A DNA stretch of 45,038 nucleotides. It comes from Acidobacteriota bacterium. Lineage in GTDB: Bacteria; Acidobacteriota; Terriglobia; Acidiferrales; UBA7541. This document shows positions 1 through 45,038 of the stretch, one piece after another. The translations under genes were made by a program, and so were the position numbers. Location: positions 1 to 45,038 of the forward strand of contig QHYZ01000117.1 in assembly GCA_003225295.1 (NCBI GenBank). The letters are read 5' to 3'. How positions within the stretch are numbered: position 1 is the first letter of the stretch; the number at the start of each line of letters is the position of its first letter. The notes under the pieces were generated by a model. It searched no databases. It saw only the letters and a list, made by a program, of their open reading frames with translations, and had not been told where the DNA came from.

Positions 1-318
1 TGACTTGCACGAACATACGTGCTACATTGAAGCACATATTTTCATTAATGCAAGCCAAATCTTAACAAACCTTGACTTATTACTTGCTACATTTCTGATG
101 GAAATCCTTGTCTCTCAGAGGTTTTCTCATTTTGAAAGGGACGTCAGGCTAGCAGTGCTGAAGGAGCCAAGACGGTCGTTCTGAGGGCATCCGATGAGCA
201 TGTCCGACGAATCTCAACTTCAGCAGCTTCACCCATTTATTGATGGGAGCCCTCGGCAAGCGCCCCTGCAGTTCAATCTTGCAGCAACCTCCTGACTCTC
301 CACCCGCCGGGCCTCTCC
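1..318. other. Intergenic, no gene recognised
   Basis: The first 130 bases are clearly more AT-rich than the rest of the window and contain the octamer GCTACATT twice (near 21 and 91). No reading frame here resembles a protein. A 33-codon frame at 194-295 has no visible ribosome-binding site and was not called. The segment lies downstream of the leftward amidohydrolase gene, so it may hold that gene's 3' end signals and regulatory sequence of a gene beyond the window. Confidence 0.4.
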
Positions 319-1629
319 CTATTTCGCCATCTCATTCTTGAAAACTGCCCCGTTGTGCATCACAAACCGCACGTGCTCCAGTTCTCCGGCGTCCTTCAGC
401 GGATCTCCTGAGACCGCAACCACTTCCGCATAGGCGCCCGAAGCGATCACACCGATCTCTCCTTTCATGTCCAGCATCTCCGCCGCTCGCGATGTCGCCG
501 ATTGAATCGCGTCCATCGGTGTCATTCCCAAAGAGACCATTCTCTTGAACTCCTGTGCGATCGGTTCGGTCCACGGAATTCCGCCCATGTCCGTCCCATA
601 AACAATTTTCAAATGCGCCTGCAGCGCCTTCTTGAAACTGATTTCATGGACCGCCGCCCGTGCGCGGTCCCGCTTTCCCTCCGGAGTGTCTGCTGGCGCC
701 CAATCATCGTAGTACGGCGAAAGCGTCGGGCAATACCACGTCCCCTGGCGTTGCATCTGCGCGATCTGCGCATCCGTAATCCCTAGTCCATGCTCGATCG
801 AATCGCATCCGCCGTCCAGCGCCCGCTGCAGACCGATTCCGTTGTACGCGTGGCACGCCACTTTCTTCTGCCAACCATGTGTTTCATCTACGATCGCCTG
901 CAACTCTTCCACCGTCAGGGTTGGCTGCGAAACTAAGTTTCCCTGTTTGTCCACCCATGACCGGTGTGTCATGTACACCTTGATCCAGTCCGCCCCATGC
1001 TCCAGTTGCTGCCGCGCCGCCTTCCGTGCTTCCACCGGCCCGTCTACCAGCTGCGCGCCCTTGGGCATTTCCAGCTCCGGCGCATATCCTTCCAGGTTGT
1101 ATCCGCCGGTACTGGATATCGCCCGCGTTGCACCAAAAATTCTCGGCCCGGGAATTGTTCCCTCTTCGATGGCCTGCTTGATTTCAATGTCACCGTACCC
1201 CGCGCCTTCCGTTTCCACGTCTCGCAGCGTCGTAAAGCCCTGCTCCAGCGCCCGCCGCGCCGCGTAAGTAGCCCGCGCCGCCCGCAACGCGATTCCCGCC
1301 TTCAGAATATTCGCGTCGTAACCGCCCTTGGCCGGATCCTCGCCCCACAGGAAAATATGCGTATGCGCATCGATCAGCCCCGGAAGCACCGTGGCATTGG
1401 AAAGATCAATCACCTTCGTCCCAGCGGGGATCGCCGCCGATCCGTCCGCCACCTTTTCAAGACGCTCCCCGCGCACAAAAATGAGTTGATTCTTCCGCGG
1501 CGCTTCGCTCACCCCGTCGATCAGCGTACCCGCCCGAATCACCGTCAAAGGTGCTGCGCCCTGCCCCAGCGAAACACTCCCGCTCATCGCCAGTATTGCC
1601 ACGGCGCACAGAATGGGCTTCCTCATCAT
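319..1629 (-). CDS. Secreted metal-dependent amidohydrolase (imidazolonepropionase/prolidase-like)
   Basis: This 436-residue protein belongs to the amidohydrolase superfamily, zinc enzymes that hydrolyse amide bonds in a TIM barrel. Residues 1-23 form a signal peptide ending near SLGQG, so it should act in the periplasm or outside. The first metal motif is DAHTH at about residue 88 (His89 and His91). A probable metal-bridging lysine sits in WIKVYMTH near 217. Further histidines are in ACHAYN near 258 and SIEHG near 281, and the catalytic aspartate is in GTDMGG near 347. Members of this subgroup include dipeptidases acting on Xaa-Pro or Xaa-Arg substrates, but the substrate cannot be read from sequence. 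Two tandem ATG codons lie behind a GGGGGTGATGA stretch that can serve as ribosome-binding site. It follows the propeller and M28 peptidase genes on the same strand after a 184-base gap, which suggests a peptide-catabolism neighbourhood. Confidence 0.88.
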   Translation of the reverse strand: MMRKPILCAVAILAMSGSVSLGQGAAPLTVIRAGTLIDGVSEAPRKNQLIFVRGERLEKVADGSAAIPAGTKVIDLSNATVLPGLIDAHTHIFLWGEDPAKGGYDANILKAGIALRAARATYAARRALEQGFTTLRDVETEGAGYGDIEIKQAIEEGTIPGPRIFGATRAISSTGGYNLEGYAPELEMPKGAQLVDGPVEARKAARQQLEHGADWIKVYMTHRSWVDKQGNLVSQPTLTVEELQAIVDETHGWQKKVACHAYNGIGLQRALDGGCDSIEHGLGITDAQIAQMQRQGTWYCPTLSPYYDDWAPADTPEGKRDRARAAVHEISFKKALQAHLKIVYGTDMGGIPWTEPIAQEFKRMVSLGMTPMDAIQSATSRAAEMLDMKGEIGVIASGAYAEVVAVSGDPLKDAGELEHVRFVMHNGAVFKNEMAK

Positions 1630-1813
1630 TCATCACCCCCGCCAAGCCCGGCTAGCTTGCCCCATTCACGCCGCCCTTGGCAACTCGCCCGAGCGCATAG
1701 AACCGGTGCTGTCGAAGAAACACTCGTTGAAACACCCGTTGCTCAGTTTCCGGGTAGCGCCCTGTCAAGCATTGACCCTCCAGACTAGAGATTGCGAAGT
1801 TGGCCCCAGAGCG

Positions 1814-2920
1814 TTAGTCGGACCAATCGGCCAGGAAGAGGTTGGTCTCATGTGGGGCTTTACCGTTGCGATTCGAGGCCCACACCAGTCGCTTGCCATC
1901 GGAAGAGAACATCGGAAAGGCGTCGAAATCGGGTGCGTAGGTGATGCGCTCGAGGCTCGTGCCGTCTTCGTTGATGAGGTACAGATCGAAATCGCGGCCA
2001 TTCTTTGGATCGGCCATGTTCGATGCGAAGACGATACGTTTTCCGTCGGGATACCAGTAGGGCGCGAAATTCGCGGCACCATTGTGTGTAACCTGGTGCT
2101 TGTTCGAACCATCCGTGTTCATGACCCAGATTTCCAGATTGCCCGGTCGGATCAGACCTTTCGAAAGTAGACCCTGGTAGTCGGCGATTTCCTCGGGCGT
2201 CTTGGGATGCTCGGCGCGGTAGACGATTTTCTTGCCATCGTAAGACCAGAAGGGGCCGCCGTCATAACCCAGCTCGTTGGTGAGCTGCTTCACACTGGAG
2301 CCGTCGGCATTCATGGTGTAGATGTCCAGGTCGCCGTTGCGGGTGGACGTGAACACGATGTGCTTGCCGTCCCGGGTGATCGTGGACTCGGCGTTGTAGC
2401 CGTGCGCGCGGCTAAGCTGTTTCAAATCACTCCCATCTACCTTGGCGGTAAAAATTTGATAGGTATCGTAGATCGGCCAGACGTAGCCGTGGGAATAATC
2501 GGGCTTCGGCGGACAGTCCGCGCTTGCGGCATGAGTCGAGGAAAAGAGAACACGATCGCCGGAGGGAAAGAAGTAGGCGCAAGTAGTGCGTCCCTTGCCA
2601 GTGCTCACGAGCTTGGGTACGGCAGGGTGTCCCTCGGGTGGGTCTACTGGAATCGTGTAAATTTGATCGCACGGAACGCCTTCGCCTTGGTGCTGGAAAA
2701 TCAAATATTTGTCGTCGAGGGAGAAATAGGCCTCGGCATTTTGGCCGCCGAACGTGAGTTGCCGAACATGGCCAAGATGCTTGGCCTCTTCCGGGACCGC
2801 CGGAGCGCCGACGGTTGCCGGTGCCGGCGGAGCCGGATTTCTAATTATCCAACCACTGAGCAAGCAGGCGGAGGCTACTGGGACGAGCGACAAAGCCAAC
2901 CCATACACTCTTCGTATCAT
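1814..2920 (-). CDS. TolB-like WD40/PD40 beta-propeller protein, exported
   Basis: This 368-residue protein is made of PD40-type (TolB-like) beta-propeller repeats. Repeated patterns such as DGKHIVFTSTRNGDLDIY, DGKKIVYRAEH, DGKRIVFASN and DGKRLVWASNRNG mark successive blades from about residue 60 to the end, each with an aspartate-glycine-lysine turn followed by a hydrophobic strand. The N-terminus (MIRRVYGLALSLVPVASAC) is a signal sequence. The cysteine at 19 could be lipidated, though alanine at -3 is a poor lipobox residue. Propellers of this kind bind partners or serve as gating domains of peptidases, and no catalytic domain is fused here. It starts 24 bases after the stop of the M28-PDZ peptidase gene on the same strand, so the two are probably co-transcribed. 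The exact role is unknown. Confidence 0.85.
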   Translation of the reverse strand: MIRRVYGLALSLVPVASACLLSGWIIRNPAPPAPATVGAPAVPEEAKHLGHVRQLTFGGQNAEAYFSLDDKYLIFQHQGEGVPCDQIYTIPVDPPEGHPAVPKLVSTGKGRTTCAYFFPSGDRVLFSSTHAASADCPPKPDYSHGYVWPIYDTYQIFTAKVDGSDLKQLSRAHGYNAESTITRDGKHIVFTSTRNGDLDIYTMNADGSSVKQLTNELGYDGGPFWSYDGKKIVYRAEHPKTPEEIADYQGLLSKGLIRPGNLEIWVMNTDGSNKHQVTHNGAANFAPYWYPDGKRIVFASNMADPKNGRDFDLYLINEDGTSLERITYAPDFDAFPMFSSDGKRLVWASNRNGKAPHETNLFLADWSD

Positions 2921-2944
2921 TAACCTGTCGTTCCTCTTCTCCGC

Positions 2945-4819
2945 CTATTTCCGCTGCTCAAGCGTGACAGGGGCGATAACCGGCTTGCCGTCGCGCAGAA
3001 CGGTGACTTGGACCTTGTCGCCGACTTTGCTTCGGCGCAGGGCATCAGTGAAATCGTAGAGATTCTTGATGGGTTTGTCGCCAAATTGAATGAGGACATC
3101 TCCGGCTTGGAAGCCGGCTTTGGCGGCGGGAGAACCGGGCTTTACATCGGAAAAGCGCACGCCATTTTCGGTTTGGCCGAAGTCGGGGATGGAGCCGAAG
3201 TACGGGCCATAGCCGCCACCGCCGCCGCTGGGCGTTCCCGAGTGCGGATTGGGATTTTCGATCACCGAAACGAACGTCGGACGATCCGCCGCGTTGTCCA
3301 AGCGCAAGGCCACATTGGAGACCAGGTCGAGCAGGTGGGCGGCAGAATCGGCGTTGATTTTTTCCCAGGTATCAGAGGGTTTGTGATAGTCGCTATGGAG
3401 ACCAGAGAAAAAGAAAAGCACGGGAATGCCTTTGGTGACGAAGGAAGTGTGATCGCTGGAGGAGTAGCCACCGGGGGAGTTTTCGTACTTAAAGACGGTG
3501 TGGGACTCGGCCTGGTCAAGGATGGACTGAAAGGTTGTGCCCGTGCCGAGGCCGCCAATGTAGACCTTTTCATCTTTGATACGGCCGATCATGTCCATGT
3601 TGAGCATGGCGACGGCTTTGGCGAGCGGCAGAGTGGGATTCCTGACCCAGGCCGCCGAGCCGAGGAGGCCCAGCTCTTCACCGGCAAAATTTGCGAAGAG
3701 GATACCGCGCTGGAGCTGGCCCTTGAGCGGGGCAAAAAGGCGCGCTAGTTCGAGAACGCCGGCCGTGCCGGACGCGTTGTCATCGGCACCGGGATGGATT
3801 TGGCCCATCTGTGAAGGCGCCAGCGAATGCGATTGGCCGCGGCCGAGATGGTCGTAGTGGGCTCCCAGAATGACATATTCGTCGGTCTTGCCGGGGAGGT
3901 AGGCGAGGATGTTGCTGACGGTGGCGTGGAGACGCTCGATGTTGACCCTTACTGTGAGATTCAAGGGAAAGGAGGGGTGTAGAGAACTCGGTTGCGTCGA
4001 TTCGTCGATTCCCTTTTGCGTGTCAGTTACGGACTGGCCGTCGGCATGGAGCCAAGAAAAGGCAACCTTGTTCTTCACTTGCAGACAGAGGATGCCAACA
4101 TCGATGGGTCCTTCGGAGGTTTCGAAGCGAGGCAAGAGATCGTCTTCCCCGGCATCCAGAATTCCATTCAAAAAGATGATGGCTTTCGCCCCGTGATTGC
4201 GGGCATTGATCGCTTTGGTCACCAATCCGGCATGCAGGGTAGGTTCGGAGCTGCCCGACTTCTTGGCCAGGCCAGGAGGTTCCTTCCGCAGAACGACGAC
4301 TATTCCGTCTTTCACGTTTAGCTCGGCGTAGTCGTCATAGCCGAACTCGGGAGCGGTAATGCCGTATCCTGCAAAGACAGCGGAAGATGACACGGAACCG
4401 TTCGCGGAGAAACTCAGGGGGACAAAGTCCTCGTTGAGTTTGAAAGTTTCGCGCGCGTGAAGGCTGTCGACTCCTTGAACGTATTTGGCAAGCTCATTGC
4501 CAGGCCTCAACTGGGCGCCAGTGATGACGTCAAAGGGCTGGAAGAAGCCGTTCTTGCCGGTAGGCTGGAGGCCGAGGGACTTGTAGCGCTGTTCGATGAG
4601 GTGCGCAGCCCTCGTGAGGCCCTTGGTGCCTGCGCCGCGGCCCTCCATCGCGGGAGCGGTCAGCGACTTAATGTCGGTCAGAAAGCCTTGCTCGTTGGCG
4701 GTGCCAACCGTCGTTGGCGTATCGGCGGCGATCAGCGACAGCGCAACAAATGCAAGAATTAACTGGAGGTGTCCCCTGCCGCTGCCCAAATCGGCTTTTT
4801 CTTTCCAGACAGAGTTCAT
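2945..4819 (-). CDS. Secreted M28 family zinc peptidase with PA and C-terminal PDZ domains
   Basis: This is an exported aminopeptidase-type enzyme of family M28 (624 residues from the chosen start). After a signal sequence and an N-terminal helical part comes a protease-associated-like insert (about 110-250). The di-zinc catalytic core follows with GAHYDHLG near 320, HPGADDNASG near 343, the FAGEELG glutamate pair near 380, NMDMIGR near 410 and SDHTSF near 455. A PDZ domain (about 525-620; FSDVKPGSPAAKAGFQAGDVLIQFG) ends the protein and probably binds substrate or partner C-termini. The frame is open to an ATG at 4873, but a consensus-like promoter occupies 4845-4873. The ATG at 4819, preceded by GGAG, is therefore the better start. 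The TolB-like propeller gene follows after 24 bases, suggesting a two-gene operon for extracellular peptide breakdown. Confidence 0.9.
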   Translation of the reverse strand: MNSVWKEKADLGSGRGHLQLILAFVALSLIAADTPTTVGTANEQGFLTDIKSLTAPAMEGRGAGTKGLTRAAHLIEQRYKSLGLQPTGKNGFFQPFDVITGAQLRPGNELAKYVQGVDSLHARETFKLNEDFVPLSFSANGSVSSSAVFAGYGITAPEFGYDDYAELNVKDGIVVVLRKEPPGLAKKSGSSEPTLHAGLVTKAINARNHGAKAIIFLNGILDAGEDDLLPRFETSEGPIDVGILCLQVKNKVAFSWLHADGQSVTDTQKGIDESTQPSSLHPSFPLNLTVRVNIERLHATVSNILAYLPGKTDEYVILGAHYDHLGRGQSHSLAPSQMGQIHPGADDNASGTAGVLELARLFAPLKGQLQRGILFANFAGEELGLLGSAAWVRNPTLPLAKAVAMLNMDMIGRIKDEKVYIGGLGTGTTFQSILDQAESHTVFKYENSPGGYSSSDHTSFVTKGIPVLFFFSGLHSDYHKPSDTWEKINADSAAHLLDLVSNVALRLDNAADRPTFVSVIENPNPHSGTPSGGGGGYGPYFGSIPDFGQTENGVRFSDVKPGSPAAKAGFQAGDVLIQFGDKPIKNLYDFTDALRRSKVGDKVQVTVLRDGKPVIAPVTLEQRK

Positions 4820-4844
4820 AGGCACTCGATTTCTCCGCAGAAAG

Positions 4845-4873
4845 ATCGTAGGGCGCTGCTGCAATCCTGTCAA
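4845..4873 (-). promoter_or_regulatory. Sigma-70-type promoter of the M28-PDZ peptidase gene
   Basis: Read on the minus strand, TTGACA (4873-4868) is followed after exactly 17 bases by TACGAT (4850-4845). The predicted transcript would start near 4838, about 19 bases before the ATG at 4819, leaving room for the GGAG ribosome-binding site. The remaining bases of the 4820-5137 gap show no gene. Confidence 0.6.
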
Positions 4874-5137
4874 TCATCGCGGTTCCGCAGCGATCCTAGA
4901 GTGGCCGGGAGGAGCTGGCGGACGTATGGTCGGCTGCTCCGCAGACCATGGGGAACCGAAGGACCGCCGGGTGGTCCTCACCCGACAACCGATTTCCGTC
5001 CCGCCTTACTCACCTCCTCCCGGCGACGCGCTGGCCCGCATTGGACGATCGGCTGGCACCAAACCCTGTTGCCGGTATTGGCGGCGTGGCATACTTGGCA
5101 GAAGTTTCTCGGGAGCGCGCTCCCTCGACGTGCGAAT

Positions 5138-5785
5138 GTGCCATTGATCGATCTGACGCTCTGGCTGCTCACCACCTTGGTCGAAGGGTTCGTGGTCTAT
5201 CTCTTCTTAATTCGGGGCTTATTCCGCAGGTTCCTTTTCCTCAATTTCTATTTACTTTTCTCGGCAACGGCCAATATCGGACGGTACGCCGTCCTCTATT
5301 ACTTCGGATTTACCTCCCCGGAGTATTTTCATTTCTACTACTTTAGCGAGGCCCCGTTGAAGATTACCTTGTTTATCTCCGTGTGTGAGCTGAGTCTGCG
5401 TCTCGTCGGAGACCAGCTGCCTCGCTGGAGAGTGGCGTTGTGGGGCGCGGGTGCATTTCTTGCAATTGCCTTGTTCAGCTTGTCGGACGCATCGTCTTGG
5501 GGCTATAGGGTTGCAGCACGCTTTTTCCCGGAGTTATCGCAACATATCCTTTTCGCGTGTTCTCTCGGTATCGTCCTGCTATGGGTCTGGAAGCTGCGCA
5601 ATGATTCCGAGGATCGGTTCGCGGCTCGGTTCGTTAACGTCCTGGGAGTATATTTTTCGCTATTTGTTCTAATCTACGGAGCGCATCGATTGGTTCCCCA
5701 CGCCTCCGGTCTTGGCAACCTTTATCCGATGCTGGACGCGTGGTTGCCGCTTGGATGCGGCTTCGCCCTGGTGTCCCACCAATAG
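5138..5785 (+). CDS. Multi-pass integral membrane protein of unknown function
   Basis: About 215 residues with five or six hydrophobic segments: VPLIDLTLWLLTTLVEGFVV, the FLFLNFYLLF stretch, ITLFISVCEL, VALWGAGAFLAIALFSL, ILFACSLGIVLLWVW and the VNVLGVYFSLFVLIYGAHRL region. The C-terminus lies in a last apolar stretch ending FALVSHQ. The open frame extends back to 4769, but the first 120 codons are arginine/proline-rich and do not look coding. I therefore place the start at the GTG at 5138, directly before the first membrane segment. No strong ribosome-binding site is visible. Small orphan membrane proteins of this shape are common in Acidobacteriota, but I cannot assign a function. It stands alone, between the divergent M28 gene and the convergent fdhE. 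Confidence 0.6.
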   Translation: MPLIDLTLWLLTTLVEGFVVYLFLIRGLFRRFLFLNFYLLFSATANIGRYAVLYYFGFTSPEYFHFYYFSEAPLKITLFISVCELSLRLVGDQLPRWRVALWGAGAFLAIALFSLSDASSWGYRVAARFFPELSQHILFACSLGIVLLWVWKLRNDSEDRFAARFVNVLGVYFSLFVLIYGAHRLVPHASGLGNLYPMLDAWLPLGCGFALVSHQ

Positions 5786-5797
5786 CCGCGACCAACG

Positions 5798-5824
5798 AGC
5801 CGCATGGAGAGGGGCGGCTTTGTT
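5798..5824 (+). terminator. Possible intrinsic terminator after the membrane-protein gene
   Basis: AGCCGC (5798-5803) pairs with GCGGCT (5814-5819) and is followed by TTGTT. The hairpin lies 12 bases after the stop codon at 5785. The T-tract is short, so it is only a moderate candidate. It could also serve the convergent fdhE transcript. Confidence 0.4.
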
Positions 5825-5887
5825 CACTAGAAATCCCCGGAACGTTTTCTGTCCCGAGGAGCCCTAGCGGCGGGCAACGAGTGGACC

Positions 5888-6718
5888 TCATGTGCCCATT
5901 AGGTTGGGTTGCAGCCTCGCATACCCTTTCTCATGCGCCCACAGCGTGAGCGGAATCGCCGCCAAATCATCGACCAGCGGGACGGCGCGGCCGTCTTTAG
6001 TCAAATCGACCGTCCGGAGATAAAACCGACAGGTATCACACGCTTCCACACGAATGTGCGGCAACTGCTCCGCAACGTAGACCGGCAACTTACCTTCCGC
6101 CTCTTCTCCGCAGGTGGGGCACAAGATCCGTCGAAATTCCCACTCTTGCGAGCAAAACGAGCACAGCAGAAATCGTTTCCCGCCGTCGCCTTCCGGCCGC
6201 AACACCCCCAAGAGCGGCCGCGCCCCGCACAACGGACAGAGCCTCATGGTCATTACCAGGGGAGCCCTGGCTGTTTCTGCAGCGCGAAACTCGGCATAGG
6301 GTTCGAGGAACGCTCGAGCGAGGAACTGTGCCAGCGCTCCGACTTGCTGGTCGTACTTGCCGGCATGCTCCCAGTACGCCTCAAGGTGCGCAATCCAGGA
6401 ATCCGACGGCAGCAGGGACATCTGATGCGCGGACTCCCCCAGTGCCGGCGGAGCATGCTGTTCGATCAAGGAGAGAAAACCCCGGAAGTGGGGAAGAAGC
6501 ACGGTGCGGTCGAATGGATCGCGCAGCCCGGCCACAGACGCGCGGCCCGATTTCACTGTACTGCTACCCGCGAGGTTTACCTGAAGCGTTTTCTGAAACG
6601 CAGCGATGTGCTTGTAGAAATCGAGGAACTCGGTTGCGAACAAATGTTCTGCGGACAGCCGCTCGGCGCGCCGCATTCGCGCGTCGTAGTCGCTCGCACC
6701 GGTTTGTGCGGTCGTCAT
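5888..6718 (-). CDS. fdhE: Formate dehydrogenase accessory protein FdhE
   Basis: This 276-residue protein matches the FdhE family, cytoplasmic iron-binding proteins needed for maturation or protection of Tat-exported respiratory formate dehydrogenases. The diagnostic region is a run of four CxxC motifs in the C-terminal half: LCPLCG near 162, LCSFCS near 186, LCPTCG near 200 and ACDTC near 228. These form the two rubredoxin-like knuckles typical of the family. The N-terminal half is helical (YDARMRRAERLSAEHLFATEF onward). Its ATG overlaps the fdnI stop as ATGA, so it is translationally coupled as the last gene of the formate dehydrogenase operon. In E. coli fdhE is associated with the fdoGHI genes, so this arrangement fits the assignment. 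Confidence 0.92.
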   Translation of the reverse strand: MTTAQTGASDYDARMRRAERLSAEHLFATEFLDFYKHIAAFQKTLQVNLAGSSTVKSGRASVAGLRDPFDRTVLLPHFRGFLSLIEQHAPPALGESAHQMSLLPSDSWIAHLEAYWEHAGKYDQQVGALAQFLARAFLEPYAEFRAAETARAPLVMTMRLCPLCGARPLLGVLRPEGDGGKRFLLCSFCSQEWEFRRILCPTCGEEAEGKLPVYVAEQLPHIRVEACDTCRFYLRTVDLTKDGRAVPLVDDLAAIPLTLWAHEKGYARLQPNLMGT

Positions 6719-7377
6719 TTGCGCGGGGTAGACGATCCGCCGACAATCTCATCATACCAGCCGGGGTGATAGCGCTTGGCAAACGCGATCGAAACATCAC
6801 CGCGAATGACCGAGCCAAAAGCTCCGCGCTCCGCAAACACGCCCATGTAGATGTGGATCAGAAACAGTCCAATCGTGAAGAGCGCCGCCGCAGGGTGAGC
6901 GACCACGGAAATATATCTCAAGAAGCGCAGATTCCACGGGATGTGCTCCGGGAACCACAGCACTACGCCGCTCGCCAGCAACGCCACCGTACTCCAGAAA
7001 AATCCCCAGAACAGAAACTTCTGCCCCGCGTTGTAACGCCCCGCCGGCGGCATCTTGTCGTCTTGATTCGTACTGTAGTAGCGGACCGCTTTCCACCACG
7101 CCCTGTCCACATCGGTGTGGCGCATCTGCGGCGCCCACATCACGTACATATTCCACACCGCCGCGAAAAAGATGAGCCCGGCCCAGGGATGCAGCATCCT
7201 GGAGACCGGCGCCCCGCCCAGTATCACCGCCACCCAGAACAGCCAAGGCGACCAGAACGCCAGTCCTGTCGCCAACAGATAAATGTACGCCCCGGCCGCG
7301 ACCCAATGCGTCAATCTCTCCTTCAGTGTGTACCGCAGGACATGCCCGTGAGGAATGATCAGTTCAGATGGACTCAC
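6715..7377 (-). CDS. fdnI: Formate dehydrogenase gamma subunit, cytochrome b556
   Basis: This 220-residue protein is the membrane-embedded di-heme cytochrome b subunit of the N-type formate dehydrogenase, which passes electrons from the beta subunit to the quinone pool. Four membrane segments are evident: the WVAAGAYIYLLATGLAFW region at about 25-45, AGLIFFAAVWNMYVMW near 70, WGFFWSTVALLASGVVLW near 128, and AAALFTIGLFLIHIYMGVF near 165. Heme-ligand histidines are available in ERLTHW, RMLHPW, VVAHPA and FLIHIY. The start is a GTG whose GTGA overlaps the fdnH stop, and its own stop overlaps the fdhE start. The length matches E. coli FdnI (about 217 residues). Confidence 0.93.
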   Translation of the reverse strand: MSPSELIIPHGHVLRYTLKERLTHWVAAGAYIYLLATGLAFWSPWLFWVAVILGGAPVSRMLHPWAGLIFFAAVWNMYVMWAPQMRHTDVDRAWWKAVRYYSTNQDDKMPPAGRYNAGQKFLFWGFFWSTVALLASGVVLWFPEHIPWNLRFLRYISVVAHPAAALFTIGLFLIHIYMGVFAERGAFGSVIRGDVSIAFAKRYHPGWYDEIVGGSSTPRK

Positions 7378-8267
7378 GATTTTTCTCCTCGCGGATTGAT
7401 GTCCTCATCCTCGCGAGCCTTCGGACCGAAGCGCAGGTAGTGCACAAAAAGTCCGATCAATCCGCCAACCATGGCAACGTTGCCGAGCCACTTCAATGGC
7501 CCTTTCCACAGTTTCACCGTCCACGGGACGTGCGGATCTCTCGGCAGGCCGCCATAAATCTCCGGCTTGGTCGCGTCATGCAGCACGTAAATTACGCCGG
7601 TGCCACCAACGCCTTGTGGATCGTAAACGCCGGCATTCTGAAAGTTGGAGTGCTCTCGCAATTGCTTCGCTCGCTTGCCCGCGAGGTCCAGCATGTCTAC
7701 TTTACTGCCGAAGTGCAGGCAGCCCGTCGGGCACGATTTGATGCACGCCGGTTCCAGGCCTTCGCTCACGCGGTCCGTGCACAGTGTGCACTTAAACACG
7801 CGATTAGTCTTCGGATTCATCTTGGGAATGTCGAACGGGCATCCCGTAATGCAGTAGCCGCACCCGATGCAATTGGCCTGCTGAAAATCGACGATGCCGT
7901 TGGTGTACTGCACGATAGCCCCGTCCGCGGGACATGCCGCCAGGCACCCCGGCTCCGCGCAATGCATGCACTGATTCTTGCGCATCAGCCACATCAGCGT
8001 GCCGTCTTCGCGCTCGTGCTCGTTGAAGAGAATCAGGTTCCAGTAATTCCAGCGCGTCTCCGGCATCGTCTGGTAGGTGTTTCCGAAAACCGTTTCTCCA
8101 AACGGCAAGTCGTTCCACTCCATGCACGCCACTTCGCAGGCCTTGCAGCCAATGCATGTAGTTGTATCAATGAGTTTGCAGACGGTATATTGGCGCTGCG
8201 TGTCTTCGCCGGGAACGCTCCCGGCGTGGCCGGAGATTTTTTGAATGCGCAGTATTTCTTGGCTCAT
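7374..8267 (-). CDS. fdnH: Formate dehydrogenase beta subunit, four [4Fe-4S] ferredoxin, membrane-anchored
   Basis: This 297-residue electron-transfer subunit carries electrons from the catalytic subunit to the cytochrome b. The cysteine clusters are in order: CIGCKACEVAC near 39-49, CMHCAEPGCLAACP near 98-112, CIGCGYCITGCPFD near 133-145, and CTLCTDRVSEGLEPACIKSCP near 160-180. Together these supply ligands for four [4Fe-4S] clusters. A single transmembrane helix near 255-275 (WLGNVAMVGGLIGLFVHYL) anchors it, as in E. coli FdnH. The ATG at 8267 lies 8 bases after the fdnG stop, and the stop overlaps fdnI. It has no signal peptide of its own and is expected to be exported as a complex with FdnG through the Tat system. 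Confidence 0.95.
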   Translation of the reverse strand: MSQEILRIQKISGHAGSVPGEDTQRQYTVCKLIDTTTCIGCKACEVACMEWNDLPFGETVFGNTYQTMPETRWNYWNLILFNEHEREDGTLMWLMRKNQCMHCAEPGCLAACPADGAIVQYTNGIVDFQQANCIGCGYCITGCPFDIPKMNPKTNRVFKCTLCTDRVSEGLEPACIKSCPTGCLHFGSKVDMLDLAGKRAKQLREHSNFQNAGVYDPQGVGGTGVIYVLHDATKPEIYGGLPRDPHVPWTVKLWKGPLKWLGNVAMVGGLIGLFVHYLRFGPKAREDEDINPRGEKS

Positions 8268-8275
8268 GGCGCCCT

Positions 8276-11200
8276 CTACGCTCTCTCGAGCTTCACCAGG
8301 AAGCCCTTGAATTCCGGAGTGTAGGCGTTGGGATCAAAAACCGTCGGCGTTAACAGATTTACCAGTGTCCTCGCATCGTTGTTCTCGTCTTCCTTGATGC
8401 CCCGATAACCCTGATGAATGGGAATTCCGATCTGGTAGACCTTGTTGCCGTCGATCATCATCGACTTGATCCGCTTCGTAACCATCGCTTTCGCAATGTA
8501 CTCCCCGCGGATGCTCGACACCTTAACCTTCTCGCCCCCCGTGATCCCCATCTCTTGCGCCATTTCCGCAGAAATCTCCACGAATGGCTCCGGCACCAGC
8601 TGCACGTTCATCGGATTATTCTTCGTCCAGTAGTGATAAAGCTCCGTCAGGCGATAGGTCGTACAGACGACGGTGTAGCCGTCCTTTGTTGTGCCGTATT
8701 TGTCGTCCGGGGTCTTGTAGCGTTTCACCACCGGATTGTGCGTTTGTCCCGGATGAAGCGGGTTGTCAATTGGACTTTCAATTGGTTCGTAGTGTTCCGG
8801 CAACGGCCCATCGGCAAAGACCCCGAGCGGCGCGAAGATTCGCCCTACGCCTTCCGGATTCATGATGAACGGGCCCATGTGATCTTTGGGCTTGGAATCG
8901 GTCTTGAAGTCCGGCACGTCGTTGCCCACCCATTTTTGCGTACCTTCGCTCCACCACACCTGCTTCCGCGTTGGATCCCAGGGCTTGCCGTCGGCGTCGC
9001 ACGACGCACGGTTGTAGAGCACCCGACGATTGGCAGGCCAGGACCAGCCCCATCCCGGATGCAGACCCAAATTCGAAGGGTCCGAGGGATCGCGTCGCGC
9101 CGTCTGATTGCCGGCTTCGGTGAAGGAGCCGGAGTAAATCCAGTTGCCACAGGAGGTCGTACCATCGTCTTTCAGCCAAGCAAAGCCAGGAAGCTGCTGG
9201 CCGGCCTTGATTTGCTGCTTCGTTGTTGGGTCCTCCAGATCTACCAGCGCCTTCCCGTTGATTTCCTTCAATACCTCGGCCAGGGCCGGGCTCGACGGGA
9301 CGCTGTAGTTCCAAGTCAGGTTCAAAACGGGATCAGGGAACTTACCGCCGTCTTTCTTGTACAGCTCACGAATCTTCAAGAAAATTTGCGCCACGATAGC
9401 CTGGTCCAACCGGCAGTCTCCGGGCGTCGGCAAGGCCGTATTCTTCCATAGCAGCCAGCGCGCGGAATTGGTGAACGATCCGTCTTTCTCGGCAAATCCC
9501 GCGCAAGGCAGACGGTACACCGTGGTTTGAATCTGCTTCATTTCGTCCTGAGTGATGCCCGGCGATTTCCAGAATTCACTGGTTTCGTCGGGGTAGATTT
9601 CCCCGACCACCAGCCAATCCGCTTTTTTCAGCGCGTTAATATTTTTCTTGGAGTCGGGACCGATCGCTACGCCGTTCATGCCAAAAGCCAGCATGCCTTT
9701 CACCGTCCCGCTGTACATGTCGTCCCACATCTGCACCCACGAATAGTTGCGATCCACTTTCGGCAGATAATCGAACGCCCAGCCGTTTTGTTTGGTGGCC
9801 GCGTCCCCAAACAGAGCTTTCAGATAACTGGTCGCGAATTTCGGCGTGTTGCCATAGTAGTTGAACGAATCCCACGGGCCGGGCTTCGAGGGTGTCGGCG
9901 TAATGCGTTTCATCCAGGAGTCAAAGGAAGTGTCCGCGGGCGTCGGAACTTTCAGATAGCCGGGCAAATTGTCGAAGATACCGGCCATGTCCGTGGCACC
10001 CTGAATGTTCGAGTGCCCGCGCAACGCGTTGACGCCACCGCCCGCGCGGCCCACGTTGCCCAGCAGCAGTTGCAGGATCGCCGCAGTTCTTATGATCTGC
10101 GTGCCAAACGTATGTTGCGTCCATCCCACGGCGTAGATAATGGTCGCCGCTTTCTTCATGTCGCCGTCTTTGCGAATCGAGGTAAAGAGGTCAGCGGCCT
10201 TAAGGAATTGTTCCCTTGGAATTCCGGTGATGCGTTCGACCATCTCCGGCGTATATCGCGAGTAATGTTTCTTCAGCAGCTGGAACACACAATTGGGATT
10301 CTGGAGTGAAAGATCGAATTCGACCCTTTCCGGAAGTCGGGGAGCGGGCGGGGCACTTCCGCTTGGTGCATGCGTCGCGTCACTTCCTCCACCTCCTCCC
10401 GTCCCTGCATAATTCCACGTGGACTTGTCGTAACTCTGGGTCTTGGCGTCAAAGCCGGAGAACACCCCATCGGTGTCCGCGGGCAGCTTGAAATCGCTTT
10501 TGACGATGAACGCCGCATTCGTGTAGTTGACCAGGTAATCTTTCGCGATGCGGCTGTTCTCGATGGCATAGCGAATGACGCCGCCGAGGAAAGCGATGTC
10601 CGACCCGGCGCGAATCTGGCAGAAAAGATCGGCGACTGATGCGGTGCGCGTGAAACGCGGGTCCACCACGATCATCTTTGCGTTGCGTGTGCGTTTCGCT
10701 TCGACCGGCCACTTGAATCCGCAGGGATGATTCTCGGCCGGATTACCGCCCATGATGAGCATCATGTCGGTATTCTTCATGTCCACCCAGCCATTGGTCA
10801 TCGCGCCCCGGCCGAACGTTGGTCCCAAACTTGAGACCGTGGGGCCGTGTCAAACCCTGGCCTGGTTTTCTAAATGCACGACCCCCAGGGCGCGCATCGA
10901 TTTCACAACCAAATAGTTAAACTCATTGGTATCGGTACAGCCGCCGATCCAGGCGACCGATTCCAGCCGGTTTACCGTGCGTCCCGCAGCATCCTTCTCG
11001 ACGAAAGTCTCGTCGCGCGTCTTTTTCACCTGAGCCGCGATTTCGTTTATCGCATCGTCCCACGAAATATCCTGCCATTCGGTACCACCCGGTCGGCGCA
11101 CCAGGGGCTTAAGCAGGCGCCGATCGTTCATGATCTCTTGCTGCAGCGAGGAACCCTTCGGGCACAGCGTGCCGCGGTTGGTAGGATGATCGGGGTCGCC

Positions 11201-11431
11201 CTCAACGTGAACCACTTGCGCGGTCACATTCTTCGCGCGGTCGCCAATCGTGTAGATAATGGTGCCGCAGCCAACCGCACAGTACGGGCAGGTCGACCGT
11301 GTCTCGCTTGCCCGCGCGATCTTCAGCGTCCGGAGTTGCGCAAACGCCGGCTTCAAATCAAAGCCAAACACCGCAGCTGCGGCTCCACCGATGGTTGTTA
11401 GCTTCAGGAAATCACGGCGGGTAGGGTTCAT
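8276..11431 (-). CDS. fdnG: Formate dehydrogenase alpha subunit, selenocysteine-containing, Tat-exported
   Basis: This is one gene of 1051 residues, read through an in-frame TGA at 10852-10850 as selenocysteine 194. It is the molybdopterin catalytic subunit oxidising formate to CO2 on the outer face of the inner membrane. Residues 1-32 are a Tat signal (TRRDFLKLTT, then a hydrophobic run ending AFA). The [4Fe-4S] motif CPYCAVGC...LCPKG lies near 49-98. The sequence around the TGA reads ARV-U-HGPTVSSLGPTFGRGAMTN, matching FdnG-type enzymes where U is the molybdenum ligand. Beyond it are NPAENHPCGFKWP, the VDPRFTRTA cofactor-binding segment and a C-terminal dinucleotide-binding domain. Both halves stay in frame without an indel, so this is recoding rather than a broken gene. 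A glycine/proline-rich insert lies near 325-350. SelA, SelB and tRNA-Sec must be encoded outside the window. Confidence 0.94.
10810..10852 (-). promoter_or_regulatory. UGA selenocysteine codon and bacterial SECIS-like hairpin in fdnG
   Basis: Immediately 3' of the TGA (10852-10850) the mRNA can fold. GGCC at 10846-10843 pairs with GGCC at 10813-10810. GGTC at 10838-10835 pairs with GACC at 10824-10821, closing a 10-base loop with the apical sequence TCAAGTTTGG. Position just after UGA and a small apical loop containing GU are what SelB recognises in E. coli fdnG/fdhF. Base content here is constrained by coding as well, so the exact fold is inferred. Confidence 0.75.
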
Positions 11432-11444
11432 GCTGGACCCCCAT

Positions 11445-11475
11445 CTGCGAGAAGTAAGAAGGGCGCGTCTCGCAG
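11445..11475. repeat. 8-bp inverted repeat at the fdn transcript start
   Basis: CTGCGAGA (11445-11452) and TCTCGCAG (11468-11475) are perfect reverse complements separated by 15 bases. They lie between the predicted fdnG -10 box and the ATG at 11431, so they could be an operator or a 5'-UTR hairpin of the formate dehydrogenase mRNA. Confidence 0.55.
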
Positions 11476-11481
11476 AAAACC

Positions 11482-11510
11482 TTAATATGACTTACTGGCC
11501 GCGCTGTCAA
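11482..11510 (-). promoter_or_regulatory. Sigma-70-type promoter of the fdnGHI-fdhE operon
   Basis: On the minus strand TTGACA (11510-11505) precedes TATTAA (11487-11482) by 17 bases. The predicted start near 11475 gives a leader of about 44 bases before the fdnG ATG, with a GGGGGT ribosome-binding stretch. The start falls exactly at the edge of the 8-bp inverted repeat 11445-11475. Confidence 0.65.
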
Positions 11511-11924
11511 GGAGTGAATGCGAAAATCTGCCGTGACTCGAGGACGCTCAAATTCTATGTATCCATCGAGTCGCCCTGAGCATCCCACTTAAATGGCTTG
11601 GCGCGTGCTGCCCGTGGTGTCCCGGTGTTTGCCGGAACGTTTCGATTACTGACCTTGCGGTGTGCCGCGAGTACCGGCCCGCGCCCTTCATTCCTGGGCC
11701 CAATCATACCAGCAGATGCCTTTATGCTATTTTCGGGCAGTCAGCCTTGGCTTGGCTTGGACATGGCCCCTTCCGGCAAAGCGAATTTCAGCCTCATTCG
11801 GCCGATTGCTGGGTTACAATGTGGATTCCCCGATCCTGTACCGCGCCATTTGTGTAATTTTCTGGCTTTGCGGTACGTAACCGGAGTTGTGTCCTTCGTA
11901 TCGATTCGAGGAACACGCGCGCTA
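11511..11924. other. Divergent intergenic region between fdn and exporter operons
   Basis: No gene is recognised. The exporter adaptor frame is open back to 11598, but those codons show no protein-like features before the ATG at 11925. Near the fdn promoter a 7-bp inverted repeat, GACTCGA (11535-11541) and TCGAGTC (11566-11572), lies upstream of the -35 box and could be an activator site. A TACAAT at about 11816 is a possible -10 box for the rightward exporter operon but lacks a good -35 partner. Confidence 0.4.
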
Positions 11925-13184
11925 ATGGCAAGCTCACAAATTTCCGCAAAACCTGACCTTGGCTCGCTGCGCATTCAAGATGGCCAGCGCAGCCAGTCGA
12001 AGGTGGGCAAACGCGTCTTGATCGCCTCCATCCCGGTGCTCATCTTGGCGATCATCGTCGCCGCGGCTTTCGCCTTCCGCAATCAGAAGCCTGTGGTCGA
12101 GGTCGCCGCTGCCGCAAAACCGGATACCGGCGGTCGTCAGGCGCTCCTGAATGCCAGCGGCTACATCACGCCCCGCCGCCGCGCCACCATCGCCGCGAAG
12201 ATTACCGGCCGCGTCACCGGCGTGTTCTTCGATGAAGGTACGCGCGTCTCCGAAGGCCAGCTCCTCGCCACCCTGGACGATTCCGACGTCAAGCGCTCGC
12301 TCGATTCTGCCAAAGCCGACCGCGACTCCGCCCAGGCCGCTATCGCTGATTATGAGGTCCAGCTTCGCAACGCCAACATCCAACTCAGGCGCGCTCAAGA
12401 CCTGCAGGCTGCCGGGGTGCAGACGCAGGAAGCGCTAGACAACGCGCGCACGGCCGTTGACAGCCTCAAAGCTAAAATCGAGCTCGCCAAGCAGCAAGTA
12501 GCCGCCACGGAATCTCGTATCGGCGTCGCTCAGCAGGCGGTGGACAATTGCACCATCCGCGCACCGTTTGCCGGCGTCGTCGTCTCCAAGGACGCGCAAG
12601 TCGGTGAGATGGTGTCTCCCAATTCCGCCGGCGGAGGCTTTACGCGCACGGGGATCGCCACCATCGTGGATATGCACTCCAACGAAATCGAAGTCGACGT
12701 CAACGAATCCTATATTGCTCGCGTCGAAAACGGCCAGCAGGTTGCTGCCACTCTAGATGCCTATCCGGATAAGCCGTTCCCGGCAAAAGTTCGTACCGTC
12801 ATTCCCACCGCGGACCGCCAAAAAGCCACTGTCAAAGTCCGCATCACGATTCTGAATCTAGAGAAATACGATTTCATTTTGCCGGACATGGGCGTAAAGG
12901 TTGCTTTCCTCGAAAATGAGCAGCCCGCTCGAAGAGGCAAGAGCAAGGACAAAGAAAAGGGCCCCCAGGCAGTCGCTTTCATCCCCAAGAGCGCAGTGCG
13001 CTCGGACGCCAATGTTTCTTTCGTTCTTTTGGTCCGCGACGGAAAAGTCGAACGCCGCGCCGTGAGTCTCGGGTTGGACCGCGGCACGGAAGTCGCGGTC
13101 TTGTCCGGTGTTGCTCCCGGCGACTCTTTGGTGGTCAAGGGTCCGGAAGGTTTGCACGATGGTGACAAGGTGGAAATTCGCTAG
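11925..13184 (+). CDS. HlyD/RND-type periplasmic adaptor (membrane fusion protein) of an ABC exporter
   Basis: This 419-residue adaptor links an inner-membrane ABC pump to an outer-membrane channel. One N-terminal transmembrane helix (VLIASIPVLILAIIVAAAFAF, about 29-49) is followed by a lipoyl/biotinyl-like half (ATIAAKITGRVTGVFFDEGTRVSEGQLLATLDD). A long alpha-helical hairpin comes next (about 120-205, alanine/glutamine/arginine-rich), then the second lipoyl half (CTIRAPFAGVVVSKDAQVGEMVSP) and beta-barrel/membrane-proximal domains (VDVNESYIARVENGQQV; VKVAFLENEQ). The open frame begins at 11598, but the 109 extra residues are unlike an adaptor and precede the membrane helix. The ATG at 11925 is therefore chosen. 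It is the first gene of a four-gene exporter operon, with the ATPase following after 35 bases. No TolC gene is in the window. Confidence 0.88.
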   Translation: MASSQISAKPDLGSLRIQDGQRSQSKVGKRVLIASIPVLILAIIVAAAFAFRNQKPVVEVAAAAKPDTGGRQALLNASGYITPRRRATIAAKITGRVTGVFFDEGTRVSEGQLLATLDDSDVKRSLDSAKADRDSAQAAIADYEVQLRNANIQLRRAQDLQAAGVQTQEALDNARTAVDSLKAKIELAKQQVAATESRIGVAQQAVDNCTIRAPFAGVVVSKDAQVGEMVSPNSAGGGFTRTGIATIVDMHSNEIEVDVNESYIARVENGQQVAATLDAYPDKPFPAKVRTVIPTADRQKATVKVRITILNLEKYDFILPDMGVKVAFLENEQPARRGKSKDKEKGPQAVAFIPKSAVRSDANVSFVLLVRDGKVERRAVSLGLDRGTEVAVLSGVAPGDSLVVKGPEGLHDGDKVEIR

Positions 13185-13219
13185 GCGGATGGGATACCTC
13201 ACGCCCCCAGGAGCTAAGA

Positions 13220-13963
13220 ATGATCCGAGTCGATGGAAATAGCGGTTCAGCCAGCCTCATCAAGGTTCGCGGGTTGAACAAGACCTACAGCCGCGGGGGC
13301 GAGAAAATACAGGTTCTGCAAGGTCTGAACCTAGACGTGGACAAGGGTGACTTTGTGGCCTTCATGGGCCCCAGCGGCTCGGGAAAGACTACTCTGCTCA
13401 ACCTTCTCGGCGGTCTCGACGTCCCTTCCGCGGGCAGCATCACCGTGGATGGCGACGAGATCACCCACATGTCAGGCAGCAAACTCACCCAATGGCGTGC
13501 CCGCCACGTCGGTTTTATTTTTCAGATGTACAACCTCATTCCTGTGCTCACGGCGTTTCAGAACGTCGAGCTTCCGCTGCTGCTGACCAAGCTCTCGAAA
13601 TCCGATCGCCGCAAGCACGTCGAAACCGCGCTTGCCGTTGTCAATCTGACCGATCGTATGCATCACTACCCGCGCCAGTTATCCGGCGGTCAGGAACAGC
13701 GTGTCACCATCGCTCGCGCCATTGTCTCCGACCCCACCTTTCTTCTCTGCGACGAGCCGACAGGCGACCTGGACCGCAAGAGCGCGGACGAAATCATGGC
13801 GCTGATCGATGAGCTTGTCGGCAAGTACAGCAAGACCATCTTGATGGTCACGCACGATCCCGTCGTCGCGGCACGTGCTCACACCACGCTGCATCTTGAA
13901 AAAGGCGTGCTCGTCGAAGGTAAGACTTCCCGTGAGAACGTCATGGCCGGAGGTGCGGTATGA
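13220..13963 (+). CDS. LolD/MacB-type ABC transporter ATP-binding protein
   Basis: This 247-residue nucleotide-binding subunit powers the exporter. All ABC motifs are intact: Walker A GPSGSGKTT near 51, Q-loop FQMYNLIPVLTAFQNVELP near 98, signature LSGGQEQR near 153, Walker B FLLCDEPTGDLD near 174, and the H-loop MVTHDP near 212. The signature has GQEQR where LolD/MacB proteins usually have GQQQR, a minor substitution. It lacks a fused membrane domain, so it must pair with the two FtsX-type permeases that follow. Its TGA overlaps the next ATG (ATGA at 13960-13963), showing tight translational coupling. The subfamily exports lipoproteins, macrolides or peptides and the substrate here is unknown. 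Confidence 0.93.
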   Translation: MIRVDGNSGSASLIKVRGLNKTYSRGGEKIQVLQGLNLDVDKGDFVAFMGPSGSGKTTLLNLLGGLDVPSAGSITVDGDEITHMSGSKLTQWRARHVGFIFQMYNLIPVLTAFQNVELPLLLTKLSKSDRRKHVETALAVVNLTDRMHHYPRQLSGGQEQRVTIARAIVSDPTFLLCDEPTGDLDRKSADEIMALIDELVGKYSKTILMVTHDPVVAARAHTTLHLEKGVLVEGKTSRENVMAGGAV

Positions 13964-15108
13964 AATTCAGCCGCTTGATCCTCGCCAATCTGTTCCGCAA
14001 AAAGGTTCGGCTCATCCTCACGATCGGCTCGTTTGCCGTGGCACTGGTTCTGTTCACGTTTCTTGCCGTGGTGAAGAGCGCCTTCAGCCGCGGTACGGAA
14101 ATCGCGGGCGCGGACCGTCTGGTAGTCGTTAGCCGTATCGGCCTAATGCAACTAATGCCCATCTCCCACCGCGACAAAATCCTGGCCATTCCCGGTGTCA
14201 AAGCGGTCACGCACAATCACTGGTTTGGCGGCGTCTATCAGGATGAAAAGAACTTCTTTCCACAGTTTGTCATCGATCCCGAGAATCAACGCCAGGTGAT
14301 GACTGAGCTGGTGGTACCGGACGACCAGTGGAACAATTTCCTGAAGGACCGCCAGGGCGCTATTGCCGGCGCCCGCACGGCCGAACGCTTCCATTGGAAA
14401 ATCGGCGATCGCATCCCCATCAAAACAACCCTCTACGGCGCCAGCTCTTGGGAGTTCAATCTCGACGGCATCTATCACAGCGATCGTCCTGGCGGCGACG
14501 AAAGCCAGTTCTGGCTGCAGTGGAAATATTTTGACGAGAACGCTCCAGCTGTCATCAAGAGCACGGCAGGATGGTACGTGGTCAAGCTCGACAGCCCCGA
14601 TGACGCTGTGCGCGTCGCCAAGGCTATTGACGAAAAGTTTGCCAACTCGTCGTTTGAGACTAAGTCCGAGACGGAATCCGCCTTCGCCGCATATTTCGTC
14701 AAGCAGTTCGGAAACATCGAGCTCTTAATCCTCACTATCGGCAGCGTCGTTTTCTTTACGTTGCTCTTGGTTACCGGCAACACCATGGCTATCTCTGTGC
14801 GGGAGCGCACCTCGGAACTGGCGGTCCTAAAAGCCATCGGCTTTTCCGGGCGCGCAGTGCTTTTCTTCGTTCTGGCAGAGTCCGTGGTGATCGCCCTGGT
14901 GGGCGGCTTCCTGGGCTTGACGCTCGCCTACCTGGCCATCCCGGTTATCGGAGTGGCTCTCACCGGTCTTCTGCCCCCGCTTATCCTTTCCAAGTCGCTG
15001 CTGACGCTGGGCCTTGGTTTCGCCCTCTTTGTTGGCGCTGTCAGTGGCCTGCTGCCGGGGATCGGCGCCATGCGCATGCGCGTGGTTAACGCGCTCAGGA
15101 GAGCCTAA
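13960..15108 (+). CDS. ABC transporter permease, FtsX/MacB type (first of pair)
   Basis: A 382-residue permease. It has one N-terminal transmembrane helix (LILTIGSFAVALVLFTFLAVV, about 17-37), then a large periplasmic MacB-PCD-like domain (about 40-245), and three C-terminal helices of the FtsX domain. These helices are near 255-275 (LLILTIGSVVFFTLLLVTGN), 295-325 (AVLFFVLAESVVIALVGGFLGL) and 345-370 (LLTLGLGFALFVGAVSGLLPG). The cytoplasmic coupling helix RERTSELAVLKAIGFSG is typical of the family. It overlaps the ATPase gene by four bases, and the second permease starts one base after its stop. The two permeases would form a heterodimer around the LolD-like ATPase. Confidence 0.9.
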   Translation: MKFSRLILANLFRKKVRLILTIGSFAVALVLFTFLAVVKSAFSRGTEIAGADRLVVVSRIGLMQLMPISHRDKILAIPGVKAVTHNHWFGGVYQDEKNFFPQFVIDPENQRQVMTELVVPDDQWNNFLKDRQGAIAGARTAERFHWKIGDRIPIKTTLYGASSWEFNLDGIYHSDRPGGDESQFWLQWKYFDENAPAVIKSTAGWYVVKLDSPDDAVRVAKAIDEKFANSSFETKSETESAFAAYFVKQFGNIELLILTIGSVVFFTLLLVTGNTMAISVRERTSELAVLKAIGFSGRAVLFFVLAESVVIALVGGFLGLTLAYLAIPVIGVALTGLLPPLILSKSLLTLGLGFALFVGAVSGLLPGIGAMRMRVVNALRRA

Positions 15109-15109
15109 A

Positions 15110-16279
15110 ATGGCGATTCCACTCGTTTACAACGTTCGGAGCGTCAAAGCTCGCTGGACCTCCACCATCGTTGCGGTGGTAGGGATTGCCGGAACCGTGG
15201 GTGTCTTCGTTGCCATGCTGTCGCTCGCGCGCGGATTCAAGGCCACACTTGTTTCTTCTGGCTCCCCGGACAACGCGCTCATTACCCGCGCAGGGGCAAC
15301 CTCCGAAATGACCAGTGGGGTCTCTCTCGACGCGGTTAAAATTATCCAGGATGCCCCGGGCATCGCTCGCGGGGCCGACGGCCCGTTGCTGACCCCGGAG
15401 GCTGTCCTGATGGCGCCGATTCCATTGCGATCCACCGGCACGGATGCCAACGTTGAGCTTCGCGGGGTTTCGCCAAACGTTTTTGACATTCGCAGCAATG
15501 TCAAAATCACCGAGGGCCGCATGTTCCGGCCCGGTCTGTCCGAACTCGTCGTTGGCAAAAACGCCAAGGCGACCTATTCGGGCTTGACTCTGGGAAGCAC
15601 AATTGGGCTCGGTAACGCACGTTGGCAAGTGGTGGGTATTTTTGACGCTGGCGGAAGCGCCTTCGATTCCGAGGTTTGGGGCGATGCCCACCTCCTGAAC
15701 GGAGCCTATAAGCGTCCCGACACTTTTTCTCAGTCCGTTACCGTGCACCTCACTTCCCCTGCCGCCCTTCAACAGTTGAGAGACACTCTCACCGCCGATC
15801 CGCGCTTGAATGTGGACGTAACTCGCGAAATCGACTACTACGCCAAGCAGTCCACGCGCATGACCCAACTCATCACCATACTTGGCGGGTTCGTCGCGTT
15901 GATCATGGCCATCGGCGCGGTCTTTGGCGCCCTCAACACCATGTACTCCGCCGTCGCCGAACGAGGCCGTGAAATTGCCACCATGCGCGCGCTCGGCTTC
16001 AACTCCGGGAACGTCATCCTCTCCTTTCTCGTGGAAGCCCTGTTGATTTCTTTTGTTGGCGGGCTGCTTGGCTGCCTCGCCGTTCTGCCCCTCAACGGCC
16101 TGACCACCAGCACCATGAATTTTCAGACTTTTTCCAACCTGGCCTTTGCCTTCAAGATCACCTTTGATCTTCTTTGGATGGGCGTTCTCTTCGCTCTGGT
16201 CATGGGGGTCCTCGGTGGTATGCCCCCGGCCATCCGCGCCGCAAGCCGCCCCGTTGCTAGTGCACTTCGCGAACTGTAG
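15110..16279 (+). CDS. ABC transporter permease, FtsX/MacB type (second of pair)
   Basis: A 389-residue permease with the same architecture as the preceding gene. It has an N-terminal helix (IVAVVGIAGTVGVFVAMLSL), a periplasmic domain (about 50-260) and three helices in the C-terminal FtsX region: LITILGGFVALIMAIGAVFGAL, VILSFLVEALLISFVGGLLG and LLWMGVLFALVMGVLGGMPPA. The coupling motif AERGREIATMRALGFNS lies between the first two. The frame is open from 15014, inside the upstream gene. The ATG at 15110 directly follows that gene's TAA and begins with a normal membrane-protein N-terminus. The two permeases are homologous in layout but diverged in sequence, as expected for a heterodimeric exporter. 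Confidence 0.9.
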   Translation: MAIPLVYNVRSVKARWTSTIVAVVGIAGTVGVFVAMLSLARGFKATLVSSGSPDNALITRAGATSEMTSGVSLDAVKIIQDAPGIARGADGPLLTPEAVLMAPIPLRSTGTDANVELRGVSPNVFDIRSNVKITEGRMFRPGLSELVVGKNAKATYSGLTLGSTIGLGNARWQVVGIFDAGGSAFDSEVWGDAHLLNGAYKRPDTFSQSVTVHLTSPAALQQLRDTLTADPRLNVDVTREIDYYAKQSTRMTQLITILGGFVALIMAIGAVFGALNTMYSAVAERGREIATMRALGFNSGNVILSFLVEALLISFVGGLLGCLAVLPLNGLTTSTMNFQTFSNLAFAFKITFDLLWMGVLFALVMGVLGGMPPAIRAASRPVASALREL

Positions 16280-16360
16280 GCGGACTTGCGTTTCGATGCG
16301 CTCGAAAGTCGTTTTCTCGGAGGCGCGATTCGCGTTTAGGACTAATCCGCGAGCTTCAGT

Positions 16361-16607
16361 TTATCCAAAATAGGCTTTGCAGGCGGTCTTCACCTTGGCC
16401 ATTAGCGCGGCCGCTGCCAGGTCGCCTTTCTCTGAAATCCGCATAGAGGTGTTGAGCGAGGGCGCGGTACGATCCGCATCTTGAATTATCCACGCCATTC
16501 CTCTTCTTTTCCTGTGCCCAAGCCGGCATGGCGGCTGCGCAGGCGGCCGGGAATGCAAGCGTCAAAGCGAGGAGGGGCCGAAGCGTTCTGTAGGAAGGGG
16601 CTATCAT
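16361..16607 (-). pseudogene. Small secreted protein, possibly frameshifted
   Basis: The ATG at 16607 has a very good ribosome-binding site (AAGGAG, 5-6 bases upstream) and starts a clear signal peptide (MIAPSYRTLRPLLALTLAFP...AWAQ). The original frame then runs on to a stop at 16356 with an arginine-rich tail. One base over, from about 16495, another frame reads AWIIQDADRTAPSLNTSM...AALMAKVKTACKAYFG and stops at 16361, which looks more like a protein. A one-base indel in the AAAAGAAGAGG run near 16500 would join them. It could equally be an intact 83-residue protein in the first frame. No family is recognised. Confidence 0.4.
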
Positions 16608-16849
16608 TGCTTCTCCTTGGCTCACGAATTGGTTTGTCGCGCGAGTACCTCAATGGGCATGAACTTTCGTCTGCCATATTTGTTTAACACGAATCGAAGC
16701 CCCCTCAGCGGACTCTTGTGCTAGCAAAAAAGGTACGGATACCGCGGAACTTCATGCATGGGGCCCCAATCTAGCCGTGGGGTGGAACCCCGGTCCATTT
16801 TTCTAACGCTATTTTCGAATCCGTGTTTTACTCTTCGGTATGGTGTCCC

Positions 16850-16878
16850 TTGACGATGCATGACCGCGAATCTAGCCT
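16850..16878 (+). promoter_or_regulatory. Possible sigma-70 promoter of the zinc-ribbon membrane protein
   Basis: TTGACG (16850-16855) and TAGCCT (16873-16878) are separated by 17 bases and lie 24 bases before the ATG at 16903. The -35 box is good and the -10 box weak. The rest of 16626-16902 shows no gene. Confidence 0.35.
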
Positions 16879-16902
16879 AGAAGAGAAGATATTGGGAGCC
16901 GC

Positions 16903-17247
16903 ATGAGCGCTCTTGGAAAAATGACCGGGGACACGCGCCGCTGCGTATTTTGCGGCAAGTATATGGCGGCGCATTTAACCCAGTGCCCCTTTTGCCGCGA
17001 GGCCGTTCCGCAGGTGCAATTGTCTCGCCGCGCGGGACCGAACGGGCGGGAACAGATTCGTCGCGGCCTTCTTTATATGCTCCTCGGAGGCGTGATTCAC
17101 TATTTTGCCGGCGGGTACGGCAATCCCATTCAGGTCCCTTTGCCAGCGTCCGTCCTTCCACTGATAACGCAATACCTCACGCCGCTGCTTTTCCTCGGCG
17201 GCTTGGCGGTGACATTCTACGGCCTCTTTCTCAAGTTCAGATCCTGA
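16903..17247 (+). CDS. Small zinc-ribbon membrane protein
   Basis: A 114-residue protein with an N-terminal zinc ribbon, CVFCGKYM (Cys14, Cys17) and CPFCREAV (Cys28, Cys31). A basic linker (LSRRAGPNGREQIRRG) and two hydrophobic segments follow, at about 51-70 (LLYMLLGGVIHYFAGGY) and 85-110 (ITQYLTPLLFLGGLAVTFYGLFL). GGGAG lies just before the ATG. The layout suggests a cytoplasmic metal-binding head on a membrane anchor. I do not recognise a characterised family. The frame ends with a basic FRS tail, and the next gene is 214 bases downstream on the same strand. Confidence 0.72.
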   Translation: MSALGKMTGDTRRCVFCGKYMAAHLTQCPFCREAVPQVQLSRRAGPNGREQIRRGLLYMLLGGVIHYFAGGYGNPIQVPLPASVLPLITQYLTPLLFLGGLAVTFYGLFLKFRS

Positions 17248-17461
17248 TCTGCCTCCGCCAGGTGGCGTGCGAACCAGCAAGCTTCCCCACTGCCGGAACT
17301 GAACTACAACGCGAGCATGGAAACCTGTACCAACGAACAGTGTGACCGATTGGGGGAGTACCACCCTTCCGAGAGCATGCGCTCATCCACCGGCTGTGGC
17401 CTACTGAGGATGAGGCCGCATCCCCCAGCCTTGTCCGGAGATTTCTCACTGAGGAGTCAAC

Positions 17462-18025
17462 ATGAAAAGATCATTGCTGATCGTGGTAGTCCTGATTCTG
17501 ACTATTTCTCTTTACTTGACGGTAGGCGCAGAGCGCGCGGGGGCGCAAGGCCCCGCAGGCGCTGGCGCATCCACCGCTGCACAGGGAAGTTCGAGCTCGC
17601 ATAGCTCCCATTCCTTCAATCCCATCAAGTGGATTAAGAAAGACAAGGGTTCCAAGAATTCACCTGATTCGAACGGCAGCAGAAGTGATGTGGAGAAGAG
17701 GCTGACGCCGAAACTGCAGGCCCAGGGCATCTTGCCGGCCAAATCGAACGCCACCGATGTTTGCGCGCCTTTCACGTCGCTGAATGAGTGCCTTGGCGCG
17801 CTGCACGCCAGCCATAATCTTGGGTTGCAGTTCAACTGCTTACGCGCGAATGTGACGGGCGTGCACACCAACGTGGACCTGTCCAGTTGCAAAGGCTCGA
17901 TCGGCGACAAAGCACAGAGCCTGAACAAGGCGATCCATGAGATGAGTCCCGGTGCCGATGCAAAGGGCGCAACCAAAAACGCCGAGCAACAAGCCAAGGA
18001 CGATTTGAGGGATCTCGGCGCGTAA
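17462..18025 (+). CDS. Small secreted protein of unknown function
   Basis: A 187-residue protein with a clear signal sequence (MKRSLLIVVVLILTISLYLTVG, cleavage probably after AGA near 28) and a good GAGGAG ribosome-binding site. A low-complexity Gly/Ala/Ser segment (about 30-50) and a lysine-rich patch (KWIKKDKGSKN) precede a domain with four spaced cysteines (CAPF, NECL, FNCLRAN, SSCKG at about 97-140) that could form two disulfides. The C-terminus is charged and helical (EQQAKDDLRDLGA). No family is recognised. A strong intrinsic terminator follows 67 bases after the stop, so transcription ends here. Confidence 0.7.
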   Translation: MKRSLLIVVVLILTISLYLTVGAERAGAQGPAGAGASTAAQGSSSSHSSHSFNPIKWIKKDKGSKNSPDSNGSRSDVEKRLTPKLQAQGILPAKSNATDVCAPFTSLNECLGALHASHNLGLQFNCLRANVTGVHTNVDLSSCKGSIGDKAQSLNKAIHEMSPGADAKGATKNAEQQAKDDLRDLGA

Positions 18026-18091
18026 GGACCTCAGCGCGGCTGAAGAGACTTCTCGGCGAAGTTCGAGAAAAACTTGTACGAAGTCGAGACC

Positions 18092-18132
18092 GGGCGAAGG
18101 CCGATGATTATGGCTTTCGCCCTTGTTTTTTT
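18092..18132 (+). terminator. Strong intrinsic terminator
   Basis: GGGCGAAGGCC (18092-18102) pairs over its full length with GGCTTTCGCCC (18112-18122), with one G-T wobble, and is followed by TTGTTTTTTT. It ends the transcript of the small secreted protein gene. Confidence 0.85.
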
Positions 18133-18182
18133 GAATTCCAGAGCGGTCCGGAGAAATCTCGCGATGCTCGTGGCCATGGCCA

Positions 18183-19973
18183 TTAGCCGGACGCGGAGGC
18201 AGCAGCGGGGGCGGAGGATGGGGGCGAAGCGGATATGGGCACGTCAGTGTCTGAGGTGGCAGCGGCGGCCCGGTAGCGCACGATCAGAAGTGTGAGATCG
18301 TCGGCCTGGTGGGCGCCGCGGGCGAAGTTTTCGACGGCTTCGAGGACGCATTTTTGGAGCTGCTCGAGGGGGCACTCCAGCTGGCCGGTGAGGAGTTCCT
18401 TGAGGCGCGGGATGCCGAACATCTGCTCGTCGGGATCCACTGCCTCGGTGACGCCGTCGCTGAAAAGCACCAGAGTGTCCCCAGGCTCCAGTTTCAGGCA
18501 AACGGCGGTGTATTGGGCTTCGGGTACCAGGCCGACGGGAAAGGAGCCCTCAGTAAAGGCCTCTTCGGCGGTGCCGCCGCGGATCAGGAACGGCGAAGGG
18601 TGGCCGGCGTTTATGTATTCGAGATGTCCTTCCTGATCAAGAATGCCGAAGAACATGGTGGCGTAGCGGCCGACCTCAGAATGATCGCAAAGGAAACGAT
18701 TGAGGTGATTGAACAGGCGCGCGGGATCGGTGCCTAGAGTCATGCCTGAGAGAGCGCCCTGAAGCATGGTGGTGAGAAGCGCGGCGCCGAGTCCTTTGCC
18801 GGAAACGTCCGCGATGAGAAACGCGGTGCGGCCATCGCTGAGCGGGAAGACATCGAAGTAATCTCCTCCTACCGATAAGCAGGGAAGATTGAGGCCGGTG
18901 ACGGACAGGTGCGGGTATTCGCGGAAATCGCGCGGGAGAAGCGCCTGCTGAATGTCGCGCGCGATGTTGATCTCCTGTTCGAGGCGCTGGCGTTCTCGTT
19001 CGCGTTCGACCAGGCGCGCATTGTCGAGAATGCTGGCGGCGTCGGCGGCCAGGGCGTCGAGGATCTGGCGGTCGAGTTTCGAGAAAGCCGCAGGACGACG
19101 CGAATCCAAATAGAGGACGCCGAGAAAATCACCGTGCTTGATGTTGGCCATGGATTCCTGAGTACTGGCGCGGGACAAAGCGTAAAGAGGAATCACCACC
19201 ACGGCGCGCAGGCGCTGTGCGACGATGCTCTGCGCGGCCTGCAAATCCACGTCGGCTTGTGCGAGGTCTTCGGTGATGACCGGGGACTGCTGCTTCAGCG
19301 CGAGTTGGATGGCCGTCTGGCTAGGTGAGAGGCTTTCGGGGGGAAGACGGAGTCCGCCACTGCGTCGCGCGAGTTTTACTTTCATGGCGCTGGCGCTGTC
19401 GGTCTCTAGGAGCAGGCCGCGATCGGCGTCGGTGACGGATACTGCGTGGTCCAGCATGTGCCCGAGCACGACGTCGAGAGGGAGCTGGGAATGGAGCAAT
19501 GAGGTCGCTTCGAGAAGACGCTTGAGCTTGAGCAGGCCGCCGCCAGTGGGCGCCGAACTGGTGATATGTTCCATGCGGGTGAGGAGGAGAGGAAGGGAAT
19601 CTTCGTCCGAGCCCTTGGCGGAGCGGAAGATGATCTCGTAGGAATCATCGAGGCCGAAGGTGATGGCGTCGCCATCCTGGAGTTCACGGCTTTCGACTTT
19701 TTCGCCGTTGACGAACAGGCCGCGACGCTGGCCGCGATCCTCGACATAGAAACGATTGGCTTCGATCACCACGGCGGCACAGTTGCGGGAAATGCGGCGG
19801 TCGGAGAGTTGCAGGTGATTGCCGGTTTCGGCGCCCCGGCCGATCATAAAAGGGGTCTGGGTCACGCGGGCGTAGCGCCTCGTGCCGTCCGGAGAGACGA
19901 CTTCAAGAACCGCTTCACCGGGTAGGGGAACGGTGTCGGGCATGGGCCAGTCCCAAGGCATGAATTGTAGCAT
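18183..19973 (-). CDS. FHA-GAF-PP2C (RsbU-like) serine/threonine phosphatase
   Basis: A 596-residue cytoplasmic signalling protein. Residues about 20-115 are a forkhead-associated domain binding phosphothreonine (FMIGRGAETGNHLQLSDRRISRNCA; RGLFVNGEKVESRELQDGDAITFG). A GAF domain at about 150-325 (LLEATSLLHSQLPLDVVLGHMLDHAVSVTDADRGLLL) is joined by a coiled helix (ERERQRLEQEINIARDIQQALLPRDF) to a SpoIIE/PP2C phosphatase at about 365-575. The metal ligands are intact: SVGGDYFDVF, ADVSGKGLGAALL, INAGHPSPFL, FSDGVTEA and DDLTLLIVRY. Such proteins read kinase signals and dephosphorylate anti-sigma-antagonist partners. No anti-sigma factor or antagonist gene is beside it. The start may instead be the ATG at 19943; neither has a clear ribosome-binding site. 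It lies 156 bases downstream of the diguanylate cyclase gene on the same strand. Confidence 0.9.
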   Translation of the reverse strand: MLQFMPWDWPMPDTVPLPGEAVLEVVSPDGTRRYARVTQTPFMIGRGAETGNHLQLSDRRISRNCAAVVIEANRFYVEDRGQRRGLFVNGEKVESRELQDGDAITFGLDDSYEIIFRSAKGSDEDSLPLLLTRMEHITSSAPTGGGLLKLKRLLEATSLLHSQLPLDVVLGHMLDHAVSVTDADRGLLLETDSASAMKVKLARRSGGLRLPPESLSPSQTAIQLALKQQSPVITEDLAQADVDLQAAQSIVAQRLRAVVVIPLYALSRASTQESMANIKHGDFLGVLYLDSRRPAAFSKLDRQILDALAADAASILDNARLVERERERQRLEQEINIARDIQQALLPRDFREYPHLSVTGLNLPCLSVGGDYFDVFPLSDGRTAFLIADVSGKGLGAALLTTMLQGALSGMTLGTDPARLFNHLNRFLCDHSEVGRYATMFFGILDQEGHLEYINAGHPSPFLIRGGTAEEAFTEGSFPVGLVPEAQYTAVCLKLEPGDTLVLFSDGVTEAVDPDEQMFGIPRLKELLTGQLECPLEQLQKCVLEAVENFARGAHQADDLTLLIVRYRAAAATSDTDVPISASPPSSAPAAASASG

Positions 19974-20048
19974 GCGCGAGGAGGCAAGGAGCTAGCGAGA
20001 AGGAGGGGCTGGCACCATCTGAGCCAGGGAGAAGGCGGACGGAGTTTC

Positions 20049-20073
20049 CCTTCCTTCGCTCCGCGAAGGAAGG
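20049..20073. repeat. Perfect 11-bp hairpin with 3-base loop
   Basis: CCTTCCTTCGC (20049-20059) and GCGAAGGAAGG (20063-20073) are perfect reverse complements around TCC. It lies between the diguanylate cyclase stop and the phosphatase start. No T-run follows on either strand, so it is not a standard intrinsic terminator. It may be a REP-like element or an RNA-stabilising hairpin. Confidence 0.6.
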
Positions 20074-20129
20074 ACAGTCGGCTTGATCGCCAAGGGTTGC
20101 CACCCGTTTCCGCGCTCTGAAAGGTGACG

Positions 20130-21149
20130 TCATTTCGGAAACGGGCCGGCCATGATCGGGCCGGGCATCAGGGCCGCCCAAGCTTCTTTACAATGGGCAC
20201 AGCGCACTTCATTCCGACTGGTATTGCCGGCTCCGGAGTTCTGAATGACGGCAAACGAATTCATTTTCTGGCAATGCGGGCAAGTGAGATCGACCATAAC
20301 GCGGAGAGGGGTGGGTTTTGTCTCCCTAAGCTCCGCTGACGATGGAGCTTCCCTGCTGGCCCGCTTTCTAGCGTATAAGGCTCGATCGGCGCACGCGAGC
20401 AGTTCCTCGGGCCGATCTCCCATTTCGTACTCCTTCCAACCTGCTGAGAAGGAGACTGGAATCTTCTGGCCCTGCCAGTTCACTTCCAATGAACCGAGAC
20501 GTCCCAGGACAAGTTGCAACTGTTCCAAGGTGCATTCCGGAAGCAGAACGAGAAACTCATCGCCCCCTAATCGGACAGCCAAGTCCGATCCCCGAATGAC
20601 GTGGTTCAAACGCGCGGCAAATTCCAACAAGACTTGGTCGCCGGCCGGATGGCCGTAGGTGTCGTTGATTTGCTTGAAATTGTTCAAGTCCACGGTGAGA
20701 ACCGTCAGGGGATGCCCCTTGCGTTCCGAGCGGGCCACCTCCGCGGCCAAGCGTTGCTCGGCAAAACGGCGGTTATACAGACCCGTTAATGGGTCGACCA
20801 TAGCCAGATTGCGAAGCAAGTCCGAGTGGCCCTGTTTTTCGGCCAGTTGGCGCCGAAGCCGCTTGATGAGAATTTCTTGAGTGATCACATAGACGTTAAA
20901 GAGCACCACCAAAGCGATCAAACCCAAAACGACCTCAACTATATTGATCTTGAAGATGGTCTGCGCGCCTTGACGAATTGCCGGGAGAGCCAGGGCCGTG
21001 ACTGCAAAGGTGAGCAGGAGCATAACAAAGATCGAATAGCCCCAGACCCACCAATCACGCTTCTCAATTTGCCGAAGTTGGTTCGCCAGTTCTTGGTCGG
21101 TCGCCTTTAGAGAGGACGGCAGGGGATGGATGTGCGGAGGATCACTCAT
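20130..21149 (-). CDS. Membrane diguanylate cyclase (GGDEF) with C-terminal zinc-ribbon-like tail
   Basis: This 339-residue protein makes cyclic di-GMP from two GTP. Two transmembrane helices lie at about 35-56 (YSIFVMLLLTFAVTALALPA) and 68-92 (NIVEVVLGLIALVVLFNVYVI). They are followed by a signalling helix and a GGDEF domain (about 115-270) beginning MVDPLTGLYNRR. The active site is LGGDEF, and RGSD five residues before GGDEF is an intact inhibitory I-site, so product inhibition is expected. The last 55 residues add CPHC (290, 293) and CAHC (317, 320), a zinc-ribbon-like pair not usual for GGDEF proteins. The short periplasmic loop leaves little sensor surface, so the tail may sense metal or redox state. 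A PilZ remnant and an orphan small protein lie just upstream on the chromosome. Confidence 0.92.
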   Translation of the reverse strand: MSDPPHIHPLPSSLKATDQELANQLRQIEKRDWWVWGYSIFVMLLLTFAVTALALPAIRQGAQTIFKINIVEVVLGLIALVVLFNVYVITQEILIKRLRRQLAEKQGHSDLLRNLAMVDPLTGLYNRRFAEQRLAAEVARSERKGHPLTVLTVDLNNFKQINDTYGHPAGDQVLLEFAARLNHVIRGSDLAVRLGGDEFLVLLPECTLEQLQLVLGRLGSLEVNWQGQKIPVSFSAGWKEYEMGDRPEELLACADRALYARKRASREAPSSAELRETKPTPLRVMVDLTCPHCQKMNSFAVIQNSGAGNTSRNEVRCAHCKEAWAALMPGPIMAGPFPK

Positions 21150-21185
21150 GGGTGGGGGTGAGGGGCCGGAGTCCCCAACCCTTCT

Positions 21186-21214
21186 AAGCTAATTAGTTGG
21201 GACTTGGGGGTCAA
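21186..21214 (-). promoter_or_regulatory. Probable promoter of the diguanylate cyclase gene
   Basis: On the minus strand TTGACC (21214-21209) is followed after 17 bases by TAGCTT (21191-21186). The predicted start near 21179 gives a 30-base leader to the ATG at 21149. The -10 box is weak. Confidence 0.45.
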
Positions 21215-21220
21215 GACAGT

Positions 21221-21239
21221 TTTGTAGTCACATTACAAA
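21221..21239. repeat. Inverted repeat upstream of the cyclase promoter
   Basis: TTTGTA (21221-21226) and TACAAA (21234-21239) are reverse complements around GTCACAT. The element sits just upstream of the predicted -35 box of the diguanylate cyclase gene, in the region shared with the divergent small gene at 21421. It is a candidate operator. The AT-rich context raises the chance of coincidence. Confidence 0.4.
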
Positions 21240-21420
21240 TTAGTTATGACTGCAGTGAATCTAAAATGCCCAGCGATGCAACCGGCTCTAGAATTCGCTA
21301 ACATGCCAGTAATGAACCACTTACGGAAGTTTAGCCAATTTCGCCAAGGGTTCTATTTGCTTGGTACTCCTGTCCCATTGGTCAGTCGGAGTGCACCTGT
21401 CAGACTTCCGTTGAACCAAA

Positions 21421-21828
21421 ATGGTCTCGCTCTTCATCCTCGGGTTGTCCGTAACTGGCCTGGTGAGATTCGGAATCTCGCAATGGCGCGCGATTTGGAT
21501 AGCGGCCGCCAATCAGCCGCTGTCTGATTCGTTGCAGCTAGCGGCTGGAATTGACGCCGCCACCATCGGGGCCGGCGATTTCGGCTCGCTCCTGCATCTC
21601 TGCAACGAGTTGTCCCCGGAACTGAAAAAATCGAGTCCCTGGCTTAAGGAAGTAACGGTCTATTACCGTGCCGTTGCGAAACTCGAGCAAGTTTTCAGAG
21701 TGACGCTGCCCTCCATCTCCGCCTGGGCCATGGGCGAAATGCAGATCTGCTCGCGCTACGCGGCGGTCGTTCTTGACCAAAGTCTCTCAATGAACCTGGA
21801 TCGCCAGCTCGCAGAGCGAGCCAGCTGA
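21421..21828 (+). CDS. Small protein of unknown function with N-terminal membrane segment
   Basis: A 135-residue protein. The first 15 residues are hydrophobic (MVSLFILGLSVTGLV), possibly a membrane anchor. The rest reads as an ordinary helical soluble domain: LSDSLQLAAGIDAATIGAGDFGSLLHLCNEL, then WLKEVTVYYRAVAKLEQVF and ICSRYAAVVLDQSLSMNLDRQLAE. I believe the frame is real because composition and helix periodicity look protein-like along its whole length, while the overlapping opposite frame does not. No ribosome-binding site is visible before the ATG. I cannot name a family. It is divergent from the diguanylate cyclase gene and may share its control region. Confidence 0.55.
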   Translation: MVSLFILGLSVTGLVRFGISQWRAIWIAAANQPLSDSLQLAAGIDAATIGAGDFGSLLHLCNELSPELKKSSPWLKEVTVYYRAVAKLEQVFRVTLPSISAWAMGEMQICSRYAAVVLDQSLSMNLDRQLAERAS

Positions 21829-21922
21829 CTCAAATAAAGCGGGTTCCATAAAAGCAGTTGACCAACCGAATGGACGCGCCCGCCGGGTGCACGCCAAAGT
21901 GCCAATCCGGTTTCATTTGGTG

Positions 21923-22200
21923 CTACGAGGTTCGGGCAGTGAATTTCAAACCCACTCCGCCGCTGGGAATCAGATGTTCGACGACGGCTTCGGCCCGGCT
22001 CGCTCCTCCCGGAACAAGAAAATCAAGCTTGGCGCTCACGCCCACGGGCCGCGGAACTGGCGTGGACAGAAATAGCCCTCCCAACGCTCAGGTCGCAAAC
22101 CCGGGAAACATCATCCATTCCGCCACAGCGCCAATAGACCCATACGTCGTCCCTGGTCTCGACCGCAAAGGCCGGCCTTCTCGAATAGGCTGACTTGGCC
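21923..22200 (-). pseudogene. PilZ-domain (c-di-GMP receptor) gene remnant with two frameshifts
   Basis: Three pieces of minus-strand translation join into one PilZ-like domain. The first frame gives SRRPAFAVETRDDVWVYWRC and then MDDVSRVCDLSVG. After one extra base near 22077 the next frame gives GLFLSTPVPRPVGVSAKLDFL. After one missing base near 22018 the original frame resumes with VPGGASRAEAVVEHLIPSGG, then VGLKFTARTS and a TAG at 21923-21925. The pattern (RR, D-L-S-x-G-G-L-F, hydrophobic strands, final GVGLKF) is that of PilZ domains, which bind c-di-GMP. The arginine pair and the DLSVGG-type motif are both recoverable. The open frame continues upstream to an ATG at 22316 without recognisable content. 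The two indels compensate each other 60 bases apart. Real decay or assembly errors could both explain this. Confidence 0.6.
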
Positions 22201-22473
22201 AGTGCGGTTGCCACGGATCTCCTAGAGCCCTGCGGATTTGAGAGGGCAATTGGGAGAGCCGATGACCTGGCGCAAGACTGTTTCAGACCATGGCCCGGAT
22301 CATCCGGAGCAGACAATTAGGGAAATACCTCAAATGTTGCGCGCCATTTGTCTGAACGCGGGGACAGCAAAGACAGAACCGCTGCCGCACCTACGAGGCC
22401 CCGCCGCGCACGGCGGCCGCACAACGGCATCGCATGTTTATGGCGCCTGCTAAAGCACGTGGGCAACACCAGG
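22201..22473. other. Intergenic, nothing recognised
   Basis: No supportable gene, hairpin with T-run or promoter was seen between the PilZ remnant and the stop of the MFS transporter gene. Both neighbours are on the minus strand, so this segment should contain the transporter transcript's 3' end. Confidence 0.3.
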
Positions 22474-23742
22474 TTAGGCGGTCGATGACTTGTTTGCAGT
22501 CGTCTTGGCGGGGGCTAGATCGGGGAGGAAGGCGGTGAGTATGCCGATGGTGGGAAGGAATGAACAGAGGTGATAGACAAAATTGAGGCTGGTGAGATCG
22601 ACGAGTTTGCCGAGGAGCGCCGCGCCGATGCCCCCCAGACCAAAGGCGAAGCCGAAGAACAGGCCGGAGACGGCGCCGATTCGTCCGGGCAGGAGTTCCT
22701 GAGCGTAGACGAGGATGGCAGAAAAGGCGGAGGCCAGGATCAAGCCGATGATCACGCTGAGGACGCTGGTCCAGAAAAGATTGGAATAAGGCAAAAGCAA
22801 AGTAAAAGGCAAAACGCCGAGGATGGAAACCCAGATGACGTATTTGCGTCCGATTCTGTCGCCCACCGGGCCGCCGATGATGGTGCCCGCGGCCACGGCG
22901 CCGAGAAAAATGAAAAGATGGAGCTGAGCGTTCTGCAGCGACATGTGGAATTTGCCCATCAAGTAAAATGTGTAATAGCTCATCAGGCTGGCCAAGTAGA
23001 AAAACTTCGAAAACATCAGGGCCACGAGGATGGCAAGAGACAGCACAATTTTGCCGGTGGGCAAGGGGGCGCGCGCAGGCGCCGCGGCGAGATACGCAGC
23101 ATCGACAGTGATGGATTTTGGCGAATGGGATTTGTGACGTCTTGTCCAGGTGCCGATGTTGGCTAGCAGGACAATCCCGAAGAAAGCCAGAAGGGAAAAC
23201 CACGCGAGACTCGATTGTCCCTTGGTAAGCACGAACGCGGCGAAGAGAGGACCGAGGGCGGAGCCCGCGTTGCCGCCGACCTGGAAGAGCGATTGCGCCA
23301 TACCGTGCTGTCCGCCGGATGCCATGCGGGCCACGCGCGAAGATTCCGGGTGAAACACGGCGGAGCCAATGCCCATGAGGGCCGCTGCAGCCAGGACGGT
23401 CGCGTAGCTGGGGGCCAGCGCCAAAGCCAGCAGGCCGGCCAGTGTGATGCCCATGCCCAACGCCAGGGAATACGGTTGCGGGCGGCGGTCGGTATAAAGA
23501 CCCACGAGCGGCTGGAGGATGGAGGCAGTCAGCTGCAGCGTGAGGGCGATCAGGCCCACCTGGCCGAAATCGAGATGGAAGGCGTTCTTGAGTAAGGGAT
23601 AGATCGCCGGGATCAGCGATTGCAGCGTGTCGTTCAGGAGGTGGCAGAAGCTGATGGTTAGAAGAATTTTGAAGACGGTTTTCTCGCCGGTATCGGCCGG
23701 AGCGGTTGCTCGAATGGCAGTCAAATTTGTGTCGCTAGCCAT
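22474..23742 (-). CDS. MFS transporter of the fosmidomycin-resistance (Fsr) type
   Basis: A 422-residue, 12-helix major facilitator transporter. The N-terminal half contains FCHLLNDTLQSLIPAIYPLLK and the inter-helix motif GLYTDRRPQP (residues about 80-90), both characteristic of Fsr-like proteins. It also has ALMGIGSAVFHPESSRVAR near 130, another Fsr signature. A charged loop near 205-220 separates the two six-helix halves. The second half has GGPVGDRIGRKYVIW. Members export fosmidomycin or other small anions, but the natural substrate is unknown. It lies 45 bases downstream of the aminotransferase gene on the same strand and could be co-transcribed with it. Confidence 0.88.
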   Translation of the reverse strand: MASDTNLTAIRATAPADTGEKTVFKILLTISFCHLLNDTLQSLIPAIYPLLKNAFHLDFGQVGLIALTLQLTASILQPLVGLYTDRRPQPYSLALGMGITLAGLLALALAPSYATVLAAAALMGIGSAVFHPESSRVARMASGGQHGMAQSLFQVGGNAGSALGPLFAAFVLTKGQSSLAWFSLLAFFGIVLLANIGTWTRRHKSHSPKSITVDAAYLAAAPARAPLPTGKIVLSLAILVALMFSKFFYLASLMSYYTFYLMGKFHMSLQNAQLHLFIFLGAVAAGTIIGGPVGDRIGRKYVIWVSILGVLPFTLLLPYSNLFWTSVLSVIIGLILASAFSAILVYAQELLPGRIGAVSGLFFGFAFGLGGIGAALLGKLVDLTSLNFVYHLCSFLPTIGILTAFLPDLAPAKTTANKSSTA

Positions 23743-23787
23743 CTAGAGCCGGGGTCCCCGAACCATTGGTGAAGGGCCACATAGTTC

Positions 23788-24657
23788 TTACTTTGCCGCC
23801 GAGGCCAGGCGGCGCGAGACGTAGTCGGCGACGTAAGCGTCGAAGAGATCATTGAGGCGACCGCAGACCGGACCGGGAGCGGGAATTTTGTTGCCGGCGA
23901 TCTCGCCGACGCCGATGAGATTGCGATTTGTGGAAGAGACAAAAACTTCGTCGGCTGAGTACAGGTCTTCCGGACGAAGCGCCTGCTCGAGGACGGAAAC
24001 ACCGGCTTCCGGAGCGATTTCCATGAGGATGCCGCGGGTGACGCCTTCAAGGCAGCCGGAGGTGAGCGGGGGAGTGAGGACCTTGTTGTTTTTGACGGCG
24101 AAGATATTTGCGGAAGTGCATTCGGCGACTTCGCCACGCTCGTTGAGCATGATGACTTCGTCGAAACCTTCTTTGACTGCTTCCGCAAAGGCCCAGACAT
24201 TACTGAGCCAGGAGATGCTCTTCACGCCAGTCATGGGAGACGCGGCGTGGCGGCCGTTTTCGCGGAGGGCCAGCCGCACGATCTCGCGATGTTCGGGGAG
24301 GCCGGCGGTGTAAATGATGAGGTCGACCGGCGGCTGCCGTTCCCCGCTCTGCCAGAAGCCGATGGTGTTGTAGACAAGATAGATGCGTGCGCAACCTTCG
24401 GTTACTTTGTTGGCGCGAATGACTTCGTGGAGATGGACGCGCACTTTGGCCGCAGCGTAGGGCATGGGAAGACGGGTGATGGTGGCGTCTTTTTCGAGAC
24501 GGCGCCAGTGACGCTCGTAGGCAAAAGCCTCGCCGCGGGAGATGCGCAACGTGGTGAAGATGCCCCAGCCGCAGATCAGGCCGGCCTGGCCGGGGGAAAG
24601 CCGCACTTTTTCGATGGGCTGCAGGCCTTCGTTGTGGAACACGTTCGGGTGGATCAC
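23788..24657 (-). CDS. Class IV PLP-dependent aminotransferase (branched-chain aminotransferase / aminodeoxychorismate lyase family)
   Basis: A 289-residue fold-type IV PLP enzyme. Early residues include CGWGIFTTLRISRGEAFAYERHWRRL, the family's substrate-side motif. The PLP lysine is in GVKSISWLSNVWA near 147-150. The glutamate/glycine stretch GEVAECTSANIFAVKNNKVLTPPL lies near 185, and GCLEGVTRGIL near 208 completes the phosphate-binding region. D-amino acid transaminases, IlvE and PabC share this fold, and the sequence alone does not settle which. The frame is open to an ATG at 24780, but the preceding codons look non-coding. The GTG at 24657, preceded by GAGG, fits the family length. Confidence 0.85.
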   Translation of the reverse strand: MIHPNVFHNEGLQPIEKVRLSPGQAGLICGWGIFTTLRISRGEAFAYERHWRRLEKDATITRLPMPYAAAKVRVHLHEVIRANKVTEGCARIYLVYNTIGFWQSGERQPPVDLIIYTAGLPEHREIVRLALRENGRHAASPMTGVKSISWLSNVWAFAEAVKEGFDEVIMLNERGEVAECTSANIFAVKNNKVLTPPLTSGCLEGVTRGILMEIAPEAGVSVLEQALRPEDLYSADEVFVSSTNRNLIGVGEIAGNKIPAPGPVCGRLNDLFDAYVADYVSRRLASAAK

Positions 24658-24763
24658 CTGGGCCTCACGAAAAGAACTCGAACTGTTTTCTATTGTATCC
24701 GAAAACCTCACTCTGAGCGGGCAGGAGAGCAGCCGTCGCTGTTCAGCCGAGGGAAAGCAGCGA

Positions 24764-24781
24764 GGCGGGCCGAAGCCCACC
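24764..24781 (-). terminator. Possible terminator hairpin with TTCG loop after the TonB receptor gene
   Basis: On the minus strand GGTGGGC and GCCCGCC form a seven-pair stem (one G-T pair) around a stable TTCG tetraloop, 30 bases after the receptor stop. The T-run afterwards is poor (TCGCTGCTTT), so termination is uncertain. Confidence 0.35.
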
Positions 24782-24810
24782 CTTGGTGAAAGTATGGTCT
24801 TAGCGAAGCC

Positions 24811-27800
24811 TTAGAACAGCAGCTTTAGAGCGAACTGAATTTGACGCGCCGAACCGAAGTCACCGGTCGGGAAACGCGTACTCTGAACTTGTCCAAATAC
24901 GGCGTTGGTGGTGGTCAGGACGGGATTCCCGAAATTGGGGTGGTTGAAAACATCAAACATCTCAGTCCGGAACTGCACGGTAACCTTCTCAGTAAGTTTC
25001 GTATCCTTCAAGACAGAAATGTCGGTGTTGATGAAGTTCGGGCCCGTGACCGCGTCGCGGCTCAGGTTGCCAGGATGGCAGGTAGGCAGAGCCGGAGGTA
25101 CTGCAGGGGCGCACGGTGAAACAAAAACGCTTTTGTTGCTAAACCAACCGGCCGGGTTTCCTGTCGTGTGGATCGGTCCGGTCACGTCGGGCCGGACTGT
25201 GAGACTGACCCCCGGGTTGATTGCCAGTGTGGGATTAAGCGGATTTCCGGTTTGCGCCTGGGTAACCCACCCGACTTGCCAACCCGAGACGAGTCGGCGG
25301 GCCTTAAACGGCAGTTGGTAAAAGCCGCTCAAGACAAAGCGATGGCGAACGTCGAACTCCGATGGGCCATAATCTCCGCGCGGATTGTACGCGTTTTCGA
25401 GGATGTAGGTCTCGCCGGTGGACAAAGAGTTGTAGTCGAGCGACTTCGAATACGTGTAGGAGCCAAGCAATTCGAGGCCGTGAGAGAGGTGCTTATTGAT
25501 GGTGGCCCACAGCGCATTGTAGTTGGAATTTCCTCCGCTATTCACTTGATTAATATTACCCAGCGAGCAGAGCGGATGCGGTGCAGTGCATTGAGACGGC
25601 AAAATGGGACTGCTGGCCGGAAGGGTGGGGAACGGCCGCGTAGATCCGTAGATGCCGTTCGTAACCAGCGGCTGATTGATGTTCTGATTCAGCTGCAAGT
25701 GGGTAGCCTTCATTCCAACGTAAGCAATGCTCAGGCCCATGCTGGAACTCAGTTGGCGCTCGATCGTGAGGTTCCAGTCCTGTGAGTACATATCGTTGAA
25801 GTTCTGATTGATTGCTGCGGGGCCCAGGCTAGTGCTGGCAAGTGAGGCCGAAGGATCCTCCACCCTAATAACCCCTGAACTGATCGAAATCGGTATGGCA
25901 TAGGGTGGGTTGCCACTCAGACCGACTACGATGTTGGTGGTCGGGTCCTGGGTCAGGATTGCATAGGCGGCTCGGATGGAAGTCTTGCCGTTCTTGAACG
26001 GATCCCATGCGAAACCCACGCGGGGCTGGAAGTTCTTGTTATTCGTATGATAAGGCTGGTTCGCTTGGACCAGCGTGCCGGTCGTGGGATCGAATTGGCT
26101 AAAATGGTTAGCGGCCTCGGACGGCGATGAGTTCCAGGCATAGCGCAAACCGAGGTTGACGGTGAAGTTGGGCCTCCACTTGAAGCTATCCTGCAGGAAG
26201 GCGTCATAAGAAGGCTGCAGAATCTTGTCGTTTCCAGAGCCAAGTTGGACGGTAAAAGCAGACGCTGAGTCGCTGAGGAAATTTTGCATCGCGGTCTTAA
26301 GATTATTGTTAGCCGCGCTGCCCGTCTGGTTGAATGTGAAGCTCCCAATGTTGAAGGCGATATTGTTGTTGTAAGCGCGGCGGATTTCTCCGCCAAACGC
26401 GAAGGAATGCCGGCCCCTGAGCCAACTCAAGGTATCGTTCAGCACCGCGGTAGTATCGCCACGCCCTTGTGGTTCATTAGTGGGACCGCCAAATCCCAAG
26501 GCATTACCCACGTTTAAAAAAGGCAAGCCCGAGGCCACGGGCGCACCTGCCGGCATGCTGATGTTGAACTTGACGGGGTCCAGCAGCCCATTGGGCGTAA
26601 AAGTTAAGTGGATGCGATTAAAGCCCAGGCGGACGGTGTTGGCCAGCCAGGAGCTGAATGAATGGTCCTCGCTGAAAGTCATCAGGTGACGGAGACCAGA
26701 GCGCGTGTCTCCGAAGCCGGGAATGTTGGCGCCGATCGCTCCACCTGCGGTGGGCTCCTGCCGAAGATCCTTCTGAATGACATAATAGCCGTGTAGCCGA
26801 TCCTTCTGGGTCAGCTCAAAGTCGATGTCCGCCGATCCCTGGTTGAGGGCCACGTTGGCCAAAGCACCGCCGGTAAAACCAGTGAAGGTGTTTGGCTGTC
26901 CATCAATGTCGTGACCTGGCGTGCGCGCACTGACAGGTTGCTGAGTGTTCGCGCCGGGAATCAACGCAATGATCGTCTGAATCGCCGGGGTAGCCGAAGT
27001 AACCGTTGCCCGATCATCTTGGCTGGGGACGGTACTCGTAACCGTCAGGCTCTGGTGCTGGCGGAGCCCTTCGTAAGCCAGGAAGAAGAACATCTTGTTC
27101 TTCAGGATGGGGCCGCCGAGGTCCACGCCGAAATCATTACGCTTGAAGGGCGCTTGGGGATTGGGCGTTCCGTTGGAAGTCACCGCCGGATTGAAGAAAT
27201 TACGAGCGTCCAGATCGTTGTTGCGGAAAAACTCAAACAGTTCGCCATGGTATTGGTTGGCTCCGGAACGTGTGGCAAGGTTTACGATGGCGCCGGAATT
27301 CCTGCCGTACTCCGCGGGGAAGGCGGAGTTGTCGATCTTGTATTCAGCGAGCGTATCGATGGGCGGCTGGAAGGTGAGCTGGTTCTGGACGTTGTCGTTC
27401 AAGTTGATCCCGTTGACCAGCCAATTGGTCGTATCCTCGCGCTGGCCCGCCGTATTGATTCCGAATGACCCTTGGCCCCGGAGCGGAGCCGAGAGGAAGC
27501 CGTTCGCAGGCGGCGTCAGCGTGCCCGGAGTCAGGAGGCTGAGATCCGTAAAGTGGCGACCGTTCAAAGGGATTTCCTGCACAGTTTTATCGTTGATGAC
27601 TTGGCCCATGCTGGTCGTGGTGGTATCGACGAGCGCAGCCTCGGCGAGGATCACCACTTTATCCGTGGCTGGGCCAACGGTCAGTTGAATATTTCTTGTG
27701 AGAGCGGTCGCCACATCGAGTTTGAGATTAGAAATCACCGCAGTCTGAAAACTGGAAGCGCTGACTTCGATGCGATAAATTCCGATCGGCAACGCAGGGA

Positions 27801-28038
27801 AAAGATAGGCCCCGGTGGTGTCGGTTTGGGTCGCCGATGCGACTCCGGTAGCTTGATTGGTGACCATCACTTGGGCGTTCGGAACCACCGCTCCGGTAGC
27901 GTCCGTCACCGTGCCGCCCAGCGCCGCGCTAGACTGCGCCAGCGCCGCACCACCGAAGGCCGTCAAGAACATGACCAACAAGAAGAGGCGCAAGAAGACT
28001 TTCCGAGCAAGCGATGAACCCTTCCATTCAATGGCCAT
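24811..28038 (-). CDS. TonB-dependent outer-membrane receptor, Oar-like, with N-terminal carboxypeptidase-regulatory domain
   Basis: A 1075-residue outer-membrane protein. A signal peptide (FLRLFLLVMFLTAFGGAALAQ) is followed by a carboxypeptidase-regulatory-like beta-sandwich (about 36-115; GTVTDATGAVVPNAQVMVTN, then GIYRIEVSASSFQ). A plug domain follows (about 125-235; EIPLNGRHFTDLSLLTPG and RQREDTTNWLVNGINLND-type sequence) and a long beta-barrel ends in phenylalanine (FALKLLF), the usual barrel-assembly signal. Acidobacteriota carry many such receptors, probably for oligosaccharides or peptides, and the ligand here is unknown. The frame extends to 28164, but the ATG at 28038 with GGAGG nine bases upstream begins a normal export signal. 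A sigma-54-like site lies about 160 bases upstream. Confidence 0.92.
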   Translation of the reverse strand: MAIEWKGSSLARKVFLRLFLLVMFLTAFGGAALAQSSAALGGTVTDATGAVVPNAQVMVTNQATGVASATQTDTTGAYLFPALPIGIYRIEVSASSFQTAVISNLKLDVATALTRNIQLTVGPATDKVVILAEAALVDTTTTSMGQVINDKTVQEIPLNGRHFTDLSLLTPGTLTPPANGFLSAPLRGQGSFGINTAGQREDTTNWLVNGINLNDNVQNQLTFQPPIDTLAEYKIDNSAFPAEYGRNSGAIVNLATRSGANQYHGELFEFFRNNDLDARNFFNPAVTSNGTPNPQAPFKRNDFGVDLGGPILKNKMFFFLAYEGLRQHQSLTVTSTVPSQDDRATVTSATPAIQTIIALIPGANTQQPVSARTPGHDIDGQPNTFTGFTGGALANVALNQGSADIDFELTQKDRLHGYYVIQKDLRQEPTAGGAIGANIPGFGDTRSGLRHLMTFSEDHSFSSWLANTVRLGFNRIHLTFTPNGLLDPVKFNISMPAGAPVASGLPFLNVGNALGFGGPTNEPQGRGDTTAVLNDTLSWLRGRHSFAFGGEIRRAYNNNIAFNIGSFTFNQTGSAANNNLKTAMQNFLSDSASAFTVQLGSGNDKILQPSYDAFLQDSFKWRPNFTVNLGLRYAWNSSPSEAANHFSQFDPTTGTLVQANQPYHTNNKNFQPRVGFAWDPFKNGKTSIRAAYAILTQDPTTNIVVGLSGNPPYAIPISISSGVIRVEDPSASLASTSLGPAAINQNFNDMYSQDWNLTIERQLSSSMGLSIAYVGMKATHLQLNQNINQPLVTNGIYGSTRPFPTLPASSPILPSQCTAPHPLCSLGNINQVNSGGNSNYNALWATINKHLSHGLELLGSYTYSKSLDYNSLSTGETYILENAYNPRGDYGPSEFDVRHRFVLSGFYQLPFKARRLVSGWQVGWVTQAQTGNPLNPTLAINPGVSLTVRPDVTGPIHTTGNPAGWFSNKSVFVSPCAPAVPPALPTCHPGNLSRDAVTGPNFINTDISVLKDTKLTEKVTVQFRTEMFDVFNHPNFGNPVLTTTNAVFGQVQSTRFPTGDFGSARQIQFALKLLF

Positions 28039-28212
28039 GATGCTGTTCCTCCAGGTAGAAATACTCACTCGGGCACAATTAACAGCTCTGTGAACCGCTT
28101 TGGGGGTGTCAAACCTAGACGAATCCCCGGGAGAGCGGCCGGGTTCCGAGGCCAGTGTGGGCATTCGCTAGCAGCAGCGATTTTGCGGCTTATCGAGCCC
28201 CTAGACCGTTTT

Positions 28213-28228
28213 CGCAATCTCCATGCCA
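28213..28228 (-). promoter_or_regulatory. Sigma-54-like promoter of the TonB receptor gene
   Basis: On the minus strand the bases read TGGCAT-GGAGA-TTGCG. This matches the sigma-54 pattern TGGCAC-N5-TTGC, with the invariant GG and GC exactly ten bases apart. Transcription would begin near 28201, giving a leader of about 160 bases. The invariant dinucleotides are short, so chance is possible. Confidence 0.35.
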
Positions 28229-28237
28229 GAATGGCAT
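28223..28237. repeat. Palindrome overlapping the sigma-54-like site
   Basis: ATGCCA (28223-28228) and TGGCAT (28232-28237) are perfect reverse complements around GAA. It overlaps the -24 element, so it could be an operator for a dimeric regulator. Confidence 0.4.
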
Positions 28238-28406
28238 AACGTACGTTTCCAGCGAAACGCAAGCATTTCAGCAACTTAGGGATACGCGATCGCCGACATG
28301 AAGGAATAGGCGGGAACTATCTCCCAAAAACCGAAATGGCTTACGGTTTCCTGAAGATAAGTTTACAGATCACCTGGACTGCAGAACACAGAGTGACTAG
28401 GAAACG

Positions 28407-29429
28407 CTACGGCCCGCAACTGGCGGGGAGGGAAAGCAACTGGCCTTGGTAGATCCGATTGGCATCCTGGATCGCCGGATTCGCGTGCGCGATACAGGAC
28501 CAATAGGCCGCGTGGCCGAACTGGGTTTGCGCGATGCTTGTAAGCGTTTCGCCCCTGCGCACCATAATTTTCGATGCCGTCCGAAGGGAGGAGACCGCCG
28601 CCGGCAGGTAAATCTGTGAACCCGCCGCGATATGGTTGGCGTCAACGATGCCCGGATTAGCGGCCAGGAGGTCACGCCAGCGAGGACCCTTGCCGAGGTT
28701 CTGCCGCGCGAGTTTCCAGAGTGAGTCACCAGGTTTTACCGTCACGACATGCCATCCTGCCGGACCTGCAGGAGCGATGGGCGCGGCTGGCTCCCTAGGT
28801 GCTACTCGATTGCCAGGCGGGTGCGAAGGCCAGGCGCGAGGAGAAGCAGGCATGAAAACCTTGGGGCGCTCAAAAGGCGAACGCTTCACAGGCGGCTGGT
28901 AGGGGACAAATTTTGGTGCCGCAGGAGTGGAAACTGGTGGACGAAGCGGCAGCACCAGAGGCTTCGGTGAAGCGAGTGCCGCATCGGAGAACGGAAGATG
29001 GAACTCCGCGGACTGCTGAAGTTTTTGTGACTCTTTCTGTCTGCGGAAACGGCGAGCGACGTCACCGAGGGGCACGTCGGGAGGAAGCGATTGCGCGTCA
29101 ACGGCTTCCGGGGATTTTTCCGCCGAAGGAGGAGCGGAGTGATTTTTCCTAGCCTCCAGCTGTGCGCGATCTTCCGGGGTGAGAATCCGAGCGCGTCTCA
29201 GGTCCTGCTCGGTGTAAACGTGCTTCGATTTCTTTTGCTTACTTTCTTTCTGAGTGCGCTGCTCGCGAGCCGCTGCGGCGACATCCTGAGCGGAGCACGG
29301 GGCCACACCAACCATGACGCAAGAGAAAATCAAGATACCCAGGAGGCAGAGACGCACAGGTGCCGAAGAACGCCCCACCACTGAGGAGCGGCCCACCGAC
29401 CCCGGAGTGTCGAGATCAAGTATTGCCAT
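28407..29429 (-). CDS. Secreted protein with two LysM domains
   Basis: About 340 residues from the ATG at 29429. The N-terminal signal/anchor (VRLCLLGILIFSCVMVGVAPCSAQ) is followed by a charged, proline-rich linker (about 50-210). Two LysM domains complete the protein: HVVTVKPGDSLWKLARQNLG...ANHIAAGSQIYLP near 225-275 and IMVRRGETLTSIAQTQFG...ANRIYQGQLLSLP near 285-335. LysM domains bind peptidoglycan or chitin-like glycans, so it probably attaches to the cell wall. No catalytic domain is seen. The frame is open to an ATG at 29510, but a TATACT box at 29470-29465 would sit inside that extension, so I prefer 29429 despite a weak ribosome-binding site. The linker runs rich in Pro, Ala and Lys, as often in envelope spacers. 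Confidence 0.82.
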   Translation of the reverse strand: MAILDLDTPGSVGRSSVVGRSSAPVRLCLLGILIFSCVMVGVAPCSAQDVAAAAREQRTQKESKQKKSKHVYTEQDLRRARILTPEDRAQLEARKNHSAPPSAEKSPEAVDAQSLPPDVPLGDVARRFRRQKESQKLQQSAEFHLPFSDAALASPKPLVLPLRPPVSTPAAPKFVPYQPPVKRSPFERPKVFMPASPRAWPSHPPGNRVAPREPAAPIAPAGPAGWHVVTVKPGDSLWKLARQNLGKGPRWRDLLAANPGIVDANHIAAGSQIYLPAAVSSLRTASKIMVRRGETLTSIAQTQFGHAAYWSCIAHANPAIQDANRIYQGQLLSLPASCGP

Positions 29430-29778
29430 CACCAACCGACCACGAGGGACACTGCTTACAAGAAAGTATATCGCAAAAGGCCGTTTCTGGGAACCAAGTC
29501 TTTGGGTCATGCATCGTCCCGCGTCGGGCCAGTGAAGAAGCCCCTGATTCTTCGATGCCCCGACTGGCAGTTCATCGTGACTTTCGCGAATCTTTTCGGC
29601 AGACCCGGCGAATCATTCTCCAGGGAGTCTGCTTTCTTTCTTGAATTCAGCTCGGGATCGCCGGAAGCCCGTTGAGTCCTGTTACGCAATTTCGGTGCCG
29701 GCGCGGATAAGAAGCCGAGGGTCACCGAACTTGGTATGGGGAGAACCAAACTGCCCGAAGACTGCCAAGAACTGCTCG

Positions 29779-29807
29779 TTGACAAAGATGGAAGCAAACC
29801 ATAAGAT
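29779..29807 (+). promoter_or_regulatory. Sigma-70-type promoter of the rplM operon
   Basis: TTGACA (29779-29784) and TAAGAT (29802-29807) are separated by exactly 17 bases. Transcription would begin near 29814, about 33 bases before rplM. A perfect palindrome covers the -10 box. Confidence 0.75.
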
Positions 29808-29815
29808 TATGGTTT
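29796..29815. repeat. Perfect 20-bp palindrome over the rplM -10 box
   Basis: AAACCATAA (29796-29804) and TTATGGTTT (29807-29815) are exact reverse complements around GA. The element spans the -10 box and the predicted transcription start of the ribosomal-protein operon. This is a position where a bound dimeric repressor would block RNA polymerase. In the RNA only the distal half would be transcribed, so it is more likely a DNA-level site. Confidence 0.7.
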
Positions 29816-29846
29816 ACCTCAACAGGGAAAGGTGTGACTGAGCGCG

Positions 29847-30296
29847 ATGAGGACGTACGTAGCCAAGGGTGAAGAAGCCCAAGCGCTGAAAGTGGGCGCG
29901 AACTGGTTTGTAGTGGACGCCACGGACGTGGTGCTGGGGCGCCTGGCCACCAAGGTCGCGCGCATGCTGATCGGCAAAGACAAGCCGAGCTTTACGCCCT
30001 ATCTGGATTCGGGCGACCACGTCGTGGTGATCAATGCCGACAAGGTTCGCATGACCGGTAACAAAGTCGAGCAGAAAGTTTATTTTTCGCACAGCGGGTA
30101 TCCCGGCGGACTGAAAGAAGTGCCGGCGAAGAGGTTGCGCGCCGCCAAGGCTGACTGGATGGTGCGCGAGGCGGTTCTCGGCATGCTGCCGAAGAACAAG
30201 CTGCGCGCGCGGCGCGCGAAGAAGTTGCGCGTGTACCGGGATGCGACGGGTTTGGCGCGGCACGCGGGGCAGAAGCCGCAGGCCGTTTCGCTGTAA
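29847..30296 (+). CDS. rplM: Ribosomal protein L13
   Basis: A 149-residue large-subunit protein binding 23S rRNA early in assembly. The typical core is present: WFVVDATDVVLGRLATKVARMLIGKDKPSFTPYLDSGDHVVVINADKV near 20-68, then KVYFSHSGYPGGLKE and the REAVLGMLPKNKLRARRAKKLRVY region. Length is close to E. coli L13 (142). It is the first gene of a cluster with rpsI, rpsB, tsf, pyrH and frr. The ATG at 29847 sits about 33 bases after the predicted transcript start and has only a weak ribosome-binding site. Confidence 0.97.
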   Translation: MRTYVAKGEEAQALKVGANWFVVDATDVVLGRLATKVARMLIGKDKPSFTPYLDSGDHVVVINADKVRMTGNKVEQKVYFSHSGYPGGLKEVPAKRLRAAKADWMVREAVLGMLPKNKLRARRAKKLRVYRDATGLARHAGQKPQAVSL

Positions 30297-30406
30297 TCGA
30301 GTTTCCAGATTTGTTTCCGCACGTTGCGGTTCTCCGTTGTGTCTGACCGTCTAGCGGTCACCCATCGCAGGGAGCAAGCCGAGTGTGGAGTTTTTGAGGA
30401 GGAACG

Positions 30407-30826
30407 TTGAGTTCTACGGGTACGCCCATTGTGGGCACACAAACCTGGTTTCTCGGAACGGGACGGCGCAAGGAGTCGGTGGCGCGCGTGTTCCTGCGTC
30501 CGGGGTCGGGGAAATTCAAGGTGAACGGCCGCACGGTCGAGCAGTATTTTCCGAATCACGCCTGGAAGCATGACGCGGTTGAACCCCTGAAGTTCACGAA
30601 TATCGCCGACCAGGTGGACGTGGTCGTGACGGCGCATGGCGGCGGTGTGGGTGGGCAAGCAGGAGCGGTGCGCATGGGATTGTCGCGGGCGATTTCGCGG
30701 TTCAATCCAGAGCTGCGGCCGGCGCTGCGGAAGAACGGATTTTTGACGCGCGATTCGCGAATGAAGGAACGCAAGAAGTACGGACAGAAGGGCGCGCGCA
30801 AGCGCTTCCAGTTCACCAAGCGCTAA
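30407..30826 (+). CDS. rpsI: Ribosomal protein S9
   Basis: A 139-residue small-subunit protein. It contains GTGRRKESVARVFLRPGSGKFKVNGRTVEQYF (about 17-49), the VVTAHGGGVGGQAGAVRMGLSRAI core and the conserved C-terminus RKKYGQKGARKRFQFTKR, whose terminal lysine-arginine reaches the P-site tRNA. The start is a TTG directly after a GAGGAGG ribosome-binding site at about 30396-30402. This choice gives a short unstructured N-terminus before the conserved core. It follows rplM after 110 bases, the usual L13-S9 pairing. Confidence 0.96.
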   Translation: MSSTGTPIVGTQTWFLGTGRRKESVARVFLRPGSGKFKVNGRTVEQYFPNHAWKHDAVEPLKFTNIADQVDVVVTAHGGGVGGQAGAVRMGLSRAISRFNPELRPALRKNGFLTRDSRMKERKKYGQKGARKRFQFTKR

Positions 30827-30980
30827 TTCTTACGGCCCTGGCAACGTCCGGGCCACACCGAGCTCCAGCGGGTTGACGCGAGTTGGCCCGCTGAGATCAC
30901 GGCCGGCAAGGAGCCGGCAAGAGGCTGTTCTGTGGCGACGCAAGCCGCCACTGCAAACAGCTATCCTATGAGGAGGAAAC
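30827..30980 (+). other. Structured leader between rpsI and rpsB
   Basis: Several short stems can be drawn: AGCGGG with CCCGCT near 30873-30898, GCCGGC repeats near 30903-30920, and GCTGTT with AACAGC near 30924-30962. They lie before the AGGAGGAAAC ribosome-binding site of rpsB. In many bacteria S2 controls its own mRNA from the rpsB leader. Such control here is only inferred. Confidence 0.35.
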
Positions 30981-31862
30981 TTGGCAGTAGAAATTACCAT
31001 GAAGGAATTACTGGAGGCCGGAGTTCACTTCGGTCACCAGACGCGGCGCTGGAACCCGAAAATGAAGGAGTACATTTTCGGCGAACGCAACGGGATCCAC
31101 ATTATCGATCTTCAGAAAACCCTCAAGATGTTCCGTGAAGCGAGCCGCTTCGTGAGCGAACTCTCCGGACAAGGCCGGGCAGTCTTATTCGTGGGCACCA
31201 AGCGGCAGGCCCAGGAGGCGGTCGCCGAGGAGGCCAAACGCTGCGGGGCATTTTTCGTGAATCACCGCTGGCTGGGCGGCACGCTAACGAACTGGGCGAC
31301 GCTGCAAAAATCCATCAAGCGGCTGAAGCTGCTGAAGGCCATGAACGAAGACGGCCGCATCAAAGAGCTTTCTAAGAAAGAACAAGCGCGGCTGGACCGC
31401 GAGATGAAGCACCTGTTTCAGAATCTCGAAGGCATCGAGAACATGACGCAGTTGCCGGACGCCATGTTTGTGATCGATTCGAACGCTGAGGAGATCGCGG
31501 TGAAGGAAGCGCGGCGCATGGGCGTGCCGGTGGTTTCGGTCGTGGATACCAACTGCGACCCGGACGTGGTGGATTGGATCATTCCCGGGAACGATGACGC
31601 GCTGCGCGCCATCCGATTGTTCACCACGAAGATTGCAGATTCCGTGCTGGAAGGCCACAACGCCTACCAGCAGTCACAAGTGGCGGAACAGAAATCCGCC
31701 GAGGATCAGGCGCTGGTGGACGGCGTCGAGTACGTTGATACGAGCGCGTACGAACAGTACGAGAAGCAGGAAGGCGACTTCGTGGAAGGCGTGGTGGAAA
31801 CTCCCGTGGAGCCCGCTGAGGCTGCCGAGGCCACTGTTCCTCCCGACGACGGAAAGCGCTAG
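30981..31862 (+). CDS. rpsB: Ribosomal protein S2
   Basis: A 293-residue small-subunit protein. The family landmarks are clear: [41 protein letters not shown] near 7-50, [27 protein letters not shown] near 93-105, [38 protein letters not shown] near 155-195, and [11 protein letters not shown]. It starts with TTG directly after AGGAGGAAAC. The acidic tail of about 60 residues ([12 protein letters not shown] to the end) is longer than in E. coli S2 (241 residues). tsf follows on the same strand. Confidence 0.97.
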
Positions 31863-31890
31863 ACATATTGCGCCGGTAGGAGTTTCGTGA

Positions 31891-31919
31891 GGCCCGCACC
31901 GAGTGGCTCGGGGCGGGCC
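31891..31919 (+). promoter_or_regulatory. GC-rich hairpin between rpsB and tsf
   Basis: GGCCCGC (31891-31897) pairs with GCGGGCC (31913-31919). An inner CCGAG/CTCGG stem makes an almost continuous hairpin. Only ATTTC follows, so full termination is unlikely. Partial attenuation or mRNA processing between S2 and EF-Ts would fit. Confidence 0.5.
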
Positions 31920-31976
31920 ATTTCACAGATAACGACATCAACCCAGAGATTGCAAAGAGAGCGAAGAGAAAAAAGG

Positions 31977-32636
31977 ATGAGTACACAACGGCCAGCTGTG
32001 CAAATTCCAGCTCAACTCGTGAAAGAACTGAGAGAGCGAACCAACGCGGGATTCAGCGACTGCCGCGCGGCGCTTGTGGAAGCGGGCGGCGACATCGAGA
32101 AGGCCATCAGCGTGCTGCGCAAGAAGGGCCAGGCGGCCGCGGCCAAGAAGGCCCAGCGCGAAGCCGGCGAGGGCCTGGTGGGCAGCTACATCCATGCCGG
32201 CGGAAAAATTGGCGTGTTGGTGGAGCTCAACTGCGAGTCCGACTTTGTGGCGCGCACGGACGCGTTCCAGCAGCTCTCGCATGACATCGCCATGCACGTC
32301 GCGGCGCTGGATCCGCGGTATGTGCGGCGCGAAGAAGTGACGCCGGAAATGCTCGAAAAGGAACGCGATATCTACAAGGCGCAGGCTCTGGCGACGGGCA
32401 AGCCGGAGGCCGTCGTCGAGAAGATCGTGAACGGAAAGATGGAGAAGTTCTACGAGGAAAACTGCCTCTACGAACAGCACTACATCAAGGACGAGAGTGT
32501 GACGATCCACGAGATGATCACGCAGGCCATCGCCAAGCTGGGCGAGAACATCTCCATCCGGCGCTTCGTGCGCTTCAAGGTCGGAGAAGTAAGCGGCGGA
32601 GCGGCGGGGCCGGAAACATCCACGGTGCCCGCGTAA
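31977..32636 (+). CDS. tsf: Elongation factor Ts
   Basis: A 219-residue guanine-nucleotide exchange factor for EF-Tu. The N-terminal UBA-like domain reads [38 protein letters not shown] (about 12-50), where the usual TGAGMMDCKKAL appears as [12 protein letters not shown]. The core continues with [25 protein letters not shown] (about 76-100), including the family TDFVAR-like signature. It finishes with [25 protein letters not shown] and [14 protein letters not shown]. It is shorter than E. coli EF-Ts (283), resembling short forms with one core subdomain. The ATG at 31977 follows AAAAAGG. The frame is open from 31887 inside the hairpin region, an unlikely start. Confidence 0.95.
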
Positions 32637-32666
32637 AGGACAAGAGCTCCGAATAACAACTTTGCC

Positions 32667-32698
32667 GAGCGTCCCGGTTTGACCGTGGCGCTCTTTTT
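32667..32698 (+). terminator. Intrinsic terminator after tsf
   Basis: GAGCG (32667-32671) and CGCTC (32689-32693) close a stem whose inner part pairs CGG with CCG, followed immediately by TTTTT. It lies 30 bases after the tsf stop, so pyrH and frr may be transcribed mainly from another promoter. Confidence 0.75.
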
Positions 32699-32704
32699 GT
32701 TGGC

Positions 32705-32730
32705 AGTGCGTGGGCCTTGGCTCCCGCACT
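32705..32730. repeat. REP-like inverted repeat before pyrH
   Basis: AGTGCGTGGG (32705-32714) pairs with CTCCCGCACT (32721-32730) with one mismatch and one G-T pair. The outer AGTGCG/CGCACT arms resemble those of the element at 36505-36540, suggesting a dispersed intergenic family. Confidence 0.4.
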
Positions 32731-32806
32731 CCCAAACGCGCGATGTGCGCACACGGAGATAGTTTGTTACAATTCCCCGGATTTTGGATGGCCTAAACGG
32801 AGACTG

Positions 32807-33565
32807 ATGGCGGCAACAAAGAAGGCTGGTAAGAAGACTGTGAAAAAAGTCAAGCCGGCATACCGAAGGGTCCTGCTGAAGCTGTCCGGAGAGGCGTTTC
32901 AAGGTCCTCAGGGATTCGGCATTCATGGCGAAACGATTCAAGCTATCGCACGCGAACTTAAAGAGGTACACGAACTGGGCGTCCAGACGGCGATCATGGT
33001 CGGCGGAGGGAATATCTTCCGCGGCGCCAGGCAGAAGGGTTTTGAGATCGACCGCGCTACCGGCGACTACATGGGCATGCTCGCTACGGTCATCAACGCG
33101 CTGGCGCTGCAGGACGCCCTCGAAAAAGAAGGTGTGTTTACCCGCGTGCTGAGCGCCATCGAAATGAAAGAGGTTTCCGAGCCGTTTATCCGGCGGCGCG
33201 CGGTGCGGCACCTGGAAAAGGATCGCGTGGTGATTTTCGCTGCCGGGACGGGAAATCCTTATTTTTCGACGGATACGGCAGCGGCGCTGCGCGCCATGGA
33301 AATCAAAGCGGACGTGATTCTGAAGGCCACGCGCGTCGATGGAGTTTACGATGCCGATCCCGAGCAGATTCCGGACGCGAAATTCTTTGCAGCGATCTCC
33401 TACCGCGAGGTGTTGAGCCAGAACCTGAAAGTGATGGACTCGACGGCGATTTCCTTGTGTATGGACAACGGCATGCCGATCGTGGTGTTCAATATGAACC
33501 GGACGGGGAATATCAAGCGGGTGGTGCTGGGCGAGCGCGTAGGCTCCAAGGTGACGCCGGCTTAG
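32807..33565 (+). CDS. pyrH: UMP kinase
   Basis: A 252-residue amino-acid-kinase-fold enzyme that phosphorylates UMP to UDP. The motifs are [11 protein letters not shown] near 23-33, [12 protein letters not shown] near 65-76, [21 protein letters not shown] near 88, [20 protein letters not shown] near 145, [13 protein letters not shown] near 173, and the C-terminal [25 protein letters not shown] lysine-rich tail of about 18 residues precedes the core. The start at 32807 follows GGAG at the right distance, whereas the frame open from 32717 lacks one. frr follows after 138 bases. This tsf-pyrH-frr order is widespread in bacteria. Confidence 0.97.
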
Positions 33566-33703
33566 AGCTAGTTATCAGTGATGAGTCTTTAGTTGTTTGT
33601 AAGAATCGGAAACCCGGGCCAGCATTAGACTCATTCCTTGCACTTTTTTCTGAAACAAAGACCAGAACCAAAACTAAGGACTTAGGAACGAAGGACTTCG
33701 AAC

Positions 33704-34267
33704 ATGACGACCAAAGAAGCGATTGCCGCGGGCAAGACGCGGATGGAAAAGGCGGTCGAGGATTTTCGCAAGGAATTGGGAACGGTGCGCACCGGGCGCG
33801 CCAATGCTTCGATTCTGGACGCCATCCGCGTGGATTATCACGGCACACCCATGCCCGTGAATCAACTCGGCACGGTGACGGTGCCGGAGGCGACGCTACT
33901 CGTGATTTCGCCGTGGGACCCGAGCGCGGTGCCGTTGATCGACAAAGCCATCCGGACTTCGGACCTGGGGCTGAATCCCACAAACGACGGCAAGGTGGTG
34001 CGCGTGCCGATGCCGCCGCCGACCGAAGAGCGGCGCAAAGAGATCGTGAAACACCTGCACAAGGTGCTGGAGAATCACCGCACGGCGGTGCGCAATATCC
34101 GCCGTGACGTCAAGGAAGCGATTGACAAGCTGGAGAAGGACAAGAAAATCAGCCAGGATGAACAGAAACGGGCGCTGGACGAGATGGAAAAAATTTCGCA
34201 CGCGGAGACCAAGAAGATCGAAGATTTGTCCGCCGCCAAAGAGAAGGAAATTCTTGAGCTCAAGTAG
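33704..34267 (+). CDS. frr: Ribosome recycling factor
   Basis: A 187-residue factor that splits post-termination ribosomes together with EF-G. Conserved segments are RMEKAVEDFRKELGTVRTGRANASILDAIRVDYHGTPMPVNQLGTVTVPEA near 11-62, NPTNDGKVVRVPMPPPTEERRKEIVK near 96-122, and AVRNIRRDVKEAIDKLEKDKKISQDEQKRALDEMEKI near 130-168. The length matches E. coli RRF (185). The ATG at 33704 follows AAGGA. It is the last gene of the translation cluster. The frequent uppS-cdsA genes do not follow; a leftward gene begins instead. Confidence 0.97.
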   Translation: MTTKEAIAAGKTRMEKAVEDFRKELGTVRTGRANASILDAIRVDYHGTPMPVNQLGTVTVPEATLLVISPWDPSAVPLIDKAIRTSDLGLNPTNDGKVVRVPMPPPTEERRKEIVKHLHKVLENHRTAVRNIRRDVKEAIDKLEKDKKISQDEQKRALDEMEKISHAETKKIEDLSAAKEKEILELK

Positions 34268-34277
34268 CTTGTAGACG

Positions 34278-34382
34278 TCAGCTCTCCGTTTCGGGGCCAG
34301 CGGAAACCAAGGCGTATTTCTTGCCGATCACCTGAAGCAGCGTCTCTTCGACCGCCGGGGCGTCCCGGGTGCGGTGTGCCAC
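34278..34382 (-). CDS. Possible 34-residue peptide downstream of the DUF3857 gene
   Basis: A GTG at 34382 lies within a base or two of the upstream stop (TAATGTG) and opens a 34-codon frame reading AHRTRDAPAVEETLLQVIG and then KKYALVSAGPETES. The amphipathic, protein-like sequence and the coupled position suggest a real peptide or the tail of a truncated gene. No family is recognised. An ATG two bases away opens a different, less protein-like frame. Confidence 0.3.
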   Translation of the reverse strand: MAHRTRDAPAVEETLLQVIGKKYALVSAGPETES

Positions 34383-34383
34383 A

Positions 34384-36411
34384 TTAGGGTTTGGCTGGCT
34401 GGGGTGACCAGGTGGATTCGGCGGGAGGGGATTCCGGGCGGTCGACAGTGAAGTCCTGGGCTTGGTCGTTTAGTACGGCGCGAAGGAAGGCGCTGTAGTC
34501 GCCGGCGCGCTCCGCGGGGACTTCCCTCAGCACAAAGTGGATGTGCCGAGAAGCGATGACCGTCGGTCCTTTCGCGGAGTACTGCGATACAAAGGTCGCA
34601 TAATCGCGCTGGACGGAAGTGCCGGTCGGCGCAGTGACCATCGTCCCGGGGGGAAGATGCAGCGTCATGTGCGTCTCGACTTCCAGAGGCGCGCCGAGTT
34701 CGATCGGTGACGCCACCGCTCCTGCGGCTGGTTTCGCGGGGGGATCGGGCAAGCCGAGCTGGGGAAGCAGTGCGGGGATGCGCACCGGCTTCTTCGACCA
34801 GTCCACAAATTTGGGCATACTGATCTCGTAATCGACCGTGAAAGGCTCGCGGGTGGCGTACGGATCGGACGCGTTGACGCTGCTCACCTGCCCGCGGAAG
34901 CCGTCGGAAATAGAGAGAAGCTGCGCCAGGTCCTTCCACTTTTCTTTTGGCGATTGGTGAAAGGCCACGCGAAGAACGAGTTCGTTGTCGCCGCGCATAG
35001 AGTAATGAACCTTGGCGGTGAGGTTGCCGCGGGCGGCGAGGGTGGCGTCTACGCTGACGAATTGCTTGGCGGGGATAGGCGATTCCCCGGGCACGGGAAG
35101 CCAGGTAGTGAGAAAGATATCCGTCGGCGTCGCTTCCCAAGGAGGATGCAGGTACAGCACCTCCACACCACGCAGGTTCGAGGGGATTGCCTGAAACGGC
35201 GCCACGTCGAGTGTCGGATCGAGCCAGATTGTCTGCTGGTGATCAACTGCCGCGACAAGAAGGTGCGTGAAAGGCGAGGGCCTTGGGTATTGCTTTTCTG
35301 TGGGTTTCGGCGCTCCGCCCAACCCACCGATTGCAACTAGGCCAGCGGACCTGCAAAGTGTCGTAAAGAGATTGAACTTGTCCTCGGCCGTCGCGTAGCC
35401 AGAGGAGAGAATCTCGTTCGCTGGTCGACCATGGAAACCTGTGGAACCAAGTGGAAGGTCGATGGTGGAGACCTTCTGCGAAACAAAGTCGTAGATGGCT
35501 TCAATCTTCTCTCCGCGTGTTTTCGCAGCAAGGGTTAACTCGGCAGCGCGTTTCGCCACTTCTGCTGGGGGATTTTCAGCCGCCAGGAGAGCCCTGCCAA
35601 GGCTCAGGGATAGCCCCTGCCAGGATTTGAAGGTGGTGAGAACTATGTCTGGTTCGGCCTCCATGGTTTCCAATGCCGCATCAGAATTGGATTGCGCGGT
35701 GTACTTCCAACGGTAGAGCACTCGCGCGTCCGTGCGATTTTCGGATGCAACGATTTCGTAAGGGAATTCGGGTGCAACGTGCAGCTGAACCTTCTGCCAG
35801 GCGGGCACGTCGATCTCGAAGAGTTCCTGGGAGACGACTCCGGAGCGGTCGAAAGAGTGGTCGAGCCAGAAGTCGGGGGCCAGGGGGCGTTGCTTGGTGA
35901 CAGTGATGACGCGGTATTCGAGGATGTCGGCGGGTTCGAGGCCGAGGATACGGACGGATTTGACGCGCACATCTTGGTAGGCGGGGGCGTTGATGACCGC
36001 GGAATTGGGATGGTCGATGATGGCGCTGGGCAGGATGTCGGCGGTGCCGCCGCTGGCATGGATGATGTGAACGAGCGGAATATCCACGGATTCGAAAGAG
36101 CGGTTGTAGTCGAAGTTGAGGCGGGCGAACTGGCGAACGCCTAGTTCGCTGTTGATGTGTACTCGGGCGTGCACTTCCTTGCGGCTATCGCCGCTGGCTT
36201 CGAAGCGGCAGCGGGTTTCGAGCAGCTCGATGTGTGCGGGGTTCTCGGTTTTCTCGGGCGGGGCGGTTTTCTCGGCCTTTTTGTCGGCGCGCTTTTCGAC
36301 TGGCTTTTGAGCCGGCTCTTGGGCGGGGGAAACGCAAACGAGCGCAAGGAGTAGCAACAGCGAAGATATCCGCAAACAAGGAAAAGGCCCGGAAAGGCTC
36401 GGTGTGGTCAC
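34384..36411 (-). CDS. Exported DUF3857 / transglutaminase-like protein lacking the catalytic cysteine
   Basis: About 675 residues. A signal sequence (ISSLLLLLALVCVSPAQ) is followed by a Lys/Glu/Pro-rich linker, a DUF3857 beta domain (about 65-230), a transglutaminase-like domain (about 285-420) and a C-terminal beta region. In related proteins the catalytic motif is usually YGDCKDK. Here the aligned stretch is GYATAEDKFNLFTTLCRSAG, with alanine in place of cysteine. The later histidine (FTHLLVAAV) and aspartate (TIWLDPTLD) remain. The enzyme is therefore likely a binding fold rather than a transglutaminase or protease. The open frame extends to 36912, overlapping the divergent M28 gene. A GTG at 36411 just before the signal sequence is the likelier start, but this is uncertain. 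Confidence 0.78.
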   Translation of the reverse strand: MTTPSLSGPFPCLRISSLLLLLALVCVSPAQEPAQKPVEKRADKKAEKTAPPEKTENPAHIELLETRCRFEASGDSRKEVHARVHINSELGVRQFARLNFDYNRSFESVDIPLVHIIHASGGTADILPSAIIDHPNSAVINAPAYQDVRVKSVRILGLEPADILEYRVITVTKQRPLAPDFWLDHSFDRSGVVSQELFEIDVPAWQKVQLHVAPEFPYEIVASENRTDARVLYRWKYTAQSNSDAALETMEAEPDIVLTTFKSWQGLSLSLGRALLAAENPPAEVAKRAAELTLAAKTRGEKIEAIYDFVSQKVSTIDLPLGSTGFHGRPANEILSSGYATAEDKFNLFTTLCRSAGLVAIGGLGGAPKPTEKQYPRPSPFTHLLVAAVDHQQTIWLDPTLDVAPFQAIPSNLRGVEVLYLHPPWEATPTDIFLTTWLPVPGESPIPAKQFVSVDATLAARGNLTAKVHYSMRGDNELVLRVAFHQSPKEKWKDLAQLLSISDGFRGQVSSVNASDPYATREPFTVDYEISMPKFVDWSKKPVRIPALLPQLGLPDPPAKPAAGAVASPIELGAPLEVETHMTLHLPPGTMVTAPTGTSVQRDYATFVSQYSAKGPTVIASRHIHFVLREVPAERAGDYSAFLRAVLNDQAQDFTVDRPESPPAESTWSPQPAKP

Positions 36412-36504
36412 GAAAGGCAGTGTAGGGTGTGGGCGGGGACGGGTAAAGGTGAAAGGGAAGCCGGGTTGCGCGGTGGTGACCGGAGTGCAGCCTTCGACAG
36501 GTTT

Positions 36505-36540
36505 TCGAGTGCAAAAGCGGCAGCCAGCTGCCGCACTCGA
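36505..36540. repeat. REP-like nested palindrome in the divergent intergenic region
   Basis: TCGAGTGC (36505-36512) and GCACTCGA (36533-36540) are perfect reverse complements. Inside them GCGGCAGC (36517-36524) and GCTGCCGC (36527-36534) form a second perfect stem around CA. The two stems overlap by two bases, so they are alternatives or one stem with a bulge. It lies between the starts of the DUF3857 and M28 genes. Confidence 0.6.
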
Positions 36541-36619
36541 CCGAAACCGTTCTTCGGCCGGTGCGTCTCTAGAGCGTGATAGAGTCTCCTGTGCCCGGAA
36601 GGCGTGAGGGAGAAGGCAG

Positions 36620-38152
36620 ATGCGACGTATCTTGGCCAGAGTGGCGGTGGTGGCACTCGGATTTTCTTGGGGCGGAGCGGGGATGGCGCGGGCGGATAAT
36701 CGGCCCGCCCCGAAGGGCCCAGATGAGGATGGCACGAAGCCGGCGCTCGTGAAGATTGCAGGCGAAGCGATGATCGATTCGCACGCTTTCCAATACCTCA
36801 CCGAGCTGAGCGACGACATCGGCTCACGGGTGACGGGGTCGCCGGCTGATAGAAAGGCCGAACAGTGGGGCGTAGCCAAGATGAAAGCCATGGGCCTCGA
36901 AAACGTGCACACGGAAAAATATCAGCTTTGGCGCGGATGGACGCGGGGCATGGCGCAAGGGGAATTGCTCGAACCGATTCGCAGGCCGCTGCATGTGGAT
37001 GCCATGGGCTGGACGGGGTCGACGCCCGCAGGGGGCGCGGAAGGCCAGGTGGTAACCGCGAATCTCTTCGATATCGAGGAAGAGGTCAAACACGCTTCAC
37101 GGCTTGCCGGGAAGATTGTGCTGGTGATCATGCAGGGTGCGCCAAAGAAAAATGAAGATTCCCTGTTTGCCATCTTCGGAGATTTCCTGAAGGCGGCCGG
37201 CAAGGCCGGGGCAGTGGCGGTGATCGGAGGCCAGGCGGGGTCGAAAGCTTCGGGAATGAACCTTACGCACACGGGCATTCTCGGATTCGACGCCGATTTC
37301 TCCATCCCGGTCTTGTCGATGACCGCCGAGGATCAAGGGCAGCTCGAACGGTACGTCGAGAGCGGAAAAAAGGTGCTGGTGCGCTTCAACGTTCAAAACA
37401 CGTTTTCAAACGGGCCAGCGGAATCGGCCAATGTGGTCGGAGAGATTCGCGGGCGCGAAAGCCCGGAGCAGGTGCTGGTCGTCGGGGCGCACCTGGATTC
37501 CTGGGATCTCTCGGAGGGAACCACGGACAACGGCACAGGCTCGGCGAGCGTATTGGGCTCGGCGGAAGCGATTGTGCGCTCCGGCATGAGACCGCGGCGG
37601 ACCATCCGCTTTGTATTGTTTACGGGTGAGGAAGAGGGGCTGGACGGTTCGTTTGCTTACATGAAGCAACATCAATCGGAGATAGCCAATCATTTGGGCA
37701 ACCTGGTGCTGGATGATGGGCAGGGGCCGGTGAAGGAGTTCATGCTGGGAGGCCGCGACGATCTGGTGGCGAGCTTCCGGCCTTTCGCCCAGTCGCTAGG
37801 GTCGATTGGTAAGATTCCCGTGAACGACAAGGTTGAGAGCGGGACCGACACGCTGCCTTTCTCAATGGCTGGCTTACCGGGAATCAACATGAATCAGGAT
37901 TCGCCGGACTACAAATATACGCACCACTCGTCGGCCGATGCGCTGGAAGCGGTAAAGCCGGAAGTGCTGGCGCAAAATGCCATGCTGATGGCGCTTACGG
38001 CCTATTGGATCGCCGACCGGCCGGAGCGTTTTGCTTCGCCCTGGCCTGCGGAAAAAACCGCCAAGATGCTACGCGCGCAGCACCAGTACGAGATGCTGAA
38101 CGCCTTTCACATTTGGCCCTTTGGGGACCTCGGGGCGGAGGGCAAGGAATAG
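36620..38152 (+). CDS. Secreted M28 family zinc peptidase (carboxypeptidase Q-like)
   Basis: A 510-residue exported peptidase. The signal peptide (MRRILARVAVVALGFSWGGAGMARA) is followed by a helical lead-in with LSDDIGSRVTGSPAD. A protease-associated insert comes next (about 125-265; RLAGKIVLVIMQGAPKK and AVAVIGGQAGS). The catalytic zinc core is GAHLDSWDLSEGTTDNGTGSA (about 292-312; His and Asp ligands), FTGEEEGLDGS (about 335; general-base and metal glutamates), VLDDGQGP (about 363) and YTHHSSADALE (about 435). The pattern resembles plasma glutamate carboxypeptidase/aminopeptidase enzymes. Unlike the peptidase at 2945-4819 it has no PDZ domain. The large permease gene follows after 102 bases on the same strand, and whether they form an operon is not clear. 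Confidence 0.92.
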   Translation: MRRILARVAVVALGFSWGGAGMARADNRPAPKGPDEDGTKPALVKIAGEAMIDSHAFQYLTELSDDIGSRVTGSPADRKAEQWGVAKMKAMGLENVHTEKYQLWRGWTRGMAQGELLEPIRRPLHVDAMGWTGSTPAGGAEGQVVTANLFDIEEEVKHASRLAGKIVLVIMQGAPKKNEDSLFAIFGDFLKAAGKAGAVAVIGGQAGSKASGMNLTHTGILGFDADFSIPVLSMTAEDQGQLERYVESGKKVLVRFNVQNTFSNGPAESANVVGEIRGRESPEQVLVVGAHLDSWDLSEGTTDNGTGSASVLGSAEAIVRSGMRPRRTIRFVLFTGEEEGLDGSFAYMKQHQSEIANHLGNLVLDDGQGPVKEFMLGGRDDLVASFRPFAQSLGSIGKIPVNDKVESGTDTLPFSMAGLPGINMNQDSPDYKYTHHSSADALEAVKPEVLAQNAMLMALTAYWIADRPERFASPWPAEKTAKMLRAQHQYEMLNAFHIWPFGDLGAEGKE

Positions 38153-38254
38153 GGGGGTTCGACAAGGAGGAGACGATTCGTCAGGGACGGAAAGCCTTGC
38201 GGTGATGCCCCGGGATTTGGTTGGCAGGGCTTCAGGAGAAGACGGAACGGCCAT

Positions 38255-40729
38255 ATGGAAACATTCTGGCAAGACATTCGGCATGGCCTGCGCGTGTTGC
38301 GCAAGAGCCCTGGTTTCAGCGCCGTTGCGGTGTTGTCACTGGCGCTGGGGATCGGGGCAAACACCACTATCTTCACCGTCGTGAATGCGATCCTGCTGCA
38401 TCCCTTGCCGGTGAAGGACATTTCACAGTTGGTGGAGTTGGACACCATCGATACCAAAACCAAAGTAGGTTTTGCCAACGCCACCAAAATTGGGATGTCC
38501 TTTCCGAATTTTCAGGACTATCAGAAGCAGACGGAAGTCTTTTCCGGTTTGTCATGCATCGTGCCGGTTCCGCTGACGTGGAGTGGCGGCTCGGAACCCC
38601 GGCAGGTCAACGGGCAAATGGTGAGCGCGAATTATTTCGATGCGCTGGGCCTGCAGCCCGTGGCCGGACGGTTTTTTCTGCCTGATGAAGACACCAAGCT
38701 AAACGGGAACAACGTGGCGGTGATCAGTCACAGTTTTTGGGTCAATAGGCTGGGAGCGGACCCCACTGTTGTGGGCAAGAGCCTGACTCTGAACGCCATG
38801 CCGTACACCGTGGTGGGAGTAACCCCCCAGGGATTCAAAGGGACATTCACGTTCGCGGGCGCGGAACAGATCTGGATTCCTTCGAGCATGTATCCGCAGG
38901 TCTTGGCCGGTCTGAACAAGGAGTTTTTTAATGACCGGCGATTTCTGGGAATCTTTTCGGTTGGCCGGCTCAAGCCCGGAGTTGGTCAGGAATCGGCCGG
39001 GGCTTTGCTGAAGACCATGGCCTCGCAGTTGGAAGCGGAATATCCCAAAGACAACGGCGGGCGCAGCGTGGTGCTGACGCCCCTGGCGGATGCGGCGGTG
39101 GGCGCGAATCAGCACGATCAGGTGGCGCTGGCCGGCACCATGATGATGACCGTCGTGGGAGTGGTGCTTCTGATTGCCTGCGTCAACCTGGCAAATCTTT
39201 TGCTGGCGAGAGCCGCGCAGCGTGAAAGGGAAATGGGGCTGCGAGCTGCTCTGGGAGCCAGCCGGCACCGCCTCATGCGGCAAATGTTGACCGAGTGCAT
39301 TCTATTGTCGCTGCTCGGCGGCGCGGTGGGTTTAGCCATTGCTTACGTGGGCCGAAGTGTGCTGTGGTCGTTCTGGCCGCCATTCATTCAGCAGAATGAC
39401 CTGGATCTCTCGCTTGATTCGCACGTTTTACTGTTCACCATGGGCATCTCATTGTTCACCGGCGTGCTCTTTGGGGTTGCCCCGGCATTGAAAGCGTTTG
39501 TGCCTGACGTGATGGAAACACTCAAACTGGGCGGGCGCGGAGGATCGCTCGGCTGGGGAAGGAACAGTTTGCGCAGCCTGCTGGTTGTTTCAGAAATCGC
39601 GCTTTCGCTGGTGGCGCTGGTCGGCGCAGGACTCTTTATCCGCAGCATGCGCGACGCGCAGCGGATCGATCCCGGCTTCGAATCGAAGAATCTGTTCATG
39701 ATGGCATTCGATCTCGGCGCGCTGCACTACCAGGAAGGACGAGCGCAGGAATTCTTTCGCGCGGCTGTCGAACGCGCGAATTCGACGCCCGGCGTGAAAT
39801 CCGCCGCGATCGCTTCAAACTTTCCCCTCGGCGGCGGTTTCGCGAGAACGGTTTTTCCCGAGGGAGAGGACGAAACGACCGGGTATCGCGGCACGTTGAC
39901 GCAACTCGACGATATCACTTCAGGATTTTTCGATGCTCTTAAGATTCCGCTGCTGAAGGGGCGGGTCTTCAGCGATTCCGACCGCAAGGGTACCACGCCC
40001 GTCGTGGTCATCAATGAAGCCATGGCCAAACACTTCTGGCCGAACCAGGAAGCCGTCGGCAAACGGTTTCATTTCTTTGGCGATCCCACCTTGCGGGAGG
40101 TCGTGGGGGTCGTGGGAAACACGGTGATCAATAACATCGGGGAAGTGCCCGTGCCGCTCGCCTATCTGTCTATCAGGCAGGATTATTCGCCAGCCGTTAC
40201 TCTGCAGGTGCGCACGACGGGAAGCCCGGAGGCACTGATCGGCGGCGTTCGCGCGCAAATTCAGTCGCTGGATCCGAATCTGGCGATCACCAATGTACAG
40301 ACGATTAGCGAGATTATGGATCAGGGACTGTGGGCGCCACGGATGGGCGCGGCGCTGCTGACGCTATTTGGAGGCCTGGCTCTGGTGCTGGCGGCGATCG
40401 GCGTTTACGGAGTGCTGTCCTACTCGGTGAATCAGCAGACCCGCGAGATCGGGATACGCATGGCCATGGGTGCGGAACGCGCGCACGTGCTGCGTCTGGT
40501 GGTGGGCCAGGGTTTGCGGCTGGCGGGAGTAGGCGTGTTGCTGGGAGTCATCGTGGCCGTGGCGGTCATGCGTCAGCTTTCCGGTTTGTTGTTTGGCGTA
40601 AGTGCTTACGATCCAATGACTTTTGCGGCCGTGGCCGTACTCCTGGTGCTGGTGGCTTTTCTGGCCTGTTATATCCCAGCCCGTCGGGCCACCTGCGTTA
40701 ACCCGCTGGTGGCCCTTCGACACGAATGA
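38255..40729 (+). CDS. Large ABC-type permease with duplicated MacB-PCD/FtsX domains (ADOP family)
   Basis: An 824-residue membrane protein. It begins METFWQDIRHGLRVLRKSPGFSAVAVLSLALGIGANTTIFTVVNAI, the hallmark start of the Acidobacterial duplicated orphan permease family, and includes one helix at about 20-45. A periplasmic PCD domain (about 50-275) precedes a first FtsX set of helices (about 285-415; coupling motif QREREMGLRAALGASRHRLMRQMLTE). A second copy follows: helix near 440-465, PCD about 470-685 and three helices about 695-815 with coupling motif NQQTREIGIRMAMGAERAHVLRLV. It ends in a typical LVALRHE tail. No ATPase gene is adjacent, matching the orphan character. The substrate is unknown. 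Confidence 0.93.
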   Translation: METFWQDIRHGLRVLRKSPGFSAVAVLSLALGIGANTTIFTVVNAILLHPLPVKDISQLVELDTIDTKTKVGFANATKIGMSFPNFQDYQKQTEVFSGLSCIVPVPLTWSGGSEPRQVNGQMVSANYFDALGLQPVAGRFFLPDEDTKLNGNNVAVISHSFWVNRLGADPTVVGKSLTLNAMPYTVVGVTPQGFKGTFTFAGAEQIWIPSSMYPQVLAGLNKEFFNDRRFLGIFSVGRLKPGVGQESAGALLKTMASQLEAEYPKDNGGRSVVLTPLADAAVGANQHDQVALAGTMMMTVVGVVLLIACVNLANLLLARAAQREREMGLRAALGASRHRLMRQMLTECILLSLLGGAVGLAIAYVGRSVLWSFWPPFIQQNDLDLSLDSHVLLFTMGISLFTGVLFGVAPALKAFVPDVMETLKLGGRGGSLGWGRNSLRSLLVVSEIALSLVALVGAGLFIRSMRDAQRIDPGFESKNLFMMAFDLGALHYQEGRAQEFFRAAVERANSTPGVKSAAIASNFPLGGGFARTVFPEGEDETTGYRGTLTQLDDITSGFFDALKIPLLKGRVFSDSDRKGTTPVVVINEAMAKHFWPNQEAVGKRFHFFGDPTLREVVGVVGNTVINNIGEVPVPLAYLSIRQDYSPAVTLQVRTTGSPEALIGGVRAQIQSLDPNLAITNVQTISEIMDQGLWAPRMGAALLTLFGGLALVLAAIGVYGVLSYSVNQQTREIGIRMAMGAERAHVLRLVVGQGLRLAGVGVLLGVIVAVAVMRQLSGLLFGVSAYDPMTFAAVAVLLVLVAFLACYIPARRATCVNPLVALRHE

Positions 40730-41352
40730 GCGATTTCCCATTCGAAAAGGTCAGTTTGGCTGTTTCGAAACTAGCTCATTCTAAACAACTTGTTCCGTTT
40801 TTCGAGCCAGTTGAGGATTTCCCCATGCCAGCGGCTATGGTACACTGATGCGGGTAGAAAAGGCCGGGCGGCGAAGCCGTCTGGCATGGCGGGTGCCGAA
40901 AACACCAAAAGTGCGCGACGATTTCCACCGTTGGAATTCGAAAGATTTGACAGCGCGCATTTTCTTTCCTATACTTCGGTGTTTGTCAGGGACGCTTTTT
41001 TACCTGAGTGGGGCGGCTCCAGATGGTTTGGAGTCGTTGAGTTGGAAGGGAATTATCTTCGGTCCCGGAACAAAGTAAGACGGAATGGGACAGAAGAGCG
41101 GCCGGAATGGGGCGCCAGCCCCGCAAAGCCGAGTAAGCCTCTCCGAACTGAATCCAAGGGATTAGTTCTACTTCTTGGAGTGCGTACGGAGTTTCTTGCT
41201 GGTGGTATCTCCGGATTCGCAGTAGACCTTTCAGCACTGGGACTGCGCTCTCGCGCCATTTTGTCTGCGCGCCTTGCGGGAGCCGCGCATCCCCGGCGCA
41301 TCCATTTCGGATGCTCTCGGGATGAAAAATTACGCGCGATAGAGGGACGACT
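40730..41352. other. Intergenic region and long leader of the str operon
   Basis: No gene is supported. The only long frame (40790-41377) has non-protein-like composition and runs into rpsL. A TTCGAA...TTCGAA repeat near 40742-40770 lies just after the permease stop. The strong promoter at 40947-40975 gives rpsL an untranslated leader of about 370 bases, which contains GC-rich stems (GGGGC/GCCCC near 41106-41118) but no recognisable riboswitch. Confidence 0.5.
40947..40975 (+). promoter_or_regulatory. Sigma-70-type promoter of the str operon
   Basis: TTGACA (40947-40952) and TATACT (40970-40975) are separated by exactly 17 bases, close to the ideal. It is the best promoter in the window and points to rpsL. 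The predicted start is near 40982. A weaker TG-extended TACACT (40841-40846) lies upstream. Confidence 0.75.
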
Positions 41353-41739
41353 GTGCCGACGTTTTCACAATTGGTAAGGATGGGACGTGAAGCGGTGCGC
41401 ATGAAGACCAAGTCGCCCGCGCTGGCGGGCTGCCCGGAGAAGCGCGGCGTATGCATTCGCGTGTACACGCAAACGCCTAAGAAACCGAACTCCGCGCTGC
41501 GGAAAGTGGCGCGCGTTCGCTTGACGAATTCGATTGAGGTGACCACTTATATTCCCGGCGTCGGCCACAATTTGCAGGAGCACTCCATCGTGCTGGTGCG
41601 GGGTGGCCGCGTGAAGGACCTGCCGGGGGTGCGGTATCACATCGTGCGCGGGACGCTGGACGCCGCGGGCGTGGAGAACCGCAAGCAGGGACGATCAAAA
41701 TACGGCGCCAAGCGGCCCAAGGCCGCGCAGGCGAAGTAA
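41353..41739 (+). CDS. rpsL: Ribosomal protein S12
   Basis: A 128-residue small-subunit protein controlling decoding accuracy. It has the full family sequence: [51 protein letters not shown] (about 24-60) and [24 protein letters not shown] near 83-108. The lysines in TPKKPNSAL and GRVKDLPG, and the proline next to the latter, are where streptomycin-resistance changes occur, and all are wild type. The start is GTG after GAGGGACG. It opens the str operon. Confidence 0.98.
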
Positions 41740-41795
41740 GGGTGCAGGCTTAGCGCTTGCGCATGGAACGATTTTCGAAGGAGCGATAAAGAGCA

Positions 41796-42266
41796 ATGCC
41801 ACGCAAAGGACTCATTTTCCGGCGAACGCAAGCGACCGATCCGGTCTACGCCAGCGACATCGTGGAGAAGTTCATCTGTTCGATGATGTGGGAAGGCAAG
41901 AAGTCGACGGCGCAGCGCGTGTTTTACGGCGCGATGGATCAGGTGGCCAAGAAGACCAACGACGATGCGCTGAAAATTTTCAAGAAAGCCATCGAGAACG
42001 TGAAGCCGTTGCTGGAAGTAAAGACGCGGCGCGTGGGGGGCGCGAACTATCAGGTTCCGGTGGAAGTGAACCCGTTCCGCAGGCAGTCGCTGGCGATTCG
42101 CTGGCTGCTGCAGTATTCGCGGGAGCGCGCCGGCAAGACCATGGTAGACAAGCTCGCGGATGAATTGATCGATGCGGCGAATGCGCGCGGCGGGGCCATG
42201 AAGAAGAAAGAAGATGTGCACCGCATGGCGGAAGCGAACAAGGCGTTCGCGCATTATCGGTGGTAG
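41796..42266 (+). CDS. rpsG: Ribosomal protein S7
   Basis: A 156-residue primary 16S rRNA-binding protein that nucleates the 30S head. It starts MPRKGLIFRRTQATDPVYASDIVEKFICSMMWEGKKSTAQRVFYGAMDQV and contains IENVKPLLEVKTRRVGGANYQVPVEVNP near 67-94 and the C-terminal MAEANKAFAHYRW. It follows rpsL after 56 bases with GAAGGAG upstream. In E. coli S7 represses the str operon from the rpsL-rpsG gap. Whether the short gap here carries that site cannot be judged by eye. Confidence 0.97.
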   Translation: MPRKGLIFRRTQATDPVYASDIVEKFICSMMWEGKKSTAQRVFYGAMDQVAKKTNDDALKIFKKAIENVKPLLEVKTRRVGGANYQVPVEVNPFRRQSLAIRWLLQYSRERAGKTMVDKLADELIDAANARGGAMKKKEDVHRMAEANKAFAHYRW

Positions 42267-42301
42267 GCGTTTCATAAACCAGAGGATTTCTAAAAGAGAT
42301 T

Positions 42302-44566
42302 ATGCCCCGGGCATTCAAACTCGAAGACACCCGCAACATCGGGATCATGGCGCACATTGACGCCGGAAAGACGACGTCGACGGAGCGCATCCTGTTCTAT
42401 ACCGGTGTGACCTACAAGATCGGTTCGGTGGATGAAGGCACGGCTACCATGGACTGGATGGAACAGGAGCGCGAGCGCGGTATTACCATTACCAGCGCGG
42501 CGACGACTGCTTCCTGGGATCGCTTCAACAAGAAATACCGCGTCAACATCATCGATACGCCCGGCCACGTGGACTTCACCGTGGAAGTGGAGCGCTCGCT
42601 GCGCGTTTTGGACGGCGCGGTGTGTGTGTTCGATTCCGTCGCCGGCGTGCAGCCGCAGTCGGAAACCGTTTGGCGTCAGGCGGACAAGTATCGCGTCCCG
42701 CGCATCTGTTTTGTGAATAAGATGGACCGTATGGGCGCGGATTTCGACCACGTCGTTCGCACCATTCGCCAGCGCCTCGGTGCCCACCCCGTACCTCTGC
42801 AATTCCCCCTCGGACGCGAAGACAATTTCATCGGGATTATTGATTTCCTCGAGGAAAAGGTCATTGTTTGGCTGGAAGAAACGTTGGGCGCGAAATATGA
42901 GACCTTCCCCGTCGAGAAGCTTTGGGAACAGGCCTTCGTGGAATCGCGGCCAGATGTGGCCGCTGCTCTGAAGGGTTCGGCGATCGACAAGAAGTTCTAC
43001 GACGAGCACCGCAACAAGGTCGTCGAATATATCGCAGAACACGACGACGAGGTCATCGACAAGTATCTAAACGAAGGCACGCTCACGCTGGAAGAGATGC
43101 GTAAGTCGATTCGCAAGTCGACGCTGCATTTGAAAATCGTGCCGGTGCTGGCGGGTTCGGCGTTCAAAAATAAGGGGATTCAACCGCTGCTAGATGCCGT
43201 TGTCGATTACCTGCCATCCCCGGTGGATGTTCCTCCGGTGGAGGGCCTGAATCCGGGGAATGACGAAACCGAGTTGCGCCTTTCCCGGGATGATCAGCCC
43301 TTCTCCGCGCTGGCCTTCAAGATCATGTCCGACCCCTTCGTCGGGCATGTGACTTACGTGCGCGTGTATTCCGGCGTGCTGAAGTCCGGAAGTTACGTAT
43401 TGAACTCCGGCAAGGGCACGCGCGAGCGCATCAGTCGTTTGCTGCAGATGCACGCGAACAAGCGCGAAGAGATTGATGAGATCTATGCGGGCGACATTTG
43501 CGCCTGCGTGGGTCTGAAGAGCGTCAATACCGGCGACACCCTCTGCGACGAGAACAAACCCATCATTCTCGAAAATATCGATTTCCCCGCACCAGTTATT
43601 TCCGTAGCCATCGAGCCGAAAACCAAGGCGGACCAGGACAAGCTGGGTGTGGCCATGCAGCGACTGGCGCAGGAGGATCCGACATTCCGCGTTTCCACCG
43701 AACCGGACACCGGACAGACACTGATTTCCGGCATGGGCGAGTTGCACCTGGAAATCATCGTGGACCGCATGCTGCGCGAGTATAACGTGCAGGCCAACGT
43801 GGGACGTCCGCAGGTGGCGTACCGCGAAACGATTCGCAAGAAGGCCACCGCCGAAGGCAAGTACATCAAGCAGACCGGCGGCCGCGGCCAATACGGACAT
43901 TGCGAAATTGAGTTGCACCCGCTCCCCAGCTCCAGCCACGAGAACATGAAGGAAATGTCCACGGACGATCTGGACGCCCTGGCCAAGCAAATCGTGGGCG
44001 GGCCTGCTGGAAAATGGAAGTTCGACAAGGAGCACCGCTTCCTGTTTATCGACAAGATTGTCGGCGGATCGATTCCGCGCGAGTTCATCGCGCCGATCGA
44101 AGCGGGCATCCGTGAAGCGTTAGACAACGGCATTCTGGCGGGCTTTACCATGGTGGACGTTGCCGCGGTTCTGATCGACGGCAGTTCTCACGACGTGGAC
44201 AGCTCGGAAATGGCGTTCAAGATCGCCGGCTCGATGGCCTTCAAGGAAGCCTGCCACCGGGCGTCGCCGGTTCTTCTCGAACCCATTATGAAAGTGGAAG
44301 TCGTGGTTCCGGAAGAATACATGCCGCAGGTGTTCGGCGACCTGAATGCGCGGCGTTCGGCGATTCAGGGCACGGAAAACCGCGCCGGCAGCAACGTCAT
44401 TCGAGTGGAAGTGCCGCTCTCGCAGATGTTCGGTTACGCCACCGATTTGCGCAGCCGCACTCAGGGCCGCGCCACTTTCACCATGCATTTTTCGCATTAT
44501 GCCGAAGCGCCGGCTTCGATCGCCCAGGAAGTGATCGAGAAGGCCACCGGCAAAGCGGCCAGATAG
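42302..44566 (+). CDS. fusA: Elongation factor G with expanded G' and IV domains
   Basis: A 754-residue translocase GTPase, about 50 residues longer than E. coli EF-G (704). GTPase motifs: [18 protein letters not shown] near 14, [11 protein letters not shown] near 59, DTPGHVDF near 83, and NKMDRMG near 137. Domain II, III and V motifs are normal. Two additions are visible. The G' region (about 190-245) carries extra residues around [16 protein letters not shown]. Domain IV has about 30 extra residues between GQYGH near 535 and VGGSIPREF near 586, including [18 protein letters not shown] and a KFDKEHRF segment. The first loop of domain IV enters the decoding site, so the extension lies close to a sensitive region. 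It follows rpsG by 35 bases. Confidence 0.95.
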
Positions 44567-44649
44567 ATCGGGATTTTGCTGTCAGGGTTTGGTTACAGGG
44601 TTTGTAGCAAGGTAGTTCAAAAGACTTCGACTGAGGAGCAGAGGACGAA

Positions 44650-45038
44650 ATGGCGAAGGAGAAATTCGAGCGCAACAAGCCGCACGTGAACATCGGGACC
44701 ATCGGTCACATTGATCATGGCAAAACGACGTTGACGGCGGCGATCACCAAGGTGCTCTCCAAGCACAACCCCAAGGTGCAGTTCCGCGCGTTCGATTCGA
44801 TCGACAACGCTCCGGAAGAGCGCGAGCGCGGGATCACCATTGCGGTGTCGCACGTGGAATACGAAACGGCGAACCGGCACTACGCGCACATGGACTGCCC
44901 GGGGCACGCGGATTACATCAAGAACATGATCACCGGCGCGGCGCAGATGGATGGAGCGATTTTGGTGGTGGCGGCGACGGATGGGCCGATGCCGCAGACC
45001 CGCGAGCACATTCTGCTGGCGCGTCAGGTGGGTGTGCC
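44650..45038 (+). CDS. tuf: Elongation factor Tu, truncated by the window end
   Basis: The first 129 codons of EF-Tu. The start [20 protein letters not shown] has a GAGGAG/GAGGAC ribosome-binding region. Motifs are [10 protein letters not shown] (P-loop, near 19-28), [14 protein letters not shown] (switch I) and [39 protein letters not shown] (switch II onward). Compared with common EF-Tu, switch I reads AVSHVEYE rather than NTAHVEYE and the P-loop has isoleucine for valine before DHGK, both conservative. The rest lies beyond 45038. This completes the usual str order rpsL-rpsG-fusA-tuf. Confidence 0.97.

Follow-up and report, generated by a model that had tools for sequence, protein, structure and literature searches.

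Does a TGA triplet within the gene for the catalytic subunit of a respiratory formate dehydrogenase (FDH) encode selenocysteine (Sec), or does it mark a dead gene or a sequencing error? The question is raised by a 45,038-nucleotide stretch of DNA (hereinafter the window), which belongs, as contig C332, to an 8.13-Mb assembly of 385 contigs that is 96.1% complete and 1.2% contaminated. An earlier note, made from the letters of the window, had proposed an acidobacterial origin, and this is backed by kinship as well as by the named full-length proteins closest to the gene product among the matches listed, the first ten of which (66-75% identity) all come from Acidobacteriota MAGs; the host is best placed as an acidobacterium near Terriglobia. 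Judged by its sequence, the locus is very probably an intact-looking respiratory FDH operon, fdnGHI-fdhE, in which the UGA of fdnG is read as Sec by SelB via a hairpin, and the Sec interpretation of the earlier note is supported.

The fdn operon and its in-frame UGA

Under translation table 11, a plain ORF list splits the frame of fdnG (positions 8276-11431, minus strand) into ORFs of 193 and 850 amino acids. With the TGA read as a residue, the gene spans 1,052 codons in a single frame, up to a proper terminal stop, and encodes a formate dehydrogenase-N alpha (catalytic) subunit of 1,051 amino acids with Sec at residue 194. The TGA, at 10850-10852 on the minus strand, is the sole internal stop; as the earlier note had claimed, the two halves of the gene join in frame only across this triplet, the flanking residues are ARV-U-HGPTV, and the position is that of the Sec of FdnG-type enzymes, being aligned to the X (Sec) of Escherichia coli FdnG (1kqf). 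Once the gene is correctly named, an acidobacterial genome regains a respiratory formate oxidase.

The FdnG protein scores far above the cut-off of the TIGR01553 equivalog family (1329.1 bits against 814.2), contains the Pfam domains Molybdopterin, Molybdop_Fe4S4 and Molydop_binding, and has E. coli FdnG (1kqf_A) as its best solved relative (1065 bits). Site 194, H195, the cysteines C48, C51, C55 and C90, and K92 are invariant in an alignment of 14 rows. We take the cofactors to be Mo-bis-MGD and one [4Fe-4S] cluster held by the four cysteines, and presume cofactor roles for K92, Sec194 and H195 as well. Relative to E. coli FdnG, the protein carries an insert near residues 344-370. The first codons of the gene (11339-11431, minus strand) encode, as read from the translation, a Tat-type signal peptide, MNPTRRDFLKL...AFA, of which R5, R6 and F8 are invariant in the 14 rows; the N-terminus is thus a putative Tat signal with a putative cleavage site, which would imply a periplasmic enzyme.

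The fdnG gene heads the operon fdnG-fdnH-fdnI-fdhE, all on the minus strand, with 4-base overlaps between fdnH and fdnI and between fdnI and fdhE. The product of fdnH (7374-8267) is the iron-sulfur beta subunit with a C-terminal transmembrane segment (TIGR01582, 365.6 bits; cut-off 334.7); it contains Form-deh_trans and Fer4 domains, matches 1kqf_B with 345.6 bits, and has all four of its Cys motif groups intact. The next gene, fdnI (6715-7377), encodes the cytochrome b gamma subunit for quinone reduction (TIGR01583, 151.4 bits; cut-off 115.85), which matches 1kqf_C with 110 bits and aligns with it at four histidines, presumably the haem ligands. Finally, fdhE (5888-6718) encodes an accessory protein of periplasmic formate dehydrogenases that scores below the family cut-off (TIGR01562, 87.8 bits against 187.65) and has four intact CxxC motifs (CPLC, CSFC, CPTC and CDTC). 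A beta subunit with a transmembrane anchor and a cytochrome b gamma subunit are encoded in the same operon, as expected of formate dehydrogenase-N.

The UGA and the hairpin behind it in related loci

A larger group of Acidobacteriota was sampled evenly to give 396 genomes, 41 of which match this FDH at E <= 1e-150. Exactly one TGA is present in 43 of the 45 matched stretches from these 41 genomes, the other two beginning after the site, and the codon at the Sec site was checked directly in 30 of these loci. The 30 survey loci were combined with named loci from a genome scan, of which the best 80 among at least 594 were kept and 79 used (one locus, L102, was left out, its Sec site not being covered). 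In the resulting 109 readable loci, the Sec site is TGA in 106, the window included (47 acidobacterial and 59 non-acidobacterial), and Cys in three (L145, L156 and L165).

The earlier note had also described a hairpin after the TGA as in bacterial SECIS elements. The hairpin is indeed there, at 10821-10838 on the minus strand (GGUCUCA-AGUU-UGGGACC), with a stem of 7 bp and an AGUU loop at 10831-10828, 18 nt from the UGA, and its loop is conserved in related loci; its folding energy is unremarkable, being no better than that of shuffled sequences (z = -0.31; 68 of 200 shuffles fold equally well or better), and we rejected folding energy as proof of a SECIS on this ground. What makes the hairpin special is the comparative evidence. 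All 106 TGA loci share the loop [AG]GU[CU]U, which none of the three Cys loci has; in these counts, related rows are not independent. For the loop codon, 72 TGA loci use AGT and 34 use GGT, whereas in the same genes AGT makes up on average 8.3% of Ser codons and GGT 13.1% of Gly codons. For the four upper-stem pairs, the 29 unique helices among the 106 rows (again related rather than independent) give 116 cells, of which 114 are paired, as against 21-63 when the stem is slid by 1-3 bases. An earlier stem count, 100 of 100 pairs, was set aside as circular, the classes having been picked for those very pairs. The full upper stem forms in 97 of the 106 TGA rows and, slipped by one base, in the other nine, which are of the window type; neither stem forms in any of the three Cys rows. 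When the 47 acidobacterial genes are randomly recoded with synonymous codons, 18% of draws yield either stem and 9.5% the loop, as against 47 of 47 real genes for each.

The earlier note had suggested a SECIS covariance model as a check. Rfam SECIS_3 (RF01989) matches 10797-10855 on the minus strand with 61.3 bits (E 1.3e-14 in a search of 111 bases), 1.7 bits under the gathering cut-off of 63, so that a search of the window at the gathering threshold returns no SECIS match and the element appears in E-value mode only. In the SECIS_3 register, the upper stem of the window includes non-standard pairs. Among ten other acidobacterial loci, four score above the cut-off and six below; a Kluyvera control scores 84.3 bits, and three of four other TGA loci pass. 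The match partly reflects sequence similarity, because two of the Cys loci also yield sub-threshold scores (L145, 47 bits; L165, 37 bits); the third, L156, gives no match at E <= 0.1.

A bulged U in the stem and the GU of the loop are presented in two reviews as conserved or required features of SECIS elements (PMC8704476, PMC8659212). By folding, the loop GU of the window is unpaired (P 0.98-0.99), as in E. coli, whereas U3, the counterpart of the bulged U, is predicted to be paired, with a probability of being unpaired of 0.001 in a 48-nt context. The bulged U can form in 58 of the 59 non-acidobacterial relatives. By contrast, U3 is predicted to be paired in 37 of the 47 acidobacterial genes, with nucleotide 17 in 28 and, in the nine of the window type, with A16 via the slipped stem; seven of the remaining genes fit both forms and three are bulged. 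In the 48-nt context, the mean probability of an unpaired U3 is 0.16 for the acidobacterial and 0.89 for the non-acidobacterial genes.

The identity of U3 is set by a Val codon. Ten positions after Sec, the residue is Pro (Gln once) where there is a bulge and Ala or Thr where there is a pair. Because the partner of U3 tracks this residue, a change in the protein may have caused the loss of the bulge. A FastTree phylogeny of the 109 rows requires seven changes among the four SECIS classes and places the window in a clade of 16 rows (support 100) that holds the slipped and the ambiguous rows. Within this clade, nucleotides 7 and 16 are A/A in nine rows and C/G in seven, and mixed in none of the 16. 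A coupled synonymous change at the two positions is suggestive only, because the tree needs just two changes and single changes cost little energy. The host SelB, considered as a cause of bulge loss, became a weaker candidate, the state of the bulge following the lineage of the gene and the residue ten after Sec: two acidobacterial hosts with proteobacterial-like genes (L045 and L046) keep the bulge, and a Myxococcaceae MAG with an acidobacterial-like gene (L106) has none. Of 31 acidobacterial SelD loci that were read, 15 contain a TGA, and the hairpin of the SelD gene from the genome of the window is predicted to fold into eight unbroken pairs with no bulged U in the upper stem. With the fdnG and SelD hairpins both predicted to be bulge-free, the organism seems to decode two or more SECIS elements of this kind.

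It is possible, if on balance rather doubtful, that the apparent loss is an artefact of in-silico folding and that U3 flips out in the cell as it does in E. coli. In the class in which U3 faces nucleotide 17, the pair is merely U.G in 27 of 29 rows, and in the window clade the seven members of C/G type fit the two forms with nearly equal energy, both of which speak for such flipping; the other two rows of the U3-nucleotide 17 class have the Watson-Crick pair U3-A17, and in hairpins of the window type pairing comes to -8.5 kcal/mol as against +2.5 for the evaluated bulged form, with the minute probability of an unpaired U3 given above.

Maturation and FdhD

FdhD, which sulfurates the cofactor (PMC6239281, PMC13197769), is reported to be indispensable in E. 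coli, R. capsulatus and M. extorquens (PMC6239281, PMC10609526, PMC13197769). In the genome of the window (96.1% complete), FdhD was not found with TIGR00129, with PF02634, or with an acidobacterial profile at E <= 5. The latter was built of four rows, from the four of eight FdhD loci with usable frames, and recovers all four positive controls. Altogether, 28 of the 41 genomes with this FDH have FdhD, and it was not found in 13, namely the genome of the window and 12 others; the acidobacterial profile gives no credible match in any of these 13, the best E value being 0.577 (in G257). For comparison, FdhD is present in 6 of 19 genomes of the same class without this FDH. Incompleteness would account for about 1.6 of the 13 misses (P(>=13) = 6e-11, treating genomes as independent), and among the 19 FDH genomes with a completeness of 99% or more, 7 yielded no FdhD. 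On the FDH tree, which includes 30 of the 41 genomes, the FdhD state requires five changes, compared with a mean of 8.5 after shuffling; the clustering is modest because the shuffled minimum is also five.

No substitute for FdhD stood out beside the fdn genes in 13 neighborhoods (eight of them FdhD-less), in which a crude choice of ORFs missed even the fdhE of the window. An FdhE-like family, named by reading, is found near fdn both with and without FdhD.

Since FdhD was not found with any of the three models, the activity of the enzyme is not assured, and maturation must proceed with no recognizable FdhD, unless the gene is located in the few percent of the genome missing from the assembly. 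The operon could accordingly be present while the enzyme stays unsulfurated and inactive, or serves another reaction. The 13 FDH genomes without a detected FdhD, together with the essential role described for this protein elsewhere, lend this alternative some weight; nevertheless, we consider it improbable, given that the active-site residues are invariant in the 14-row alignment, which includes six FdhD-less genomes, and that the Sec codon is kept in all loci read of FdhD-less genomes. A further, tentative proposal, to which we would give well under an even chance, is that Terriglobia and several other acidobacterial families possess a Sec-dependent formate dehydrogenase-N with a bulge-less SECIS and an FdhD-free maturation. 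Should this be true, the bulge would have been dropped through a Pro-to-Ala change or a slip of the stem, with SelB reading the loop alone, and either an unknown factor would add the sulfido ligand to the metal or the enzyme would work without such a ligand.

Probable selenocysteine decoding and comparison with known systems

The earlier note had reasoned that the organism should possess SelA, SelB, SelD and tRNA-Sec, and had proposed a search of the rest of the genome for the four genes, all of which were found in the assembly. SelA scores 476 bits; SelB (359 bits) combines a GTPase with the two winged-helix Pfam domains SelB-wing_2 and SelB-wing_3; SelD (345 bits) has an in-frame TGA of its own, in the context AAG-U-AAKL; and tRNA-Sec (68.7 bits) is called by ARAGORN as tRNA-SeC(tca), with anticodon UCA. 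The genes reside on four contigs other than that of the window, and their GC content, 0.55-0.60 compared with 0.58 for the window, gives no hint of contamination, weak as this test is.

That the Sec trait varies among Acidobacteriota, as the earlier note had also stated, agrees with the presence of SelB above the cut-off in 254 of the 396 sampled genomes. At E <= 1e-60, SelB is detected in 256 of the 396, including 37 of the 41 with this FDH. In the other four (G039, G055, G261 and G277) it was not found even at a relaxed threshold, the matches gained there looking like EF-Tu by frame length. tRNA-Sec, surveyed at E <= 1e-9 with stricter filters, is present in 35 of the 41 FDH genomes as against 1 of 19 genomes of the same class without this FDH, and was missed in six of the 41. 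The stated completeness of the 41 genomes predicts about 1.6 misses (P(>=4) = 0.06; P(>=6) = 0.002); the counts being above this expectation, thresholds may account for some of the SelB and tRNA-Sec misses, or some may be real.

These data bear on the two remaining alternatives. The TGA might be a sequencing error or the stop of a pseudogene, the gene being dead or encoding Cys; the apparent lack of FdhD and the draft state of the assembly, with its 385 contigs, would fit, but we regard this as very improbable because 105 other loci from many assemblies, named isolates included, have TGA at this site, the rest of the fdnG frame is intact, and the AGT or GGT loop codon present in all 106 TGA loci of the 109-locus set is lost in the three Cys loci. 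Decoding of the UGA by a near-cognate tRNA or a reassigned code instead of Sec insertion, to which a hairpin not of the E. coli type might point, is scarcely credible in view of the complete Sec gene set of the assembly, the recurrence of SelB and tRNA-Sec in most genomes with this FDH, and the restriction of in-frame TGA, among the few genes of this genome that were read, to fdnG and selD, with none in selA, selB, fdnH, fdnI or fdhE.

Under the favored reading of the UGA as Sec, SelA and SelD would make Sec-tRNA, and SelB with Sec-tRNA-Sec would bind the hairpin just 3' of the UGA and insert Sec at residue 194; there it would serve as an active-site ligand of Mo (or W). The enzyme would then be exported by Tat and oxidize formate in the periplasm, with electrons passing from the beta subunit to cytochrome b and on to quinone.

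Selenoproteins have been known in this phylum for some time: four selenoproteins in three families were reported for Acidobacteria in 2006 (Zhang 2006; PMC1794560) and three selenoproteins for Occallatibacter riparius (PMC12013277), in the portions of these papers that could be consulted. The core finding is therefore of a familiar kind, Acidobacteria selenoproteins having been published since 2006. The same portions make no mention of a SECIS variant or of FdhD absence, and we found no published description of a bulge-less SECIS or of missing FdhD in Acidobacteriota in a literature search that covered few subscription journals. These less ordinary details, the predicted loss of the bulged U and the failure to find FdhD, had not been anticipated by the earlier note and are worth testing. 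If borne out, an acidobacterial SECIS in which the loop is kept and the bulged U seemingly lost would serve as a natural test of what SelB requires, and the 13 of 41 FDH genomes in which no FdhD was found would offer defined lineages for testing FdhD-independent maturation.

Among known SECIS types, the element is of the bacterial consensus type, by prediction without the bulged U of E. coli. That consensus comprises a loop of 3-9 nt with G in one of its first two positions, a stem of 4-16 bp, a distance of 16-37 nt from the UGA and an MFE of at most -7.5, and does not need a bulge (PMC13188914); the window agrees with all of these constraints (AGUU, 7 bp, 18 nt, and -10.2 kcal/mol for the 20-nt helix). 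The review that gives this consensus also states that many bacterial elements are unlike those of E. coli (PMC13188914), so departures from the latter are not new in themselves. It departs from Rfam SECIS_3 in scoring under the gathering threshold and in having its stem slipped by one base, such that U3 pairs with A16. From the E. coli FdnGHI system (1kqf) the window differs in the SECIS predicted without a bulged U, in the insert near residues 344-370, and in the failure to find FdhD in the genome, whereas the two agree in having three subunits, with alpha, beta and gamma all above the curated family cut-offs, and in the Sec at the aligned position.

Selenocysteine decoding and SelD across the phylum

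The Sec-specific elongation factor SelB scored above the cut-off in 254 of the 396 Acidobacteriota genomes sampled, whereas only 41 of them produced a match to the Sec-type formate dehydrogenase-N (FDH) at E <= 1e-150. Therefore, it seems that Sec decoding has been retained in much of the Acidobacteriota for proteins other than FDH, including SelD, itself a protein of the Sec pathway. The aligned SelD site is occupied by TGA in 15 and by Cys in 16 of the 31 acidobacterial loci read. The selD gene of the assembly that contains the window (L022; C197:16214-17179, minus strand) carries an in-frame TGA, that is, it is a selenoprotein gene as well.

One acidobacterial genome has its selB, tRNA-Sec and FDH genes together on a stretch of less than 8 kb (L216; G394:C9:397354-404898). 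Genome G147 contains a tRNA-Sec-like match of 85 nt (58.6 bits; G147:C50:91833-91917) and yielded no match to SelB, SelD or FDH; this sequence may represent a different long-armed tRNA.

FDH genomes with undetected partners and signs of transfer or misbinning

FdhD, the sulfuration factor for FDH maturation, was not found in the window's own genome (G000) or in 12 more genomes with the Sec-type FDH, several of these 13 being nearly complete. SelB went undetected in G039, G055 and G277 despite the presence of an FDH gene with TGA and a tRNA-Sec match, and in the FDH-containing G261, SelB, tRNA-Sec and FdhD were all undetected.

At five loci (L045, L046, L047, L104 and L106), the host and its fdnG are mismatched, with proteobacterial-like fdnG in acidobacterial hosts and acidobacterial-like fdnG in one Planctomycetota and one Myxococcaceae MAG, which we regard as signs of gene transfer or misbinning.

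Other genes in the window

The fragment at 44686-45033, truncated by the contig end, matches positions 1-102 of the SelB profile and is probably the beginning of an EF-Tu-like gene, the EF-Tu name being inferred; a similar piece lies at the end of contig C92 of the same assembly (C92:3-356, minus strand). Adjoining fdnG and divergent from it is a cluster (11598-15108, plus strand) that, judging from the translations, encodes a membrane-fusion (HlyD-like) protein, an ABC ATPase and an ABC permease.
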